DNA from: a virus
Length of the DNA: 43,113 nucleotides
Virus record (IMG/VR): IMGVR_UViG_3300027906_000041
Coordinates: 1 to 43,113 of that record
Direction: 5' to 3' (one strand)
Made by a program: the position numbers and the translations under genes. Of the stretch, positions 1 through 43,113 are shown piece after piece. How positions within the stretch are numbered: the stretch's first letter is position 1; every line of letters begins with the position of its first letter. Below the pieces are notes generated by a model that made no database searches, was not told the origin of the DNA, and saw only the letters and a program-made list of their open reading frames with translations.

Positions 1-77
1 ACCAAGATATATTAAATCGATAAGGTATCAATACCCCTTTACCCTTTCTCTTGGAGTCCCAAAATAGTAAAACGGGG

Positions 78-1256
78 CTACTCTTCTGGGGGCGTCGTAC
101 TAACACTCTGGGTCTGGGCAGTGCCATCTGCAACCTTCTCTGCAACTACCTTGTCTAAACTACCACCTGCCTTTGCAGCGTTCTCTATTATACCATCAAC
201 CAGATCGGGCGGACATCCAGCAGGAAGAGGGATACTCAGTGGCATGCCGATAAGCTTGAGACAATCACAGAATGTAAATGGTATGAATGGTAATGATATA
301 CCTACCTTCTCTAGTAGGGACATGATCTTTTCTATTATTAATTCTATATTATACATAGGCCAATTGACAGCAAAGGTTCTCATGTTCTCCATCATTACCT
401 CTACATCTTTCCATGATGCCTTTACCTTCTCTTGTATAGCACCACCCATGATATCCTCTATAGTAAACCCAAAGATAGAGATGCTTAGCAGTTGATCTTT
501 AACCATAGTTGCAACATCAGTACCTAAAGTCTTTGCTTGTTCCTTAGCACTCTCTATAGCACCTGTGAGCAGGGCTTCTATGTCCAGTGTTAGGAGTGCT
601 GCTATGTCAACAGTACCAAGAGATGCGAGTTTAATCAACTTTGCAGCTGCCTCTAGGGCCATATTGATGATCTCATTCATCGCATTAGAGAGTTTATTGA
701 CTAACCATTGCCATAGTTTTGCAATATTCATCTCATCATGACCAATTCCCATGTTCTCCCACACCTCAGTAAGTGATGGGGGCAACATCGCCATGAGTGC
801 TTCCTTCTCATCTTGCCACATCTTAGTGATTTCTGCAATTAACTCGGCCTTATACTCTGGGTCTTTGAACAATTTAACCACATCTATACTAATTCCTATA
901 GGAGTAGGTATCTCTAACTCCAATGGAATGACCTTTGTGATGATATCTGCAATTTTTATCTGGGTAATGAACTTCCATTCGTTATGAATCGACTGTCCTA
1001 ACCTCTGAAAGGCCCATTCTGGTATCTTTACACTCCCATCTGGTATATAACCCATAGGAAAGTTCCCTAATACCTTCGGAATAAGGTCTACTACCTCTTG
1101 AACAGTACCAGCAATCTCTGCGAGCTCTCCACTTAGTTCTAATTTGGCTTGTCTTGCAAGTTCGCCGGGTACTGCAGCCAGTTGACCCAACATTTCTGAG
1201 AGTTGCTTCGGAGTAGGCAACAAAGTTGCTGGACAATCTAACACTATGGTACTCAT
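78..1256 (-). CDS. Hypothetical 392-aa helical phage protein
   Basis: I do not recognise this protein. It is long and almost wholly helical in character, rich in Ile, Leu, Ala, Lys and Glu. Amphipathic stretches lie around residues 90-130 and 175-270, and a Pro-rich segment with clustered Cys (FCDC, then GCPP) lies around 328-350. There is no signal peptide. The tail after residue 370 is Thr/Ser-rich and probably disordered. The start is supported by an ATGA overlap with the upstream gene and a GAGGTGG ribosome site four bases before the ATG. It is the last gene of a chain of small membrane-protein genes. A virion or host-interaction role is possible but not shown. Confidence 0.75.
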   Translation of the reverse strand: MSTIVLDCPATLLPTPKQLSEMLGQLAAVPGELARQAKLELSGELAEIAGTVQEVVDLIPKVLGNFPMGYIPDGSVKIPEWAFQRLGQSIHNEWKFITQIKIADIITKVIPLELEIPTPIGISIDVVKLFKDPEYKAELIAEITKMWQDEKEALMAMLPPSLTEVWENMGIGHDEMNIAKLWQWLVNKLSNAMNEIINMALEAAAKLIKLASLGTVDIAALLTLDIEALLTGAIESAKEQAKTLGTDVATMVKDQLLSISIFGFTIEDIMGGAIQEKVKASWKDVEVMMENMRTFAVNWPMYNIELIIEKIMSLLEKVGISLPFIPFTFCDCLKLIGMPLSIPLPAGCPPDLVDGIIENAAKAGGSLDKVVAEKVADGTAQTQSVSTTPPEE

Positions 1257-1498
1257 TCTACCACCTCAGTGCATATTAGATGTCCATGATAACTCTTTGA
1301 ACAGTCTCCGAGACTCTCCTCATCCGTCATCATACCTCTCCTCTCTATCACGATGTTTTCAGTTTTATTTTGTCCTTCCAAATAGTACACATTGTACCAC
1401 AAAAGTCCACAAATACACACCAATATAAATCCGAGTATATTCCGTATCCCTTTATAGGTAAGGTCTGTAAGACCTCTTAATACCACTGCTAAGTCCAT
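1253..1498 (-). CDS. Small single-TM protein, 81 aa
   Basis: Function unknown. Residues about 20-40 form one hydrophobic membrane segment (ILGFILVCICGLLWYNVYYL), followed by a charged tail with two Cys. I chose the ATG at 1498 over a TTG at 1552 because an AGGGG ribosome site lies eight bases upstream and this start overlaps the preceding gene by only 10 bases. The stop overlaps the next ATG as ATGA, which indicates translational coupling. Small membrane genes in tandem are typical of T4-like accessory regions and may act in lysis or membrane modification; that is only a guess. Confidence 0.6.
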   Translation of the reverse strand: MDLAVVLRGLTDLTYKGIRNILGFILVCICGLLWYNVYYLEGQNKTENIVIERRGMMTDEESLGDCSKSYHGHLICTEVVE

Positions 1499-1623
1499 AA
1501 GCACACCCCTAAGACGATTCCGAACACTACCCCTTCTACCCATGATATCCAATACATGGTGTACTCAGAGAGTCCATAATGGGTCTTAAACCTCATTGCT
1601 AGTTGTTCATGCCATTCTATCAT
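1489..1623 (-). CDS. Short TM protein, 44 aa
   Basis: Function unknown. It begins MIEWHEQLAMRF and ends in a C-terminal membrane segment (WVEGVVFGIVLGVCLW). The frame stays open for 30 more codons upstream. The internal ATG at 1623 is preferred because it forms an ATGA overlap with the upstream stop, the same junction used elsewhere in this operon. The next gene overlaps it by 10 bases. It could be a holin-like or membrane accessory peptide, but there is no specific evidence. Confidence 0.5.
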   Translation of the reverse strand: MIEWHEQLAMRFKTHYGLSEYTMYWISWVEGVVFGIVLGVCLWT

Positions 1624-1826
1624 AGTTTTACTGCAAGTAGTATGAATATACCTATTTGTATGATGCATATAAGGAACATTAGACCTGCGAGTATCGTGTG
1701 ATACCATATCCATCGTGTCTTATATGCATTCTCTATTGTTAATTCAGCAGGGTCTGGAGTTGCTTCTACCAGTTCTTCTGTCTCTTCTGGACTACCCCAG
1801 AGTATATGATACCATTTTTTACCCAT
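1620..1826 (-). CDS. Small membrane protein, 68 aa, C-terminal TM
   Basis: Function unknown. An acidic N-terminal half (EETEELVEATPDPAE) is followed by one strong membrane segment at about residues 45-66 (LAGLMFLICIIQIGIFILLA). A GAGGTGG ribosome site precedes the ATG. The 12 bases around that site match those before the gene starting at 1256. It is the first gene of a coupled set of three small membrane proteins and one larger helical protein. The N-in/C-out tail-anchored appearance suggests an inner-membrane protein. Confidence 0.6.
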   Translation of the reverse strand: MGKKWYHILWGSPEETEELVEATPDPAELTIENAYKTRWIWYHTILAGLMFLICIIQIGIFILLAVKL

Positions 1827-1879
1827 AATACCACCTCAGTTGTAGTCCAATATAGTCTAAATATTCTTTTATCATCATG

Positions 1880-2173
1880 CTAAGCAATCCTCTCATCGTG
1901 ATCCATAGGTCTAGTAATACAGTTTATCCATGCCTCTTGGTCAAAGGTCATCCATTCTGAGCAACTATCCCATAGTTCTTTATGTGGTGATGGGTTGGGA
2001 ATAGGGTCTATATTAATTCCGTCCTCTTCTCCCTCTGGAAAAAAATCCGAGTCAGAGTCCTTCGGACAAATATGTGTCCCCTCGTGGTCGTTGTAGCAAA
2101 GTCCATCGAGTATCTCTATGGATGAACATGCAGAGATGATGAGTAGTATCATGATTAATGTTAGAGTCTTCAC
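1880..2173 (-). CDS. Small phage lipoprotein, 97 aa
   Basis: The N-terminus is a lipoprotein signal: MKT, a hydrophobic run, then the lipobox IISAC with Cys16 as the predicted lipidated residue. The mature part is very acidic (a DSDSDFFPEGEEDG stretch) with four further Cys, so disulfides are plausible in the periplasm. The start is GTG at 2173, with AGGA upstream. It is predicted to be an outer- or inner-membrane lipoprotein exported by the host. Its role is unknown; superinfection exclusion or a lysis accessory role are possibilities only. Confidence 0.6.
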   Translation of the reverse strand: MKTLTLIMILLIISACSSIEILDGLCYNDHEGTHICPKDSDSDFFPEGEEDGINIDPIPNPSPHKELWDSCSEWMTFDQEAWINCITRPMDHDERIA

Positions 2174-2182
2174 TATCTTGTC

Positions 2183-2329
2183 CTATTTGTAGTCTCCTAA
2201 TCCCTTCATCCACATCACTAGATTGTATACGAAACCACATGAAAGTAGTCCAAATAGGACTGTATGCCAGTTGAATAGGAGCATAAGCACTGCAAATGAA
2301 CCCATTCCTACATGGTGTTTATACATCAT
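2183..2329 (-). CDS. Short membrane protein, 48 aa
   Basis: A short reading frame that fills the gap between the lipoprotein and the acyl carrier protein. It starts ATG-ATG-TAT after GGTGG and encodes MMYKHHVGMGS followed by two hydrophobic stretches (FAVLMLLFNW and TVLFGLLSCGFVYNLV). It begins 11 bases after the acpP stop and ends 10 bases before the lipoprotein start, so spacing and strand fit one operon. Function unknown. Support comes from position, ribosome site and hydrophobicity only. Confidence 0.5.
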   Translation of the reverse strand: MMYKHHVGMGSFAVLMLLFNWHTVLFGLLSCGFVYNLVMWMKGLGDYK

Positions 2330-2339
2330 CCACCACAAT

Positions 2340-2564
2340 TTATGCATTATCTTCTATGAATTTGACTACATCACCTATAGTTTTGAAGTTTTCTGCATCC
2401 TCATCTGGTATATCTACCTCAAATTCATCCTCTAGTTCTAGGACAATCTCTACTATTGTTAGAGAATCTGCCCCTAAGTCATTCATTATTGAATGCTTTT
2501 CAGTTATATCGCTTGAATCTATTCCAATTCCCCTTGCGATTACATTGATTACTTGGTCTTTCAT
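2340..2564 (-). CDS. acpP: Acyl carrier protein
   Basis: A 74-residue acyl carrier protein. The phosphopantetheine site is the DSL motif at residues 33-35 (Ser34 carries the prosthetic group), within LGADSLTIVEIVLELED. The acidic helix II and the usual length match bacterial AcpP. A TTG 12 bases upstream is in frame, but the ATG at 2564 has GAGG at the right distance and is preferred. ACP shuttles acyl chains in fatty-acid and phospholipid synthesis. A phage copy could redirect host acyl groups or modify a virion component. No acyltransferase or ACP synthase lies next to it, so it probably relies on host enzymes for loading. Confidence 0.85.
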   Translation of the reverse strand: MKDQVINVIARGIGIDSSDITEKHSIMNDLGADSLTIVEIVLELEDEFEVDIPDEDAENFKTIGDVVKFIEDNA

Positions 2565-2584
2565 TTTATTCCTCAATCATTTAA

Positions 2585-3691
2585 TTAAAATATGTCAAAT
2601 ATACTACCTGTTGAATTTAAATTAACTTTATCTCCAGATAAATTAACATTTCCCTTTGCAGTCATATTTATATCTCCCTCAGTAGAGGTGATATTGATAC
2701 TGTCTGTTGCAGTTATATTGGTCGTTCCTTTGGTCGATAAGTTGTAGTTTCCGTTATTTAATTCAATATCGGCACTCCCTGCTATGAGGATTTTCTTGTC
2801 TTTTAATATAATCTCGTAGTCATCGTTGACTATCTTGGTGACTCTATCACCTACTGGTGTGATCTCTATTCTACTACCAGATCGATGATATAGATGCATT
2901 CTTTCTGCATCTGGAGTATCATCTATCTCTACTAAGTGTCCAGATTCACTCTCAAATACATGATTATATGGGTAGGTTGGGTTATAATACCCAATTGTAT
3001 TATTAACGAATGTCTCTCGTTCTCTTGGTGGTTCCTTTACAATACTCCCCTCATGAACTTCAATCATGTCATTAGGATATTGCTTATAGTCTCCCCTTGC
3101 AGATGGGTTAACATCTGACTGTTCAAAATACTTCTCTTTAGGGTAATTGACTGGTTTTCTATCACCTATTTTAGTACCAGAACCATCCAATTTCATCTCT
3201 ACTGACTCTGGTGGAGAAGGGGCATCTGATAGTTTATTTGTCAATCCATGTGTTCTTGAACTATTTTCTTGTGGATTCTTACCATCATACTCGTCATATG
3301 ACTCCCTTCTAGGGTCATTGAATCCCAGAGTAGGTTTTCTTTCAATTAATTTATCGTCTGATTGATCTATTTTATAGTGTTTTGTGGGTTGTCCAAATAA
3401 TGACCCTATTACAACTGGGTCTTGCATGTCGTTTCCATCCCTAAAGAAACCCATTACAGTAGCACCTTCTACTAGTCCATGTGGTGATTGTCCTAATCCA
3501 CTAGTTGCAGATGAGGTTGTAGGCATTAATACTTGGGCCCAAGGTAAATCTGGTGTTGCAATATGTTCTTTATTATCAGTATGCACCCCATAACACCTAA
3601 CTCTCACTCTTCCTAGTGTTGCTGGGTCAAATCTATCTTCTATTACTCCTGTAAAGAAGATATAATTGTTTTTACCTTCAAATTTGATCAT
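2585..3691 (-). CDS. 5: gp5-like baseplate hub/spike protein without lysozyme domain
   Basis: The N-terminal part (residues ~10-105) is the OB-fold of T4 gp5 and VgrG: DPATLGRVRVRCYGVH, then PWAQVLMPTTS, then VMGFFRDGNDMQDPVVIGSL. Residues ~110-260 look disordered or linker-like. The C-terminal ~85 residues are short alternating strands of the INITSTEGDINM type, matching the triple-stranded beta-helix needle. T4 gp5 is 575 residues with a lysozyme domain between these parts; here the protein is 368 residues and I see no lysozyme domain. It should form the trimeric membrane-piercing spike under the tail tube. It lies in a minus-strand baseplate cluster with the hub protein, gp53 and a gp48-like protein. 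Confidence 0.75.
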   Translation of the reverse strand: MIKFEGKNNYIFFTGVIEDRFDPATLGRVRVRCYGVHTDNKEHIATPDLPWAQVLMPTTSSATSGLGQSPHGLVEGATVMGFFRDGNDMQDPVVIGSLFGQPTKHYKIDQSDDKLIERKPTLGFNDPRRESYDEYDGKNPQENSSRTHGLTNKLSDAPSPPESVEMKLDGSGTKIGDRKPVNYPKEKYFEQSDVNPSARGDYKQYPNDMIEVHEGSIVKEPPRERETFVNNTIGYYNPTYPYNHVFESESGHLVEIDDTPDAERMHLYHRSGSRIEITPVGDRVTKIVNDDYEIILKDKKILIAGSADIELNNGNYNLSTKGTTNITATDSINITSTEGDINMTAKGNVNLSGDKVNLNSTGSIFDIF

Positions 3692-3694
3692 GTT

Positions 3695-3910
3695 TTATTC
3701 CGTTAACAGTTGTTGTTTATTAAACTGTTCTCTTAACCAATTATTATATCTACTGGTATATTCTTCGTAAGTATAGGTAGTTGCTAGAGGGTCTTTATTC
3801 TCATCACAATTATCCAACCACATTCGTCTCTTATATTGAGTAAATAGTTCTTCTCTGGAGAATTCTCCATCGTGATTTAGGTTTAATAGTTCTTCATTTA
3901 GTTGTTTCAT
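3695..3910 (-). CDS. Hypothetical 71-aa protein in baseplate operon
   Basis: Function unknown. It is small, charged and helical (MKQLNEELLNLNHDGEFSRE, later YTYEEYTSRYNNWLREQF), without membrane segments or Cys pairs. It sits one base after the stop of the hub gene and three bases before the gp5-like gene, so it is translated within the baseplate operon. It could be a minor baseplate component or chaperone, but only the position says so. Confidence 0.65.
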   Translation of the reverse strand: MKQLNEELLNLNHDGEFSREELFTQYKRRMWLDNCDENKDPLATTYTYEEYTSRYNNWLREQFNKQQLLTE

Positions 3911-3911
3911 G

Positions 3912-5534
3912 TTATTCCTCTGCTGGTGTTGCTGGCTCGTCTGGGTTTTCTATCGTCCATGATGGTTCATAATATTCAAAGTTATCTGGAGAACCTTTAT
4001 GTCTACCATCTTTTGCTAAGTCTAATTGACAGGTTAATCCCTTCTTATCACCTATAAATGTACATTTAGTGACTAGGAATTTTCCATTAATCATTGATTC
4101 TTCCACTACCTCTACATCACCAGATTGTGCCATTGGAATTTTTATATCTGTCTCTACTACTAAACCACAATTAATATTAGTTCGTCCAGAGACTATCACC
4201 CTCATCGTGTTTGCATCTAATATATTTCTTACCTTATCTCTATGAAAATTAGATAATTTAGTATTATGGTGAACATTAGTAGTGGTGTCATTTATTCCAT
4301 TTATATGTAGAGGGGATTCATATCCAAAATCTATTACTGCATCTGTATAGTCATGAATACTTTCCAATGTCTCTAATGGGCCTGCTGCCTTAAACCCTTC
4401 GGGCCCAACTGCATTACCATCTGATGATACCTTCATTACTGCCTCTGGTGCTGTTCTAATAGGTAGTCCCTCAGATAAATGCATGTTTTGTTTCTTATAC
4501 TTACCAGTTTTTGGATCAATATCCCAGTTGCTATCATCGATCAGTCTATAATTTAATTCTGTATATATTTGGGATACATTATTAAATGTAATTCTTTTAC
4601 CAGAATATACTCCCTTTGAGGTTGCTTCTGAAATATCAAATAGTACAGGTTTCTTTGATTCATAGATGTCATATCCAGGCCCTTGTCTGTCCATCACCCC
4701 ATCTCTTGTGACAATTTCCATTGTAGGGGATTCTTGTGGTTTTGGCATATAATCATAATGTTCTGATGGTAATACTGCACCAGTTCCAGACAGAGGTTTA
4801 CTCCATTTTAATTTACCCTCTTTATCATACTTCACATTATACATATCACTTATGGTATTCAAAAAGTATCCACCTCTTGCAGTCTGATAGAAATAGTATG
4901 AATTAGGTGTTGAGGACACACTTGATCCTTCTTCACCTTCACCGGCTGACATTTTACTAGTCAACCATCGTATGGTGTCTTGAACAGTCCAATTGGGAAT
5001 GACTACTGAATAGTTTTCTGGTTTTGATTGTAGTCTAACAGTCCAATATTTTCCAGAGTCATTTTTCTCTGCCTCATAGTCCAGTTTTAAATACTCTTCA
5101 CATACTTTGACTAAAATATCAGATAAAGACCCTTGATAAGCTCGTGAAACTCTTTTTCTTTTTGACTCTAACCACTCTTGTGAACAGAAATGTAATGTAT
5201 ATGTTTGTACACTACCTCTTACAATCACATCACTTATCTTGTATATTCTAAATATTTGGTCAATATAATGATCATAATCTTCTTGCTCATCTTCAAGCTT
5301 TGTACCAGAAAAACTGATACGAATAAACTCTTGTCCAGAAAAACCCATTTGCTCAAACAAGTTAACACCATCAGCAATCTGTATGGTTCCAGTAAGGAAA
5401 TTGTTATAGATAGATTCTGTTATTTGAAATTCGTTAAAGATACCAGTGACATCTCTCTGCAATCCTTGAGAATTGGAGATGGTTAGTGCGTTGATGAAGT
5501 ATCTATTTGGGGTATTTTGACCAAATGCTATCAT
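3912..5534 (-). CDS. Baseplate hub structural protein (gp27-position)
   Basis: A 540-residue protein lying directly upstream of the gp5-like spike gene. The N-terminus (LTISNSQGLQRDVTGIFNEF, then ITESIYNNFLTGTIQIADG) and the beta-rich architecture resemble phage tail hub proteins of the gp27/gpD class. The C-terminal part (SGRTNINCGLVVETDIKIPM, then GKFLVTKCTFIG) has the late-domain look of those hubs. T4 gp27 is 391 residues, so this is a longer marine-type version. It would form the trimeric ring joining spike to tail tube. The assignment rests on context and general pattern, not a specific motif. Confidence 0.55.
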   Translation of the reverse strand: MIAFGQNTPNRYFINALTISNSQGLQRDVTGIFNEFQITESIYNNFLTGTIQIADGVNLFEQMGFSGQEFIRISFSGTKLEDEQEDYDHYIDQIFRIYKISDVIVRGSVQTYTLHFCSQEWLESKRKRVSRAYQGSLSDILVKVCEEYLKLDYEAEKNDSGKYWTVRLQSKPENYSVVIPNWTVQDTIRWLTSKMSAGEGEEGSSVSSTPNSYYFYQTARGGYFLNTISDMYNVKYDKEGKLKWSKPLSGTGAVLPSEHYDYMPKPQESPTMEIVTRDGVMDRQGPGYDIYESKKPVLFDISEATSKGVYSGKRITFNNVSQIYTELNYRLIDDSNWDIDPKTGKYKKQNMHLSEGLPIRTAPEAVMKVSSDGNAVGPEGFKAAGPLETLESIHDYTDAVIDFGYESPLHINGINDTTTNVHHNTKLSNFHRDKVRNILDANTMRVIVSGRTNINCGLVVETDIKIPMAQSGDVEVVEESMINGKFLVTKCTFIGDKKGLTCQLDLAKDGRHKGSPDNFEYYEPSWTIENPDEPATPAEE

Positions 5535-5540
5535 AATATA

Positions 5541-6275
5541 TTAATCTCTTATTAAGTCTTTAAATTCTTTAACTACTTGATGTGCGTATCCTTTTGGAAT
5601 ATACCTAATGAATCTTCGTGCATCATTTTGTTCCCTTTCATGTTCTGCATTAGTTTTGACTGTATATGTTTCATTATATTGTGTTGTTTTATTACCATCA
5701 CCATCAATATAATGATGTGGTCTATCTTTATAGTCTACTACTGATGTGACATTAAATGCCTTACCAGACTTAGACCCTGTGACTGTTTCGTTTACTTGGA
5801 ACACTCCTACAACATCGTTAACTACGATATGGTCAAATGTTGGATCAATATTAATCGCATATCCGAATGCACCAGATGTTCCACCTATAACTTTTTCACC
5901 CATAGTGAACTTACTACTTGCAGATGACACTATAGATGTAGATAAGTCTGCAACTAATGACTTTCCAGCATACTTACGATTAATGTATTTTTCCATGAGT
6001 GAAGTGCTCTTTGGCCAATCTGCATGGACAGTTAATTCATCATTAACCAACCAGAATAACCAATAAAGAGTTGAATCTCCATACATTTTAGTTGCAAGTA
6101 CATCTGGTCTATCAGTATCTTCAATGTGCATATAATTATATCCAGTGATACCTTCGTCTGCATCATCGAATACTCTTATTTGTCTGAATATATCTTTTGC
6201 CTTTACTAGATTACCATCATTCTTGATGTCGTAATCAATATTAGGAAAGTGTTTAAAATATTTAGTTAATGCCAT
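5541..6275 (-). CDS. 53: Baseplate wedge protein gp53
   Basis: The N-terminal ~85 residues match the gp53 wedge family: KYFKHFPNIDYDI, then VKAKDIFRQIRV, then GDSTLYWLFWLVND. The C-terminal half has an insertion (residues ~105-165, Gly/Ser/Val-rich, possibly a small beta domain) before the basic RRFIRYIPKGYAHQVVKEF end. gp53 is the last wedge subunit and closes the six-wedge ring around the hub. Its ATG overlaps the stop of the upstream gp48-like gene as TAATG, so the two are coupled. Confidence 0.75.
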   Translation of the reverse strand: MALTKYFKHFPNIDYDIKNDGNLVKAKDIFRQIRVFDDADEGITGYNYMHIEDTDRPDVLATKMYGDSTLYWLFWLVNDELTVHADWPKSTSLMEKYINRKYAGKSLVADLSTSIVSSASSKFTMGEKVIGGTSGAFGYAINIDPTFDHIVVNDVVGVFQVNETVTGSKSGKAFNVTSVVDYKDRPHHYIDGDGNKTTQYNETYTVKTNAEHEREQNDARRFIRYIPKGYAHQVVKEFKDLIRD

Positions 6276-7792
6276 TATCCGTCATCTCCAAAGTCATCTA
6301 GTCGTCCGACTGATTGTCCCTGTGGTGAGAACCATTCTCCACTTGAGTTTTGATGATACCCTTGCATCTGTAGTCCTATTTTTCCTATTCTTTGTTTCCA
6401 ACTCATTTGGTTCCAAGTCATTGGTGCTGGATGCATTTCTATTGGTCTATCTGCGGTTCCCTCTGAGATGACCCACTCACCATCTTCTCCTCGTGTCGAT
6501 ACCATTCCATGTGGGAAGGCCTGTTCACCTGTTGTGTTCTGGTCTGGCCGAGGTGGGCCCATATCATCGGTAGCTACTTTAGAGACATTGGGATTATCTT
6601 CACCTATATGCTCTAAGTCAACATCTAATACCTGACCCGCCATAGTCAGTGTTCCACCACCAGCAAGAGTTCCAGTTTTGATTAAATTTTTCTGGTATGC
6701 TGTATAACTAACTTGGTTCTTGTATCTTACTCTATCCAGAGTTGATATTTCAGTAAATTCTAATGATAATTGAACTCCATTAGGATATATTTTTGAAGCT
6801 ACTGTCACTTTACCTTTTTGTTGTTCAGAATCCAACTGACGATTTAATGATTCGCCTTCTGGAGTAGACGCACCAGCTACATAATCGTCATCTTTTTCTT
6901 CATCTATCTTGATAAATCCCATATCATGTCCACCAGAATAATCAACTGCAACTTTAGTTAAACAGGATAATAAAGGTTCTTCATAGGTACTCATGTCAGC
7001 ACCATCTGGATTATGAAAATCAATCATAAAGGCAGCAGGTAGTTTATATGTTCTGAGATCGCCTGGTTCAACTTTTGGAAGAGATGCCATCTTCAACAAA
7101 TATATTATTTTTTCTATATTTGCAGAATCTTTTGCGTTGAATGGATGTAAGTCCCATGTATAACTATGTGTTCTAAAGGAAACACCCTCAAATAGTTGGA
7201 ATTTAACTGGGTTTATTACTGCACCATGTGCTAATGCTTGTAATCCAGAAGTCATTCCTTCTTTTGCTTGAGTCCACCCCTCATCAAGTCCTTTTGCAAG
7301 TGATCCACCAAGACTGCTCCAATCACCCTCTAAAATCCTGTTGATCTCTTCGTTTGCCAGACCAACCTCTTTAGTTGAATATCCAATTGAAACATCATCT
7401 GTATATTTAGGCATAGGAAGCCATATGTTTACTGGGTCGTCTAAGTTTGGGTCTTCTATAGTTTTTAAACTTATCCAATTTTTGACAAGTCCTTTCATCG
7501 CATCAGAAGGGAATTGTAGTTGTTCAGCTTTCTTTGGTGGTGTTTCTTTTCCGTCTGCCTTTCTTTCTGCTTTCTTTTCGGCTGCACTTGCAGTTGCTTT
7601 CATTTGGGCTGCATGTGATTGAATCTCTTTTGGAACATTGGATAACTTTATACCTGTTGCAGATGCAACTAAATCATCTAATGAATTTGCAATATTAGAA
7701 TTGAATAGAGCACGATGCCCACTAAGTGCAGAATTTAAATCTGCCTTGATTGACCCCATTAGGGAACTTTTTAGTTTACTGAATAGTGACAT
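6275..7792 (-). CDS. 48: gp48-like baseplate/tail-tube junction protein
   Basis: 505 residues. The core (residues ~110-390) looks like the gp48/gp54 group that caps the baseplate and nucleates the tail tube: VNIWLPMPKYTDDVSIGYS, then RTHSYTWDLHPFN, and a terminal VQLSLEFTEISTLDRVRY. An N-terminal Lys/Ala-rich helix and a C-terminal ~110-residue disordered tail extend it beyond T4 gp48. It is the first gene of the minus-strand baseplate operon. A TATAAATA late element lies about 39 bases upstream of the ATG. It could also be the gp54 equivalent; I favour gp48 from its position next to gp53. Confidence 0.55.
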   Translation of the reverse strand: MSLFSKLKSSLMGSIKADLNSALSGHRALFNSNIANSLDDLVASATGIKLSNVPKEIQSHAAQMKATASAAEKKAERKADGKETPPKKAEQLQFPSDAMKGLVKNWISLKTIEDPNLDDPVNIWLPMPKYTDDVSIGYSTKEVGLANEEINRILEGDWSSLGGSLAKGLDEGWTQAKEGMTSGLQALAHGAVINPVKFQLFEGVSFRTHSYTWDLHPFNAKDSANIEKIIYLLKMASLPKVEPGDLRTYKLPAAFMIDFHNPDGADMSTYEEPLLSCLTKVAVDYSGGHDMGFIKIDEEKDDDYVAGASTPEGESLNRQLDSEQQKGKVTVASKIYPNGVQLSLEFTEISTLDRVRYKNQVSYTAYQKNLIKTGTLAGGGTLTMAGQVLDVDLEHIGEDNPNVSKVATDDMGPPRPDQNTTGEQAFPHGMVSTRGEDGEWVISEGTADRPIEMHPAPMTWNQMSWKQRIGKIGLQMQGYHQNSSGEWFSPQGQSVGRLDDFGDDG

Positions 7793-7797
7793 AAATA
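7790..7797 (+). promoter_or_regulatory. Late promoter element, plus strand (CATAAATA)
   Basis: CATAAATA matches the NATAAATA form of the T4-type late promoter and sits 40 bases before the gp4 ATG at 7838, giving a leader of about 34 bases. It overlaps the start codon of the divergent gp48-like gene. With the element at 7831-7838 it forms a divergent late-promoter pair. Confidence 0.45.
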
Positions 7798-7830
7798 CCT
7801 GTTAAGTGAATGTTATTAGTTTCTATAGAG

Positions 7831-7838
7831 TATTTATA
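7831..7838 (-). promoter_or_regulatory. Late promoter element, minus strand (TATAAATA)
   Basis: A perfect TATAAATA read on the minus strand, the consensus recognised by gp55/gp33-type late sigma systems. Transcription would start near 7825 and give a leader of about 33 bases before the gp48-like ATG at 7792. Its last base overlaps the gp4 start codon on the other strand. The phage encodes gp33 at 16694-16921, which supports a T4-style late system. Confidence 0.6.
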
Positions 7839-8269
7839 TGAGTTATAAGGGTAGGTTCAAACCAATTAACTATAAAAAGTATAAAGGTGATTCAACAAAG
7901 ATCATCTATCGTTCTCTATGGGAATTAACCTTTATGAAGTATTGTGATAGAACATCTCAGATACTTGAGTGGAATAGTGAAGAGATAATGATACCATATC
8001 GTAGTATAGATGGTAAAGTACATCGTTATTTCCCAGATTTCTGGATAAAATACCAGAATACATCTGGTCAAGTCATCCAAGAGATAATAGAGGTTAAACC
8101 TAAAGCACAATGTTCACCACCCAAGAAAGGTCGTAAATCTACTGGTCGTTTCATTGCAGAGGGAAAAAGATATGCAATTAATGAACTCAAATGGGATGCA
8201 GCTCGTGAATATTGTTTAGATCGTGGATATAAATTTCGTATATTAACAGAAGATCACTTAGTCAAATGA
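7838..8269 (+). CDS. 4: Head completion nuclease-fold protein gp4
   Basis: The 143-residue sequence matches the T4 gp4 (gp50/65) head-completion family, which has a TnsA/PD-(D/E)XK nuclease fold. Visible motifs are RSLWELTFMKYCD (Glu of helix 1), YFPDFWI (the PD pair) and EIIEVKPKAQ (the E-x-K). A basic KKGRKSTGRF loop follows, then a C-terminal YKFRILTEDHL. gp4 acts on filled heads so that tails can join. It is the first plus-strand gene, driven by the divergent late promoter region. No good Shine-Dalgarno precedes the ATG. Confidence 0.8.
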   Translation: MSYKGRFKPINYKKYKGDSTKIIYRSLWELTFMKYCDRTSQILEWNSEEIMIPYRSIDGKVHRYFPDFWIKYQNTSGQVIQEIIEVKPKAQCSPPKKGRKSTGRFIAEGKRYAINELKWDAAREYCLDRGYKFRILTEDHLVK

Positions 8270-8277
8270 CATAAATA
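8270..8277 (+). promoter_or_regulatory. Late promoter element five bases before an ATG (CATAAATA)
   Basis: CATAAATA ends five bases before the ATG at 8283. T4 late transcripts start about six bases after this element, so a transcript from here would begin at or next to the ATG and lack a leader. No Shine-Dalgarno is present before that ATG. The bases TGACATAAATAC also occur at the other CATAAATA site (7788-7799). A chance AT-rich match in the end of gp4 is possible. Confidence 0.35.
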
Positions 8278-8282
8278 CATGT

Positions 8283-8867
8283 ATGGCAGGTAAACTATTT
8301 GACAGGTTAGAACGAGAGGCATTTCGTGGTGGTATCACTGCAAGGACGAAGAAGTCTATGCAATGGTTCAGAACTCGTGTGTCTCAGATGAGGACTCCTA
8401 GTCGTAAAGGTCTGATTACAGATCAACGACAAAGAGCAACACCAATTTTTGGTAGTATGGCAATGATGTTTTATGATCCAAAACATAAGAAGACATTACC
8501 TTATTACGATAGGTTTCCATTAGTGATTCCTTTCCAGAAGGCAAAAGATGGGTTCTTAGGGATGAATCTACACTATCTACCACACACAATGAGGGCACAA
8601 TTCCTAGATGCATTGTATGATACTGTTAATAATACCAAATATGATGATACAACTAAGATGATGATAAACTACAACCTTATTAAGTCCGTTGCACAAAAAC
8701 CTTTCTATAAAGCAACTGTAAAACATTATCTTACTAAACATATAAGAAGTAAGATTGCACTAGTCGATTCAGCAGACTGGGAAATTGCAATATTCTTACC
8801 AGTAGAACAATTTAAGAAAGCTGGTATTAAACAAGTATACTCAGATAGTAGGAAAGCAATGAGATGA
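8283..8867 (+). CDS. Virion protein, probably gp2-like DNA end protector
   Basis: 194 residues, basic at both ends, with a conserved-looking core FYDPKHKKTLPYYDRFPLV, then FLGMNLHYLPHTMRAQFLDA. I recall this pattern from marine T4-like phages, where it is annotated as a DNA end protector (gp2) or virion protein. T4 gene order (2 beside 4) agrees. gp2 binds the ends of packaged DNA and protects them from RecBCD. I cannot verify homology here. The stop overlaps the next ATG as ATGA. Confidence 0.5.
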   Translation: MAGKLFDRLEREAFRGGITARTKKSMQWFRTRVSQMRTPSRKGLITDQRQRATPIFGSMAMMFYDPKHKKTLPYYDRFPLVIPFQKAKDGFLGMNLHYLPHTMRAQFLDALYDTVNNTKYDDTTKMMINYNLIKSVAQKPFYKATVKHYLTKHIRSKIALVDSADWEIAIFLPVEQFKKAGIKQVYSDSRKAMR

Positions 8868-9472
8868 AGATAGACCAATTTAAATCACAATATGACTCGA
8901 TGGCAAGACCTAACAGGTTTAATGTTGCAATCTTTGGTGTTGGAAATAAGGTAAAGGGACTAAAATTAAGAGGAATTAGATGTGAGAGTGCATCTCATCC
9001 AGGCCGTGGATTTATGACTGCAACACCAGCAGATCATGGCCCAAGAAGAACAGTTCCCCTTGCACCTCAGTATGATCCATTTGATTGTGTCTTTAGATTA
9101 GATAATAGAATGGAAGATAGAAGGATAATTGATCTTTGGCAAGAACAAATATTTAGTCCATTCCCAGAATTTATGAATAGATACCATGATGATTATCAAG
9201 GTACAATATATTTAGAACAACTAGACCATTATGGTCAATGTATTATGAGAACTGTAATGGTTGAGGCATTTCCTATGCAAATAAGTTCAATGGCATTCAG
9301 TCAAGATGATAGTTCTATTCAAAAAGTTAGTTGTCAATTTATGTATAGAAACTTCTATTCAGAATACCCCAATGCAGGCTCTAGTAGTCTTATTGGTGGA
9401 TTCCTTAGTAAAGTAGGAAAGAAACTTGGAAGAAAAGTTCAAGAGAAATTAAATAACGAATTGTTTGGTTAG
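8864..9472 (+). CDS. Tail-tube-fold protein (gp19/gp54 family)
   Basis: 202 residues with the pattern of T4-like tail tube proteins: MARPNRFNVAIFG at the N-terminus, a central YDPFDCVFRLDNRMEDRR, then YHDDYQGTIYLEQLDHYGQ and a terminal SCQFMYRNFYSEYP. Together these look like a tube beta-barrel. T4 gp19 (163 aa) is the major tube protein and gp54 (320 aa) initiates it. The length lies between them. The baseplate neighbours and an adjacent gp26 favour a tube-initiator role. Confidence 0.5.
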   Translation: MKIDQFKSQYDSMARPNRFNVAIFGVGNKVKGLKLRGIRCESASHPGRGFMTATPADHGPRRTVPLAPQYDPFDCVFRLDNRMEDRRIIDLWQEQIFSPFPEFMNRYHDDYQGTIYLEQLDHYGQCIMRTVMVEAFPMQISSMAFSQDDSSIQKVSCQFMYRNFYSEYPNAGSSSLIGGFLSKVGKKLGRKVQEKLNNELFG

Positions 9473-9505
9473 TAACAACCAACTATATGATGGAGAAATG
9501 AAAAG

Positions 9506-10216
9506 ATGTTACCACAAGTAAACAAAGTTCAATATGAAGTTGAACTACCAGTAAGTAAAGAGAAGGTTAAAATCCATCCCTTTACAGTAAAAGAACAAAA
9601 GGTTCTATTACAAGCATTAGAGGATGGAAGTGCAAAAGTTATTGCAAGTTCATTGTTTAATATTACACAGTCTTGTTCAGATATTGATATAAAATTTCTG
9701 CCAGGCCCTGATGTAGAATATCTGTTTATACAGATAAGAATGAAGTCTGTTGGTGAGACGAGTGTTATCAGTTATCCATGTGATATTTGTGAAACACCCA
9801 ATGCAGTGACAGTTAACCTAGAAGAAGTTGTTATGAAGAATGCAGAAGGTAATGGACAAACAGTTGTCCAATTAACTGATGACATTGGTGTGACAATGCA
9901 ACCACCAGTCTTTGGTGCAGTTGAATCTCTGATGGAAGTATCCCCAGAGTTGAATACTGAGATACTATTTAAAATGGTTGAAATGTGTATTGTTAATATC
10001 TTCGATAAAGAAGAGGTTCATACAAGAGATGATTTTGATATTGAAGAGTTAGGTCAATTCATGGATGGGTTAACTGGGGAACAATTTGAGAAGATGTCAA
10101 AATTCTTTGAAAATTTACCCAGACTTGGATATGATATTAAATTTGTTTGTAAAGACGAGAAGTGTGGATACGAAAATAGCATAGAGGTTGAGGGACTTCA
10201 AAATTTTTTCGGATAA
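9506..10216 (+). CDS. 26: gp26-like baseplate hub/assembly protein
   Basis: 236 residues with the T4 baseplate (gp26-type) pattern: VKIHPFTVKEQKVLLQALED at residues ~21-40, then CSDIDIKFLPGPDVEYLFIQ. Two Cys pairs, PCDIC (92/95) and CKDEKC (215/220), probably bind zinc as a ribbon. T4 gp26 belongs to the central hub assembly pathway. GGAG precedes the ATG. The last codons (CAA AAT TTT TTC GGA TAA) contain a -1 slippery heptamer, and the frame entered by slipping encodes a gp51-like peptide. Some ribosomes therefore probably make a longer fusion. Confidence 0.75.
   Translation: MLPQVNKVQYEVELPVSKEKVKIHPFTVKEQKVLLQALEDGSAKVIASSLFNITQSCSDIDIKFLPGPDVEYLFIQIRMKSVGETSVISYPCDICETPNAVTVNLEEVVMKNAEGNGQTVVQLTDDIGVTMQPPVFGAVESLMEVSPELNTEILFKMVEMCIVNIFDKEEVHTRDDFDIEELGQFMDGLTGEQFEKMSKFFENLPRLGYDIKFVCKDEKCGYENSIEVEGLQNFFG
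10201..10210 (+). promoter_or_regulatory. Candidate -1 frameshift slippery site
   Basis: Four A and six T run together in the gp26 frame as CAA AAT TTT TTC. Both A-AAT-TTT (10201-10207) and T-TTT-TTC (10204-10210) fit the X-XXY-YYZ rule for tandem -1 slippage. The zero-frame stop TAA follows two codons later (10214-10216). The -1 frame is open to 10401 and encodes a conserved-looking helical peptide with no usable start of its own. This mirrors the G/GT frameshift of lambda-like tail assembly chaperones. Confidence 0.6.
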
Positions 10217-10401
10217 CCCTTTCTCATGAAACATTAGCTAATTATATGCAGACAAACTTTGCGATGATACAACATCACAAATACAGTCTGAATGAATTAG
10301 AAGGAATGGAGCCTTGGGAAAGGGAGTTATACATAACTCTTCTCACTCAATGGTTAGAAGAGGAAGAGATGAGACTCAAACAACAGAAGAATGCGAGATA
10401 A
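10207..10401 (+). CDS. gp51-like peptide, expressed by -1 frameshift from gp26
   Basis: In the -1 frame after the slippery site the ribosome would read 64 residues, including THETLANY-like sequence and then FAMIQHHKYSLNELEGMEPW and TLLTQWLEEEEMRLKQQ. It is helical and acidic, and resembles a short protein placed after gp26 in marine T4-like phages, which I take for the gp51 hub-assembly catalyst. The first in-frame ATG (10246) has no Shine-Dalgarno and would cut off the conserved-looking SHETLANY start. The frameshift fusion is therefore the better model. Independent initiation at 10246 (51 aa) is the alternative. Confidence 0.6.
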   Translation, partial: FRITLSHETLANYMQTNFAMIQHHKYSLNELEGMEPWERELYITLLTQWLEEEEMRLKQQKNAR

Positions 10402-10433
10402 ACTCCATTCATAGATTATAATAGGAGAGTATT

Positions 10434-10820
10434 ATGAGTGATGATAGAATTGTAGGAGACATGACTAGAAACGAAGTCCAGATTGATCTGGATAAGTTCA
10501 TGAGCATGTCAGCAGAGATATCTGACTTAAAAGATAAACTAAGGGAAGCAACAGACCCAGAATTAGAGGATAAAAGAAATCCATGGCAGAAGTGGATTCA
10601 TGCAGCTAAGACTATGGATGCATGGAGAATCATACCAAGATTATTCTTAGGTGTATATATGTACCTACTCTATTTTTCAACATTCTGGTTCATGGAATTA
10701 GAGGCCCCTACATTAGAACAATCTGGACTGATATCCATATTGGTAGGTGCTGGAGCTGCATGGTTTGGACTTTATGTCAACTCGGCTGCAAAAGAACACG
10801 GCGACAACAACCCAAATTAG
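10434..10820 (+). CDS. Two-TM membrane protein, 128 aa
   Basis: A cytoplasmic coiled-coil-like N-terminus (residues 15-45), then WQKWIHAAKTMDAWRIIPRL. Two membrane segments follow, ~67-86 (LFLGVYMYLLYFSTFWFM) and ~95-115 (SGLISILVGAGAAWFGLYVN), with a short polar tail. GGAG lies before the ATG. The pattern resembles a protein I have seen in other marine T4-like phages. Two-TM topology would allow a holin function, but its place between gp26/51 and the tape-measure-like gene argues for a virion or assembly role. Function undecided. Confidence 0.65.
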   Translation: MSDDRIVGDMTRNEVQIDLDKFMSMSAEISDLKDKLREATDPELEDKRNPWQKWIHAAKTMDAWRIIPRLFLGVYMYLLYFSTFWFMELEAPTLEQSGLISILVGAGAAWFGLYVNSAAKEHGDNNPN

Positions 10821-10830
10821 GAAATAAGAA

Positions 10831-11979
10831 ATGTCATCTGACCAACACATTAAAGACCAACAGAAGAAACAGGCTGCAGCAGATAGTAAATATCAAAAAC
10901 TAGAACAACAACAGTCCAATGAAGATTTAATTGTTCAGAAGGAAAGGTTAGCACTTGATAAAGAAGACCTTGCACTTCAAAAGAAACTTGCAACTGCACA
11001 AAACTTTGCTGAGTTGGGTAAGATTATTAAAGACAATAGTGAGGAGTCTGCTAAAACACGATCTGGAATGGATATTAATAACAGCAAGATGAATCGTGAT
11101 AAAAAAGGTAGATTTACTGGTGGAAGTCACTTAACCGAAGAGGGAGAAAAAGCAAGAGTCACCGATCTAATCAATAAACTTGATGGTAAAACTGACGAAG
11201 AAAGAGCAATCCAAAGAGAGAGTAAATTTGCATTAGTTGAGACTCAAGATGCTATAAAATTAATTTCTGAAAATCTTGAGGTCACTGGTGGTAAGATCGA
11301 AGATTCAAACTTCAAAGACCTCTTGTTAAGAGAGAAGGTACTTCAACAGGAAGTATTAACTGGTAAACAGTATCATAAACCTATGAAAGAGATATTGAGA
11401 GATATGACACCCTCTTATAAAAATTTTACAGCATACATGGAAAAACTAGGTGGGACAATTGAAGGTTGGCAAAAAGATATAACAATGGGTTCCATAGGAT
11501 CAGATTTAGCATCTGGTCTTAAAGGAGACATGATGAGAATCTCTGGTGGTATAGGTATGGTTGTTAATAACATACCATTTCTTGGTACTATATCTAGTTT
11601 TGTTGGAAACTTATTGAAAAAGTTTATTGCAGAAACATATGTAAGATTGAAAGGTGCAAGAGCTCAAAAGAGAGCTCTCGACACAATGGCAAAACTTCAA
11701 AAAGAAGGAAATGTTTTAGATAAGAAGAAGTTAAAGGCAGATGCAGCTCAGAGAGAGAAGAATGCTAGGTCAAAATTAAAAGAAGGTAGGAAGAAGGAAG
11801 AAGGTAAATCTTTAGAAGTTGATGAAGATAGTGATCTAACAATCAAAGAAAAAGGATTGTTGGGTATAGCTGCATTCTTAGGTGTTGCAGCCGTCTCTGC
11901 AGGGCCTGCTGGGGCAGGACTTATGGTTGCAGCAAAAGGTCTAGTTGCATTTTCCGCTGCAATACGAGAGGTGCAATAG
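10831..11979 (+). CDS. Tape-measure-like tail protein, N-terminal part (frame interrupted)
   Basis: 382 codons. Residues 1-75 are Gln/Lys/Glu-rich coiled coil. The middle is helical. Residues ~290-335 are strongly basic. Then comes a Gly/Ala hydrophobic stretch (LLGIAAFLGVAAVSAGPAGA) typical of tape measure proteins. The frame ends abruptly at TAG 11977-11979 inside that stretch, and the -1 frame continues the same kind of sequence for 330 more codons. Together they give about 710 residues, close to a gp29-type tail ruler. The break could be a real frameshift mutation, an assembly error or recoding. Confidence 0.6.
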   Translation: MSSDQHIKDQQKKQAAADSKYQKLEQQQSNEDLIVQKERLALDKEDLALQKKLATAQNFAELGKIIKDNSEESAKTRSGMDINNSKMNRDKKGRFTGGSHLTEEGEKARVTDLINKLDGKTDEERAIQRESKFALVETQDAIKLISENLEVTGGKIEDSNFKDLLLREKVLQQEVLTGKQYHKPMKEILRDMTPSYKNFTAYMEKLGGTIEGWQKDITMGSIGSDLASGLKGDMMRISGGIGMVVNNIPFLGTISSFVGNLLKKFIAETYVRLKGARAQKRALDTMAKLQKEGNVLDKKKLKADAAQREKNARSKLKEGRKKEEGKSLEVDEDSDLTIKEKGLLGIAAFLGVAAVSAGPAGAGLMVAAKGLVAFSAAIREVQ

Positions 11980-12968
11980 GTATTATTGCTGGTGGAGCTG
12001 CACTCGGATTAGGTCTCCTTGCAATCTTTGGTGCATTTGCACTTGGTGAAAAAATGGGAGCATTCGATGGAATGCAATCATTTGCAGACTTACCCATGTT
12101 GGATATACTTGCATCAATGACAGGACTAACTGCACTAGTAGCTGTAGTTGGGATGTTAGTTTCTAGTGGTGTAGGAGCATTGGTTGCAGCTGCTGGGATT
12201 GCAACATTATCTGTTATGTTGTTAGCATTAGGTGCATCTTTAGGTAGATTTGCAAAGGATGTTAAACCCTTTGCAGAATTAGACACCGATATAATAAAGA
12301 ACAATATCAAAAATCTTGCTGGTGTCAGTGCAGAAATAACAAAACTAGTCTCCTCTGTTCCAACAACATTCTTTGATAGACATTCTCCATTAGATGGTAT
12401 GGTTGATAATCTAATTAGATTACAAGATATTAAGAGTGAAAAATTAGTAAAAATGGGCCCTGCAATTGAAAGTGTTGCAAAAGGATTTGGTATGTTCTCT
12501 GGGATAAAAGGTGCAGATATTGGTTGGTGGGATAATCTAACAGGTAATTCACCAATTGACCTATTAAGAGAAGTTGGTGATCTTCCAGATAACTTTGAAG
12601 GTAAGGCAAATTCAGTTAAGGCAGTTGCAGATAGTTTTGATATACTCAAGAAATCATTAGACGGATTTGATAAGGATGCACTTGCAAACTTTAGGTCTGG
12701 ACTAGAGACTTTGGGTTCAATAGATGGTCTTGTTATTACACCATCAATGAATGTTGCAACAATGGGAACAGTTATAGTTCCTTCAACATCTGGTTCAACA
12801 CTAACTGAATCTGCAAGAACGATTGCAGATGGTAGATCAATGCAACAAGGTGGTGGTGCAAATATAAACCAAGTATTATCTTCAACTAATCCAGTTAATA
12901 ATATAACTAAGAATATTCAGATAGTTGAAGCATTAAACGAAGAGAAGGGAGTTTCCCAACAACTATAG
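11964..12968 (+). CDS. Tape-measure-like tail protein, C-terminal part in -1 frame
   Basis: The -1 frame picks up as RGAIGIIAGGAALGLGLLAI and runs to 12968. It has a second hydrophobic stretch (TALVAVVGMLVSSGVGALVA) and then an amphipathic C-terminus. If translated alone it would start at ATG 12054 (304 aa) with only weak ribosome-site sequence (GGTG). Hydrophobic Gly/Ala-rich continuity across the junction says it belongs with the preceding frame. The repeated GCAATA on each side of CGAGAGGT marks the site of the shift. No good slippery heptamer is present there. Confidence 0.6.
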   Translation, partial: TRGAIGIIAGGAALGLGLLAIFGAFALGEKMGAFDGMQSFADLPMLDILASMTGLTALVAVVGMLVSSGVGALVAAAGIATLSVMLLALGASLGRFAKDVKPFAELDTDIIKNNIKNLAGVSAEITKLVSSVPTTFFDRHSPLDGMVDNLIRLQDIKSEKLVKMGPAIESVAKGFGMFSGIKGADIGWWDNLTGNSPIDLLREVGDLPDNFEGKANSVKAVADSFDILKKSLDGFDKDALANFRSGLETLGSIDGLVITPSMNVATMGTVIVPSTSGSTLTESARTIADGRSMQQGGGANINQVLSSTNPVNNITKNIQIVEALNEEKGVSQQL

Positions 12969-12992
12969 TGCGTGATGGAGGCGTGTGAGTGA

Positions 12993-13376
12993 GTGAAATG
13001 GATATTTACAATTATACTTCTCATATCTGCAGCGGGTAGTTGCGAACCTTTGCAAGCAAAACCCTCAGATTGGTCTGAGAAGGAACAAAAACTCTGGAAG
13101 TCTTATGTAGCACTTTCTGTTCTTGATACATACCAAACATTTTCAATGATAGATTGTCAGAAACAACCATATTGTCCTATCGTTGAAAGGAACCCAATAT
13201 TAGGAGAGAGACCTACAAAGGGTCAACTGGTTACTCTAAAACTTTTTGGTAATATTCTTATCTATAATATACTTGATGAACAAGTGAACGATAGAGAGAA
13301 AGCACTCAGATGGTTAAATGGAGTTCAAGGAGTAGTCGTTATGCATAATGGAATCTATTGGTATAGAAAATTTTGA
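12993..13376 (+). CDS. Secreted protein, 127 aa
   Basis: The GTG start encodes a clear signal sequence (MKWIFTIILLISAAGS, with a lipobox-like AAGSC, so it may be a lipoprotein). The mature part has two helical hydrophobic segments, YVALSVLDTYQTF and KLFGNILIYNI, and a CQKQPYCPIVERNPILG loop whose two Cys could pair. TGGAGG lies 12 bases before the GTG. Similar ERNPILG-type small membrane proteins occur in other phages and bacteria; I cannot name a function. It is the last gene of the plus-strand tail operon, before a convergent junction. Confidence 0.6.
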   Translation: MKWIFTIILLISAAGSCEPLQAKPSDWSEKEQKLWKSYVALSVLDTYQTFSMIDCQKQPYCPIVERNPILGERPTKGQLVTLKLFGNILIYNILDEQVNDREKALRWLNGVQGVVVMHNGIYWYRKF

Positions 13377-13383
13377 AGTGATT

Positions 13384-13522
13384 GAACTGGCCCCTTCTCC
13401 CGCCGTTAATCCGATATCCTCTGCCGCTTGATATCTTTCCTCGAATTGAGTGACCCCATCCGTCTGTCCTCAATCTGACTAGCACTCGAAAACTAGTCCC
13501 CTACTTCTTTAGTGTTTGTGCA
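13384..13522 (-). ncRNA. Candidate structured RNA at the gp32 3' side
   Basis: This gene-free stretch is clearly richer in GC than its surroundings and holds three perfect or near-perfect hairpins. They are 13477-13482 with 13493-13498 (GACTAG/CTAGTC), 13445-13454 with 13466-13474 (nine pairs, one bulge), and 13413-13418 with 13430-13435 (GATATC twice). Read on the minus strand, the middle hairpin gains a G-U pair. A minus-strand TATAAATA at 13528-13535 could start a transcript near 13522. It is either the structured 3' UTR of gp32 mRNA, a two-sided terminator, or a small RNA. I see no tRNA cloverleaf. Confidence 0.4.
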
Positions 13523-13527
13523 TTATA

Positions 13528-13535
13528 TATTTATA
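13528..13535 (-). promoter_or_regulatory. TATAAATA late-type element before hairpin region
   Basis: A perfect minus-strand TATAAATA in the convergent gap. No protein gene starts downstream on this strand. Transcription from it would run through the three hairpins at 13413-13498 and then antisense into the secreted-protein gene. Late-promoter function is therefore plausible only if the product is a non-coding RNA. The surrounding sequence is AT-rich, so a chance match is possible. Confidence 0.3.
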
Positions 13536-13567
13536 AAATTCACATTTACAAACTTGTCTAAAGAATC

Positions 13568-14464
13568 TTAAACATCATTTGCTAACTTCTCAAAGTAAGA
13601 CATTGATTCTGTCTCGGCCGAGTCGTTAACTACTGGTGTCACTGGTTCAGATGCAACAGGCATTGGTGATGGATGTGCAACATCAGAGTTGTCTTGACTA
13701 ACTGATTGTGCAGTTGCGGATCCAACAGCAAGTCCTAGAACTCTATCCAACTTCTCTTTCAATTCATCAAAAGATTTGAATTGATCTGGTGCAATTACAC
13801 CAGCAAGAGAGTGTTGAGAATTCCAAGTTGCTTCCAATTTTTCATCATCATCAAACAAAGGTCTTGGTGCAGTGAATTCAGACTTATCATAGTTCCAGAA
13901 TCCATCTACTTTCCTTACCTTAACTTTAAAGTTTGCACCTTCCCATAAGTCAAAAGGATTAACTGCTTGTTCATCCTCAAACTGAGGTTGCATTTTATCC
14001 TTTAACATCTCAAAGATTTTCTTACCGAAACGATAAAGCATAACTTTACCTTCGTTCTCTGGATGTGCTGGGTCGGAGACAACATAAACATTAGATACAT
14101 AATGTAATCTTCGTTTCTGTTTCCTTGCAATATCTTTATTTGCTTCGATTCCAGAGTTCCATAGTTCAGAGTTGTAATCTGAAACTGGGTCGGAATTTCC
14201 AAGAGTCGTTAAACTCTTTTCAATATACCAACCACCTGGCCCTTGAAATCCATGATCCCAATACTGAACCCAAGGCATGTCTTCACCATTAGGTGCAGGC
14301 AAGAACCTTAGTTCTGCATATCCATTACCAGATTTATCCATTTCTATTTTCCAGAAACGATCATCAGCAAATGATTTTTGGGTATTATTTCCACTAGAGG
14401 TTTCTAGTGATTTTTGCAGTGTATCGAACCCACTGCGGTTTCTTTTTAAGTCTTGAAAAGACAT
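13568..14464 (-). CDS. 32: Single-stranded DNA-binding protein gp32
   Basis: 298 residues with all the gp32 landmarks. They are an N-terminal basic cooperativity segment (LKRNRSGFDTL), the OB-fold core (YAELRFLPAP, DHGFQGPGGWYIE), SNVYVVSDPAHPENEGKV, YRFGKKIFEML and the distinctive PFDLWEGANFKVKVRKVDGF. An acidic C-terminal tail (SYFEKLANDV) recruits partners. T4 gp32 binds zinc through Cys77/87/90 and His64. The corresponding loop here (NSDPVSDYNSELWN) has no Cys at all, so it is zinc-free. GAGG precedes the ATG. Confidence 0.95.
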   Translation of the reverse strand: MSFQDLKRNRSGFDTLQKSLETSSGNNTQKSFADDRFWKIEMDKSGNGYAELRFLPAPNGEDMPWVQYWDHGFQGPGGWYIEKSLTTLGNSDPVSDYNSELWNSGIEANKDIARKQKRRLHYVSNVYVVSDPAHPENEGKVMLYRFGKKIFEMLKDKMQPQFEDEQAVNPFDLWEGANFKVKVRKVDGFWNYDKSEFTAPRPLFDDDEKLEATWNSQHSLAGVIAPDQFKSFDELKEKLDRVLGLAVGSATAQSVSQDNSDVAHPSPMPVASEPVTPVVNDSAETESMSYFEKLANDV

Positions 14465-14497
14465 AATATTTTCCTCGTATTTATCGTGTTAAATGTA

Positions 14498-15307
14498 TTA
14501 ATCGTTTATTACATCATAAGTTAAAGGACTCACACTAAGTTCATCCTTCATTATATAATAATCTATGTTTTGGAATGTGTCAAGTAATAATTTCAGTTGT
14601 GCAGTTTGATTACCTTTAAAATTATCGTTGGGATTCACCATTGGGTCTCCCTTCAATCTTTCGTTCTCTGGTGCATCAACATCATCATAACATTCACTTC
14701 CAGCATAGATGTTATTATATTTAGTACGATCATAATTCCAGATTGAGTCAAACCCAACAAAAACTATATTATCATACTCATTCGTCTTTGAAGCCATTGC
14801 AGCTGCACTGGTTCCACAGAAGAAATTGGTGAATAAATCTGGTTCATCATCTGTTCCAGTTATACTCTTAATTCTATATTCTGGTCTGGTTCCTATCGCA
14901 CTGATAATTCCATGACCACCATGAACAGTCACATGTGTGTGACCATCATTTATAAATTCTTTTACTTCATTCTCTTGTTCTAGTGATGGTTTTAAATGAA
15001 GTTCATACATCTCTCTAACTATCCCTTGACTCCATCCACTAAAATAACATTGATGATATATTGGGTAATCAGTCATGATACATTCAGACATGATAGATAC
15101 ATCTAGGATGGTTAAGTAGTCTGGTTCATAGTCTCTAAACAGTGCATTACAACCCCATATGTCCCCGCCAAGGACATTTAAATCTAATCCTATCCTAGAC
15201 TGACCATTGCCTATGATATATGCAGTTCTAGTTCCATCTAATGATAGGTATGAACTAGATGGGAAATTTCTATTCAATATTTCTGTTGCAGTTCCTTCAA
15301 ACATCAT
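14498..15307 (-). CDS. Putative MptE/DUF115-like or glycosyltransferase-fold protein
   Basis: 269 residues. The N-terminal pattern AYIIGNGQSRIGLDLNVL, then IWGCNALFRDYEPDYLTILD, resembles DUF115/MptE-like and phage sugar-transfer proteins in which NGxS...GxNA...PDY...D forms a nucleotide site. A later NIVFVGFDSIW and a Gly-rich AIGTRPEYR fit a Rossmann-like fold. The ATG overlaps the upstream stop as ATGA. It lies between gp32 and gp59 genes, where T4 has none. Modification of DNA or a surface sugar is possible; the substrate is not evident. Confidence 0.45.
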   Translation of the reverse strand: MMFEGTATEILNRNFPSSSYLSLDGTRTAYIIGNGQSRIGLDLNVLGGDIWGCNALFRDYEPDYLTILDVSIMSECIMTDYPIYHQCYFSGWSQGIVREMYELHLKPSLEQENEVKEFINDGHTHVTVHGGHGIISAIGTRPEYRIKSITGTDDEPDLFTNFFCGTSAAAMASKTNEYDNIVFVGFDSIWNYDRTKYNNIYAGSECYDDVDAPENERLKGDPMVNPNDNFKGNQTAQLKLLLDTFQNIDYYIMKDELSVSPLTYDVIND

Positions 15308-15534
15308 AATCTTCTTTCTTCTTCTTTAATATAGTACATTCTAATTGTAAAAACTCTTACTAAAGATACCATCATCACTGCACCAGTCACTACTATCGAT
15401 GTCCAGAATGTGGATAATTCTAATAGGTCTAAACATATATAAAGAAATGCAAGTGATACAGGCCAGTTGACAAATGTTCCACTTAGAACAGTTATAAGAG
15501 TTTCCCTCATTGCCTGTTTCTGCCTTCTATTCAC
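15304..15534 (-). CDS. DUF7220-like two-TM membrane protein
   Basis: 76 residues: a basic N-terminus ([19 protein letters not shown]), two membrane segments (FVNWPVSLAFLYICLDLL and WTSIVVTGAVMMVSLVRVFT) and a charged tail. The arrangement with a central SFVR/SLVR-like motif recalls the small phage family DUF7220. It starts with GTG, with AAGG six bases before it, inside the end of gp59. It overlaps both neighbours, so it is co-translated. Function unknown. Confidence 0.6.
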   Translation of the reverse strand: MNRRQKQAMRETLITVLSGTFVNWPVSLAFLYICLDLLELSTFWTSIVVTGAVMMVSLVRVFTIRMYYIKEEERRL

Positions 15535-16117
15535 TCCAAACCTTTAATAATATATCCGTAATCTTCTTTTCATCATAAGGTAAAAATGGTATTAATTTTT
15601 TCATTCTATTCTTCACTTCTGGCCAGACATAAGTTTCTTTTATAGAAACCCCATCAATAAATTTAAGTCTTGATTCAATGATTCCAAATGTGATGGGATT
15701 AATAGTTCTGGATAAAAGATTGCTGACAATAATGGGATGAGTAGTATTATCAGTGCAAAATAAATTATCCAAAACATCTGTAGATGCTTGTAAAGTTCTG
15801 CAATCTTGTTCAAAAGAATATGAAAGGGATTGCATATATTTTTTGTAAGTAGTGTAGTTATTTTCACAATCTTGTGTTAATAGGTCTCCAGCCCAATAGT
15901 CTTCAATGATAAAGTTTGCAATAAGAAAATCTTTGAGTTCCTTACCATGATTCTTTGCAAGTTTTCCAAAATGGAACTTGTCTGATCTCTTGAGATATGA
16001 ATCAAAATTTGTTTTAACCTTACCATTATATTTTACGAAGTCGTAATCAGAATTAAAGTGTAGTTTCAATCCTAGATATAATTCAAATGCATTATAACCT
16101 GTTCTTGAGTCTACCAA
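15527..16117 (-). CDS. 59: gp59 helicase loader
   Basis: 196 residues matching T4 gp59: [27 protein letters not shown], then [20 protein letters not shown] and a YWPEVKNR-type C-terminal segment. gp59 binds replication and recombination forks, contacts gp32 and loads the gp41 helicase. The start appears to be TTG at 16117, inside the last codons of the bS21 gene, with AAGG eight bases upstream. Its place upstream of gp32 on the same strand follows the T4 order 33-59-32. Confidence 0.85.
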
Positions 16118-16404
16118 TGGGATGACCTTTTCCTAGCCTCCCAAACTTCTTTCTCCAATCTTATTCTTCTTTCATTTAATCTTTTTCTTGCATTAATCTT
16201 CTTTTGTCTTTTCTCAGAAGGTTTAATATAATATTGACGATCACGAACCTCTTGGATGGTTCCAGCTCTTTCTACTTTCTTTTTGAATTGTCTAAGTAAT
16301 ACATCAAAAGGTGGTGGGCCTTTTGGTTTATCGAACTTCTTCTTCTTAAAGTTCTTATTCCTGTCGTATCCTTTTTGTTGTTGGGGTCTTCTATTAGGTT
16401 TCAT
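16111..16404 (-). CDS. rpsU: Ribosomal protein bS21
   Basis: Residues ~33-75 are the bS21 core: [16 protein letters not shown], then [18 protein letters not shown], then NARKR. Cellular bS21 is 60-75 residues; this one is 97, with an N-terminal basic extension ([20 protein letters not shown]) and a charged tail. bS21 binds the small subunit near the anti-Shine-Dalgarno end of 16S rRNA and affects initiation. Phage-encoded bS21 is known from pelagiphages and other phages. It starts by a TAATG overlap with an upstream 52-codon gene and overlaps gp59. Confidence 0.9.
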
Positions 16405-16562
16405 TATCTTCCTTGTCCGCGATATGGCTTATGTGATCTTTTTTTGTTCTTGTTCATGCTGGAAGTTGCAATCTTAACTTTTCTACCTCTTCCACCTTGA
16501 CCAATTGATGAAGATTTCTTGGTTGGAGAAATTGCAGTAAATCCAAATCCACTTCTCTTCAT
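16404..16562 (-). CDS. Very basic 52-aa protein upstream of bS21
   Basis: A short frame ([18 protein letters not shown], then [19 protein letters not shown]). About a third of the residues are Lys or Arg, Gly/Ser-rich and without hydrophobic core. An AGAAGGAG ribosome site precedes the ATG. Both ends are TAATG overlaps, with the 42-aa gene before and bS21 after. Composition suggests nucleic-acid or ribosome binding. Strand, ribosome site and coupled junctions make it a real gene; the function is unknown. Confidence 0.65.
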
Positions 16563-16690
16563 TAGTTTGACTCCTTCTGTTGAATGTATAATGAATTATT
16601 CTTCATTGCTTCCATTCTTTTAATGTGATTAGAATGATGTATTCTTTTCTTTTTAAAATCTTTATTGAATCTTTTGTGTGTTATTGCCAT
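16562..16690 (-). CDS. Basic 42-aa protein
   Basis: A short frame (MAITHKRFNKDFKKKRIHHS, ending IQQKESN), Lys/His/Arg-rich. It begins three bases after the gp33 stop, and its own stop forms TAATG with the next gene. The start has only a weak ribosome site (AAGAA), so it probably depends on termination of gp33 translation. With the 52-aa gene and bS21 it forms a chain of three small basic proteins. Function unknown. Confidence 0.55.
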   Translation of the reverse strand: MAITHKRFNKDFKKKRIHHSNHIKRMEAMKNNSLYIQQKESN

Positions 16691-16693
16691 TTC

Positions 16694-16921
16694 TTATACT
16701 GGTAGTTTCCCCTTACCTTTTTTGTTATTCTTAATGAAGTTTAAGTCTAGTGCGTCTGCCTCAATCTTTGCCTTGAGAGGTGGAGTGATTAAGTGTTTGA
16801 CTGACTCTGGGTCTAAATGTTGTTTCTCACAAAATGCAACTATAGCATCTATGTAATTCATATTTTTGTCGAGAACCATCTCTTCTATTGCAGTAGAGAA
16901 TCGTTTTTTGGTTAGTATCAT
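16694..16921 (-). CDS. 33: gp33 late-transcription co-activator
   Basis: 75 residues resembling marine T4-like gp33: FSTAIEEMVLDKNMNYIDAI, then FCEKQHLDPESVKHLITPPL and a basic C-terminal KNNKKGKGK. T4 gp33 binds the RNA polymerase beta flap and links it to the gp45 clamp, enabling late transcription with gp55. The adjacent gp59 and gp32 genes reproduce the T4 order. A sigma70-type promoter (16952-16979) gives it a leader of about 24 bases that lacks any Shine-Dalgarno sequence. Confidence 0.75.
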   Translation of the reverse strand: MILTKKRFSTAIEEMVLDKNMNYIDAIVAFCEKQHLDPESVKHLITPPLKAKIEADALDLNFIKNNKKGKGKLPV

Positions 16922-16951
16922 TCTATCACTATTTTTTAAACTTACTATACT

Positions 16952-16979
16952 AGTATACTACAGAATCCTCATCTGTCAA
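16952..16979 (-). promoter_or_regulatory. Sigma70-type promoter for gp33 (TTGACA-N16-TATACT)
   Basis: On the minus strand, TTGACA (16974-16979), a 16-base spacer and TATACT (16952-16957). The -10 lies in the palindrome TATACTAGTATA. It overlaps the end of the iscU gene and would start transcription near 16945, feeding gp33, the basic proteins, bS21, gp59 and gp32. The same -35/-10 sequences and spacing occur at 34842-34869. Confidence 0.65.
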
Positions 16980-17397
16980 GTGTTTTATTTTGATTTCTTT
17001 GATGTATTCTATCATCCCACTCTTGAATTGCCTTTACAATGGCTTCTTCTGCAAGCACACTACAATGTATCTTGATAGGTGGTAGTTCTAATACAGTTGC
17101 AATCTGTTTATCTGTTATCTCTTTTGCTTCTTGAATAGTTTTACCTATTAACATATCTACAAACAAACTGGATGATGCAATTGCTGAACCACATCCGTAA
17201 GTTTTAAACTTAACATCTTCGATAACATTTTCATCTGTTAGTTTTAGATCAAGTTTCATGACATCACCACAAGATGGAGCTCCTACCATACCACTAACCA
17301 CATTAGGGTCATTAGGGTCGAATCGTCCTACTCCATGTTTAACTGGATTGTTTAAGACATCCTCGAATCTTTCTACTACTTGTTTACTATATGCCAT
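16969..17397 (-). CDS. iscU: IscU-type iron-sulfur cluster scaffold
   Basis: 142 residues, full-length IscU. Cluster ligands are visible: Cys43 and Asp45 in APSCGDVMKLD, Cys69 in TYGCGSAIASS, and His111/Cys112 in IKIHCSVLAEEAI. The chaperone-recognition loop LPPVK appears as LPPIK (residues 105-109), so it should still be handled by host HscA/HscB. IscU assembles 2Fe-2S clusters with the cysteine desulfurase IscS, which is not in this window. A phage copy could sustain host iron-sulfur enzymes during infection. No Shine-Dalgarno is visible before the ATG. Confidence 0.9.
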   Translation of the reverse strand: MAYSKQVVERFEDVLNNPVKHGVGRFDPNDPNVVSGMVGAPSCGDVMKLDLKLTDENVIEDVKFKTYGCGSAIASSSLFVDMLIGKTIQEAKEITDKQIATVLELPPIKIHCSVLAEEAIVKAIQEWDDRIHQRNQNKTLDR

Positions 17398-17416
17398 CAG
17401 TCAAAGAATTATTACT

Positions 17417-17424
17417 TATAAATA
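17417..17424 (+). promoter_or_regulatory. TATAAATA late element, plus strand
   Basis: A perfect plus-strand TATAAATA about 90 bases upstream of a lone plus-strand micro-gene (17513-17641) set among minus-strand genes. It lies between the divergent iscU start and that micro-gene. It is the only promoter candidate I see for the micro-gene. Confidence 0.45.
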
Positions 17425-17512
17425 AGAGTGATACAAATCCATTGATATCATTTATGATTGAATTTTTATTCAATTTGATGTTTAACCTACTATTATTTAG
17501 GAGAATAATAAA

Positions 17513-17641
17513 ATGAGTCACCTTAAACAACTGGTGGCCCAACATGAAAACGAGATAGATAAGATTATTGATGTTGCAGAGTTTATATTTTTTTTAACTG
17601 CACCTTTAGCATTCCCAGTATTCGTCATAATGTTTAGCTAA
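17513..17641 (+). CDS. Lone plus-strand membrane peptide, 42 aa
   Basis: The frame begins MSHLKQLVAQHENEIDKIID and continues into one membrane segment (FIFFLTAPLAFPVFVIMF). AGGAG lies nine bases before the ATG, and TATAAATA lies upstream. It ends three bases before the convergent stop of the exonuclease gene. Everything else from 13568 to 27526 is on the minus strand, so it has its own late-type transcription unit. Short amphipathic N-terminus plus one TM is compatible with a pinholin-like or membrane regulator role; this is speculation. Confidence 0.6.
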   Translation: MSHLKQLVAQHENEIDKIIDVAEFIFFLTAPLAFPVFVIMFS

Positions 17642-17644
17642 CAA

Positions 17645-18337
17645 CTATTTACCATATAATTCTCGATATTCTTGTCTATAAGATTGTAATTTCTGCACCC
17701 ATTTTTCATTAGGTGTTTCAATAAACAACTGAGAATTCCCATCCGCTACTGCAATCAAGATAACCACTTGATCTACAGGTTTCCCTGTGCGCTCTTCAAA
17801 CATCTTTGCATATGCAGTTGTCTGCATAAAGTAATTTGTTATGTATTCTGGTTTCTTAGGTTTTGCACTTGTCTTAAAATCGATGACTGCAAGTTTACCA
17901 TGCCAGTCTGCAATACAGTCTACCCTACCAGCAAGTTGTAGTTCATCACTATAGAGTGATGCCTCTAATGCATGAACAGTTCCTATCTGGTTGAGTAATG
18001 GTCGGATGGTATTAAATGCATACTGAGTAGTAGGCATTGACTTAATATACTTTGAATTGAAGTCATCGTTATTGATATAATCTTCTATTAAATGGTGAAC
18101 CTTAGTCCCATGTCCACTTGCTTGAGTGGATATCTTATTGGCCGTCTTCTCACCTACTCGTTTTCTCCATTCCACAATACCTTTCTTACTTGCAAGACCT
18201 GTCACTGAGGTAACAGATGGATAGTTATTTCCGTCTGGAGTCGTATAATATCTCTTACCATCAATGTTAGTTGTTGGTAGTTTATCAAAGGTATCTTCGA
18301 GTATTGTAAATTCTTTTACTTCTTTTAAATTGTTCAT
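17645..18337 (-). CDS. RecB/MGME1-family PD-(D/E)XK exonuclease
   Basis: 230 residues. RecB-like nuclease motifs are in order: GHGTKVHHLIED (75-86), Asp140 in GRVDCIADW, IDFKTS with Asp153 and Lys155, and Gln172 with Tyr176 in MQTTAYA. Length and motif order fit the single-strand exonuclease class that includes mitochondrial MGME1 and phage exonucleases. It probably trims DNA ends in replication or recycles host DNA. The downstream SET gene starts within its operon by an ATGA-type overlap (18334-18337). Confidence 0.8.
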   Translation of the reverse strand: MNNLKEVKEFTILEDTFDKLPTTNIDGKRYYTTPDGNNYPSVTSVTGLASKKGIVEWRKRVGEKTANKISTQASGHGTKVHHLIEDYINNDDFNSKYIKSMPTTQYAFNTIRPLLNQIGTVHALEASLYSDELQLAGRVDCIADWHGKLAVIDFKTSAKPKKPEYITNYFMQTTAYAKMFEERTGKPVDQVVILIAVADGNSQLFIETPNEKWVQKLQSYRQEYRELYGK

Positions 18338-18666
18338 AGGTCTATATCATCGTATCCTACAGTGTAGAATACTGTTATTTCTTCTCCAGATTTAATTGGT
18401 TTAATTGTATACAATTCCCTTTGTTGTCCTTCATGGTAATGTATATTCGTATTGATAAAACAGTTTGGGTTGTCTGAATGGTTTATAAAACCACCAAGAG
18501 GGGTTCTAATCCAGTCCCATCTTTTTGCTTCCCATATGTGAGATTCACCAAGATAGATTCCTGCTTTAAAATCGGTTGTTGCAAATAGTCCCAGTCCATT
18601 AATTTCAGAGTGATCGATAGTGAGTCCATCTGTTAATGGACGATAGTGGTGTGTTCCAAATTTCAT
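18334..18666 (-). CDS. SET-domain protein (putative lysine methyltransferase)
   Basis: 110 residues that read as a minimal SET domain. There is an SAM-binding GLGLFAT (24-30), INHSDNPNC (61-69), the motif that shapes the cofactor knot, and YTIKPIKSGEEITVFY (86-101), which carries the GEE(I/L)xxxY catalytic Tyr. No pre-SET or post-SET Cys clusters are present. SET proteins transfer methyl groups to lysine on host or viral proteins. The target is unknown. Its place among replication and accessory genes suggests early or middle expression. Confidence 0.75.
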   Translation of the reverse strand: MKFGTHHYRPLTDGLTIDHSEINGLGLFATTDFKAGIYLGESHIWEAKRWDWIRTPLGGFINHSDNPNCFINTNIHYHEGQQRELYTIKPIKSGEEITVFYTVGYDDIDL

Positions 18667-18668
18667 AA

Positions 18669-18977
18669 TTAAAGTTTATCAAGTCCATGTTTCTTGATCA
18701 CATTATCCCTTTTTACTTCTGTGGCAGTTCGTCTTCTCGTTTGACGATCTAATGGAGAGTTGGGAAACTTCTCTCCTACCTTACTTAATACTTCATTAAA
18801 CCCACCACTATTACCTAAACCAGTTCTTTCTCCAACAGTGGATACTTTTGTAGGTGCAGTAATGATGACTCCTCTAACATGAGGATTGTCTTTAAGAAAT
18901 CCTTCTCGTTCTTTCCAAGAACAAAATATTTCAAATTGTTCTCCAGTCTCGGTATTTTCAAATTCATATGTTGGCAT
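18669..18977 (-). CDS. FmdB-like small protein lacking zinc Cys pairs
   Basis: 102 residues starting MPTYEFENTETGEQFEIFCS, the hallmark of the FmdB zinc-ribbon family. Only one Cys is left and no CxxC pairs are present, so zinc is probably not bound. Similar proteins are common in marine T4-like phages. A long polar, basic C-terminus (TRRRTATEVKRDNVIKKHG) may bind nucleic acid. It starts by TAATG overlap with a 26-codon frame. Function unknown. Confidence 0.65.
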   Translation of the reverse strand: MPTYEFENTETGEQFEIFCSWKEREGFLKDNPHVRGVIITAPTKVSTVGERTGLGNSGGFNEVLSKVGEKFPNSPLDRQTRRRTATEVKRDNVIKKHGLDKL

Positions 18978-19057
18978 TAGTCTCTATCCTCTTTACTGAA
19001 TATACTCCAGAAGAGTATCCAGATAGTTCTAATGATAGGAAGTCGTTCTATGTTCAT
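18977..19057 (-). CDS. Micro-peptide, 26 aa, hydrophobic
   Basis: MNIERLPIIRTIWILFWSIF followed by a charged SKEDRD tail. Its stop forms TAATG with the FmdB-like start, as in other coupled junctions here. It starts nine bases after the preceding micro-gene stop, with AAGGGT between. It is very short, so confidence is limited. Confidence 0.35.
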   Translation of the reverse strand: MNIERLPIIRTIWILFWSIFSKEDRD

Positions 19058-19066
19058 TATTTACCC

Positions 19067-19222
19067 TTAGTCCTTCATTAAATCTGTTACAGTAACAGTA
19101 TTACCTTTTAAATTAGAAATCTCGTTAAGTTGTCGTGCATTAGGTTCCTTAACTTTTAAAAGTCTTTCTAATGCTCTTTCTCTTCTTCCTTTTCTTCCAC
19201 CTGTATGGCTAAATTTTCTCAT
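19067..19222 (-). CDS. Basic 51-aa protein
   Basis: MRKFSHTGGRKGRRERALER, then a helical LLKVKEPNARQLNEISNL and a short beta-like GNTVTVTDLM end. The N-terminal third is strongly Arg/Lys/Gly-rich, like a nucleic-acid-binding tail. The ATG overlaps the stop of the 2OG oxygenase gene as TAATG. It is a good candidate for a real coupled small gene; function unknown. Confidence 0.55.
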   Translation of the reverse strand: MRKFSHTGGRKGRRERALERLLKVKEPNARQLNEISNLKGNTVTVTDLMKD

Positions 19223-20169
19223 TAATCTTTCTCTTGGACATTTATCTTTAGATATGCCCCTTTTCCTTCTGTTCCATCAGCAGATATATGTCCACCATCG
19301 GTTTTTTCGTAATCTTCTTTTGATACATCTTCTTCAACATCCCATTTTCCAAATTCATGGGAAGCAAGAACATAATCAAGTTCATTCTCCTCACCTTCTT
19401 TAACATCCCATTTTCCGTATGAACCTGTTTTCCTAGTCATCAATCCACTGGGCATAACATTAAATACTAATGTAGTTCTAAATTCATCTTCAAACTTATC
19501 ATCACTCTCTATCACTTCATGAGTGACATGTGCAGGCCATAATAATATCATTCCTTTCTTGGGAAAAATAATAAAGTCACTTTGATTATACATATTTGGA
19601 CTACTATGTGGCCAGATGAATGGTGTTCTTGAATCCCAAGCTTCCTTTGCAGAAAGTCTTAATGGATTTCCATCAGAAAAATAGAATATACCAGATAACA
19701 TACAATATTGATGATCATGTTGCATGATTGCCTGTGGTGCATTGTTTAAACTCATTCCCGCCCAAGAATCTGATATAACTAAATCAGTGTGATCTGGCAT
19801 ATCATATTCAATATGATTAAGTATAAATGATCTTGCATGTTCTAATGCAATCTTTTTTAGGTGGGAAAGTTGTGGATTGTTTGCAAGGATGTTCATGAGT
19901 TTATGAGTCATGACAAAATCACTATAGGATTGTTCATCAGTAGCAGGATTCACTACCCCTTTTATTGTATCTGCTCCCGCTTCCTTGTAACTACCCTCGT
20001 ATCTAAGTGAACCTTTTGCATCCTTTAAGGTAGGCATATGTTCTTTTGCTTGATCTTTATTAAGAGTAAATTGAACTGACTCAACAAAATCTCTATCGGA
20101 ATCTGTATATTCAAATTCACCTTCATATAGAGGCGTACCAAACATCGGATGGACACCACCTTTAGTCAT
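19222..20169 (-). CDS. Putative 2OG-Fe(II) oxygenase
   Basis: 315 residues. The central part fits the phage 2OG-Fe(II) oxygenase family seen in marine viruses: SDSWAGMSLNNAPQAIMQHD, LSGIFYFSDG, IIFPKKGMILLWPAHVTHEV and RTTLVFNVMPSG. Likely iron ligands are His151 or His153 and His214 or His217, with Arg231 contacting 2-oxoglutarate. The N-terminal 80 residues and C-terminal 75 acidic residues, with two KWDV repeats, are additions. These enzymes hydroxylate proteins or small molecules; the substrate is unknown. Confidence 0.6.
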   Translation of the reverse strand: MTKGGVHPMFGTPLYEGEFEYTDSDRDFVESVQFTLNKDQAKEHMPTLKDAKGSLRYEGSYKEAGADTIKGVVNPATDEQSYSDFVMTHKLMNILANNPQLSHLKKIALEHARSFILNHIEYDMPDHTDLVISDSWAGMSLNNAPQAIMQHDHQYCMLSGIFYFSDGNPLRLSAKEAWDSRTPFIWPHSSPNMYNQSDFIIFPKKGMILLWPAHVTHEVIESDDKFEDEFRTTLVFNVMPSGLMTRKTGSYGKWDVKEGEENELDYVLASHEFGKWDVEEDVSKEDYEKTDGGHISADGTEGKGAYLKINVQEKD

Positions 20170-20201
20170 TTTGTAATTTTCTCATAATATAATAATTAAT
20201 T

Positions 20202-20384
20202 CTAAGTAAGTATTTTCAATTGTGCATTCTCATTTACTAATTGACCAACTCGAATCATCAAGTCTCTATTCTGTAATTGTAAATCATATACATTTTGTTT
20301 CAATTGAGTTATCTCAGATTCCAAATTAGGCTGTCTTCTTTTCGCCCGTTCCCTTTGCATTGAGATGCTTTTGCTCTCTTTCAT
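20202..20384 (-). CDS. Leucine-zipper-like 60-aa protein
   Basis: A basic N-terminus (SMQRERAKRRQPNLES) is followed by a heptad coiled coil (ITQLKQNVYDLQLQNRDLMI, then VGQLVNENAQLKIL), a bZIP-like layout. It overlaps the end of the upstream gene in another frame. The frame is open further upstream to 20477. I prefer ATG 20384 (or 20360) because a longer start would sit deep inside the neighbour. DNA binding is plausible but not shown. Confidence 0.5.
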   Translation of the reverse strand: MKESKSISMQRERAKRRQPNLESEITQLKQNVYDLQLQNRDLMIRVGQLVNENAQLKILT

Positions 20385-20670
20385 GTCGTTTTTCTCTATG
20401 TCTGAGTATTGCTTTGATAAGAACTTTTTCTTTCTCAGAGAATACATCAATAGTCTTAGGCCCCCATAAAGTACCAAACCTTGTAAGTTTATCAGAAGCA
20501 GACATCATGTTATTCCAGACATCATCCTCTGGACATCCCTTCCTGTCTTTTTCAAATAACTTACGACTAAACCTCAACGATTTGGTCTTGTGATCTTCTG
20601 CGAATGCAGATAATTCTCTTCCAATTTCAGCAAGTTTTAACTCACCTTCACTTATATCATAATAACCCAT
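20326..20670 (-). CDS. Hypothetical 114-aa protein
   Basis: Function unknown. A charged helical protein (LKLAEIGRELSAFAEDHKTK, SDKLTRFGTLWGPKTIDVF) with a basic Lys/His/Arg-rich C-terminus (RHREKRHEREQKHLN). It is the first gene after a sigma70-type promoter (20709-20738) and has AAGGAT before the ATG, so early or middle expression is expected. Confidence 0.65.
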   Translation of the reverse strand: MGYYDISEGELKLAEIGRELSAFAEDHKTKSLRFSRKLFEKDRKGCPEDDVWNNMMSASDKLTRFGTLWGPKTIDVFSEKEKVLIKAILRHREKRHEREQKHLNAKGTGEKKTA

Positions 20671-20708
20671 TTTTTATCCTTGTTTTAATTATAAAAATCT
20701 TAGTGTAC

Positions 20709-20738
20709 ATTATACACAAAGATGTACCCTAGTGTCAA
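20709..20738 (-). promoter_or_regulatory. GGGTACAT-class promoter (minus)
   Basis: TTGACA (20733-20738), an 18-base spacer and TATAAT (20709-20714) on the minus strand. The spacer holds GGGTACAT (20722-20729), three bases from the -35 and seven from the -10. The same arrangement occurs three times near 27.5-27.75 kb. The leader to the gene at 20670 is about 30 bases and includes a ribosome site. Confidence 0.75.
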
Positions 20739-21166
20739 TTGATAAGATTCAAAGGAAAGTCTATAACATTTCCTTTTATTGCTTTTTCAGCCTTTTCAAT
20801 TTCTTCTAAGTCTTCTTCTAATTCTGCTGGGACTGGATAACCCATCGACAATAATACATCTTTAATTTCTTCTGGATCGGTTATTCCGTAATCAGAAGAT
20901 GCATCATACCATCCTTCTTTAAGGATGTCTTCTCCATTTTCTTGAATGATTCCTTGTCTTGTTCTTAAATATGTGTCTGCTATTAATGATAAGTGTGTAC
21001 ATGCACGATATAACCCCAACCAATTTAAATCAACAGTTGTTGGGTCTATGTTTGGGTTCTCTGCAAATGCAATAGATACTTTCTTGAACCAACCTTTGTC
21101 TTGGTTGATGACAAGAGCAATATCACCCTCGTCCATTTTTAATAAGTGTTCTGGTTTATCTGTCAT
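20735..21166 (-). CDS. Hypothetical 143-aa protein
   Basis: Function unknown. Acidic and helical (GDIALVINQDKGWFKKVSIA, then WLGLYRACTHLSLIADTYL), with an acidic Glu-rich C-terminal helix (AELEEDLEEIEKAEKAI). Its stop overlaps the -35 box of the promoter for the next gene. The upstream gene ends on its start codon, so they are coupled. Confidence 0.65.
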   Translation of the reverse strand: MTDKPEHLLKMDEGDIALVINQDKGWFKKVSIAFAENPNIDPTTVDLNWLGLYRACTHLSLIADTYLRTRQGIIQENGEDILKEGWYDASSDYGITDPEEIKDVLLSMGYPVPAELEEDLEEIEKAEKAIKGNVIDFPLNLIN

Positions 21167-21801
21167 TAACTTGCAAGTGGATGACCTGCTGGATATTCTG
21201 TAGAGCCAGGAACTTTTCCATCCTGTCTAGTAGTATAGACTGTTGAGTTCCATTGTCCATTTCTTTTTAGGTGTCCAAAGTCTTCCCTATCCCAGAATTT
21301 TTCCAGTTTGATTACATTAGGGTCATTCTCACCCCTTAACATTTCGTATTTGATTTGCATACCAAATACTCCTATTAACCACCCATCAGTACATGATTGA
21401 TCTCTAGTTAATATACCACCTTCAAATTCTGTTAGGTAGTCTAATGATTTTTCCCACTCAGCAGTGCATAACCATGATCCATCACCTTGTTTATCATAAG
21501 TCACATATGATAATTCAACACCCTTCCTTTGAGACCAGTTGACGGCACTAATAAGATCATCTTTAAATGTTTGCGTGTAGTCTGGATCAGATGAATCTTT
21601 TCTAGTGTCTGTAAGTGTTATTTCATCATCTGCATTTGCATCAGTATGATATGTTCCGCCTGGTGCTTTTGCATCATCGGCTGCTCTCTTGTTCATAAAC
21701 TTATCTAATACAGTGTAGTCTGAACCACTCTGTAATTTTATGTGTTTGGAGTATTTTACCTCTCCTGTGCCTTCCCATGATGGTGCTGACGATATACCCA
21801 T
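21166..21801 (-). CDS. Hypothetical 211-aa protein
   Basis: Function unknown. A globular-looking sequence with aromatic and Gly/Asp-rich stretches (MGISSAPSWEGTGEVKYSKH; DKQGDGSWLCTAEWEKSLDY; TDGWLIGVFGMQIKYEML). No signal peptide, TM segment or metal motif is seen. It lies in an operon of proteins of unknown role between a gene pair at 21808-22545 and the 20735 gene. It might be structural or a DNA-metabolism accessory. Confidence 0.6.
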   Translation of the reverse strand: MGISSAPSWEGTGEVKYSKHIKLQSGSDYTVLDKFMNKRAADDAKAPGGTYHTDANADDEITLTDTRKDSSDPDYTQTFKDDLISAVNWSQRKGVELSYVTYDKQGDGSWLCTAEWEKSLDYLTEFEGGILTRDQSCTDGWLIGVFGMQIKYEMLRGENDPNVIKLEKFWDREDFGHLKRNGQWNSTVYTTRQDGKVPGSTEYPAGHPLAS

Positions 21802-21807
21802 TGTCTG

Positions 21808-22230
21808 TTAACCCCTTGTTACCTTTTTGACTCTTTCTATATGACCTGTAATTATTGCAGTACGATTTGGCCAATAGATGTATTCCTTATCCTCATTCTC
21901 CATTAGTTTGTAGAGAAGTGGTAGGATAAGTTCTTCTGCCTCTGCAAGAGAGGACTTTAGTTTAGAAACTGCAACATCAGTAGAAGAACCAGAAGATACT
22001 TTTGCTTCTTCCAATTCATCCAGTGCATTTGATACGACCTTAGTTAATACATCGATCTTACCATCTAACACTTCTATCTGTTCACCTCTAACTGATCCAG
22101 CAGAACTCTCTGCAACCTTTTTTAGATCATCTGCAATCTTCTCATTGAGAGCTGCAGACTCTCCAGTCTTGGTCACAAGTTCATCTTGATCAACCGCGGT
22201 AAAACCGAAATCTAATGTTTCTTTTGCCAT
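21808..22230 (-). CDS. Hypothetical 140-aa coiled-coil protein
   Basis: MAKETLDFGFTAVDQDELVT, then long helices (SAALNEKIADDLKKVAESS; VLTKVVSNALDELEEAKV; LKSSLAEAEELILPLLYKLM) suggesting a coiled coil. There is no TM segment. It follows the 103-aa gene by three bases. In related marine phages the neighbouring small helical proteins are unassigned, and I cannot give a function. Confidence 0.6.
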   Translation of the reverse strand: MAKETLDFGFTAVDQDELVTKTGESAALNEKIADDLKKVAESSAGSVRGEQIEVLDGKIDVLTKVVSNALDELEEAKVSSGSSTDVAVSKLKSSLAEAEELILPLLYKLMENEDKEYIYWPNRTAIITGHIERVKKVTRG

Positions 22231-22233
22231 TTC

Positions 22234-22545
22234 TTATTTCTTTTTCCTGTTTGCTTTTGGAACATCTTCTTCATCTGTATCAGATTCAGAGATGTCTTCT
22301 AAGTTTGGTGCAGAAGGTTCCATCGATGCTCCACCGAATTCACCCTTTGCTTCTTGAAGAATTCTACCCTGTTCTTGGGTCTCTGCAATCAATAAGTCTC
22401 TTAATCTACCTACTGTTGAAAACTCTTCACCCTTAAATGCACTTCTTTGTGCAACAGTATCTATAACTGCAATCAGTGATGTTAAATCCTGTAAGGATAT
22501 AAACCTCAATTGGATTGCTGGTTGTTCTACTTGTTCATTTGCCAT
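22234..22545 (-). CDS. Hypothetical 103-aa protein, acidic tail
   Basis: An N-terminal beta/helix part (IQLRFISLQDLTSLIAVIDT, TVGRLRDLLIAETQEQ) is followed by an acidic disordered tail (ISESDTDEEDVPKANRKKK). It has the look of a small oligomeric assembly protein. It is paired with the next coiled-coil gene in one operon. Function unknown. Confidence 0.6.
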   Translation of the reverse strand: MANEQVEQPAIQLRFISLQDLTSLIAVIDTVAQRSAFKGEEFSTVGRLRDLLIAETQEQGRILQEAKGEFGGASMEPSAPNLEDISESDTDEEDVPKANRKKK

Positions 22546-22560
22546 AATAACTCCATAATA

Positions 22561-22701
22561 TTAAAGTGGTAGGTGGACTGGCGTTCCTACCTTTGAAAAA
22601 TTTGACTTCTCCTTACCAACCCAAACAGTTAATGGATAAAACCCCATAATCAAATGTTGGATCACCCCCTTATTGGTTTGTTGAAAAATCACTTCATTCA
22701 T
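22561..22701 (-). CDS. Small protein, 46 aa
   Basis: MNEVIFQQTNKGVIQHLIMG, then FYPLTVWVGKEKSNFS and a GTPVHLPL end. GAGGGATTAAATT directly before the ATG is a good ribosome site. It fills the gap between the 100-aa and 103-aa genes on the same strand. Function unknown; it may be a small beta-rich protein. Confidence 0.5.
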   Translation of the reverse strand: MNEVIFQQTNKGVIQHLIMGFYPLTVWVGKEKSNFSKVGTPVHLPL

Positions 22702-22719
22702 AATTTAATCCCTCATATC

Positions 22720-23022
22720 CTATAAAGGACTTGAAGGAAATCTACTTACTGGATTGGGAGCCGTACTCCCAGTATCCGTTTTCTTAACTACTGGAACTTC
22801 CCAGTCTACATTACAAGTGTAATCTAAGCCTGGAACTGTCCAAGTAGATGAACTCCTATTATATAGGAACTCAATTACTTCATCCCTAGTAGGATCAAGT
22901 AATTTCATAAGACCCATTACTGGATCATAATGTCTAATTTCTGCGATGCAATTAACACCATTACGAGTGTAAAATACACTTCGTTCAATGTCCGTTAGTC
23001 CTAATTTGTTTGTTGCACCCAT
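22720..23022 (-). CDS. Hypothetical 100-aa protein, likely late leaderless start
   Basis: MGATNKLGLTDIERSVFYTR, then CIAEIRHYDPVMGLMKLLDP and a Ser/Pro-rich tail. Function unknown. A minus-strand TATAAATA ends exactly five bases before the ATG and no Shine-Dalgarno is present. If that element is a promoter the transcript begins at the start codon. Confidence 0.6.
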   Translation of the reverse strand: MGATNKLGLTDIERSVFYTRNGVNCIAEIRHYDPVMGLMKLLDPTRDEVIEFLYNRSSSTWTVPGLDYTCNVDWEVPVVKKTDTGSTAPNPVSRFPSSPL

Positions 23023-23027
23023 ACTTC

Positions 23028-23035
23028 TATTTATA
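23028..23035 (-). promoter_or_regulatory. TATAAATA late element five bases before an ATG
   Basis: A perfect minus-strand TATAAATA with five bases to the ATG at 23022, the same spacing as CATAAATA before the gene at 8283. It would give a leaderless late mRNA for the 100-aa protein and the downstream genes. It overlaps nothing coding apart from the few bases after the stop region of the AT-hook gene. Confidence 0.4.
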
Positions 23036-23851
23036 CTACTGAGGACTTAGAACGAATCCTGCTTCCTCACATAGTTCCTTAGTGATGTTCTTAAATGGCA
23101 TCTTCTTCATACGAATTTCGTTTAAGAAGGTTGCTTCTGTTTTCTCTAATGATCTAAGAGTATCCAAGAAAATTTCTTCTCTCTTCTGAGGTTTTGCTTG
23201 GCCACTACCACCCTCAACCCAATACTGCATTCTTTTATACACTCTTATAAGTCTTTCTGGTGCCATATCGTATGCACGATCTGGTGTAGTGTCGTCTCCG
23301 ATAACAAAGTTATCTGGTAAACCATCTGGTAAAGTAAATTGGACTCTTTCATCAAATGCAGCCTTTAGACAATAGATAACATCTTGTCTTTTGTTATACT
23401 CTGAGAGTAATTCAACTCTTTTTGTCTTAGGTGCTTTATCGACTGATTCAAGTATCTCTATAATACTTGGTGTTCTTGGTAAATTTGGTTTACTCCAAGC
23501 AGTGACTGGTCTACCTGTTTTCTTAACATAGTCAGGCCCATCTAAAACTTTCTCTTTAACTGAACCTTTTTCAACTGGTTTGAAAGTTGCACTATCGTCT
23601 CGTTTTTCAGTCCCTACTGGTTCAAATGATCTGGAGTATTCATCCCTTTCATCATCAACAACAGTATTTGCTGGAATACCTTCTTCTTCAATAACAAGAT
23701 CAGCAGCTCGTTTCATGTCCTCGTCACTAATACCATTAGTTCCTTTCAACATTTCTTTGATCTCTTCAACTTTCTTTTCTTGTGCAATAGTCTTTTTATT
23801 CTTTGCACCAGCTGGTCTGCCTCGACCTCTTTTCTTCTCTGTATCTGCCAT
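23036..23851 (-). CDS. DUF6433-like protein with N-terminal AT-hook
   Basis: 271 residues. The start MADTEKKRGRGRPAGAKNKK contains an AT-hook core (RGRP) that binds the minor groove of AT-rich DNA. The middle is disordered and acidic. Residues ~125-265 (SIIEILESVDKAPKTKRVEL, VIYCLKAAFDERVQFTLPD, FLDTLRSLEKTEATFLNEI) resemble DUF6433, a family conserved in T4-like cyanophages, usually without the hook. Its role is unknown. The hook suggests tethering to phage or host DNA. It sits next to RNase H. Confidence 0.65.
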   Translation of the reverse strand: MADTEKKRGRGRPAGAKNKKTIAQEKKVEEIKEMLKGTNGISDEDMKRAADLVIEEEGIPANTVVDDERDEYSRSFEPVGTEKRDDSATFKPVEKGSVKEKVLDGPDYVKKTGRPVTAWSKPNLPRTPSIIEILESVDKAPKTKRVELLSEYNKRQDVIYCLKAAFDERVQFTLPDGLPDNFVIGDDTTPDRAYDMAPERLIRVYKRMQYWVEGGSGQAKPQKREEIFLDTLRSLEKTEATFLNEIRMKKMPFKNITKELCEEAGFVLSPQ

Positions 23852-23853
23852 AA

Positions 23854-24696
23854 CTAAAAATCTCCAATATGGGTTTGCAAGTCCATGAGTCTGTTCTTAA
23901 TGAAGTAGTTTAATAATCCACTTCTAGGAGAAACTTTCACATTCTCATATTCTTCAAGGACTGCTTCTTTATATTCAGTAGGTATATAGGTCAAATCTAT
24001 GAGGGTTCTATTCCTCTGGAAATTTCTTTCAACCTCATTATCATGAAAAACTAAAGGGTCTAATAAATTTGCCCTCTTTTTCTTTGATACTGGTCTTTGT
24101 CTTATACCTTCCATTATGCAATCATCTTGACTTAAAACATTAGGAATTCCATCCCCTTTGTCCCCACTTATAATGTGGTTTGCAAGATATTCTTTTGCTT
24201 CATTAGTATTTAGTGTGATTGTCTTACGAGTTATTGGTGAGTATTGTGAAACATTCTTATACTTTTGTAGTTGTTGAAAGTCCTTATCACCACTAATAAT
24301 CATAATCTTTTCATCTGTATAGGTTTCACATAAGACACCTATAACATCATCTGCTTCACATCCATATACATTAATAAACTTGTATGGGAAGTTGTCTCTT
24401 AACTCGTCTCTGACCTTATTAAGACATTCAAAGATAAGGTTCCAATCCATATCTGAATCATCCCTACCTTTCTTCCTTAAACCTTTATACTGAGGAAAGA
24501 AATCCTTTCTCCAGTAATGCATTGAATCAACGCATAGAACTACTTCACCAAATTTTCTATGGTATTGTTTCCTATATTTTGCAATTGATGAAAGACATAT
24601 GTGTCTTACTAGTTCTTCTGAGATAGGGTCTTTACCGCCCCTCGTTTGTGCCATTAGTGATGCAATCATCACTTGACTTAAATCTATTAATATCAT
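23854..24696 (-). CDS. rnh: RNase H / 5'-3' flap exonuclease (T4 rnh type)
   Basis: 280 residues of the FEN/5'-nuclease family. Metal-binding acidic residues are visible in order: LIDLSQ (Asp5), VLCVDSMHYWRKDFFPQYKG, GCEADDVIGVL, IISGDKDFQQL and HIISGDKGDGIPN. It matches T4 RNase H, which removes RNA primers and adjoining DNA from lagging-strand fragments, and its C-terminal helices bind gp32. The start overlaps the upstream gene. rnh, gp33, gp59 and gp32 in this order follow T4. Confidence 0.9.
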   Translation of the reverse strand: MILIDLSQVMIASLMAQTRGGKDPISEELVRHICLSSIAKYRKQYHRKFGEVVLCVDSMHYWRKDFFPQYKGLRKKGRDDSDMDWNLIFECLNKVRDELRDNFPYKFINVYGCEADDVIGVLCETYTDEKIMIISGDKDFQQLQKYKNVSQYSPITRKTITLNTNEAKEYLANHIISGDKGDGIPNVLSQDDCIMEGIRQRPVSKKKRANLLDPLVFHDNEVERNFQRNRTLIDLTYIPTEYKEAVLEEYENVKVSPRSGLLNYFIKNRLMDLQTHIGDF

Positions 24697-25814
24697 TATA
24701 TAACTTTTAGTAGTACCATGTTTTGATTAATTCTTCCAGTTGGTATTGATGATTTTGTATTAATTTCATCAATTACTCGACTTAATACTATTTTACCACC
24801 ATTCTGGATTTTGTCAAGGAAATATTTTGTCTTATTTCCTATCTTCTTAGTGGTTCCTTTAAAATTCTTTAATGTGGTTCCTTTAACAGAAAGACCACCT
24901 CTATCCAATGCAATGAATCTAGTGATTTCTTTTGTCTTGGTATTGAATGTCCAGAGTTCCATAGCACCAACAATTTCTTCTGCATAGATTGATGTTAAGT
25001 GGTACTCTGTATCCACAATGTTGTACTTTAGATTCTTAATTTGTTCTTGTGCAGAATAAATCTTTTTCCTTCTGGGTTTTCTCTTCGATTTGCCCTCTGC
25101 ATATTTCTCGATAGAACCTATGATGTTTGATACAAACTCAGAATACTTTTTAAGTTTTGGTTTAGTAAGGAATGAATATCCTTCTTTGAGTTGTGGGTCT
25201 GATCCTTCTATTGCTTCTACTAATTCTTCATGAGTAGGTCTAAAAATATCTGCAATCTTTAATGCAACAGGGCCTGAGACATTTTCATTGTTCAGATATT
25301 CAAATACATTAAAATCCTTTTCGTTTTTATCTATAAAGTTATCTATAGCAAAATCAATCTCACTACTAAGTTCATCTGCTTTGTTTTGAATTCTCTGTTG
25401 AATAGTGACAACAGGTTTTGCATCTTTCTTCTTTTCTTTCTTATCTATTTTCTTTTGAATCTTAACAACTACTTCATCGATATATGATGTGATCTTTTGG
25501 TGTGCTGATTTTCCACCAAGAATTGGTTTGGGTTCAAAGTCTGGGTCATGTAGGACTGGTACTTTTCTTGAGTCCATTCTTGCAAGAGAACATGAAGACA
25601 TTGTGAGGTAATCACTATATGACCTTACCTTCTTTACATACTCAACTTTATATTCATTCTCTTCCATCCAATCTGCTAACCATCCAGCACCATCCGATGG
25701 ATTGTGCATGTAGTTATACCAATTGAAACAAGTATGGATATTTGCATCAGATGTAGAATCTGGTTCAGGCCCATAATGTAATTCATCAATAGTTTTTTGT
25801 TTTCTCTTTCCCAT
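24696..25814 (-). CDS. Conserved-looking 372-aa hypothetical protein
   Basis: Function not recognised. The N-terminal ~110 residues are globular (WYNYMHNPSDGAGWLADWME, YSDYLTMSSCSLARMDSRKV). A Lys/Glu-rich helix follows (~110-150), then a middle helical region and a C-terminal beta-rich part (YHLTSIYAEEIVGAMELWTF; GGLSVKGTTLKNFKGTTKK). The three-part layout and place beside RNase H suggest a DNA- or RNA-binding role. It overlaps the rnh start by one base. GGG and AAAG lie before its ATG. Confidence 0.6.
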   Translation of the reverse strand: MGKRKQKTIDELHYGPEPDSTSDANIHTCFNWYNYMHNPSDGAGWLADWMEENEYKVEYVKKVRSYSDYLTMSSCSLARMDSRKVPVLHDPDFEPKPILGGKSAHQKITSYIDEVVVKIQKKIDKKEKKKDAKPVVTIQQRIQNKADELSSEIDFAIDNFIDKNEKDFNVFEYLNNENVSGPVALKIADIFRPTHEELVEAIEGSDPQLKEGYSFLTKPKLKKYSEFVSNIIGSIEKYAEGKSKRKPRRKKIYSAQEQIKNLKYNIVDTEYHLTSIYAEEIVGAMELWTFNTKTKEITRFIALDRGGLSVKGTTLKNFKGTTKKIGNKTKYFLDKIQNGGKIVLSRVIDEINTKSSIPTGRINQNMVLLKVI

Positions 25815-25828
25815 AATTTAATAATTAT

Positions 25829-26410
25829 TTAAGTTTTTGTCATATCAGTATAAAAGATATGATCTTTTATTTTTACCACCTTATAGAAGGTTTTAGACCA
25901 ATTTGGTTCTACCTTCGTGTTATGATACCATAATGCACCACCTGTATTATCCTCTGGCCTTTCAAACAACACTGAGGTTGCAAGTGCAAGTGCATCGTTC
26001 CATGCTCTCTGTTCATTTCCAAATGGCACATCTGACTTTCCATCACAGTACCACGAGAACTGACATGAGTGCAAATCAATCCTACCACTGGGATAATACT
26101 TTGTTTGTTTCACTACCCCACAAATGGTATCTGGAAATCTTGGGTCGTCTACTCTATTCAGAGTCACTTGAGCAACTGCAAGTCTTCCATTCTCTGGTTG
26201 ATTCCTTGACTCCCAATAAATGTTTTGTGCAAGGCAATTCAACTCATTCTTGTCTTGAGCAACCCTCTCTTTGATAATAACTTGTTCAATCAGTTCAATC
26301 TTTTCTTGGTTCTCAAGAATTTGTTCTTCTACATTATTCCTATCTACCAGTGAGTATATAACTGCACCTGCTAGGAAAAAATACAATACTAAAGGGTAAT
26401 ATACTTTCAT
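25829..26410 (-). CDS. CwlJ/SleB-type cell wall hydrolase with signal anchor (probable endolysin)
   Basis: 193 residues. An N-terminal membrane segment (MKVYYPLVLYFFLAGAVIYS) works as a signal anchor (SAR-type), then a short coiled coil. The Hydrolase_2 domain follows from ~60: CLAQNIYWESRNQ with the catalytic Glu, LAVAQVTLNRV, CQFSWYCDG and ALWYHNT. CwlJ/SleB enzymes cleave peptidoglycan glycan strands. The start at 26410 is chosen for GAGGG seven bases upstream, though the frame opens to 26443. This is the only muralytic enzyme visible, and the gp5-like spike has none. Confidence 0.8.
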   Translation of the reverse strand: MKVYYPLVLYFFLAGAVIYSLVDRNNVEEQILENQEKIELIEQVIIKERVAQDKNELNCLAQNIYWESRNQPENGRLAVAQVTLNRVDDPRFPDTICGVVKQTKYYPSGRIDLHSCQFSWYCDGKSDVPFGNEQRAWNDALALATSVLFERPEDNTGGALWYHNTKVEPNWSKTFYKVVKIKDHIFYTDMTKT

Positions 26411-26452
26411 ACTTTTCCCTCGTTTTAAAATATATTTAGACATAATTAGTTT

Positions 26453-26716
26453 TTAAGAGAATAACCATTGTGCAGCAGTCTTAACTAGAAATATTAATCC
26501 TACTCCATTTAATATGATTAATGCCCTATCCTTCCATAATAAAGACACCCACAACCACAACAGGACACCTATAATAGATAATCCAAGATCATATGGTGCA
26601 AGACCAGCAACTCCTCTAATGGACATTGCACTAAGTACAAAAACTGATGCAATCCATTTGATATACCAATCGAGGGTATACTTTGGAGTTATAGACTCCG
26701 ATGATTTATCACTCAT
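26453..26716 (-). CDS. DUF6552-like three-TM membrane protein
   Basis: 87 residues: KYTLDWYIKWIASVFVLSAM, then a second segment (GLSIIGVLLWLWVSLLW), KDRALIILNGVGLIFLV and a short end. This is the pattern of DUF6552 membrane proteins of marine T4-like phages (YLDWYLKW and LWKDRALLLLN). It starts immediately after the stop of a 28-codon frame. Its role is unknown; being next to the endolysin gene, a holin role deserves testing. Confidence 0.65.
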   Translation of the reverse strand: MSDKSSESITPKYTLDWYIKWIASVFVLSAMSIRGVAGLAPYDLGLSIIGVLLWLWVSLLWKDRALIILNGVGLIFLVKTAAQWLFS

Positions 26717-26803
26717 TTATAATATACCTAACGCAAATAATCCCAACACAATAAACTCATCGATTATCATGATTCCTACTACTATTTTCGTGATTAAACT
26801 CAT
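26717..26803 (-). CDS. Micro-peptide, 28 aa, membrane
   Basis: MSLITKIVVGIMIIDEFIVL followed by GLFALGIL, nearly all hydrophobic. AGAGG lies eight bases before the ATG. The stop TAA abuts the next ATG (TAAATG). Spacing and ribosome site support translation; size limits confidence. It could be a membrane partner of the following three-TM protein. Confidence 0.45.
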   Translation of the reverse strand: MSLITKIVVGIMIIDEFIVLGLFALGIL

Positions 26804-26826
26804 AATCATTTCCTCTTAAATTAAGA

Positions 26827-26933
26827 AGGGTCGATTCGATTTCTTGATGGGGAAGGAGAGAGAGTTAAACCCATCTTTCAACCAGCACCTCTAGGAATAA
26901 TCCAATTTTCAACTGCCATGTTGAATCGACCCT
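26827..26933. repeat. Structured element closed by an 11-bp perfect inverted repeat
   Basis: AGGGTCGATTC (26827-26837) and GAATCGACCCT (26923-26933) enclose 85 bases. Inside, GATGGG/CCCATC and, on the minus strand, TTCAAC/GTTGAA form further hairpins. As plus-strand RNA the closing stem gains A-U and G-U pairs. The minus strand also has a 13-codon frame (26878-26919, starting MAVENWIIPRG). The element lies directly after the stop of the 129-aa gene and before the membrane peptide gene. It could be a terminator, an RNA-processing site or a small RNA. Confidence 0.5.
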
Positions 26934-26939
26934 AAACTG

Positions 26940-27329
26940 TTATGCAGCGACTTGTTTCTCCAATTCTTTCCAAGTCATTCTTTTTGCTTTGAATAAATCA
27001 AAGGCTTCTTCATCGTCTACCCATTTCTTTTCATTCTCTGTTAGGGCAGAAGGTAAGTTGGTTGTTTCCCAACTTTTAACAAACTCTTGATAACCATCAC
27101 TAGATGCATTACCTAATTGGTTTAACAATGCAAGTATAGTTGCCTCAGAAATCTCTGGGCATTCGTAGTAAGAATGTTCACCCTTACCATATGCATCTTC
27201 TTCATAAATCTCATGAGTGACACCAAATGAAATGACATACTCTTTGCCACCTTTAAACTTCCAGTGATTACCACCATCTAAGTTATAGTTCTCTAAATAT
27301 TGTGTGTTTACTATAAGTGCTTTTTCCAT
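26940..27329 (-). CDS. Hypothetical 129-aa protein (NTQYLENY type)
   Basis: MEKALIVNTQYLENYNLDGG, HWKFKGGKEYVISFG, then acidic helical segments and KRMTWKELEKQVAA. The pattern NTQYLENY...W-KFKGG-Y recurs in proteins of many phages, but I know of no function. It is a soluble, acidic protein. It follows a zinc-ribbon gene and ends at the inverted-repeat element. Confidence 0.6.
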   Translation of the reverse strand: MEKALIVNTQYLENYNLDGGNHWKFKGGKEYVISFGVTHEIYEEDAYGKGEHSYYECPEISEATILALLNQLGNASSDGYQEFVKSWETTNLPSALTENEKKWVDDEEAFDLFKAKRMTWKELEKQVAA

Positions 27330-27355
27330 AATTATCCCCTAATTATATTATTAAT

Positions 27356-27526
27356 TTATTTCCAACATTTATATCCAGTGCAGTCTTTTAGTTCAGACCC
27401 ACAATGAATACAAAAACCTTGTTCTTTTGCTTCTTGTTCTTCGAGTTCCATTTGATGTGCAGATTGACCCTCTGCCTTTACTTCTTCCTCAGTGAACTCA
27501 TTTTGATTTACTAGATATTTTTCCAT
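27356..27526 (-). CDS. Small zinc-ribbon protein, 56 aa
   Basis: MEKYLVNQNEFTEEEVKAEG, a Glu-rich helix, then CIHCGSELKDCTGYKC with Cys39, 42, 49 and 54 as a likely zinc site. TATAAT lies exactly six bases before the ATG, so the transcript should begin at or one base from the start codon. No Shine-Dalgarno is present. The first genes of phage early operons are often such small regulators; the target is unknown. Confidence 0.6.
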   Translation of the reverse strand: MEKYLVNQNEFTEEEVKAEGQSAHQMELEEQEAKEQGFCIHCGSELKDCTGYKCWK

Positions 27527-27532
27527 GATTCC

Positions 27533-27562
27533 ATTATACTATTTTATGTACCCCTGTGTCAA
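27533..27562 (-). promoter_or_regulatory. GGGTACAT-class promoter (minus), leaderless layout
   Basis: TTGACA (27557-27562), an 18-base spacer holding GGGTACAT, and TATAAT (27533-27538). Six bases separate the -10 box from the ATG at 27526. The -35 overlaps the stop codon of the 37-aa gene upstream. Confidence 0.75.
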
Positions 27563-27672
27563 ATTATACTCAAGGTCATTATCAATGCTAAGAATCCCAA
27601 GAATGATAATTGAATAATTCTAAATCCTAAAGGAATCTCTATCGTTGGTTTTATGCCCATTCGTAATTTCAT
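27559..27672 (-). CDS. Membrane micro-protein, 37 aa
   Basis: MKLRMGIKPTIEIPLGFRII, then QLSFLGFLALIMTLSII, a single TM peptide with a basic N-terminus. TATAAT lies six bases before the ATG, the same leaderless layout as the zinc-ribbon gene. The stop TGA overlaps the next promoter's -35. It is the most upstream minus-strand gene of the divergent early pair. Function unknown. Confidence 0.5.
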   Translation of the reverse strand: MKLRMGIKPTIEIPLGFRIIQLSFLGFLALIMTLSII

Positions 27673-27678
27673 GTACCT

Positions 27679-27708
27679 ATTATACTAAAATATGTACCCA
27701 TGTGTCAA
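27679..27708 (-). promoter_or_regulatory. GGGTACAT-class promoter (minus), leaderless layout
   Basis: TTGACA (27703-27708), an 18-base spacer with GGGTACAT, TATAAT (27679-27684), then six bases to the ATG at 27672. Its -35 is ten bases from that of the plus-strand promoter at 27719, so the two are back to back and could share a regulator. Confidence 0.75.
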
Positions 27709-27718
27709 ACAAATAGAT

Positions 27719-27748
27719 TTGACTGTAGGGTACATAAAATTGTATAAT
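27719..27748 (+). promoter_or_regulatory. GGGTACAT-class promoter (plus)
   Basis: TTGACT (27719-27724), an 18-base spacer with GGGTACAT, and TATAAT (27743-27748). The leader to the ATG at 27771 is about 15-17 bases and carries AGGAG. It drives the three plus-strand genes 27771-28675. Confidence 0.75.
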
Positions 27749-27770
27749 GTATACATAGGAGAAATTTATT

Positions 27771-28094
27771 ATGAAATTTAACGATTATATTGCACATGAG
27801 ATTAAACAAAATCTTACTGAATGCACAAAAGATGCAAAATTAGATCACCACTATTTTGCAACACCACTAAACCCAATTATTAAAAAAGTTGGTAAAGTGA
27901 ATTATGGTGAGTCCAACTATGCAGTTGGGCCATTGACAAAAACAATTTATGTCGAAGATACCATTGGTAATAGATATAAAGTTTCTGTTGAAGATTTGAA
28001 AAAAGTCAAAGGACATGGGTGGATCACTCATGAAGAAGCAAACAAGTTAAATCTTGTTTACAATCGAGAAGAAGGAGTACATGAAGTTGCTTAA
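27771..28094 (+). CDS. Hypothetical early 107-aa protein
   Basis: MKFNDYIAHEIKQNLTECTK, then a likely beta-rich core (VGPLTKTIYVEDTIGNRYKV) and HGWITHEEANKLNLVY. Soluble, function unknown. A strong ribosome site (AGGAG) and promoter lie just upstream. The next gene starts inside its last codons (28081), implying coupling. Confidence 0.65.
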   Translation: MKFNDYIAHEIKQNLTECTKDAKLDHHYFATPLNPIIKKVGKVNYGESNYAVGPLTKTIYVEDTIGNRYKVSVEDLKKVKGHGWITHEEANKLNLVYNREEGVHEVA

Positions 28095-28275
28095 CTCAAT
28101 AACAGTTGATGGAATCGAATTTGAAGTCGAAGAGTATTTTGATATACTTGAGACTTTGAGGGAATCTGGAAAGATTAATATGTTTGGAGCTCCAAGATGG
28201 TTAGAGAACCAATTTGGATTAACCAAGAATCAAGCACAATTTGTGTTTATGAAATGGACAGAAACATATAAGTAA
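28081..28275 (+). CDS. Hypothetical 64-aa protein
   Basis: MKLLNSITVDGIEFEVEEYF, then INMFGAPRWLENQFGLTKNQ and a WTETYK end. The second half is a small helical unit with an MFGAPR..L...F...A..F pattern that I have seen in marine phage proteins; no function is known. The start at 28081 is chosen because AAGGAG lies just before it; an upstream ATG at 28054 is less well supported. Confidence 0.6.
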   Translation: MKLLNSITVDGIEFEVEEYFDILETLRESGKINMFGAPRWLENQFGLTKNQAQFVFMKWTETYK

Positions 28276-28303
28276 AAACACTAAATAGTAATAAGGAGTT
28301 ATT

Positions 28304-28675
28304 ATGATTGGTGTGAATATTGAAGGCCCTCGTGGTGGAAAGATCAGAGAAGAAGATAAAATCTTTCGTTTTATCAATGAATCTATAGATATATTAGGTC
28401 TGGAAAAATTAGAATTTGGACTTACTGTTATCGTAACTAATCAATTTGAAGAATCTCACTCAGATGCAGTGGGATTTTGCTATGGTGATACTGACGAGAT
28501 TGTCGTTGAACTTGCACGAAAAGACTGGAATGGTGACAAAAATAACATATTCCAAATACTCTCTCACGAAATGATCCATGTTCGTCAATGTGCAAAAGGT
28601 GAAAGGATGCTAGAGAACCCAGCACGAAAACATGAAGGATTCTTATTCGATCTCGTCATGGAAAGACTTGTGTAG
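28304..28675 (+). CDS. Putative zinc metallopeptidase (HExxH), SprT-like
   Basis: 123 residues. SHEMIHVRQ (87-95) is an HExxH zinc site with His88, Glu89 and His92, and a later KHEGFLFDLVMERL may carry further ligands. Small single-domain SprT/WLM-like peptidases look like this. It may process a phage or host protein. AAGGAG precedes the ATG. Its last ~33 bases overlap the convergent nuclease gene. Confidence 0.65.
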   Translation: MIGVNIEGPRGGKIREEDKIFRFINESIDILGLEKLEFGLTVIVTNQFEESHSDAVGFCYGDTDEIVVELARKDWNGDKNNIFQILSHEMIHVRQCAKGERMLENPARKHEGFLFDLVMERLV

Positions 28676-28993
28676 TTTAAAGAAGTATTCTGCATCTAAT
28701 AGGACTAATGGTTTAGTCCTATTTTTCTTTAAGACTACCAAAGGTTCGTAGTCCCCACAATTTGCTTCTGCTTGATCGTATGCAGACCAGAGATTAACTT
28801 TTTCTTGGTTCTTACATTCAATTGAATATGGGAACTTCTCTCGTGCAGCTCTTGCCATGATGACATCCTCACCACCAGCACCCATTGAGGTTGACTTGAT
28901 ATCTTCTGGATGAATCTCTAACTCTTCTATGAGTCTTTCACGAGTCCATTTTTGTAGGTTTCTACCTTTTGCTTTTGCACTCTGGGGTTTCAT
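28643..28993 (-). CDS. Holliday-junction-resolvase-like PD-(D/E)XK nuclease
   Basis: 116 residues: KAKGRNLQKWTRERLIEEL, then GAGGEDVIMARAAREKF with the acidic metal ligands, and SIECKNQEKVNLWSAYDQAE with the ExK pair and Gln/Trp. This is the archaeal Hjc/VRR-NUC type of PD-(D/E)XK fold, used in phages to resolve branched DNA or as a nuclease. It overlaps the convergent peptidase gene by 33 bases. Its start follows the zinc-ribbon gene by zero bases. Confidence 0.7.
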   Translation of the reverse strand: MKPQSAKAKGRNLQKWTRERLIEELEIHPEDIKSTSMGAGGEDVIMARAAREKFPYSIECKNQEKVNLWSAYDQAEANCGDYEPLVVLKKNRTKPLVLLDAEYFFKLHKSFHDEIE

Positions 28994-29209
28994 TCACTCT
29001 TCATCTGAAAATTCTTGTACTGTCTTTTCAAACTCTTCCATAAACTGTTCATCACGATCATTATCTTGTTCTAATGTCACTCCACAAAAAGCACAAAATT
29101 CTGGTTCATAGTCATCTTCAAGATCATAGACTACTTCACCTTCTGCACCACATTCATGACAATAGAATCCTCTACAGCTCTCATCTTCTTTTAACACTGG
29201 TTCCTTCAC
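28994..29209 (-). CDS. Acidic zinc-ribbon protein, 71 aa
   Basis: CRGFYCHECGAEGEVVYD, then FCAFCGVTL: two CxxC pairs make a zinc ribbon, flanked by strongly acidic tails (DNDRDEQFMEEFEKTVQEF). Highly acidic Zn ribbons can mimic DNA or contact polymerase, but this is only a possibility. Its start overlaps the glutaredoxin stop (ATGA), and its stop abuts the nuclease start. Confidence 0.65.
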   Translation of the reverse strand: MKEPVLKEDESCRGFYCHECGAEGEVVYDLEDDYEPEFCAFCGVTLEQDNDRDEQFMEEFEKTVQEFSDEE

Positions 29210-29451
29210 TTTAACATATCTCCTAGTTGTTTTGATAGTTCTTCATAACCACCTATGTATTCATATGTGGCTTCGATCTTCCTTGTTCGTATTTGTGGAA
29301 AAGTTCTTGCATTTGGAAACTTTTCAAATAGTTGTTCCTTTGTAAAGTCTTTATCTAATTCGTAATAAACAAAATCCATTCCTCTCATTTCACAAAGGTG
29401 TTTTGCTTTATCACAATAAGGACAGTGTGGTTTACCATAAATTTCTATCAT
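29206..29451 (-). CDS. nrdC: Glutaredoxin
   Basis: 81 residues with the active site CPYC (10-13) in YGKPHCPYCDKAKHLCE, the cis-Pro motif TFPQIR and the glutathione-side GGYEEL. Length and motifs match a class I glutaredoxin. It donates electrons to the adjacent ribonucleotide reductase. The start overlaps the nrdB stop as ATGA, and the same junction links it to the zinc-ribbon gene, so NrdB, glutaredoxin and others are co-translated. Confidence 0.85.
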   Translation of the reverse strand: MIEIYGKPHCPYCDKAKHLCEMRGMDFVYYELDKDFTKEQLFEKFPNARTFPQIRTRKIEATYEYIGGYEELSKQLGDMLK

Positions 29452-30551
29452 AATTTAAATCCCTTGAAGGTATCATCTTCTATATCTTGTTTAATTCCAC
29501 CAATTACATATGACTCAATCTCAGTCTCTTGTGGTGCATTTTGTTGACCCTTAGAGGATAACCAATGTGTAGTCCAAGGCAATGGGTTATTCCTACTGGA
29601 TATATCATATATAGGGTTCAATCCTATCGCACGAAGTCTTTTGTTGGTTGTGTACTCCACATATTGACCTAATAACTCTGTAGATAATCCAATCATACTA
29701 CCATGCAAGAATAGGTATTCTGCCCATTCCTTTTCTTCCTGTGATGCATCCTTATACATTTGGTATACTTCATCTTCACAATCTTTCATAACCTTCAACA
29801 TGACTTTATTATTCTCAGTTTTTTGATATGCTTTTATCATGTGTTGAGTTATACCCAAGTGAACTGATTCATCTCTTGCAATCAAACTGATAATCTTTGC
29901 TGATCCTTCCATTAGTTTTAATTCACCAAATGCAAAAGTACATGCAAATGACACAAAGAATCTTAAACCTTCCAGTATGTTGATACTTATAAGAGTAAGA
30001 TAGAGTTTACGATGGAGTTCATAGTCGTCCTGTTTACGATTCTTGTTTAGTTTCCATCTATTTGCATACTCAATAAATTCATCATATCTTTTGGTCACTG
30101 ATTCTGCTCTTGCAAGAATCTTTTCATCACCTAGAATTGTATCAAATACTTTTGTTGGGTCTGAATATAAATTCTTAATCATATAGGTATATGATCTGGA
30201 GTGAATTGTTTCCATAAAATCCCATGCAATAATGCATGCTTCTAATTCTGGAATAGTCACAAATGGTAGTAATGCAATTGCAGGCCCTCTTCCTTGAACT
30301 GAGTCCAAAAGAGTTTGATACTTTAGATTACTAGTAAAGATATGTTTGTGTGCTTTACTTAGTTCATTGTAATCATTCCTATCTTTTTGGAGAGAAACTT
30401 CCTCTGGTCTCCAGAAGTACCCAAGTTGTCGTTGTGTAAGTTTGTCGAAAATCGGATATTTAAAATCGTCATATCGTTGGGTATTAAGTTCCTCTCCGAA
30501 AAAGATTGGATTCTTTAAATAATTTGTTTTTTCTCTATTGAATATGGTCAT
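29448..30551 (-). CDS. nrdB: Ribonucleotide reductase class Ia small subunit NrdB
   Basis: 367 residues. The diiron and radical sites match E. coli R2: Asp83 in LLDSVQG, Glu114 and His117 with the tyrosyl-radical Tyr121 in ETIHSRSY, a Glu in LEGLRFFVSFACTFAF, and RDESVHLG with the last Glu and His. It supplies the radical for the reduction of ribonucleotides to deoxyribonucleotides. The C-terminus ends FKGFKL, the tail that binds NrdA. It starts by ATGA overlap with the oxygenase-like gene. Confidence 0.95.
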   Translation of the reverse strand: MTIFNREKTNYLKNPIFFGEELNTQRYDDFKYPIFDKLTQRQLGYFWRPEEVSLQKDRNDYNELSKAHKHIFTSNLKYQTLLDSVQGRGPAIALLPFVTIPELEACIIAWDFMETIHSRSYTYMIKNLYSDPTKVFDTILGDEKILARAESVTKRYDEFIEYANRWKLNKNRKQDDYELHRKLYLTLISINILEGLRFFVSFACTFAFGELKLMEGSAKIISLIARDESVHLGITQHMIKAYQKTENNKVMLKVMKDCEDEVYQMYKDASQEEKEWAEYLFLHGSMIGLSTELLGQYVEYTTNKRLRAIGLNPIYDISSRNNPLPWTTHWLSSKGQQNAPQETEIESYVIGGIKQDIEDDTFKGFKL

Positions 30552-31564
30552 TCGTATTTCTCAAACCCTTTACCAATTGGGTTACATGTTATTGGATCAG
30601 TTAAAGCTGCATTTGCATAGTAGGGATATATTTTTGTCCTACTATTTTGAATAAATGAATTTGCTTTTTCTCTGAGTTTATCATTACCTTGACCAGTCCC
30701 ATGATAGATTGATGGTCTACCATCATATGCAAGTTGAGGCCAGTCTCTAAAGATTGGCCCATCTTGATGTAGGTAGTGGATAAAAATCTGTCTTGCACTA
30801 TTCCCTACTAATCTTTCTCTCCAATGAATTACATTTGGCCCTTGATAAAACATTGCATCGCCTGGATAGAGTTTTATAGATTTACATGAATCATCTCTTC
30901 TCTCAAAGGGCATTCCCATTGTGGAATCCCAAACCATATCATGGTGTCCACTAAGGTGACAGTAATCATTATCACCCCTTACCCAAATGTTCCATGGCTT
31001 ATTATCGTCTGTGTTGAATGAAATAGGAAAGGTTGCACTGACTTCACATGATGGTCTATCTGTATGACATAATAATCTGCTGTGTCGTTCATAGGTTCTA
31101 CCATATGAATAGGTTGGTACTAATCTAAAACCAAAGAGTTCTTCGATCCTCTTCTGGTACATCATAAGAATAGTTTCCCCATACTCTGGAAACGGCATAC
31201 CCTTACTTACCCAGTTATCTAAAAACTCACCCTTATCATCAAAATTATCAGTGATGATGTTCTTCTCTCTGAAATATTTCTTTCTATGTTCCATAAACTT
31301 GAACATATGATGTGTCCATTCTATGTGATCTTTATCAAAGAAATCTCTTGCAACATAATATCTATTTTTACAATATTGATACCCAGCTTCAGTTATCTCT
31401 GGGACATCTGGATTATCAATATTGTCTTGTGGATCAAATAAAACTTTCTTAGGGTCTTTTTCGTTATTAATCCATTCTTGAATTTCTTCTTCTCTTACAA
31501 CTTGATTAGCTTTCTTTATTATTCTTTCTTCTGGTGTTATTCTTCTTATTTCTAAATTATACAC
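30548..31564 (-). CDS. Putative 2OG-Fe(II) dioxygenase between nrdA and nrdB
   Basis: 338 residues. The facial triad is visible: His167-x-Asp169 in LLCHTDRPSCEVSATFPISF, and His247 in YPGDAMFYQGPNVIHWRE. The strand with Arg258 (SARQIFIHYLH) would bind 2-oxoglutarate. A long N-terminal helical domain (1-140) precedes it. An ORF of this kind between nrdA and nrdB is known to me from T4-like marine phages. The co-operonic position suggests a link to nucleotide or protein oxidation, not proven. Confidence 0.6.
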   Translation of the reverse strand: MYNLEIRRITPEERIIKKANQVVREEEIQEWINNEKDPKKVLFDPQDNIDNPDVPEITEAGYQYCKNRYYVARDFFDKDHIEWTHHMFKFMEHRKKYFREKNIITDNFDDKGEFLDNWVSKGMPFPEYGETILMMYQKRIEELFGFRLVPTYSYGRTYERHSRLLCHTDRPSCEVSATFPISFNTDDNKPWNIWVRGDNDYCHLSGHHDMVWDSTMGMPFERRDDSCKSIKLYPGDAMFYQGPNVIHWRERLVGNSARQIFIHYLHQDGPIFRDWPQLAYDGRPSIYHGTGQGNDKLREKANSFIQNSRTKIYPYYANAALTDPITCNPIGKGFEKYE

Positions 31565-33852
31565 GACTCACATTCCTCATCATCTAAATCTTCCCCTTGA
31601 GGAAGTGGTTCATCTGGAACCTCAACGATATCTTCTGTCTTACTATCATATGTGTTCTGATAATAAGAGGTCTTCCATCCATATTTATAGGTATTTAACA
31701 TGTCTGTTGCCATGACTGAAATAGGTACTTCATTATTCTCAAAGTGTTCTGGATTATATGACCAATTTCCACTAATAGATTGATCAAAGAATTTCTGCAT
31801 TACTGCAACCACCTTGATGTATCCATCATTGTTTGGCATGTCCCACAATAATGTATAAAAGTTTTGTAACATTGTATACGAGGGAACTATTTGTTTTAAC
31901 GGGCCCTTCTTACTCTTCTTAATTGATAGAAAGTCTCTAGGTGGTTCTATCCCATTAGTCTCGTTAGAAACGACACTAGAGGACTCTGAGGGCATCTGAG
32001 CAGTTAGAGTTGAGTGTCTTAGACCATGTACCTTAATACATGTTCTTAATTTTTCCCAATCTAATTTAAGATCATTAGGAGTAATATCATCCACTTCCTT
32101 TTTATAATGATCTATGGGTAATAGTCCCTGTGCATACTTGGTTCTATGATAATAATCACATGCACCTTTCTCTAGTGCAAGTTGATTTGATGCAACTAGT
32201 AAGTGGTATTGAAATGATTCAGTTAATTCATGAACCAATCTATGTGCTTCTGAGTCGTCATACTTAACCTTGTTCTTTGCAAGGAAATGTGCAAGACCAA
32301 TGTATCCTATTCCTAAACTTCTTCTTGCAAGTGTTGATTTCTCTGCAGCTGGTACTGGGTAATTTTGATAATCAATTAGTTCTTCTAATCCCCTAACTGC
32401 AATATCACATAAGTCTGGTAGGTCTGATACTTTTAAAGTACCAACATTGATTGCAGATAGAATACAAAGTGCAATCTCACCTTCACCATCGTCTGGATGA
32501 TCAATAGGAACAGTTGGTAATGTAATCTCTTGACATAGATTACTCATGGTAATCTTGTCTGTAAATGAACTATGTGAATTTGTATGATCTATATTCATGA
32601 TATAGATTCTACCTGTCTCTGCTCTTTCCTTTAACATATCCATGAATAAGGTTCTTGCAGATATCTTTGTTTTGGGAATAGAGTATGCTCTTTCATACTT
32701 CTCATAGAGTTCATCAAACTCTGGAGTTCCAAATGCATCGAACAGGCCTGGGACATTATGTGGTGAGAATAAACTTATCTCTTCATCATTTAAGAATCTT
32801 TTATAGAACAGTTCACTAATCTGGATAGAGTAATCTAATTTCCTTACTCTATTATCTTCCGTTCCTTTGTTATTCTTGAGAACAATAATGTCTTCAATTT
32901 CTTGATGCCAGATTGGGAAATGGACTGTAGCACTCCCACCGCGTACTCCATTCTGAGTGCAACAGCGGACTGTGCTCTCGAATTTCTTGAGAAAAGGGAT
33001 AACACCAGTGTGTTGGACTTCTCCACCACGAATCTTAGAGTTGATACCACGAATTCTACCAGCATTAATACCAATTCCAGCCCGTTGAGCAACATAACGA
33101 CCAATAGCCATGTCACTAGAAAAAATACTTGATAAACTGTCATCACTATCCACGAGAACACAGCTTGCAAACTGTCTAATGGGTGTGCGTACACCTGCCA
33201 TGATAGGCGTTGGAATGTTGATTTTAAATTGCGAAATTGCATCATAATACCTCTTTACATATTGTAATCTTGTTTCATTTGGGTAGTTCCTAAACAATAC
33301 TGCACTGATTAACATGTACATGTATTGTGGACTCTCAAATAGTTTTCCAGTAGATCGATCTTGAACAAGATACTTATCTACCACTTGTCTTAAACCAGCA
33401 TAAGAGAATAGAAAATCTCTTTTGTGATTCATATAACTGTTAAGAGTATCCCACTCCTTTTCGTTATAATATTCTATCAACTTTTTATCATAGACATCAA
33501 TCTCAATATTTCTTGTAACAATATCTTTGATGTGTGGATAGATTTTACTATCTTTCCATTTGGTATTGAATACATCTTTACGAATCGAAAATAATAGCAA
33601 CCTAGATGCAACATACTGATAGTTTGGTGTATCCAAACAGATTAAGTCTGATGCAGATTTGATTAATGTTTGTTGAATTTCGTCTGTTGTGATTCCATCA
33701 TAAAATGATAATGAAGAATTCATTTCCACTTGAGATGCACTAACTCCATTTATTCCTTGAGTTGCAGCCTCTACCATCTTGTGGATTTTCTCTATCTTTA
33801 GTGCTTCTTTTTCCCCATTCCTTTTAACAATACTTATTCCATTTTGACTCAC
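31552..33852 (-). CDS. nrdA: Ribonucleotide reductase class Ia large subunit NrdA
   Basis: 766 residues. An N-terminal ATP-cone (ISIVKRNGEKEALKIEKIHK) regulates activity. The catalytic Cys residues are present: QFASCVLVD, the radical site in NLCQEI (Asn, Cys, Glu) and ALCILSAINVG. VRGGSATVHFPIW and a C-terminal CESC redox pair complete the set. It reduces ribonucleotides with NrdB and glutaredoxin. The start is GTG at 33852, overlapping the primase stop (TAGTG). The ORF overlaps the next gene by 13 bases. Confidence 0.95.
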   Translation of the reverse strand: MSQNGISIVKRNGEKEALKIEKIHKMVEAATQGINGVSASQVEMNSSLSFYDGITTDEIQQTLIKSASDLICLDTPNYQYVASRLLLFSIRKDVFNTKWKDSKIYPHIKDIVTRNIEIDVYDKKLIEYYNEKEWDTLNSYMNHKRDFLFSYAGLRQVVDKYLVQDRSTGKLFESPQYMYMLISAVLFRNYPNETRLQYVKRYYDAISQFKINIPTPIMAGVRTPIRQFASCVLVDSDDSLSSIFSSDMAIGRYVAQRAGIGINAGRIRGINSKIRGGEVQHTGVIPFLKKFESTVRCCTQNGVRGGSATVHFPIWHQEIEDIIVLKNNKGTEDNRVRKLDYSIQISELFYKRFLNDEEISLFSPHNVPGLFDAFGTPEFDELYEKYERAYSIPKTKISARTLFMDMLKERAETGRIYIMNIDHTNSHSSFTDKITMSNLCQEITLPTVPIDHPDDGEGEIALCILSAINVGTLKVSDLPDLCDIAVRGLEELIDYQNYPVPAAEKSTLARRSLGIGYIGLAHFLAKNKVKYDDSEAHRLVHELTESFQYHLLVASNQLALEKGACDYYHRTKYAQGLLPIDHYKKEVDDITPNDLKLDWEKLRTCIKVHGLRHSTLTAQMPSESSSVVSNETNGIEPPRDFLSIKKSKKGPLKQIVPSYTMLQNFYTLLWDMPNNDGYIKVVAVMQKFFDQSISGNWSYNPEHFENNEVPISVMATDMLNTYKYGWKTSYYQNTYDSKTEDIVEVPDEPLPQGEDLDDEECESCII

Positions 33853-34835
33853 TATACCTTACTCCAATTTTTGACTGCATGAATTAGTGATAATCCTTGC
33901 AAGGTGTTCTTATTAATAATATCAACTGGGTTCTTACCCATCAATACCATATCGTTAATATCTTTCTCTTCGATAGTTGTAGGCCAAACACAAACTTTGA
34001 ACCCCAAGTCTCCTATCTGCAACATCTTCTTAATGATCTCTTTATTACGAGGTTCATTATCAAATACAACAGTAGTATTTGTTAAGGGTATTTCGTTTGT
34101 TATTTTGGAAAAATCAGAACCAGCAACAGCAATACAATTGGGTATGAACAGTGAATCAATTGGGCCTTCGACCACAAATAATGGTTTATTGAAGTCAACT
34201 TTATTAAGGTTGTAAATGAATGGTTTTTCATCGTCAAATCGTAAGGTTAAATATCTAAGTTCCGAGTTGTTTAATGCACGACCAGTGACCCCTACTAAAT
34301 TACCTTGACGATCTTTGAAGGGTAGTACAAGTCTTGGGTCATTTCCTAAAACTCTCCTACTATACTTATAATCCAAAGAACTTAGACTCTGTGCTTGTTC
34401 CACAAAATACATATCATCCCATGTTTCCTCTGGGATACTCCTTCTCATAAGGTATGTTAATGCAAGATCAGAGTCCTTTGCTTTGGTAAATCCAGATAAT
34501 GGGTTGGGTTTAAACTTTGGTTTAAAGTCTATTTCAACCTTTTCTTTCTTAGATTTCTCTTTTCTCCCAAACTTCTCCATGACCCACTGTTTATATAACA
34601 TGGAATCTTGATCTTTTAAGAATTTACCTACCCCTGTACTGTGACCGCAGTTGTGGCATTTAAAGACATAGGAATCCTTATACACGAAATGATAACCTCG
34701 TGCTTTAAGTTTATCTTTAGAAGAATCCCCACAATAAGGGCATGAATGGTTTAAGAGTTTATCACTCTTCCACTTGGAATTCTTAAACCTACTGCTAATA
34801 AGCTTAAGATACTTTTTATCAATCCACAACGACAT
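33852..34835 (-). CDS. 61: DNA primase gp61
   Basis: 327 residues. A zinc-binding ribbon has Cys32/35 (HSCPYCGDS) and Cys60/63 (FKCHNCGHS). The central helical part leads to a TOPRIM domain with Glu223 and Asp227 (FVVEGPIDSLF) and Asp259 (VVFDNEP). This is the T4 gp61 primase, which makes RNA primers with the gp41 helicase. A TTGACA-N16-TATACT promoter ends six bases before the ATG, with no Shine-Dalgarno; the start matches the conserved N-terminus of related gp61 proteins (MSLxIDKKYL). Confidence 0.9.
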   Translation of the reverse strand: MSLWIDKKYLKLISSRFKNSKWKSDKLLNHSCPYCGDSSKDKLKARGYHFVYKDSYVFKCHNCGHSTGVGKFLKDQDSMLYKQWVMEKFGRKEKSKKEKVEIDFKPKFKPNPLSGFTKAKDSDLALTYLMRRSIPEETWDDMYFVEQAQSLSSLDYKYSRRVLGNDPRLVLPFKDRQGNLVGVTGRALNNSELRYLTLRFDDEKPFIYNLNKVDFNKPLFVVEGPIDSLFIPNCIAVAGSDFSKITNEIPLTNTTVVFDNEPRNKEIIKKMLQIGDLGFKVCVWPTTIEEKDINDMVLMGKNPVDIINKNTLQGLSLIHAVKNWSKV

Positions 34836-34841
34836 ATATCT

Positions 34842-34869
34842 AGTATACTACGAATCGTGGATTTGTCAA
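34842..34869 (-). promoter_or_regulatory. Sigma70-type promoter, leaderless layout (TTGACA-N16-TATACT)
   Basis: On the minus strand, TTGACA (34864-34869), 16 bases, then TATACT (34842-34847), with six bases to the primase ATG at 34835. Transcription would start on or just before the start codon. The -35, -10 and spacing match the gp33 promoter at 16952, including the GATTC and TAGTATACTAG context. Confidence 0.7.
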
Positions 34870-34922
34870 GTAAAATATTCTACACTCTCACCTGTAGAAA
34901 ACTAAGACATTGGTTTTTGGGT

Positions 34923-35504
34923 CTATTTTTTGGTTATTTCTGCACCAACAGCAGGTTCTTTATTGATAGTAACAGTTCGATAGTAAACTACCACTTCCTG
35001 TACTTCTCTGATGTATCTTCGTAGTTCTTGCATGTTCTTAGACATGAGTTCATAATCAGATATTGTCATTGCAACAAAAACTACATCACCAGAGTTCATT
35101 TTCTTCATTTCATCAAGAAATAAATCTAATTTTGTATAATCATCGGGCCAATCTGGATTTTCTTTACCGAGTTTACATACCCTTACAGGTTTACCATTTT
35201 CTTTCAATAAACCTTCTGGATGATCCATTTTAGGTCTTTTAAACTTCTCTTTACCATCATCATCAAACTGTTTAGGTTCATATGCCTCTTTGACACATGG
35301 ATTGTCTGCTTTTGCTTCTGATACCACAAACCATTTTGGTTCAGACAAGTCAATATGTCTAGGCATAGTGGGTTGTATAATGTCAATCTCTATTGGTTTA
35401 GAGATTACTTCAACCTGTTTAGGTTGAAACATTGAACAACCACTAATTGTTAGGGTTAATATCAGTGGTAATATCGTCCAACGAGTCCAATTCTTTGGAG
35501 TCAT
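34923..35504 (-). CDS. Lipoprotein, probable outer-membrane spanin subunit
   Basis: About 193 residues. A basic start (MTPKNWTRWTILPLILTL), then lipobox ISGC, then a proline-rich segment (VEVISKPIEIDIIQPTMPR). The tail has a helical LDLFLDEMKKM and YIREVQEVVVYYRTV. It overlaps the coding end of the 131-aa membrane/coiled-coil gene in a different frame. That overlap plus the lipobox is the Rz/Rz1 arrangement of spanins, which fuse inner and outer membranes at lysis. It is longer than typical Rz1. An upstream ATG (35537) is an alternative start. Confidence 0.5.
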   Translation of the reverse strand: MTPKNWTRWTILPLILTLTISGCSMFQPKQVEVISKPIEIDIIQPTMPRHIDLSEPKWFVVSEAKADNPCVKEAYEPKQFDDDGKEKFKRPKMDHPEGLLKENGKPVRVCKLGKENPDWPDDYTKLDLFLDEMKKMNSGDVVFVAMTISDYELMSKNMQELRRYIREVQEVVVYYRTVTINKEPAVGAEITKK

Positions 35505-35838
35505 TTTCGATTGTGTCAAATACTTTCTTTGTTGCATCGTTTACTCTTGTTTCAATTAGTCCAGGCTTTGCAACTGCAAGCTGGTTTAAATTATGTCTAC
35601 GAAAGATATCTAAATATCTATTCATCTCACCTTCAATCTCTGCATTCCTAGATGCCATTTGATTCAAGGCTGCACCTTGAGTTTCATACGACTCTTTGAT
35701 TGTTTCGATTGTTTTCTTTTGTTCTTCCACTGCAAAGTTTAATGCAGTGTTCTCATTCTTGAGGGATATGTTCTGATTATATAAGAAAAATCCACCTAGT
35801 CCTAAGACTAAAATTATCCCCATTAAAATTTGTTGCAT
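35443..35838 (-). CDS. Probable inner-membrane spanin-like protein, 131 aa
   Basis: An N-terminal membrane anchor (LMGIILVLGLGGFFLYNQ), then a periplasmic coiled coil (NISLKNENTALNFAVEEQKK; TIKESYETQGAALNQM) and a KPGLIETRVNDATKKVFD segment. This is the i-spanin topology (Rz-like). It overlaps the lipoprotein gene by about 62 bases in another frame, as in Rz/Rz1. Other marine T4-like phages have a similar pair. The role is inferred from topology and overlap. Confidence 0.55.
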   Translation of the reverse strand: MQQILMGIILVLGLGGFFLYNQNISLKNENTALNFAVEEQKKTIETIKESYETQGAALNQMASRNAEIEGEMNRYLDIFRRHNLNQLAVAKPGLIETRVNDATKKVFDTIENDSKELDSLDDITTDINPNN

Positions 35839-35839
35839 T

Positions 35840-36106
35840 CTATAATTCCTCTGTCATATAGTCCATAGGAGTTGCAGTTTTAAGTTCGACCTTATTACCT
35901 TCAAATGTTTTGAATTTAATAAACTTTGGCCCTAACATATAAATCTTTCTGACTTCCCATGTTCTAGTGAGGGTATCAATAATCTCACCCTCTTGATTGT
36001 ATTTATTGTAACTTACAGTTAGTTGTTTATGAACTTCAAACCAACTAACCAACCACAACCAAATCTTGTGGAAAAAATTCTTTATCTTTCTGAAAAACTC
36101 TTTCAT
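35840..36106 (-). CDS. Hypothetical 88-aa protein with hydrophobic N-terminus
   Basis: MKEFFRKIKNFFHKIWLWLV, then a tryptophan-rich amphipathic membrane-associated helix (SWFEVHKQLTVSYNKYNQ), followed by a small beta-rich part (GEIIDTLTRTWEVRKIYML; FIKFKTFEGNKVELKTATP). Function unknown. It overlaps the next gene start by four bases (36103-36106). Confidence 0.6.
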   Translation of the reverse strand: MKEFFRKIKNFFHKIWLWLVSWFEVHKQLTVSYNKYNQEGEIIDTLTRTWEVRKIYMLGPKFIKFKTFEGNKVELKTATPMDYMTEEL

Positions 36107-37140
36107 CGTGTCTTATAAAATAACTTACCTTTTGCCTGTTTCTTATCTGAAACCTTACCACCAACTAGAGATGCAACTTGATTGATGAATGCAAGTCCTC
36201 TTTCTTGGTTACTTTGGTATTCTTTACCCATTTTATTTTTAACCTGTTTAGCAATTGCAGAAAAGATTGCACCTATATCTGCAACTAACTTACCTTCATC
36301 TAGTTCCTCTAATTTAAATTTCTTACGAAGTTTATCTATCTCTGCTTGATTCTTTTTGAAGGCTGGTGTCCCAGACATTAAATCCATACCTTTACTATAA
36401 AGTTTCAATAATTGAACTTTCTGTGCTGAAGATAATGAATCATAAGAATCTTCTCTTAATCGTGGTTCTCTTCTATTCCAACTTCTATCAACTGCCTTTA
36501 AATTCTTAGGGTCGTTGTTCTCTGGGTTGTTATCTTTGTGATGGACATCTTTACCATCAAAAGGTTTTACTTTACCTTCTTTTTCTAATGCTCTTCTTGC
36601 TCTCTTTCGTGCAGCGTTTCTTTTCTTTTGTTCTGGTGTACCAAGATAGATTTCTCTTTCTCTCTGATAATCTCTTTCTATTATATTTTCATCACCACTA
36701 ACTAATACACTAACTTGGGTTATCATTTGTTGGATTGCAACTGGTGGTAATGTTAAAATTGCTTGTATTTGTTTATTAGTAACCCCTTTAATCTTTTGTA
36801 GAGTATTTCTTAACTTTGACTTGTCAATTGCTTCTAGGATAATCTGTTCTGAGTATGGAGTACCATTTTTGAATCTTTTAACTATATCTGGTGTTCCAAC
36901 CTCATTATGACCTTGACCTAATGACCAATCCTTGTCCCTATCTTTTTTTTTCTTCTTCTTTTTGACTATAGGTTTATCAGTAGATACTGCAACTCCTGTT
37001 GCATTAACTGGTGCATCCTCGTCTAACCATTCTTTAAACCACCCAGAATCCTTTCTATCATAATCTTTAGGCGTAGAATGAGTAGATGCACGATTATATG
37101 CATTCATAAACTTTGCTACTGGGTTACTTTTTCCCTTCAC
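36103..37140 (-). CDS. Structural-region protein with embedded HNH-like motif
   Basis: 345 residues. The N-terminal 100 residues are disordered, with a poly-Lys stretch. Residues ~170-235 include LGTPEQKKRNAARKRARRAL, then DGKDVHHKDNNPENNDPKNL and a NRREPRLR segment, which is a compact HNH-like fold (DVHHKDNNPENN...NL). The C-terminal third is helical. The HNH is embedded in a larger protein conserved in marine phages, so a structural role with DNA contact is likelier than homing. Whether it cuts DNA is unknown. Confidence 0.6.
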   Translation of the reverse strand: MKGKSNPVAKFMNAYNRASTHSTPKDYDRKDSGWFKEWLDEDAPVNATGVAVSTDKPIVKKKKKKKDRDKDWSLGQGHNEVGTPDIVKRFKNGTPYSEQIILEAIDKSKLRNTLQKIKGVTNKQIQAILTLPPVAIQQMITQVSVLVSGDENIIERDYQREREIYLGTPEQKKRNAARKRARRALEKEGKVKPFDGKDVHHKDNNPENNDPKNLKAVDRSWNRREPRLREDSYDSLSSAQKVQLLKLYSKGMDLMSGTPAFKKNQAEIDKLRKKFKLEELDEGKLVADIGAIFSAIAKQVKNKMGKEYQSNQERGLAFINQVASLVGGKVSDKKQAKGKLFYKTR

Positions 37141-37721
37141 TTTACATCCTGTCCTGTTATTAGTTGAATCTGGTCTTGTGACTTATTATATACTTTGTAT
37201 ATATTAACACCCATTACTCTATCTGTCAACCCTAAAACCGACACTATATCACCTCTTAACCCTATATTGTCATCATCATTGTAAATAGAAGTCCTTAGCG
37301 TGTAAGTATGACCTTCTGAGAGGGTATTATTCGTCTCTTTATAGTCTTCTAATAGATGGGTATGTTGTCCAGTTAATTTGAGGTGTTTATAGAAAGATTC
37401 CTCTAAATAAGGAGTATCTACCCCATAACCTTCTTTGATTAGTGCAAGTGCAGCTGCATAACTGGCAAGTCTAGTTTTACCGAATGGTAATAGTTCTAAA
37501 ATTCTTTTGAGGTTGAAGATTAACCTATGAAGATAGGTATAATTGTTTTTGTCTTTGGGTTTCTTTACCGATTTGATTCTTTTACCTTTTTCATCGATAA
37601 GACCTTCTGCATATGCAGCTTGATCAACCCATTTAGTAGTAAGTAGTTTTAAGACACGAAATACTATTACAGTGTCCATTACACCAGTTGCACCCTCTTG
37701 TATACTTACACCTTGTCTCAT
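37137..37721 (-). CDS. Conserved-looking 194-aa protein, probable virion-associated
   Basis: GVSIQEGATGVMDTVIVFRV, then LLTTKWVDQAAYAEGLIDEK, a helical LIFNLKRILELLPFGKTRLA and SYAAALALIKEG. I recall similar proteins in T4-like marine phages; the exact role is unknown to me. No signal or TM is seen. It is coupled to both neighbours by short overlaps (37137-37140 and 37718-37721). Confidence 0.6.
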   Translation of the reverse strand: MRQGVSIQEGATGVMDTVIVFRVLKLLTTKWVDQAAYAEGLIDEKGKRIKSVKKPKDKNNYTYLHRLIFNLKRILELLPFGKTRLASYAAALALIKEGYGVDTPYLEESFYKHLKLTGQHTHLLEDYKETNNTLSEGHTYTLRTSIYNDDDNIGLRGDIVSVLGLTDRVMGVNIYKVYNKSQDQIQLITGQDVK

Positions 37722-38086
37722 AGTTCTCTTAATACCTTTGCTACTTCCATGTCAACTGTGATCTCTGGTCTCCAATCTTCCTGTACAAGTTGCATATAAA
37801 TCAACATTGTTTTCAAGACCGGCCAGTATTCTCCCTCTATCTTGAAGTCCAACATTTTAATACAGTTCTCTGCACCAAAAATGTTAAGTAAGACAATAAG
37901 ATGGTTAAGAATTAACCTCTCTCTGAGTTCATCGTTATTATAGTACCTTCTCAGTAATCGTTTTAGATAACGAAATCTTCGTAGGTCTTCCATGAACTCG
38001 TCCATAGAAGTACACTGAGGGTTATCATAACATTGCATAGCAAACATGGTGAAGTTTTCATCAGTCAGCTTTTCAAATAATTTCAT
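37718..38086 (-). CDS. Hypothetical 122-aa protein (FAMQCYDNPQC type)
   Basis: KLTDENFTMFAMQCYDNPQC, then EDLRRFRYLKRLLRRYY, LRERLILNHLIVLLNIFGAE and WPVLKTMLIYMQL. All helical, conserved in other T4-like phages in my recollection, without known function. It precedes the 194-aa gene in the same operon. AGG lies before the ATG. The AT-rich gap upstream (38087-38133) includes the palindrome ATACTAGTAT. Confidence 0.65.
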   Translation of the reverse strand: MKLFEKLTDENFTMFAMQCYDNPQCTSMDEFMEDLRRFRYLKRLLRRYYNNDELRERLILNHLIVLLNIFGAENCIKMLDFKIEGEYWPVLKTMLIYMQLVQEDWRPEITVDMEVAKVLREL

Positions 38087-38133
38087 AATTTATATCCTAG
38101 TTTATACTAGTATATAGGTCTGAAAGTTATGAT

Positions 38134-38571
38134 TTATTGGATTTGTGCTACTACTTTAAAAAGATTGTTAGGGAGTTTTTCCCATTCTACATGTAGTTTA
38201 AGTTCACTCTGACCATCTTTACTGATAAAATCATCGTCAATGTCTTCATCTTCGATTCCTTTACCAAACCTACCACCATATTGGGTCATAGGTAGATCAG
38301 ATGATCCTGTGTCTGCTACATCTTCATCTAGTTCTGTATCAAACTCAAGACCAACTTGTTCTACTCGTCTTCCAATCTGTCCTAAAGCACCAGCGACAGT
38401 CATGTGTTCCCTGTCTGCAACACTACCAATAAATGCATTTAATCTTTGTAAGACTTCTGAGTCATTAGCAAAGTTATGCAGATCATCAGTTGCAACTCTA
38501 TTTTGGTCTTGTTGACCATAACTTACTGCATTATCAGCAGCTTCTTGTATGTGCTTTTTAAACGATTTCAT
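38134..38571 (-). CDS. Hypothetical 145-aa protein
   Basis: MKSFKKHIQEAADNAVSYGQ at the start, a helical middle (VLQRLNAFIGSVADREHMTV) and an acidic linker (IEDEDIDDDFISKDGQSEL), then a beta-like end (LKLHVEWEKLPNNLFKVVA). The starting MKSFKKHIQEA is a common form for marine T4-like phage structural proteins, which can carry a cleavable N-terminus. Function unknown. Confidence 0.6.
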   Translation of the reverse strand: MKSFKKHIQEAADNAVSYGQQDQNRVATDDLHNFANDSEVLQRLNAFIGSVADREHMTVAGALGQIGRRVEQVGLEFDTELDEDVADTGSSDLPMTQYGGRFGKGIEDEDIDDDFISKDGQSELKLHVEWEKLPNNLFKVVAQIQ

Positions 38572-38583
38572 AATTTATTCCTA

Positions 38584-39147
38584 TTAGGCAGCAACTGTAA
38601 TTGTACCAGCTGCAGTTCCGATTCCTACTACACTAGTAATTGTTGCGTTTCCACCTTCTGATTTATCAACAATTGTTGAACCACCAGCGTGTGCTAATGG
38701 GTTTGCACCAAAACTTAATACATCAGATGCATTAGTGGCTGCATTTGCAGCACCGATTGCAAGACTAAATGTAAGTTTGTTGGTTGAAGAACCACTTGCA
38801 TATACTAATACATGTGGGCCTCTACCAGAACCTGAGCCTTGGTTTCCGTTAGTTACTGATAAAGTAGGTGAACCTGTTACTGTAACTTTCTCATTGAAAA
38901 GAACAGTTGCAGATAAAGTACCACCATCTGATTTATCAAATGCAGTAGTTACCCAATCAATACTTGTTATATCAGCTTGACCAATAGAAGTTGCAAGAGC
39001 TCCAATAGCTGCAATAACTTCCTCTTGATGATTATCTGATTTCTTATATACCCAACCTCTTGCAGTTGCATATGTTAACGCTTTATCAGCTGCCGTCAAC
39101 CATTTAGGTTTTGCTTCATTAGCGTCTGAATTTCCCCATAAAGACAT
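38584..39147 (-). CDS. Virion structural protein, Ig/beta-sandwich-like
   Basis: 187 residues. It begins MSLWGNSDANEAKPKW, the common opening of marine phage structural proteins. Residues ~60-187 are Ser/Thr/Gly-rich with repeating strands (DKSDGGTLSATVLFNEKVT; GSPTLSVTNG; YASGSSTNKLTFSLAI), similar to Ig-like or cadherin-like surface domains. It may decorate the capsid or tail. TATAAATA at 39216-39223 lies ~70 bases upstream, and GAGAGGA precedes the ATG, so late expression is likely. Confidence 0.65.
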   Translation of the reverse strand: MSLWGNSDANEAKPKWLTAADKALTYATARGWVYKKSDNHQEEVIAAIGALATSIGQADITSIDWVTTAFDKSDGGTLSATVLFNEKVTVTGSPTLSVTNGNQGSGSGRGPHVLVYASGSSTNKLTFSLAIGAANAATNASDVLSFGANPLAHAGGSTIVDKSEGGNATITSVVGIGTAAGTITVAA

Positions 39148-39215
39148 AATTTTTTCCTCTCTTTAAATGATTACCATTGACTGATAACATGGTTAATTAA
39201 ATGTTTGTCTAATTG

Positions 39216-39223
39216 TATTTATA
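39216..39223 (-). promoter_or_regulatory. TATAAATA late promoter element (minus)
   Basis: A perfect TATAAATA on the minus strand. Transcription near 39210 would give a leader of about 60 bases before the virion protein gene that starts at 39147. It overlaps the stop codon of the 168-aa gene. Position and target fit a T4-type late promoter. Confidence 0.55.
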
Positions 39224-39725
39224 TGTTTTCTTTTTTCCACTTTAGAAATTCTGGACTTATTTCATGTCCAGCAACTAAACCTTCAATATGATAAATGAAA
39301 TGTTGTGCATCAGTTGGTTTTCCATCCCTTATTCCATCTGATTCCTTCCAAGATTCTGGAATCTCTGCGAAAGATTGAGTTGAATTAAATTGTGGAAATG
39401 TTGTAGGCCATGGAACTGTTTCATTATATGTAGATACAGGTATCCCATCATATGAATATGTAGTTATCCCATCTGCATCTGATACTGTTGCCTTGACTGA
39501 GGATACTACACCTTCAACCCCACCAGTACCATCTTCTTTCTTTGGTTCTGGCATGGTATCTATAGTGTGTGTCCAGACTTCTCCTGTCATGGGTTCTACA
39601 TTTACTGTGACATCATCCATATCCCATGCTTCCCAAGTCACATTAACACTAACAATCTCGTCTGGATTTTTACTTACATCCCAATTGTAATCGTCTTCTG
39701 TTGTTGGTATTCTTCTAAAATGCAT
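39219..39725 (-). CDS. Hypothetical 168-aa structural-type protein
   Basis: MHFRRIPTTEDDYNWDVSKN, then VSVNVTWEAWDMDDVTVNVE, and TTYSYDGIPVSTYNETVPW, followed by FAEIPESWKESDGIRDGKPT. Beta-rich, with no membrane or metal motif. Its neighbours are a tail-fibre-like protein and a virion protein, so a fibre- or decoration-associated role is likely but not shown. Confidence 0.6.
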   Translation of the reverse strand: MHFRRIPTTEDDYNWDVSKNPDEIVSVNVTWEAWDMDDVTVNVEPMTGEVWTHTIDTMPEPKKEDGTGGVEGVVSSVKATVSDADGITTYSYDGIPVSTYNETVPWPTTFPQFNSTQSFAEIPESWKESDGIRDGKPTDAQHFIYHIEGLVAGHEISPEFLKWKKENI

Positions 39726-39734
39726 AATTATCTC

Positions 39735-41543
39735 CTAACAACAAGCTCCTGGCCCTGTTAAGTAGTTTCCAGCTTCCATGTGAACTGATGTAGTTTGTTG
39801 AGTAGATGTGACTGGTATAATATATGTTCCACTTACATTTTCTAAGTATATTCGAGAAGCAGCATAAAATGACCTCTCTTGTATGACTGGATTTCCACTA
39901 AAACCACAAATAGCTTGTGCTTGTCCTGCTGTTGCAACGCCTGGGACATATGACCAATTATTTAATTGAGTCGAACTGTTTGGGATTATATCATTATCAG
40001 AACCACCAGCATGTGTCCATGTATTAGATGTCCAAGTTCCACTACTCCAACTTCCACCCAGTCCACCAGAAGAAGTACCATTATAGAAAGTATTACTCAT
40101 CCATCCGTTACCAGATGTAGAGTATACTATTTTGACTCTGAGTGTATCCCCAACACCTATGTGTGCGTAACTGGTACTTGCCCAATAGGAGTGAATATTA
40201 GACCACCCAGCTGTAAATCCAGAGGTGTATTGTCCACCAGAAGTAGTTTGATATTGTCTAATTGAATATGCAGATGAAGAATTGAACCATTTAAAGGAAA
40301 ACCAAGTATTCAAACTTGCATTACAGTGTATTATGTTGCAACTTGAACCTTCTGTGATTGCAGAATAAGATTTATCGTCAGTTTCGGATTCAGCATGACC
40401 TTGATCACCTGTTTTGTAGGATGCAGACTGGGTACTATCTGACCAACCTGCTGTTCCACTACCTGTTATTGTAGTATTGTATGTTGTATTTGCTGAACTA
40501 CCTGTCGTTATATAGAAGTTTCTAGTACCAGAAGTTGTAGTTGTTTGTGAACTTGCACCATCTACATCACCACTACCACTTGCAGTATAGATCGCAGTCA
40601 CACCACTATCTACTCCACCCAGTGTATGTGAACCGATATTAGTTCTTGTACTTAATGCTTGTCCGTAAGCACTTACATCACCACCAACAGTTGTGTCTGT
40701 CTGTGAAGTGTCTAATGCTCTAGTTGTGACTGTATATCCAAAAGTATCTCCATGACTTCCAACTGTAACTGTTCCAGTTAATCCAGTTGAATATGAACCA
40801 GAAGAGGTCATGTTAATATAGATAACATCACCATTACTAACTGAACTAGTACCAGTTGTCCAACTACCAGAATTAATTTTGTATTGACCAGTACCAGAGA
40901 AAGATGTCGAAACACTTGTTCCACTATCTAGTCCACTGATTGTGCATCCAGAAGAGGTATTAGAAGTTGATGGATTAACTCCTGAGCTACTAGTTGATGT
41001 TGGAGAACAAACTGGGTCTGTATCTTCTGCACGAGTTGTTGATGCAAGAGATACTTGAGCACTTGTTCCATTTCCACTTAAAGTGACTGTATAACTAACA
41101 CCAGAAGAATAAGAACCAGATGAAGTAATTGTTGCTGTAGTTGTCGTTGCAGTTGTTGAACTGAATGATACTCCACTACCACTCCAAGAAACCCCAGTGT
41201 TCGATGGAGTATTACCATCACCATCTGCTGTAGAATATCCTTGTGTATTAACACTGAGTGTAAAGGCACAACTTGAACTTAATTCTTGACCAGTAAAATT
41301 ATCAGTTTGTTTATTAATTGTTATATAAGGATTAGAATTGTATGCAGTAGAATTTGCACCAGTACCACCATCTACCGATGATATATTTGCAACTGAGATT
41401 GCACCAGATTTTGGTACACCAGAATTATTTGAAGTATTGGGCATATAGGAACCCGCCCTATAATACTCATTCAATCCAATTGGATTACTACCACCCAAAT
41501 CAGATTGAATTTCTGAGAAACTACCTGTTGTGACTGTTCCCAT
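39735..41543 (-). CDS. Putative tail fibre / receptor-binding type protein, 602 aa
   Basis: The N-terminal ~50 residues (FSEIQSDLGGSNPIGLNEYY; YMPNTSNNSGVPKSGAISVA) match the attachment segment of many phage fibre proteins. The following ~400 residues are low-complexity Ser/Thr/Gly with repeated strands (TTTATITSSGSYSSGVSYTV; GTSAQVSLAS) like Ig-type surface repeats. The C-terminal ~150 residues are aromatic- and Trp-rich (WFSFKWFNSSSAYSIRQY), resembling a receptor-facing domain. Two Cys end the chain. No reverse transcriptase or variable repeat is seen. Confidence 0.6.
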   Translation of the reverse strand: MGTVTTGSFSEIQSDLGGSNPIGLNEYYRAGSYMPNTSNNSGVPKSGAISVANISSVDGGTGANSTAYNSNPYITINKQTDNFTGQELSSSCAFTLSVNTQGYSTADGDGNTPSNTGVSWSGSGVSFSSTTATTTTATITSSGSYSSGVSYTVTLSGNGTSAQVSLASTTRAEDTDPVCSPTSTSSSGVNPSTSNTSSGCTISGLDSGTSVSTSFSGTGQYKINSGSWTTGTSSVSNGDVIYINMTSSGSYSTGLTGTVTVGSHGDTFGYTVTTRALDTSQTDTTVGGDVSAYGQALSTRTNIGSHTLGGVDSGVTAIYTASGSGDVDGASSQTTTTSGTRNFYITTGSSANTTYNTTITGSGTAGWSDSTQSASYKTGDQGHAESETDDKSYSAITEGSSCNIIHCNASLNTWFSFKWFNSSSAYSIRQYQTTSGGQYTSGFTAGWSNIHSYWASTSYAHIGVGDTLRVKIVYSTSGNGWMSNTFYNGTSSGGLGGSWSSGTWTSNTWTHAGGSDNDIIPNSSTQLNNWSYVPGVATAGQAQAICGFSGNPVIQERSFYAASRIYLENVSGTYIIPVTSTQQTTSVHMEAGNYLTGPGACC

Positions 41544-42094
41544 TACTTACTTGTACTCCTCTTGATCAATGCAAGAGTGTCCGTAAATCCTTTTTTGTTC
41601 TTTGATAACATATCTGATATTTTCTTTTTCATTGCGGGTTTCTTAATACCAACTCTTGGGTCAAAAAATACTTTAACTAAGAATTTTGCATCTGCCTGTG
41701 TTATCCACACGATAGACCCATCATCTAATTTAAGTTTAGATTTACCTCTGAGATCCGCAGCACCTTTTATTTGGACTAGGATGTTTTGGTCTGGGTCGTT
41801 TGCACGAGGGCCCATTTTCTTTTCTCTTTCTCGTGCATTGAAATAGGATTCTATTTCTTGTTTGATGTCATCAGAAGCTTTCCAACTTGTAAACTTTCCA
41901 GAATCAATTGCATCTGCAAATTTCTTTGCTGGGCCACTGGAACCCTTTGCATAATCTTCTATTCTATTTATTGCATCTTGAACAGATTTTGCCTTATTTA
42001 CAAAGTCTTTTATTTTGTTATTGGCTGCATTTGTTTTTGCACCAAAATCGTGGTATGACCTTACTTCTGATATGATGGGATGATATCGTCTCAT
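41543..42094 (-). CDS. Hypothetical 183-aa protein in structural operon
   Basis: MRRYHPIISEVRSYHDFGAK, then helical (DFVNKAKSVQDAINRIEDYA), a basic/acidic middle (NAREREKKMGPRANDPDQN) and IVWITQADAKFLVKVFFDPR. The C-terminus is very Lys-rich. A start region similar to cleavable structural proteins and its position before the fibre gene suggest an assembly role. It overlaps that gene at one base. Function unknown. Confidence 0.6.
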   Translation of the reverse strand: MRRYHPIISEVRSYHDFGAKTNAANNKIKDFVNKAKSVQDAINRIEDYAKGSSGPAKKFADAIDSGKFTSWKASDDIKQEIESYFNAREREKKMGPRANDPDQNILVQIKGAADLRGKSKLKLDDGSIVWITQADAKFLVKVFFDPRVGIKKPAMKKKISDMLSKNKKGFTDTLALIKRSTSK

Positions 42095-42106
42095 CTGATA
42101 CTCCCT

Positions 42107-43113
42107 TTAGAATGCAGAATTGATATCTGAATAGTTTCTATATTTTGATTTTGCAACTTTTAAAAGATTATTTAAAATGTCGTTTCTAAATTTTGATAAG
42201 TCCCCATGCATATGACCTTGAACCTTATGTATTGCTATGATAGATTTTAAAACATCCATACTCTTCTTATCTTTTAGTATTTTTGCAAGATGTAGTATTG
42301 ATCCTGTATGATCATTTCTATCTGTCATATCTGAAATCTTTTTAATATCTGCATCTGACATTGTTTGTGCTTCAACTATTTCTTCGATATCTTCTTTAAT
42401 GTTTTTAATTTCTTCGTGGTAAATACCTTTCCTAGTCTTAGGATCAAATCCCATGTAGAATCCTTTAAGAGATGATAGTTTAACACCAATCTTATCTAAC
42501 AATCCTACCATACCTTGAATTTTTTCCCAAGATGCTGGAGAGAACTTACCTTTTGATCTGATTTGACCAAAGAGTCTATCCAATTGTGTTTCTGGGTCTG
42601 CACTTTTAGTTAATGGGAATCCAGTAATTGTACTTAATTGTTTTGTGAATGCAGCGAGTTTAATCTTATCTTTAGGGGATAATGCTTCTCTTATTGCAAT
42701 CTCAAATCCTTTATAACCTTCTCCAAAGTTTGCATAGTTAAGTGCCTTAACAACATCTTTATTCTTTGAAAGACCTTTTTTAAGTTTTTCAATCTCTTTC
42801 ATTGCATAGGTCATTGCACCACCATGATCAAGTGCAATTTCAACTGCTTTCTTTACAGTCTTATCTCTAATTTTATTCTTTCTGAAATATGTAGATATCT
42901 CTTGTCCTGTTAATTTAGAACCAGCCATATTTGGTTTTTCTGAAATCGTTTCTGTTTCCTCTGCATACATATCTTTTAACTGAGCAGAGTTTAATAATTG
43001 AGTTGTCTTAAATGCTGGTGATAAATCTACATCTTTATAATTTTTAGATTTCTGATTAGCAACAACAGTTAATCTAATTGCTCTTTCATCTTTGGGATCA
43101 TCTTCCCAAGTAA
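42107..43113 (-). CDS. Partial hypothetical protein, 5' end beyond window
   Basis: The frame is open from its stop at 42107 to the right edge, so its start lies outside the window. An internal ATG at 42970 could be mistaken for the start, but the upstream in-frame sequence (TWEDDPKDERAIRLTVVANQ, then KNYKDVDLSPAFKTTQLL) is coding-like, so I treat it as truncated. The visible 335 residues are helical and Lys-rich (LTGQEISTYFRKNKIRDKTV; DKIGVKLSSLKGFYMGFDPK). Structural-operon neighbours; function unknown. Confidence 0.65.
   Translation of the reverse strand, partial: TWEDDPKDERAIRLTVVANQKSKNYKDVDLSPAFKTTQLLNSAQLKDMYAEETETISEKPNMAGSKLTGQEISTYFRKNKIRDKTVKKAVEIALDHGGAMTYAMKEIEKLKKGLSKNKDVVKALNYANFGEGYKGFEIAIREALSPKDKIKLAAFTKQLSTITGFPLTKSADPETQLDRLFGQIRSKGKFSPASWEKIQGMVGLLDKIGVKLSSLKGFYMGFDPKTRKGIYHEEIKNIKEDIEEIVEAQTMSDADIKKISDMTDRNDHTGSILHLAKILKDKKSMDVLKSIIAIHKVQGHMHGDLSKFRNDILNNLLKVAKSKYRNYSDINSAF

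Follow-up and report, generated by a model that had tools for sequence, protein, structure and literature searches.

A fixed-position spacer octamer in a class of probably early promoters of a T4-like marine phage lineage

A promoter octamer at one offset

Four promoters in a 43,113-nucleotide stretch of viral DNA (hereafter the window; IMG/VR record IMGVR_UViG_3300027906_000041) carry the octamer GGGTACAT between their -35 and -10 boxes, always at the same offset, which raises the question of whether the octamer is a promoter element and, if so, what reads it. A first-pass annotation had placed such sites at 20709, 27533, 27679 and 27719, and a pattern match on the window recovered each of them there with 0 mismatches to TTGAC-N4-GGGTACAT-N7-TATAAT (Table 1); as it had also described, ten bases (27709-27718) lie between the two divergent -35 boxes. 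All four are of sigma70 type, a type defined by TTGACA and TATAAT boxes 16-18 bp apart: hexamer matches amount to 12/12 at the three minus-strand sites and 11/12 at the plus-strand site, the spacer is 18 bp, and no other 18-bp-spacer promoter with at least 11/12 matches exists within the window.

The annotation's view that such an arrangement is beyond chance was borne out, as 0.04 matches were expected at up to 3 mismatches and none of 100 dinucleotide shuffles of the window held four matches (up to 3 mismatches allowed). The window contains 4 copies of GGGTACAT (1.1 expected), all at these sites, so that every copy lies in a promoter. The annotation had further made its proposal depend on the octamer being commoner in promoters than expected, and it is: in G001, a 129.6-kb near-strain record in which several of the window promoters are present with identical sequence, all 7 copies of GGGTACAT lie in this promoter. 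Avoidance of the octamer outside promoters was considered for G001 (0 seen, about 4 expected) and, because it was not repeated in the genomes G002 and G003, was left out of the argument.

Table 1. Coordinates of promoters, genes and leader ORFs (window positions unless a locus is given)
Feature	Position	Strand	Details
Class A promoter	27679..27708	-	TTGACA-CAT-GGGTACAT-ATTTTAG-TATAAT; predicted +1 = 27672 = A of ATG
Class A promoter	27533..27562	-	TTGACA-CAG-GGGTACAT-AAAATAG-TATAAT; predicted +1 = 27526 = A of ATG
Class A promoter, divergent	27719..27748	+	TTGACT-GTA-GGGTACAT-AAAATTG-TATAAT; leader with GGAG 5' of ATG 27771
Class A promoter	20709..20738	-	TTGACA-CTA-GGGTACAT-CTTTGTG-TATAAT; orthologue at G001 4819
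37-aa ORF, leaderless	27559..27672	-	starts at predicted +1; G003 homologue likewise leaderless, behind class A promoter
56-aa Cys-rich (zinc-ribbon-like) ORF, leaderless	27356..27526	-	starts at predicted +1
129-aa conserved ORF	26940..27329	-	next in minus-strand operon
107-aa ORF	27771..28094	+	behind plus-strand class A promoter
64-aa NMFGAP-motif ORF	28081..28275	+	gene 2 of plus-strand operon
SprT-like metallopeptidase-type ORF	28304..28675	+	gene 3 of plus-strand operon; Pfam match weak and under cut-off
114-aa helical protein, MGYYDI family	20326..20670	-	behind class A promoters in relatives examined
Class B promoter, 16-bp spacer	34842..34869	-	TTGACA-AATCCACGATTCGTAG-TATACT; gp61-like primase ATG at predicted +1 (34835)
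Class B promoter	16952..16979	-	TTGACA-GATGAGGATTCTGTAG-TATACT
Class B-like promoter	24790..24817	-	TTGACA-AAATCCAGAATGGTGG-TAAAAT; upstream of RNase H/exonuclease gene
tRNA-Asp/cobT-like arrangement	L010:3734-3905, L173:5404-5478, L177:12235-12385		cobT-like gene leaderless
Short leader ORFs overlapping or touching the next start	L161:6996, L164:9456, L166:792, L013:1368, L018:13345, L022:4550, L037:406, L092:11706, L173:3053

Promoter classes of one phage lineage

Promoters of this type, here called class A, were found in about 100 contigs of marine viruses belonging to a single T4-like lineage (Kyanoviridae). The exact GGGTACAT pattern occurs in 34 stretches in IMG/VR, and its identically placed AGGTACAT counterpart in 71; with a 17-bp spacer the GGGTACAT pattern gave 5 matches, and with the same bases but the octamer shifted by one it gave 0 matches in 2.9 million contigs. 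At least two G001-like proteins are encoded at 159 of the 182 loci with sites, which indicates essentially one phage lineage; several of the remaining loci are parts missing from G001. Sixteen records searched at up to 3 mismatches held up to 11 sites apiece and no match to the reversed pattern. A position weight matrix recovered 7 sites in G001, 11 in G002, 7 in G003 and 4 in the window, and 0 in shuffled sequence and in the SAR11-infecting phages HTVC008M and Mosig; near-complete relatives have 7-11 sites apiece. The shuffles, the one-base shift and these scans rule out a chance origin of the GGGTACAT pattern. With mismatches allowed, the pattern was not found in T4, P-SSM2, marine virus AG-345-P14, Melnitz or HTVC008M, and S-PM2, Syn9 and Mosig have one stray match apiece, with 2-3 mismatches. 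A search of GTDB (257 Gb, 85,000 bacterial and archaeal genomes) returned 5 matches, of which Nitrososphaerales archaeal assemblies account for four and an Oscillospiraceae MAG for the fifth; as none is in a plausible marine host, they were taken as chance background, and the pattern is essentially absent from bacterial and archaeal genomes.

The window is a fragment of a T4-like phage. Its NrdB is closest to those of the pelagiphages Mosig and HTVC008M and its NrdA to those of cyanophages. Besides a T4-like core, the small proteins of G001 include S21, peptide deformylase and CsgF, which are listed for pelagimyophages (PMC7029224), placing the lineage among the Kyanoviridae and the relatives of pelagimyophages. 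The DNA polymerase gp43 of the lineage has at most 47% identity to that of any isolate, and no phage related to the window came up in a nucleotide search. NifU-like and acyl-carrier-like proteins are encoded in addition to S21 (in G001), and at 96238-98477 of the same genome a C5-cytosine methyltransferase-like gene adjoins a 2OG-dependent oxygenase-like gene, both named by eye, a possible case of cytosine hypermodification. HTVC008M has a promoter family of its own, AGC-TTGACT, a 17-bp spacer ending in TGTGA and TATAAT (e.g., at 80353, 97020, 118213 and 144003).

Fifty-six nonredundant class A sites, chosen by pattern, gave the consensus TTGAC-W-C-A-T-R-GGTACAT-WWTTTN-R-TATAAT-R-NNNN-Y-A-T-R, in which the octamer spans -27 to -20 when TATAAT is set at -12 to -7. 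These sites have no TGn extended -10 element (G at -14 in 3/56), and upstream of the -35 box they are not conserved, with a weak enrichment of A of at most 0.21 bits per position. The usual start-site preference is CAT, and the YAT at -1 to +2 fits it, so that the seventh base after the -10 box was taken as the predicted +1. The idea that an ACAT at +1 is a second half-site, repeating the octamer directly at 21 bp, was rejected, since the CAT start preference fits better and the conserved part is YAT.

Class A promoters precede small unknown ORFs, tRNA-Asp and cobT-like, cobS-like, KOW-like and MGYYDI genes; the cobT-like peptidase was assigned via phrog_459, the KOW-like ORF was named by eye, and the cobS gene is a probable one, named from its likeness in place and size to the HTVC008M gene. 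In three diverged long genomes a class A promoter is followed by tRNA-Asp, a further class A promoter and then the cobT-like gene, and the orthologous operons of the cobT-like, cobS-like and MGYYDI genes and the KOW-like ORF retain a class A promoter though their flanks diverge. This gene content suggests early timing, and class A promoters are probably early promoters. Early promoters of T4 are sigma70-dependent and consist of UP, -35, TGn and -10 elements (PMC2988021, PMC1524935). Class A shares with them near-consensus -35 and -10 boxes and a position 5' of small unknown ORFs and tRNA genes, and would, like them, presumably be served by unmodified host RNA polymerase at once after infection; it differs in its 18-bp spacer and fixed octamer and in having no TGn, and a UP element, if present, would be a weak one.

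The same genomes contain a second class, class B, with the pattern TTGACA-RAT-N5-TTYTGTRG-TATAAT, a 16-bp spacer and no octamer, which precedes the genes for DNA polymerase gp43, UvsX, UvsY, late sigma gp55, primase gp61 and RNase H; in T4 this gene set consists of replication-period genes. Class B was not found in six reference phages (T4, three cyanophages, AG-345-P14 and HTVC008M), and a strict class B pattern that included the ATG, and was too strict, matched one contig only. Among gene-proximal promoters with at least 11/12 matches in G001-G003, 28 have 16-bp, 19 have 18-bp and 4 have 17-bp spacers; the 17-bp spacing, the usual optimum, is thus nearly missing, and the octamer is present in 17 of the 19 with 18 bp. 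Sites with TATAAATA precede scaffold, baseplate and tail-cap genes, as T4 late promoters likewise lie 5' of structural genes, the bare word being modestly enriched only. For pelagimyophages, promoter prediction beyond generic sigma70 (middle, late) was unsuccessful (PMC7029224); the present classes supply an ocean phage type without a close isolate with candidate signatures of its early, middle and late promoters. Among the papers listed by a literature search for the octamer word none was related, and neither this octamer nor the 16/18 split nor the lineage drift (below) was found described, although spacer elements and temporal promoter classes are already known.

What may read the octamer

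The reading that we prefer, with a probability of roughly 0.45, is that class A promoters, likely early, combine sigma70-type hexamers with an element RGGTACAT that is read by a separate, probably phage-encoded and co-evolving factor. Host sigma70-type RNA polymerase would bind at the -35 and -10 boxes, both of them consensus and separated by 18 bp, and its use of these hexamers is, from their match to consensus, near certain. RGGTACAT (-27 to -20) would be a second, independent signal for a sequence-specific factor, most likely phage-encoded, and the predicted factor would set class A apart from the 16-bp-spacer class B of the replication genes. The first-pass annotation had suggested, from a spacer one base longer than optimal, that a phage or host regulator may act between the boxes or a modified polymerase recognise the octamer. 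What stands of this is, with strong support, a spacer element of fixed position as the mark of one class of promoters across the lineage, together with indirect support for a trans-acting reader, namely the genome-specific drift of the octamer and the lack of the motif in host genomes and SAR11-infecting isolates; an activator is not needed for the 18-bp spacer, because both hexamers are consensus.

The drift concerns two positions of the octamer. G002 has A at position 1 in 8/11 sites, where every other site has G; G003 has G at position 5 in 5/7 sites, where nearly every other site has A; all 10 octamers of G001 and the window are identical to GGGTACAT, so that the variants by genome are GGGTACAT, AGGTACAT and GGGTGC... 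A permutation test of per-genome drift gave p = 0.0006 for position 1 and 0.001 for position 5, a test that treats sites as independent, with some of them orthologous and with hosts that may differ among the three lineages. Host sigma or core polymerase is not expected to change so fast, and such concerted drift therefore favours a co-evolving, probably phage-encoded DNA-binding protein over a fixed host polymerase. We infer the existence of this reader, its phage origin and the direction of its effect. Its likelier role would be class-specific control, such as early shut-off through occupancy of the spacer: the hexamers already make a strong promoter, which renders shut-off likelier than activation, and spacer occupancy would block RNA polymerase, making shut-off the simplest use. 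We lean slightly towards shut-off. In T4, the mechanism of early shut-off has been described as unknown (PMC2988021), and class A offers a handle on how early promoters are distinguished from later ones and on their possible shut-off.

The drift also bears on the main alternative, possible but doubtful, in which the octamer is an extended core promoter read by host RNA polymerase itself, through the beta' zipper and a Z-element or through the spacer trajectory presented to sigma, the phage having merely optimised its early promoters for the host polymerase as T4 did with UP, -35, TGn and -10. The Z-element (Yuzenkova 2011, as cited in PMC4496709 and PMC10911233) is an in-spacer element said to contact the beta' zipper of the core enzyme, placed at -24 to -18 (PMC4496709) or at -22 to -18 with a loose AACCT (PMC10911233), and because the octamer overlaps this region, the polymerase itself could read it. 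In T4 early promoters, too, consensus extends past the known elements (PMC2988021), and the class A hexamers are near perfect. However, measured against the Z-element, RGGTACAT is longer, reaches 3 bp further upstream, differs from AACCT (class A has CATWW at -22 to -18) and drifts among phage lineages. The motif is also absent from the SAR11-infecting HTVC008M and Mosig and, beyond background, from bacterial genomes, and class B, in the same genomes and with the same hexamers, has a different spacer word.

The two spacer lengths could instead matter mechanically, 18- and 16-bp spacers responding differently to supercoiling during infection and the spacer words tuning twist or bend, so that timing would need no reader. 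The near lack of 17-bp spacers among near-consensus gene-proximal promoters agrees with this, as do reports that spacer length and sequence influence supercoiling sensitivity and timing (PMC9303308, PMC8695583). Against it, an exact octamer at one offset is not obviously demanded, and 0 were found one base away; moreover, a section of PMC8695583 is headed 'Spacer length has a minor effect on DNA supercoiling sensitivity' and the model of PMC9303308 does not hold for 16-nt spacers. Such mechanics may contribute to the 16/18 split, and as a full account we consider them unlikely.

Phages in general borrow host regulators, and the octamer might thus be read by a host transcription factor, the phage early genes joining a host regulon and each phage lineage following its own host. 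The full pattern is, however, essentially absent from 85,000 genomes, and such a factor would have to tolerate lineage-specific RGGTRC variants, which leaves it a quite unlikely reader. Still more improbable is the recent duplication of one promoter cassette with the octamer as a functionless hitch-hiking remnant: some spacer words are common to sites, such as TTGACTGTAGGGTACAT at several sites in G001, yet the flanks show no relationship, the octamer is constant where N3 and N7 vary, and it is kept in operons encoding proteins that by now share roughly 50-60% identity.

Candidates for the phage-encoded reader were sought in several ways. Among 83 small conserved proteins of G001, Pfam scans yielded no clear DNA-binding regulator; MotA and AsiA (PF09114, PF09010) were not found in G000-G003, records that may be incomplete; HTH_3 was not detected among the lineage genomes scanned; and none of MotA, AsiA, HTH_3 and DUF3693 was convincing as a reader. 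A comparative filter for genes in G001, G002 and G003 and not in HTVC008M or Mosig, which misses readers with isolate homologues, left 31 genes, none obviously DNA-binding. The best candidate driven by class A is the MGYYDI protein, whose predicted fold is helical (pLDDT 75) and gave no PDB match with E < 1.

Known systems fit class A in part. At T4 middle promoters, a MotA box around -30 replaces the -35 box, and MotA and AsiA act there (PMC2988021). A phage-specific element plus a host -10 box separates a temporal class in both cases, but class A keeps its -35 box, has its element at -27 to -20 and comes without detected MotA or AsiA, which leaves a MotA/AsiA middle mode unsupported; several T4-like phages are likewise without MotA (PMC1524935). 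T4 late promoters (TATAAATA, no -35) differ from class A, which has both a -35 box and TATAAT. MerR-family operators place the regulator site between the -35 and -10 boxes, with a dyad and a longer spacer of 19-20 bp. The class A spacer is 18 bp, not 19-20, and its octamer lacks dyad symmetry, being not palindromic, unlike many repressor operators.

Leaderless starts at the predicted +1

Of 82 nonredundant class A sites, 29 have an ATG at the predicted +1, each other offset from 1 to 30 having at most 6, and so do two of the four window promoters (27679 and 27533). At most class B sites, including those of gp43, gp55, UvsY and primase, the ATG lies within 1-2 bases of +1. As both classes often place ATG at the predicted +1, leaderless mRNAs are expected, among them those of the gp43, primase, gp55, UvsY and cobT-like genes. 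Leaderless transcripts are frequent in phages (PMC5312081), so that the phenomenon itself is not new; a systematic use as seen here was not found described in the literature searched.

Nine of 10 short ORFs that begin at a class A +1 stop on the next start codon, 7 in ATGA overlaps and 2 with the stop touching the start; they include the cobS-like leader, which is 10 to 16 codons long in five relatives and always in frame. A shuffling null for these stop/start overlaps, in a post hoc test, gave 7e-11, or 2e-6 when the cobS-like leaders are counted once. This suggests, at the level of sequence, that the +1 AUGs of the short leader ORFs may be translated, and the overlap of leader stop and next start suggests translational coupling.

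These starts enter a broader reading, which we hold tentatively and regard as a minority possibility: a spacer code would replace MotA/AsiA, with one sigma70 polymerase and two promoter classes of identical hexamers, 18 or 16 bp and the spacer word separating the classes, with a phage protein reading RGGTACAT, leaderless early and middle mRNAs as the standard, and leaderless leader ORFs whose stop overlaps the next start. Predicted leaderless mRNAs in phages that encode S21 raise the question of translation takeover, and S21 and leaderless mRNAs could be functionally linked. In the window, the leaderless 37-aa ORF has its TGA stop (27559-27562) within the -35 box of the tandem promoter that follows downstream.

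Follow-up and report, generated by a model that had tools for sequence, protein, structure and literature searches.

Promoter boxes at a fixed distance from ATG predict a leaderless class of early and late mRNAs in T4-like phages akin to those infecting marine heterotrophs

The window analysed here, the 43,113-base IMG/VR virus record IMGVR_UViG_3300027906_000041, has T4-like gene content (primase, RNR, a gp2-like end protector, gp32, a helicase loader and tail genes), and promoter boxes lie only five or six bases before the ATG of five of its genes, raising the question of whether these genes are transcribed into mRNAs without a leader. An earlier note had placed TATAAT or TATACT 6 nt before the ATG at 27526, 27672 and 34835, and a late box 5 nt before the ATG at 8283 and 23022, and both statements matched the DNA letter for letter (Table 1; the gap in nucleotides between the end of a promoter box and ATG is called d below). 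Inspection of the three early sites also revealed a perfect TTGACA -35 hexamer at each of them, absent from that note, with a spacer of 16 to 18 nt. The layouts are TTGACA-N18-TATAAT-GGAATC-ATG for 27526, TTGACA-N18-TATAAT-AGGTAC-ATG for 27672 and TTGACA-N16-TATACT-AGATAT-ATG for 34835, all on the minus strand, while the late sites read CATAAATA-CATGT-ATG (8283, plus strand) and TATAAATA-GAAGT-ATG (23022, minus strand). The early sites met the definition of a sigma70 promoter (TTGACA and TATAAT at 16-18 nt spacing), and the late sites that of a T4-type late promoter in having a TATAAATA box and no -35 conservation.

Table 1. Features of the window that bear on predicted leaderless starts
Feature	Position	Strand	Support or remark
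Late promoter box CATAAATA, 5 bases before ATG	8270..8277	+	letter check
gp2-like DNA end protector, predicted leaderless	8283..8867	+	phrog_429, E 2e-53
Phage ribosomal protein bS21	16111..16404	-	PF01165, E 1.5e-11; has an SD of its own (AAGGAAG); possibly a partner in leaderless translation
Conserved 100-aa protein, unknown function, predicted leaderless	22720..23022	-	orthologs to 53% identity
Late promoter box TATAAATA, 5 bases before ATG	23028..23035	-	letter check
56-aa CxxC-containing ORF, predicted leaderless	27356..27526	-	
-10 TATAAT, 6 bases before ATG 27526	27533..27538	-	
GGTACAT spacer box (27526 promoter), clade-specific early-promoter element	27546..27552	-	
-35 TTGACA for 27526	27557..27562	-	
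37-aa ORF of uncertain coding status, predicted leaderless	27559..27672	-	
-10 TATAAT, 6 bases before ATG 27672	27679..27684	-	
GGTACAT spacer box (27672 promoter)	27692..27698	-	
-35 TTGACA for 27672	27703..27708	-	
DNA primase (gp61-like), predicted leaderless	33852..34835	-	phrog_47 DNA primase, E 1e-74; first gene of primase-nrdA run
-10 hexamer TATACT, 6 bases before ATG	34842..34847	-	letter check
-35 hexamer TTGACA, 16-nt spacer	34864..34869	-	letter check and relatives
Hairpin resembling a terminator (TTCTACA/TGTAGAA) and followed by a T-rich tail, immediately upstream of primase promoter	34878..34899	-	

The five genes had further been described as lacking a Shine-Dalgarno (SD) sequence in a phage that may use both modes of initiation. 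This was borne out at 34835, 8283 and 23022, where the anti-SD duplex energies were +0.4, +0.7 and 0.0 kcal/mol, respectively, and most other phage genes do carry SD sites (-2 to -9 kcal/mol for most other genes of the window). For 27526 and 27672 the description needs qualification, as their GGA and AGG triplets score at about -3; these triplets, however, sit inside the discriminator, where they are too near the ATG and precede the predicted +1, so that the absence of a usable SD expected of a leaderless gene still holds. No in-frame upstream start was present at any of the five genes. By itself, the window provides just two late and three sigma70 cases, and the statistical force comes from relatives, among them G001, a longer contig (129.6 kb) of the same phage type that encodes identical 8283 and 23022 proteins.

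We counted the distance from each NATAAATA box to the next ATG opening an ORF of at least 40 codons in eight related genomes and contigs, comprising the window clade, the pelagiphages HTVC008M and Mosig, and Melnitz. In this pooled set, 41 boxes were found at d=5, none at d=4 and 3 at d=6 (d=6-7 being rare), against about 3.1 per spacing at 13-45. Sigma70-like pairs showed a corresponding peak, with 21 at d=6 and 7 at d=7 versus 3.2 per spacing. Both peaks conform to what is expected of leaderless genes, namely, a -10 box about 12 bp before the start at a frequency above chance, and so does the preference for AUG, since all 41 late d=5 cases start with ATG and none with GTG or TTG. The late d=5 excess was significant in single genomes (P 9e-9 for G002, 2e-11 for HTVC008M and 2e-5 for Mosig) and weak in Melnitz (3 cases, P 0.02). 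No such peak was seen in KVP40, Syn9, S-WAM2 or phiM12, and S-PM2 had a single case. Clade loci totalling 1,078 kb held 38 distinct N-termini with late d=5 and 15 with sigma70 d=6, whereas the next-highest spacing had 8 in each class.

These data indicated that the spacing between promoter and ATG is not due to chance. Chance placement, or wrongly assigned start codons, might be suspected in an AT-rich genome in which two of the five ORFs are shorter than 60 aa, but the N-termini are conserved from M1 and the spacing statistics speak against it; this explanation, to which we give practically no credence, is already contradicted for the late class and the primase and is not excluded for 27672. 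It is no more plausible that the AT-rich elements act in the mRNA as translational enhancers instead of promoters. AT-rich, unstructured leaders do aid initiation in general, but when the 21 permutations of ATAAATA were counted at the same spacing, the true motif occurred 22 times in the clade and 16 times in the pelagiphages and the best of the others only 3 and 5 times, and the sigma70 cases carry matched -35 boxes.

The predicted leaderless feature is not confined to the five genes but reaches far past them, as judged from the arrangements in related phages. The late form also precedes genes for the portal (at 6 nt), tail tube, a gp25-like wedge protein and a cytidyltransferase in relatives, and the sigma70 form precedes DNA polymerase in G001, G002, G005 and C48C1. 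For gp2, the box is kept as (T/C)ATAAATA-N5-ATG in relatives although the DNA further upstream differs, and the orthologs in HTVC008M, Mosig and Melnitz have the exact late arrangement with d=5. Those gp2 relatives without the box adjoin the upstream gene, and most have AGGA or AAGAG; the SD contrast between relatives with and without the promoter was weak (P 0.03). The late box of 23022 was also found in the L163, L164, L165, G002 and G006 orthologs of the 100-aa protein, which itself has no PHROG or Pfam match. The two small ORFs present a weaker leaderless case: relatives of the 56-aa product were limited to one near-full-length match (48% over residues 4-55), which lacks the promoter, and one short match of 18 residues, and the 37-aa ORF was without PHROG or Pfam match.

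The start of the primase was said to be supported by a conserved N-terminus, and indeed M1 and S2 are invariant in 10 aligned primases with identity down to 39%. A -10 box was found at the matching place in relatives, as TATTAT in the 70-72% ones and TATAAT in the 38-40% ones. Among 66 distinct primase upstream regions, 24 had the promoter at d=6-8, 14 at d=10-12 and 14 at d=23-32, the rest having a weak one or none. The median SD energy was +0.1 for orthologs at d=6-8 versus -3.1 for those at d=23-32 (Mann-Whitney P 4e-5); that is, SD is missing where the promoter abuts the ATG and tends to occur where there is a leader. The intermediate group leaves room for polymerase starting a few bases earlier and giving leaders that are very short (1-5 nt) but not absent, since d=10-12 would imply leaders of 4-6 nt. 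As a general account of these genes we nevertheless regard this as very unlikely, given that d=4 is empty and d=6-7 rare in the late class and that the base preceding ATG fits a start on A (see below). The choice of start site can shift by 1-2 nt, which would give leaders of 0-2 nt.

In several other marine T4-like contigs (L021, L024, L025, L028, L029, L033 and L036), a terminator-like hairpin comes after a sigma70 promoter and its T-run ends right at the primase ATG, and some of these hairpins hold AGGAGG in the stem, so attenuation of the primase is possible.

Next, we considered where transcription would begin. The T4 late box spans -13 to -6, with its first T at -13 (PMC2988020), and a gap of 5 nt would then put +1 on the A of ATG. 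Homologs of the late sigma factor gp55, which a T4-type late promoter also calls for, are encoded outside the 43-kb window, in G001 (183 aa, E 2e-18) and G002 (186 aa, E 5e-23). The base at -1 to ATG is a pyrimidine in 38 of the 41 late cases versus about 52% in other genes (binomial P 2e-9 against 52% in a 36-gene subset), an excess that fits an initiator with the start on A. Furthermore, intrinsic terminators stand directly upstream of 7 of the 41 late cases compared with 37 of 605 control starts (P 0.016), and where they do, the leaderless start is the likely source of mRNA.

Those terminators also bear on the possibility that, real as the promoters may be, translation relies on longer read-through transcripts of upstream operons, the ATG being used through coupling or an SD-independent route from a leader. 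Operons house most phage genes, and read-through mRNA is possible at gp2, which starts 13 nt past gp4 on the same strand. Yet the regions upstream of 23022 and 34835 offer no SD either, the hairpin preceding the primase promoter would stop read-through into that gene, and a spacing fixed to a single base is not expected if the longer transcripts were the ones translated. We consider read-through improbable as the main explanation.

From the observed geometry, its conservation, the missing SD sequences and the gp55 homologs, we infer with high confidence that these are true promoters with +1 at the A of ATG, and that they yield leaderless mRNAs alongside the SD genes. The case is strong for 34835, 8283 and 23022. 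The earlier proposal of leaderless starts at two promoter classes is thus supported by comparative DNA data, and it remains an inference because no transcript 5' ends have been mapped. Under this leaderless reading, the host sigma70 RNA polymerase would read the TTGACA/TATAAT class, which includes the primase and both small ORFs as well as the DNA polymerase of relatives, and the phage late sigma gp55 would read the NATAAATA class, to which gp2 and the 100-aa protein belong, together with the tail tube, gp25-like wedge and other genes of relatives. Ribosomes would then start at the 5'-terminal AUG without SD pairing, most other phage genes keeping their SD. Whether initiation uses 70S or 30S is likewise only inferred; in Escherichia coli, leaderless initiation is favoured by 70S ribosomes (PMC9031893).

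The gene for gp32 (13568-14464, minus strand) has GATAAATA 13 nt before its ATG, and a GAGG lying mostly upstream of the predicted +1; its late transcript would carry an 8-nt leader without SD.

A second element, GGTACAT, is common to the spacers of early promoters, which read TTGAC-N4/5-GGTACAT-N6/7-TATAAT. In the window it occurs at 27771 (+), 27672 (-), 27526 (-) and about 20720 (-), and such promoters numbered 7 in G001, 7 in G002 and 7 in three other clade contigs; none was found in T4, the cyanophages or HTVC008M. The box serves leaderless and leadered genes alike and is possibly the site of a phage activator or repressor.

Ribosomal protein bS21 is encoded by the phages that show the late peak (the window, G001, G002, G006, G007, HTVC008M and Mosig), and also by Melnitz with its weak peak. 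G005, a 61-kb fragment, has the peak and no bS21 match, and the correlation is uninformative in contig fragments, from which truncation may have removed the gene. T4, KVP40, phiM12, C48C1 and the cyanophages tested lack bS21. The bS21 of HTVC008M enters E. coli ribosomes, and GFP synthesis falls to about 5% (PMC6375957). That phage bS21 retunes host ribosomes from SD mRNAs toward leaderless phage mRNAs is a speculative idea which we hold to be unlikely, resting as it does only on correlation within related lineages.

Leaderlessness as a general trait of SAR11 was also evaluated and rejected: SAR11 genomes gave only a slight signal, with a weak excess at d=7 (3 + 3 cases in two 400-kb stretches) and TATAAT-N6-ATG about 1.26-fold over reversed controls. 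The bS21 of the window had no match in 20 SAR11 genomes. Between nrdA and nrdB of the RNR run lies a ferrochelatase-like gene (phrog_2954; 30548-31564, minus strand) without Pfam match, and a scan of genome contigs for ferrochelatase to assign a host found nothing.

Compared with known systems, the late class shares with the T4 late promoters (gp55/gp33/gp45) the 8-bp TATAAATA box, the lack of a -35 and a gp55 homolog; however, none of 65 NATAAATA boxes in T4 lies 2-9 nt before ATG, whereas the box of the marine clade is locked at 5 nt. Lambda cI and bacterial leaderless genes likewise have a -10 about 12 bp before the start, no SD and AUG, but these are as a rule lone phage genes or genes dispersed over a host genome (PMC3160421, PMC9031893). 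In contrast, the marine phages would possess a lineage-wide leaderless class with two polymerase specificities, including a T4-type late sigma; a class of this kind, shared by T4-like phages with relatives that infect marine heterotrophs, best explains the comparative data. HTVC008M and Mosig (SAR11) and Melnitz (OM43) have the late spacing peak (weak in Melnitz), a predicted leaderless gp2 and phage bS21, but leaderlessness is not described in the papers found. Late promoters were reported as undetectable in pelagimyophages (PMC7029224). Cyanophages S-PM2 and Syn9 have the NATAAATA late motif (PMC2984593) but no 5-nt spacing peak. The papers on Melnitz, pelagimyophages and cyanophages list late promoters or look for them, and the excerpts consulted do not note a fixed gap. 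Both leaderless mRNAs and T4-type late promoters are well known separately. A search of the literature, incomplete in coverage and hence no proof of priority, turned up no account of leaderless transcription in T4-like phages and none in which the two are systematically combined across an abundant group of marine phages. If the inference is true, a set of core genes for replication and the virion bypasses the Shine-Dalgarno step in these phages, which gives a concrete test of why aquatic phages often carry bS21, and NATAAATA-N5-ATG becomes a practical rule for finding late promoters and correct starts where promoter searches failed.

Four further contigs, G036-G039 (those of L519-L522), encode two bS21 genes and have no T4-type portal match, yet NATAAATA-N5-ATG is present in them, with 7 occurrences in G037 versus 1 for the control.
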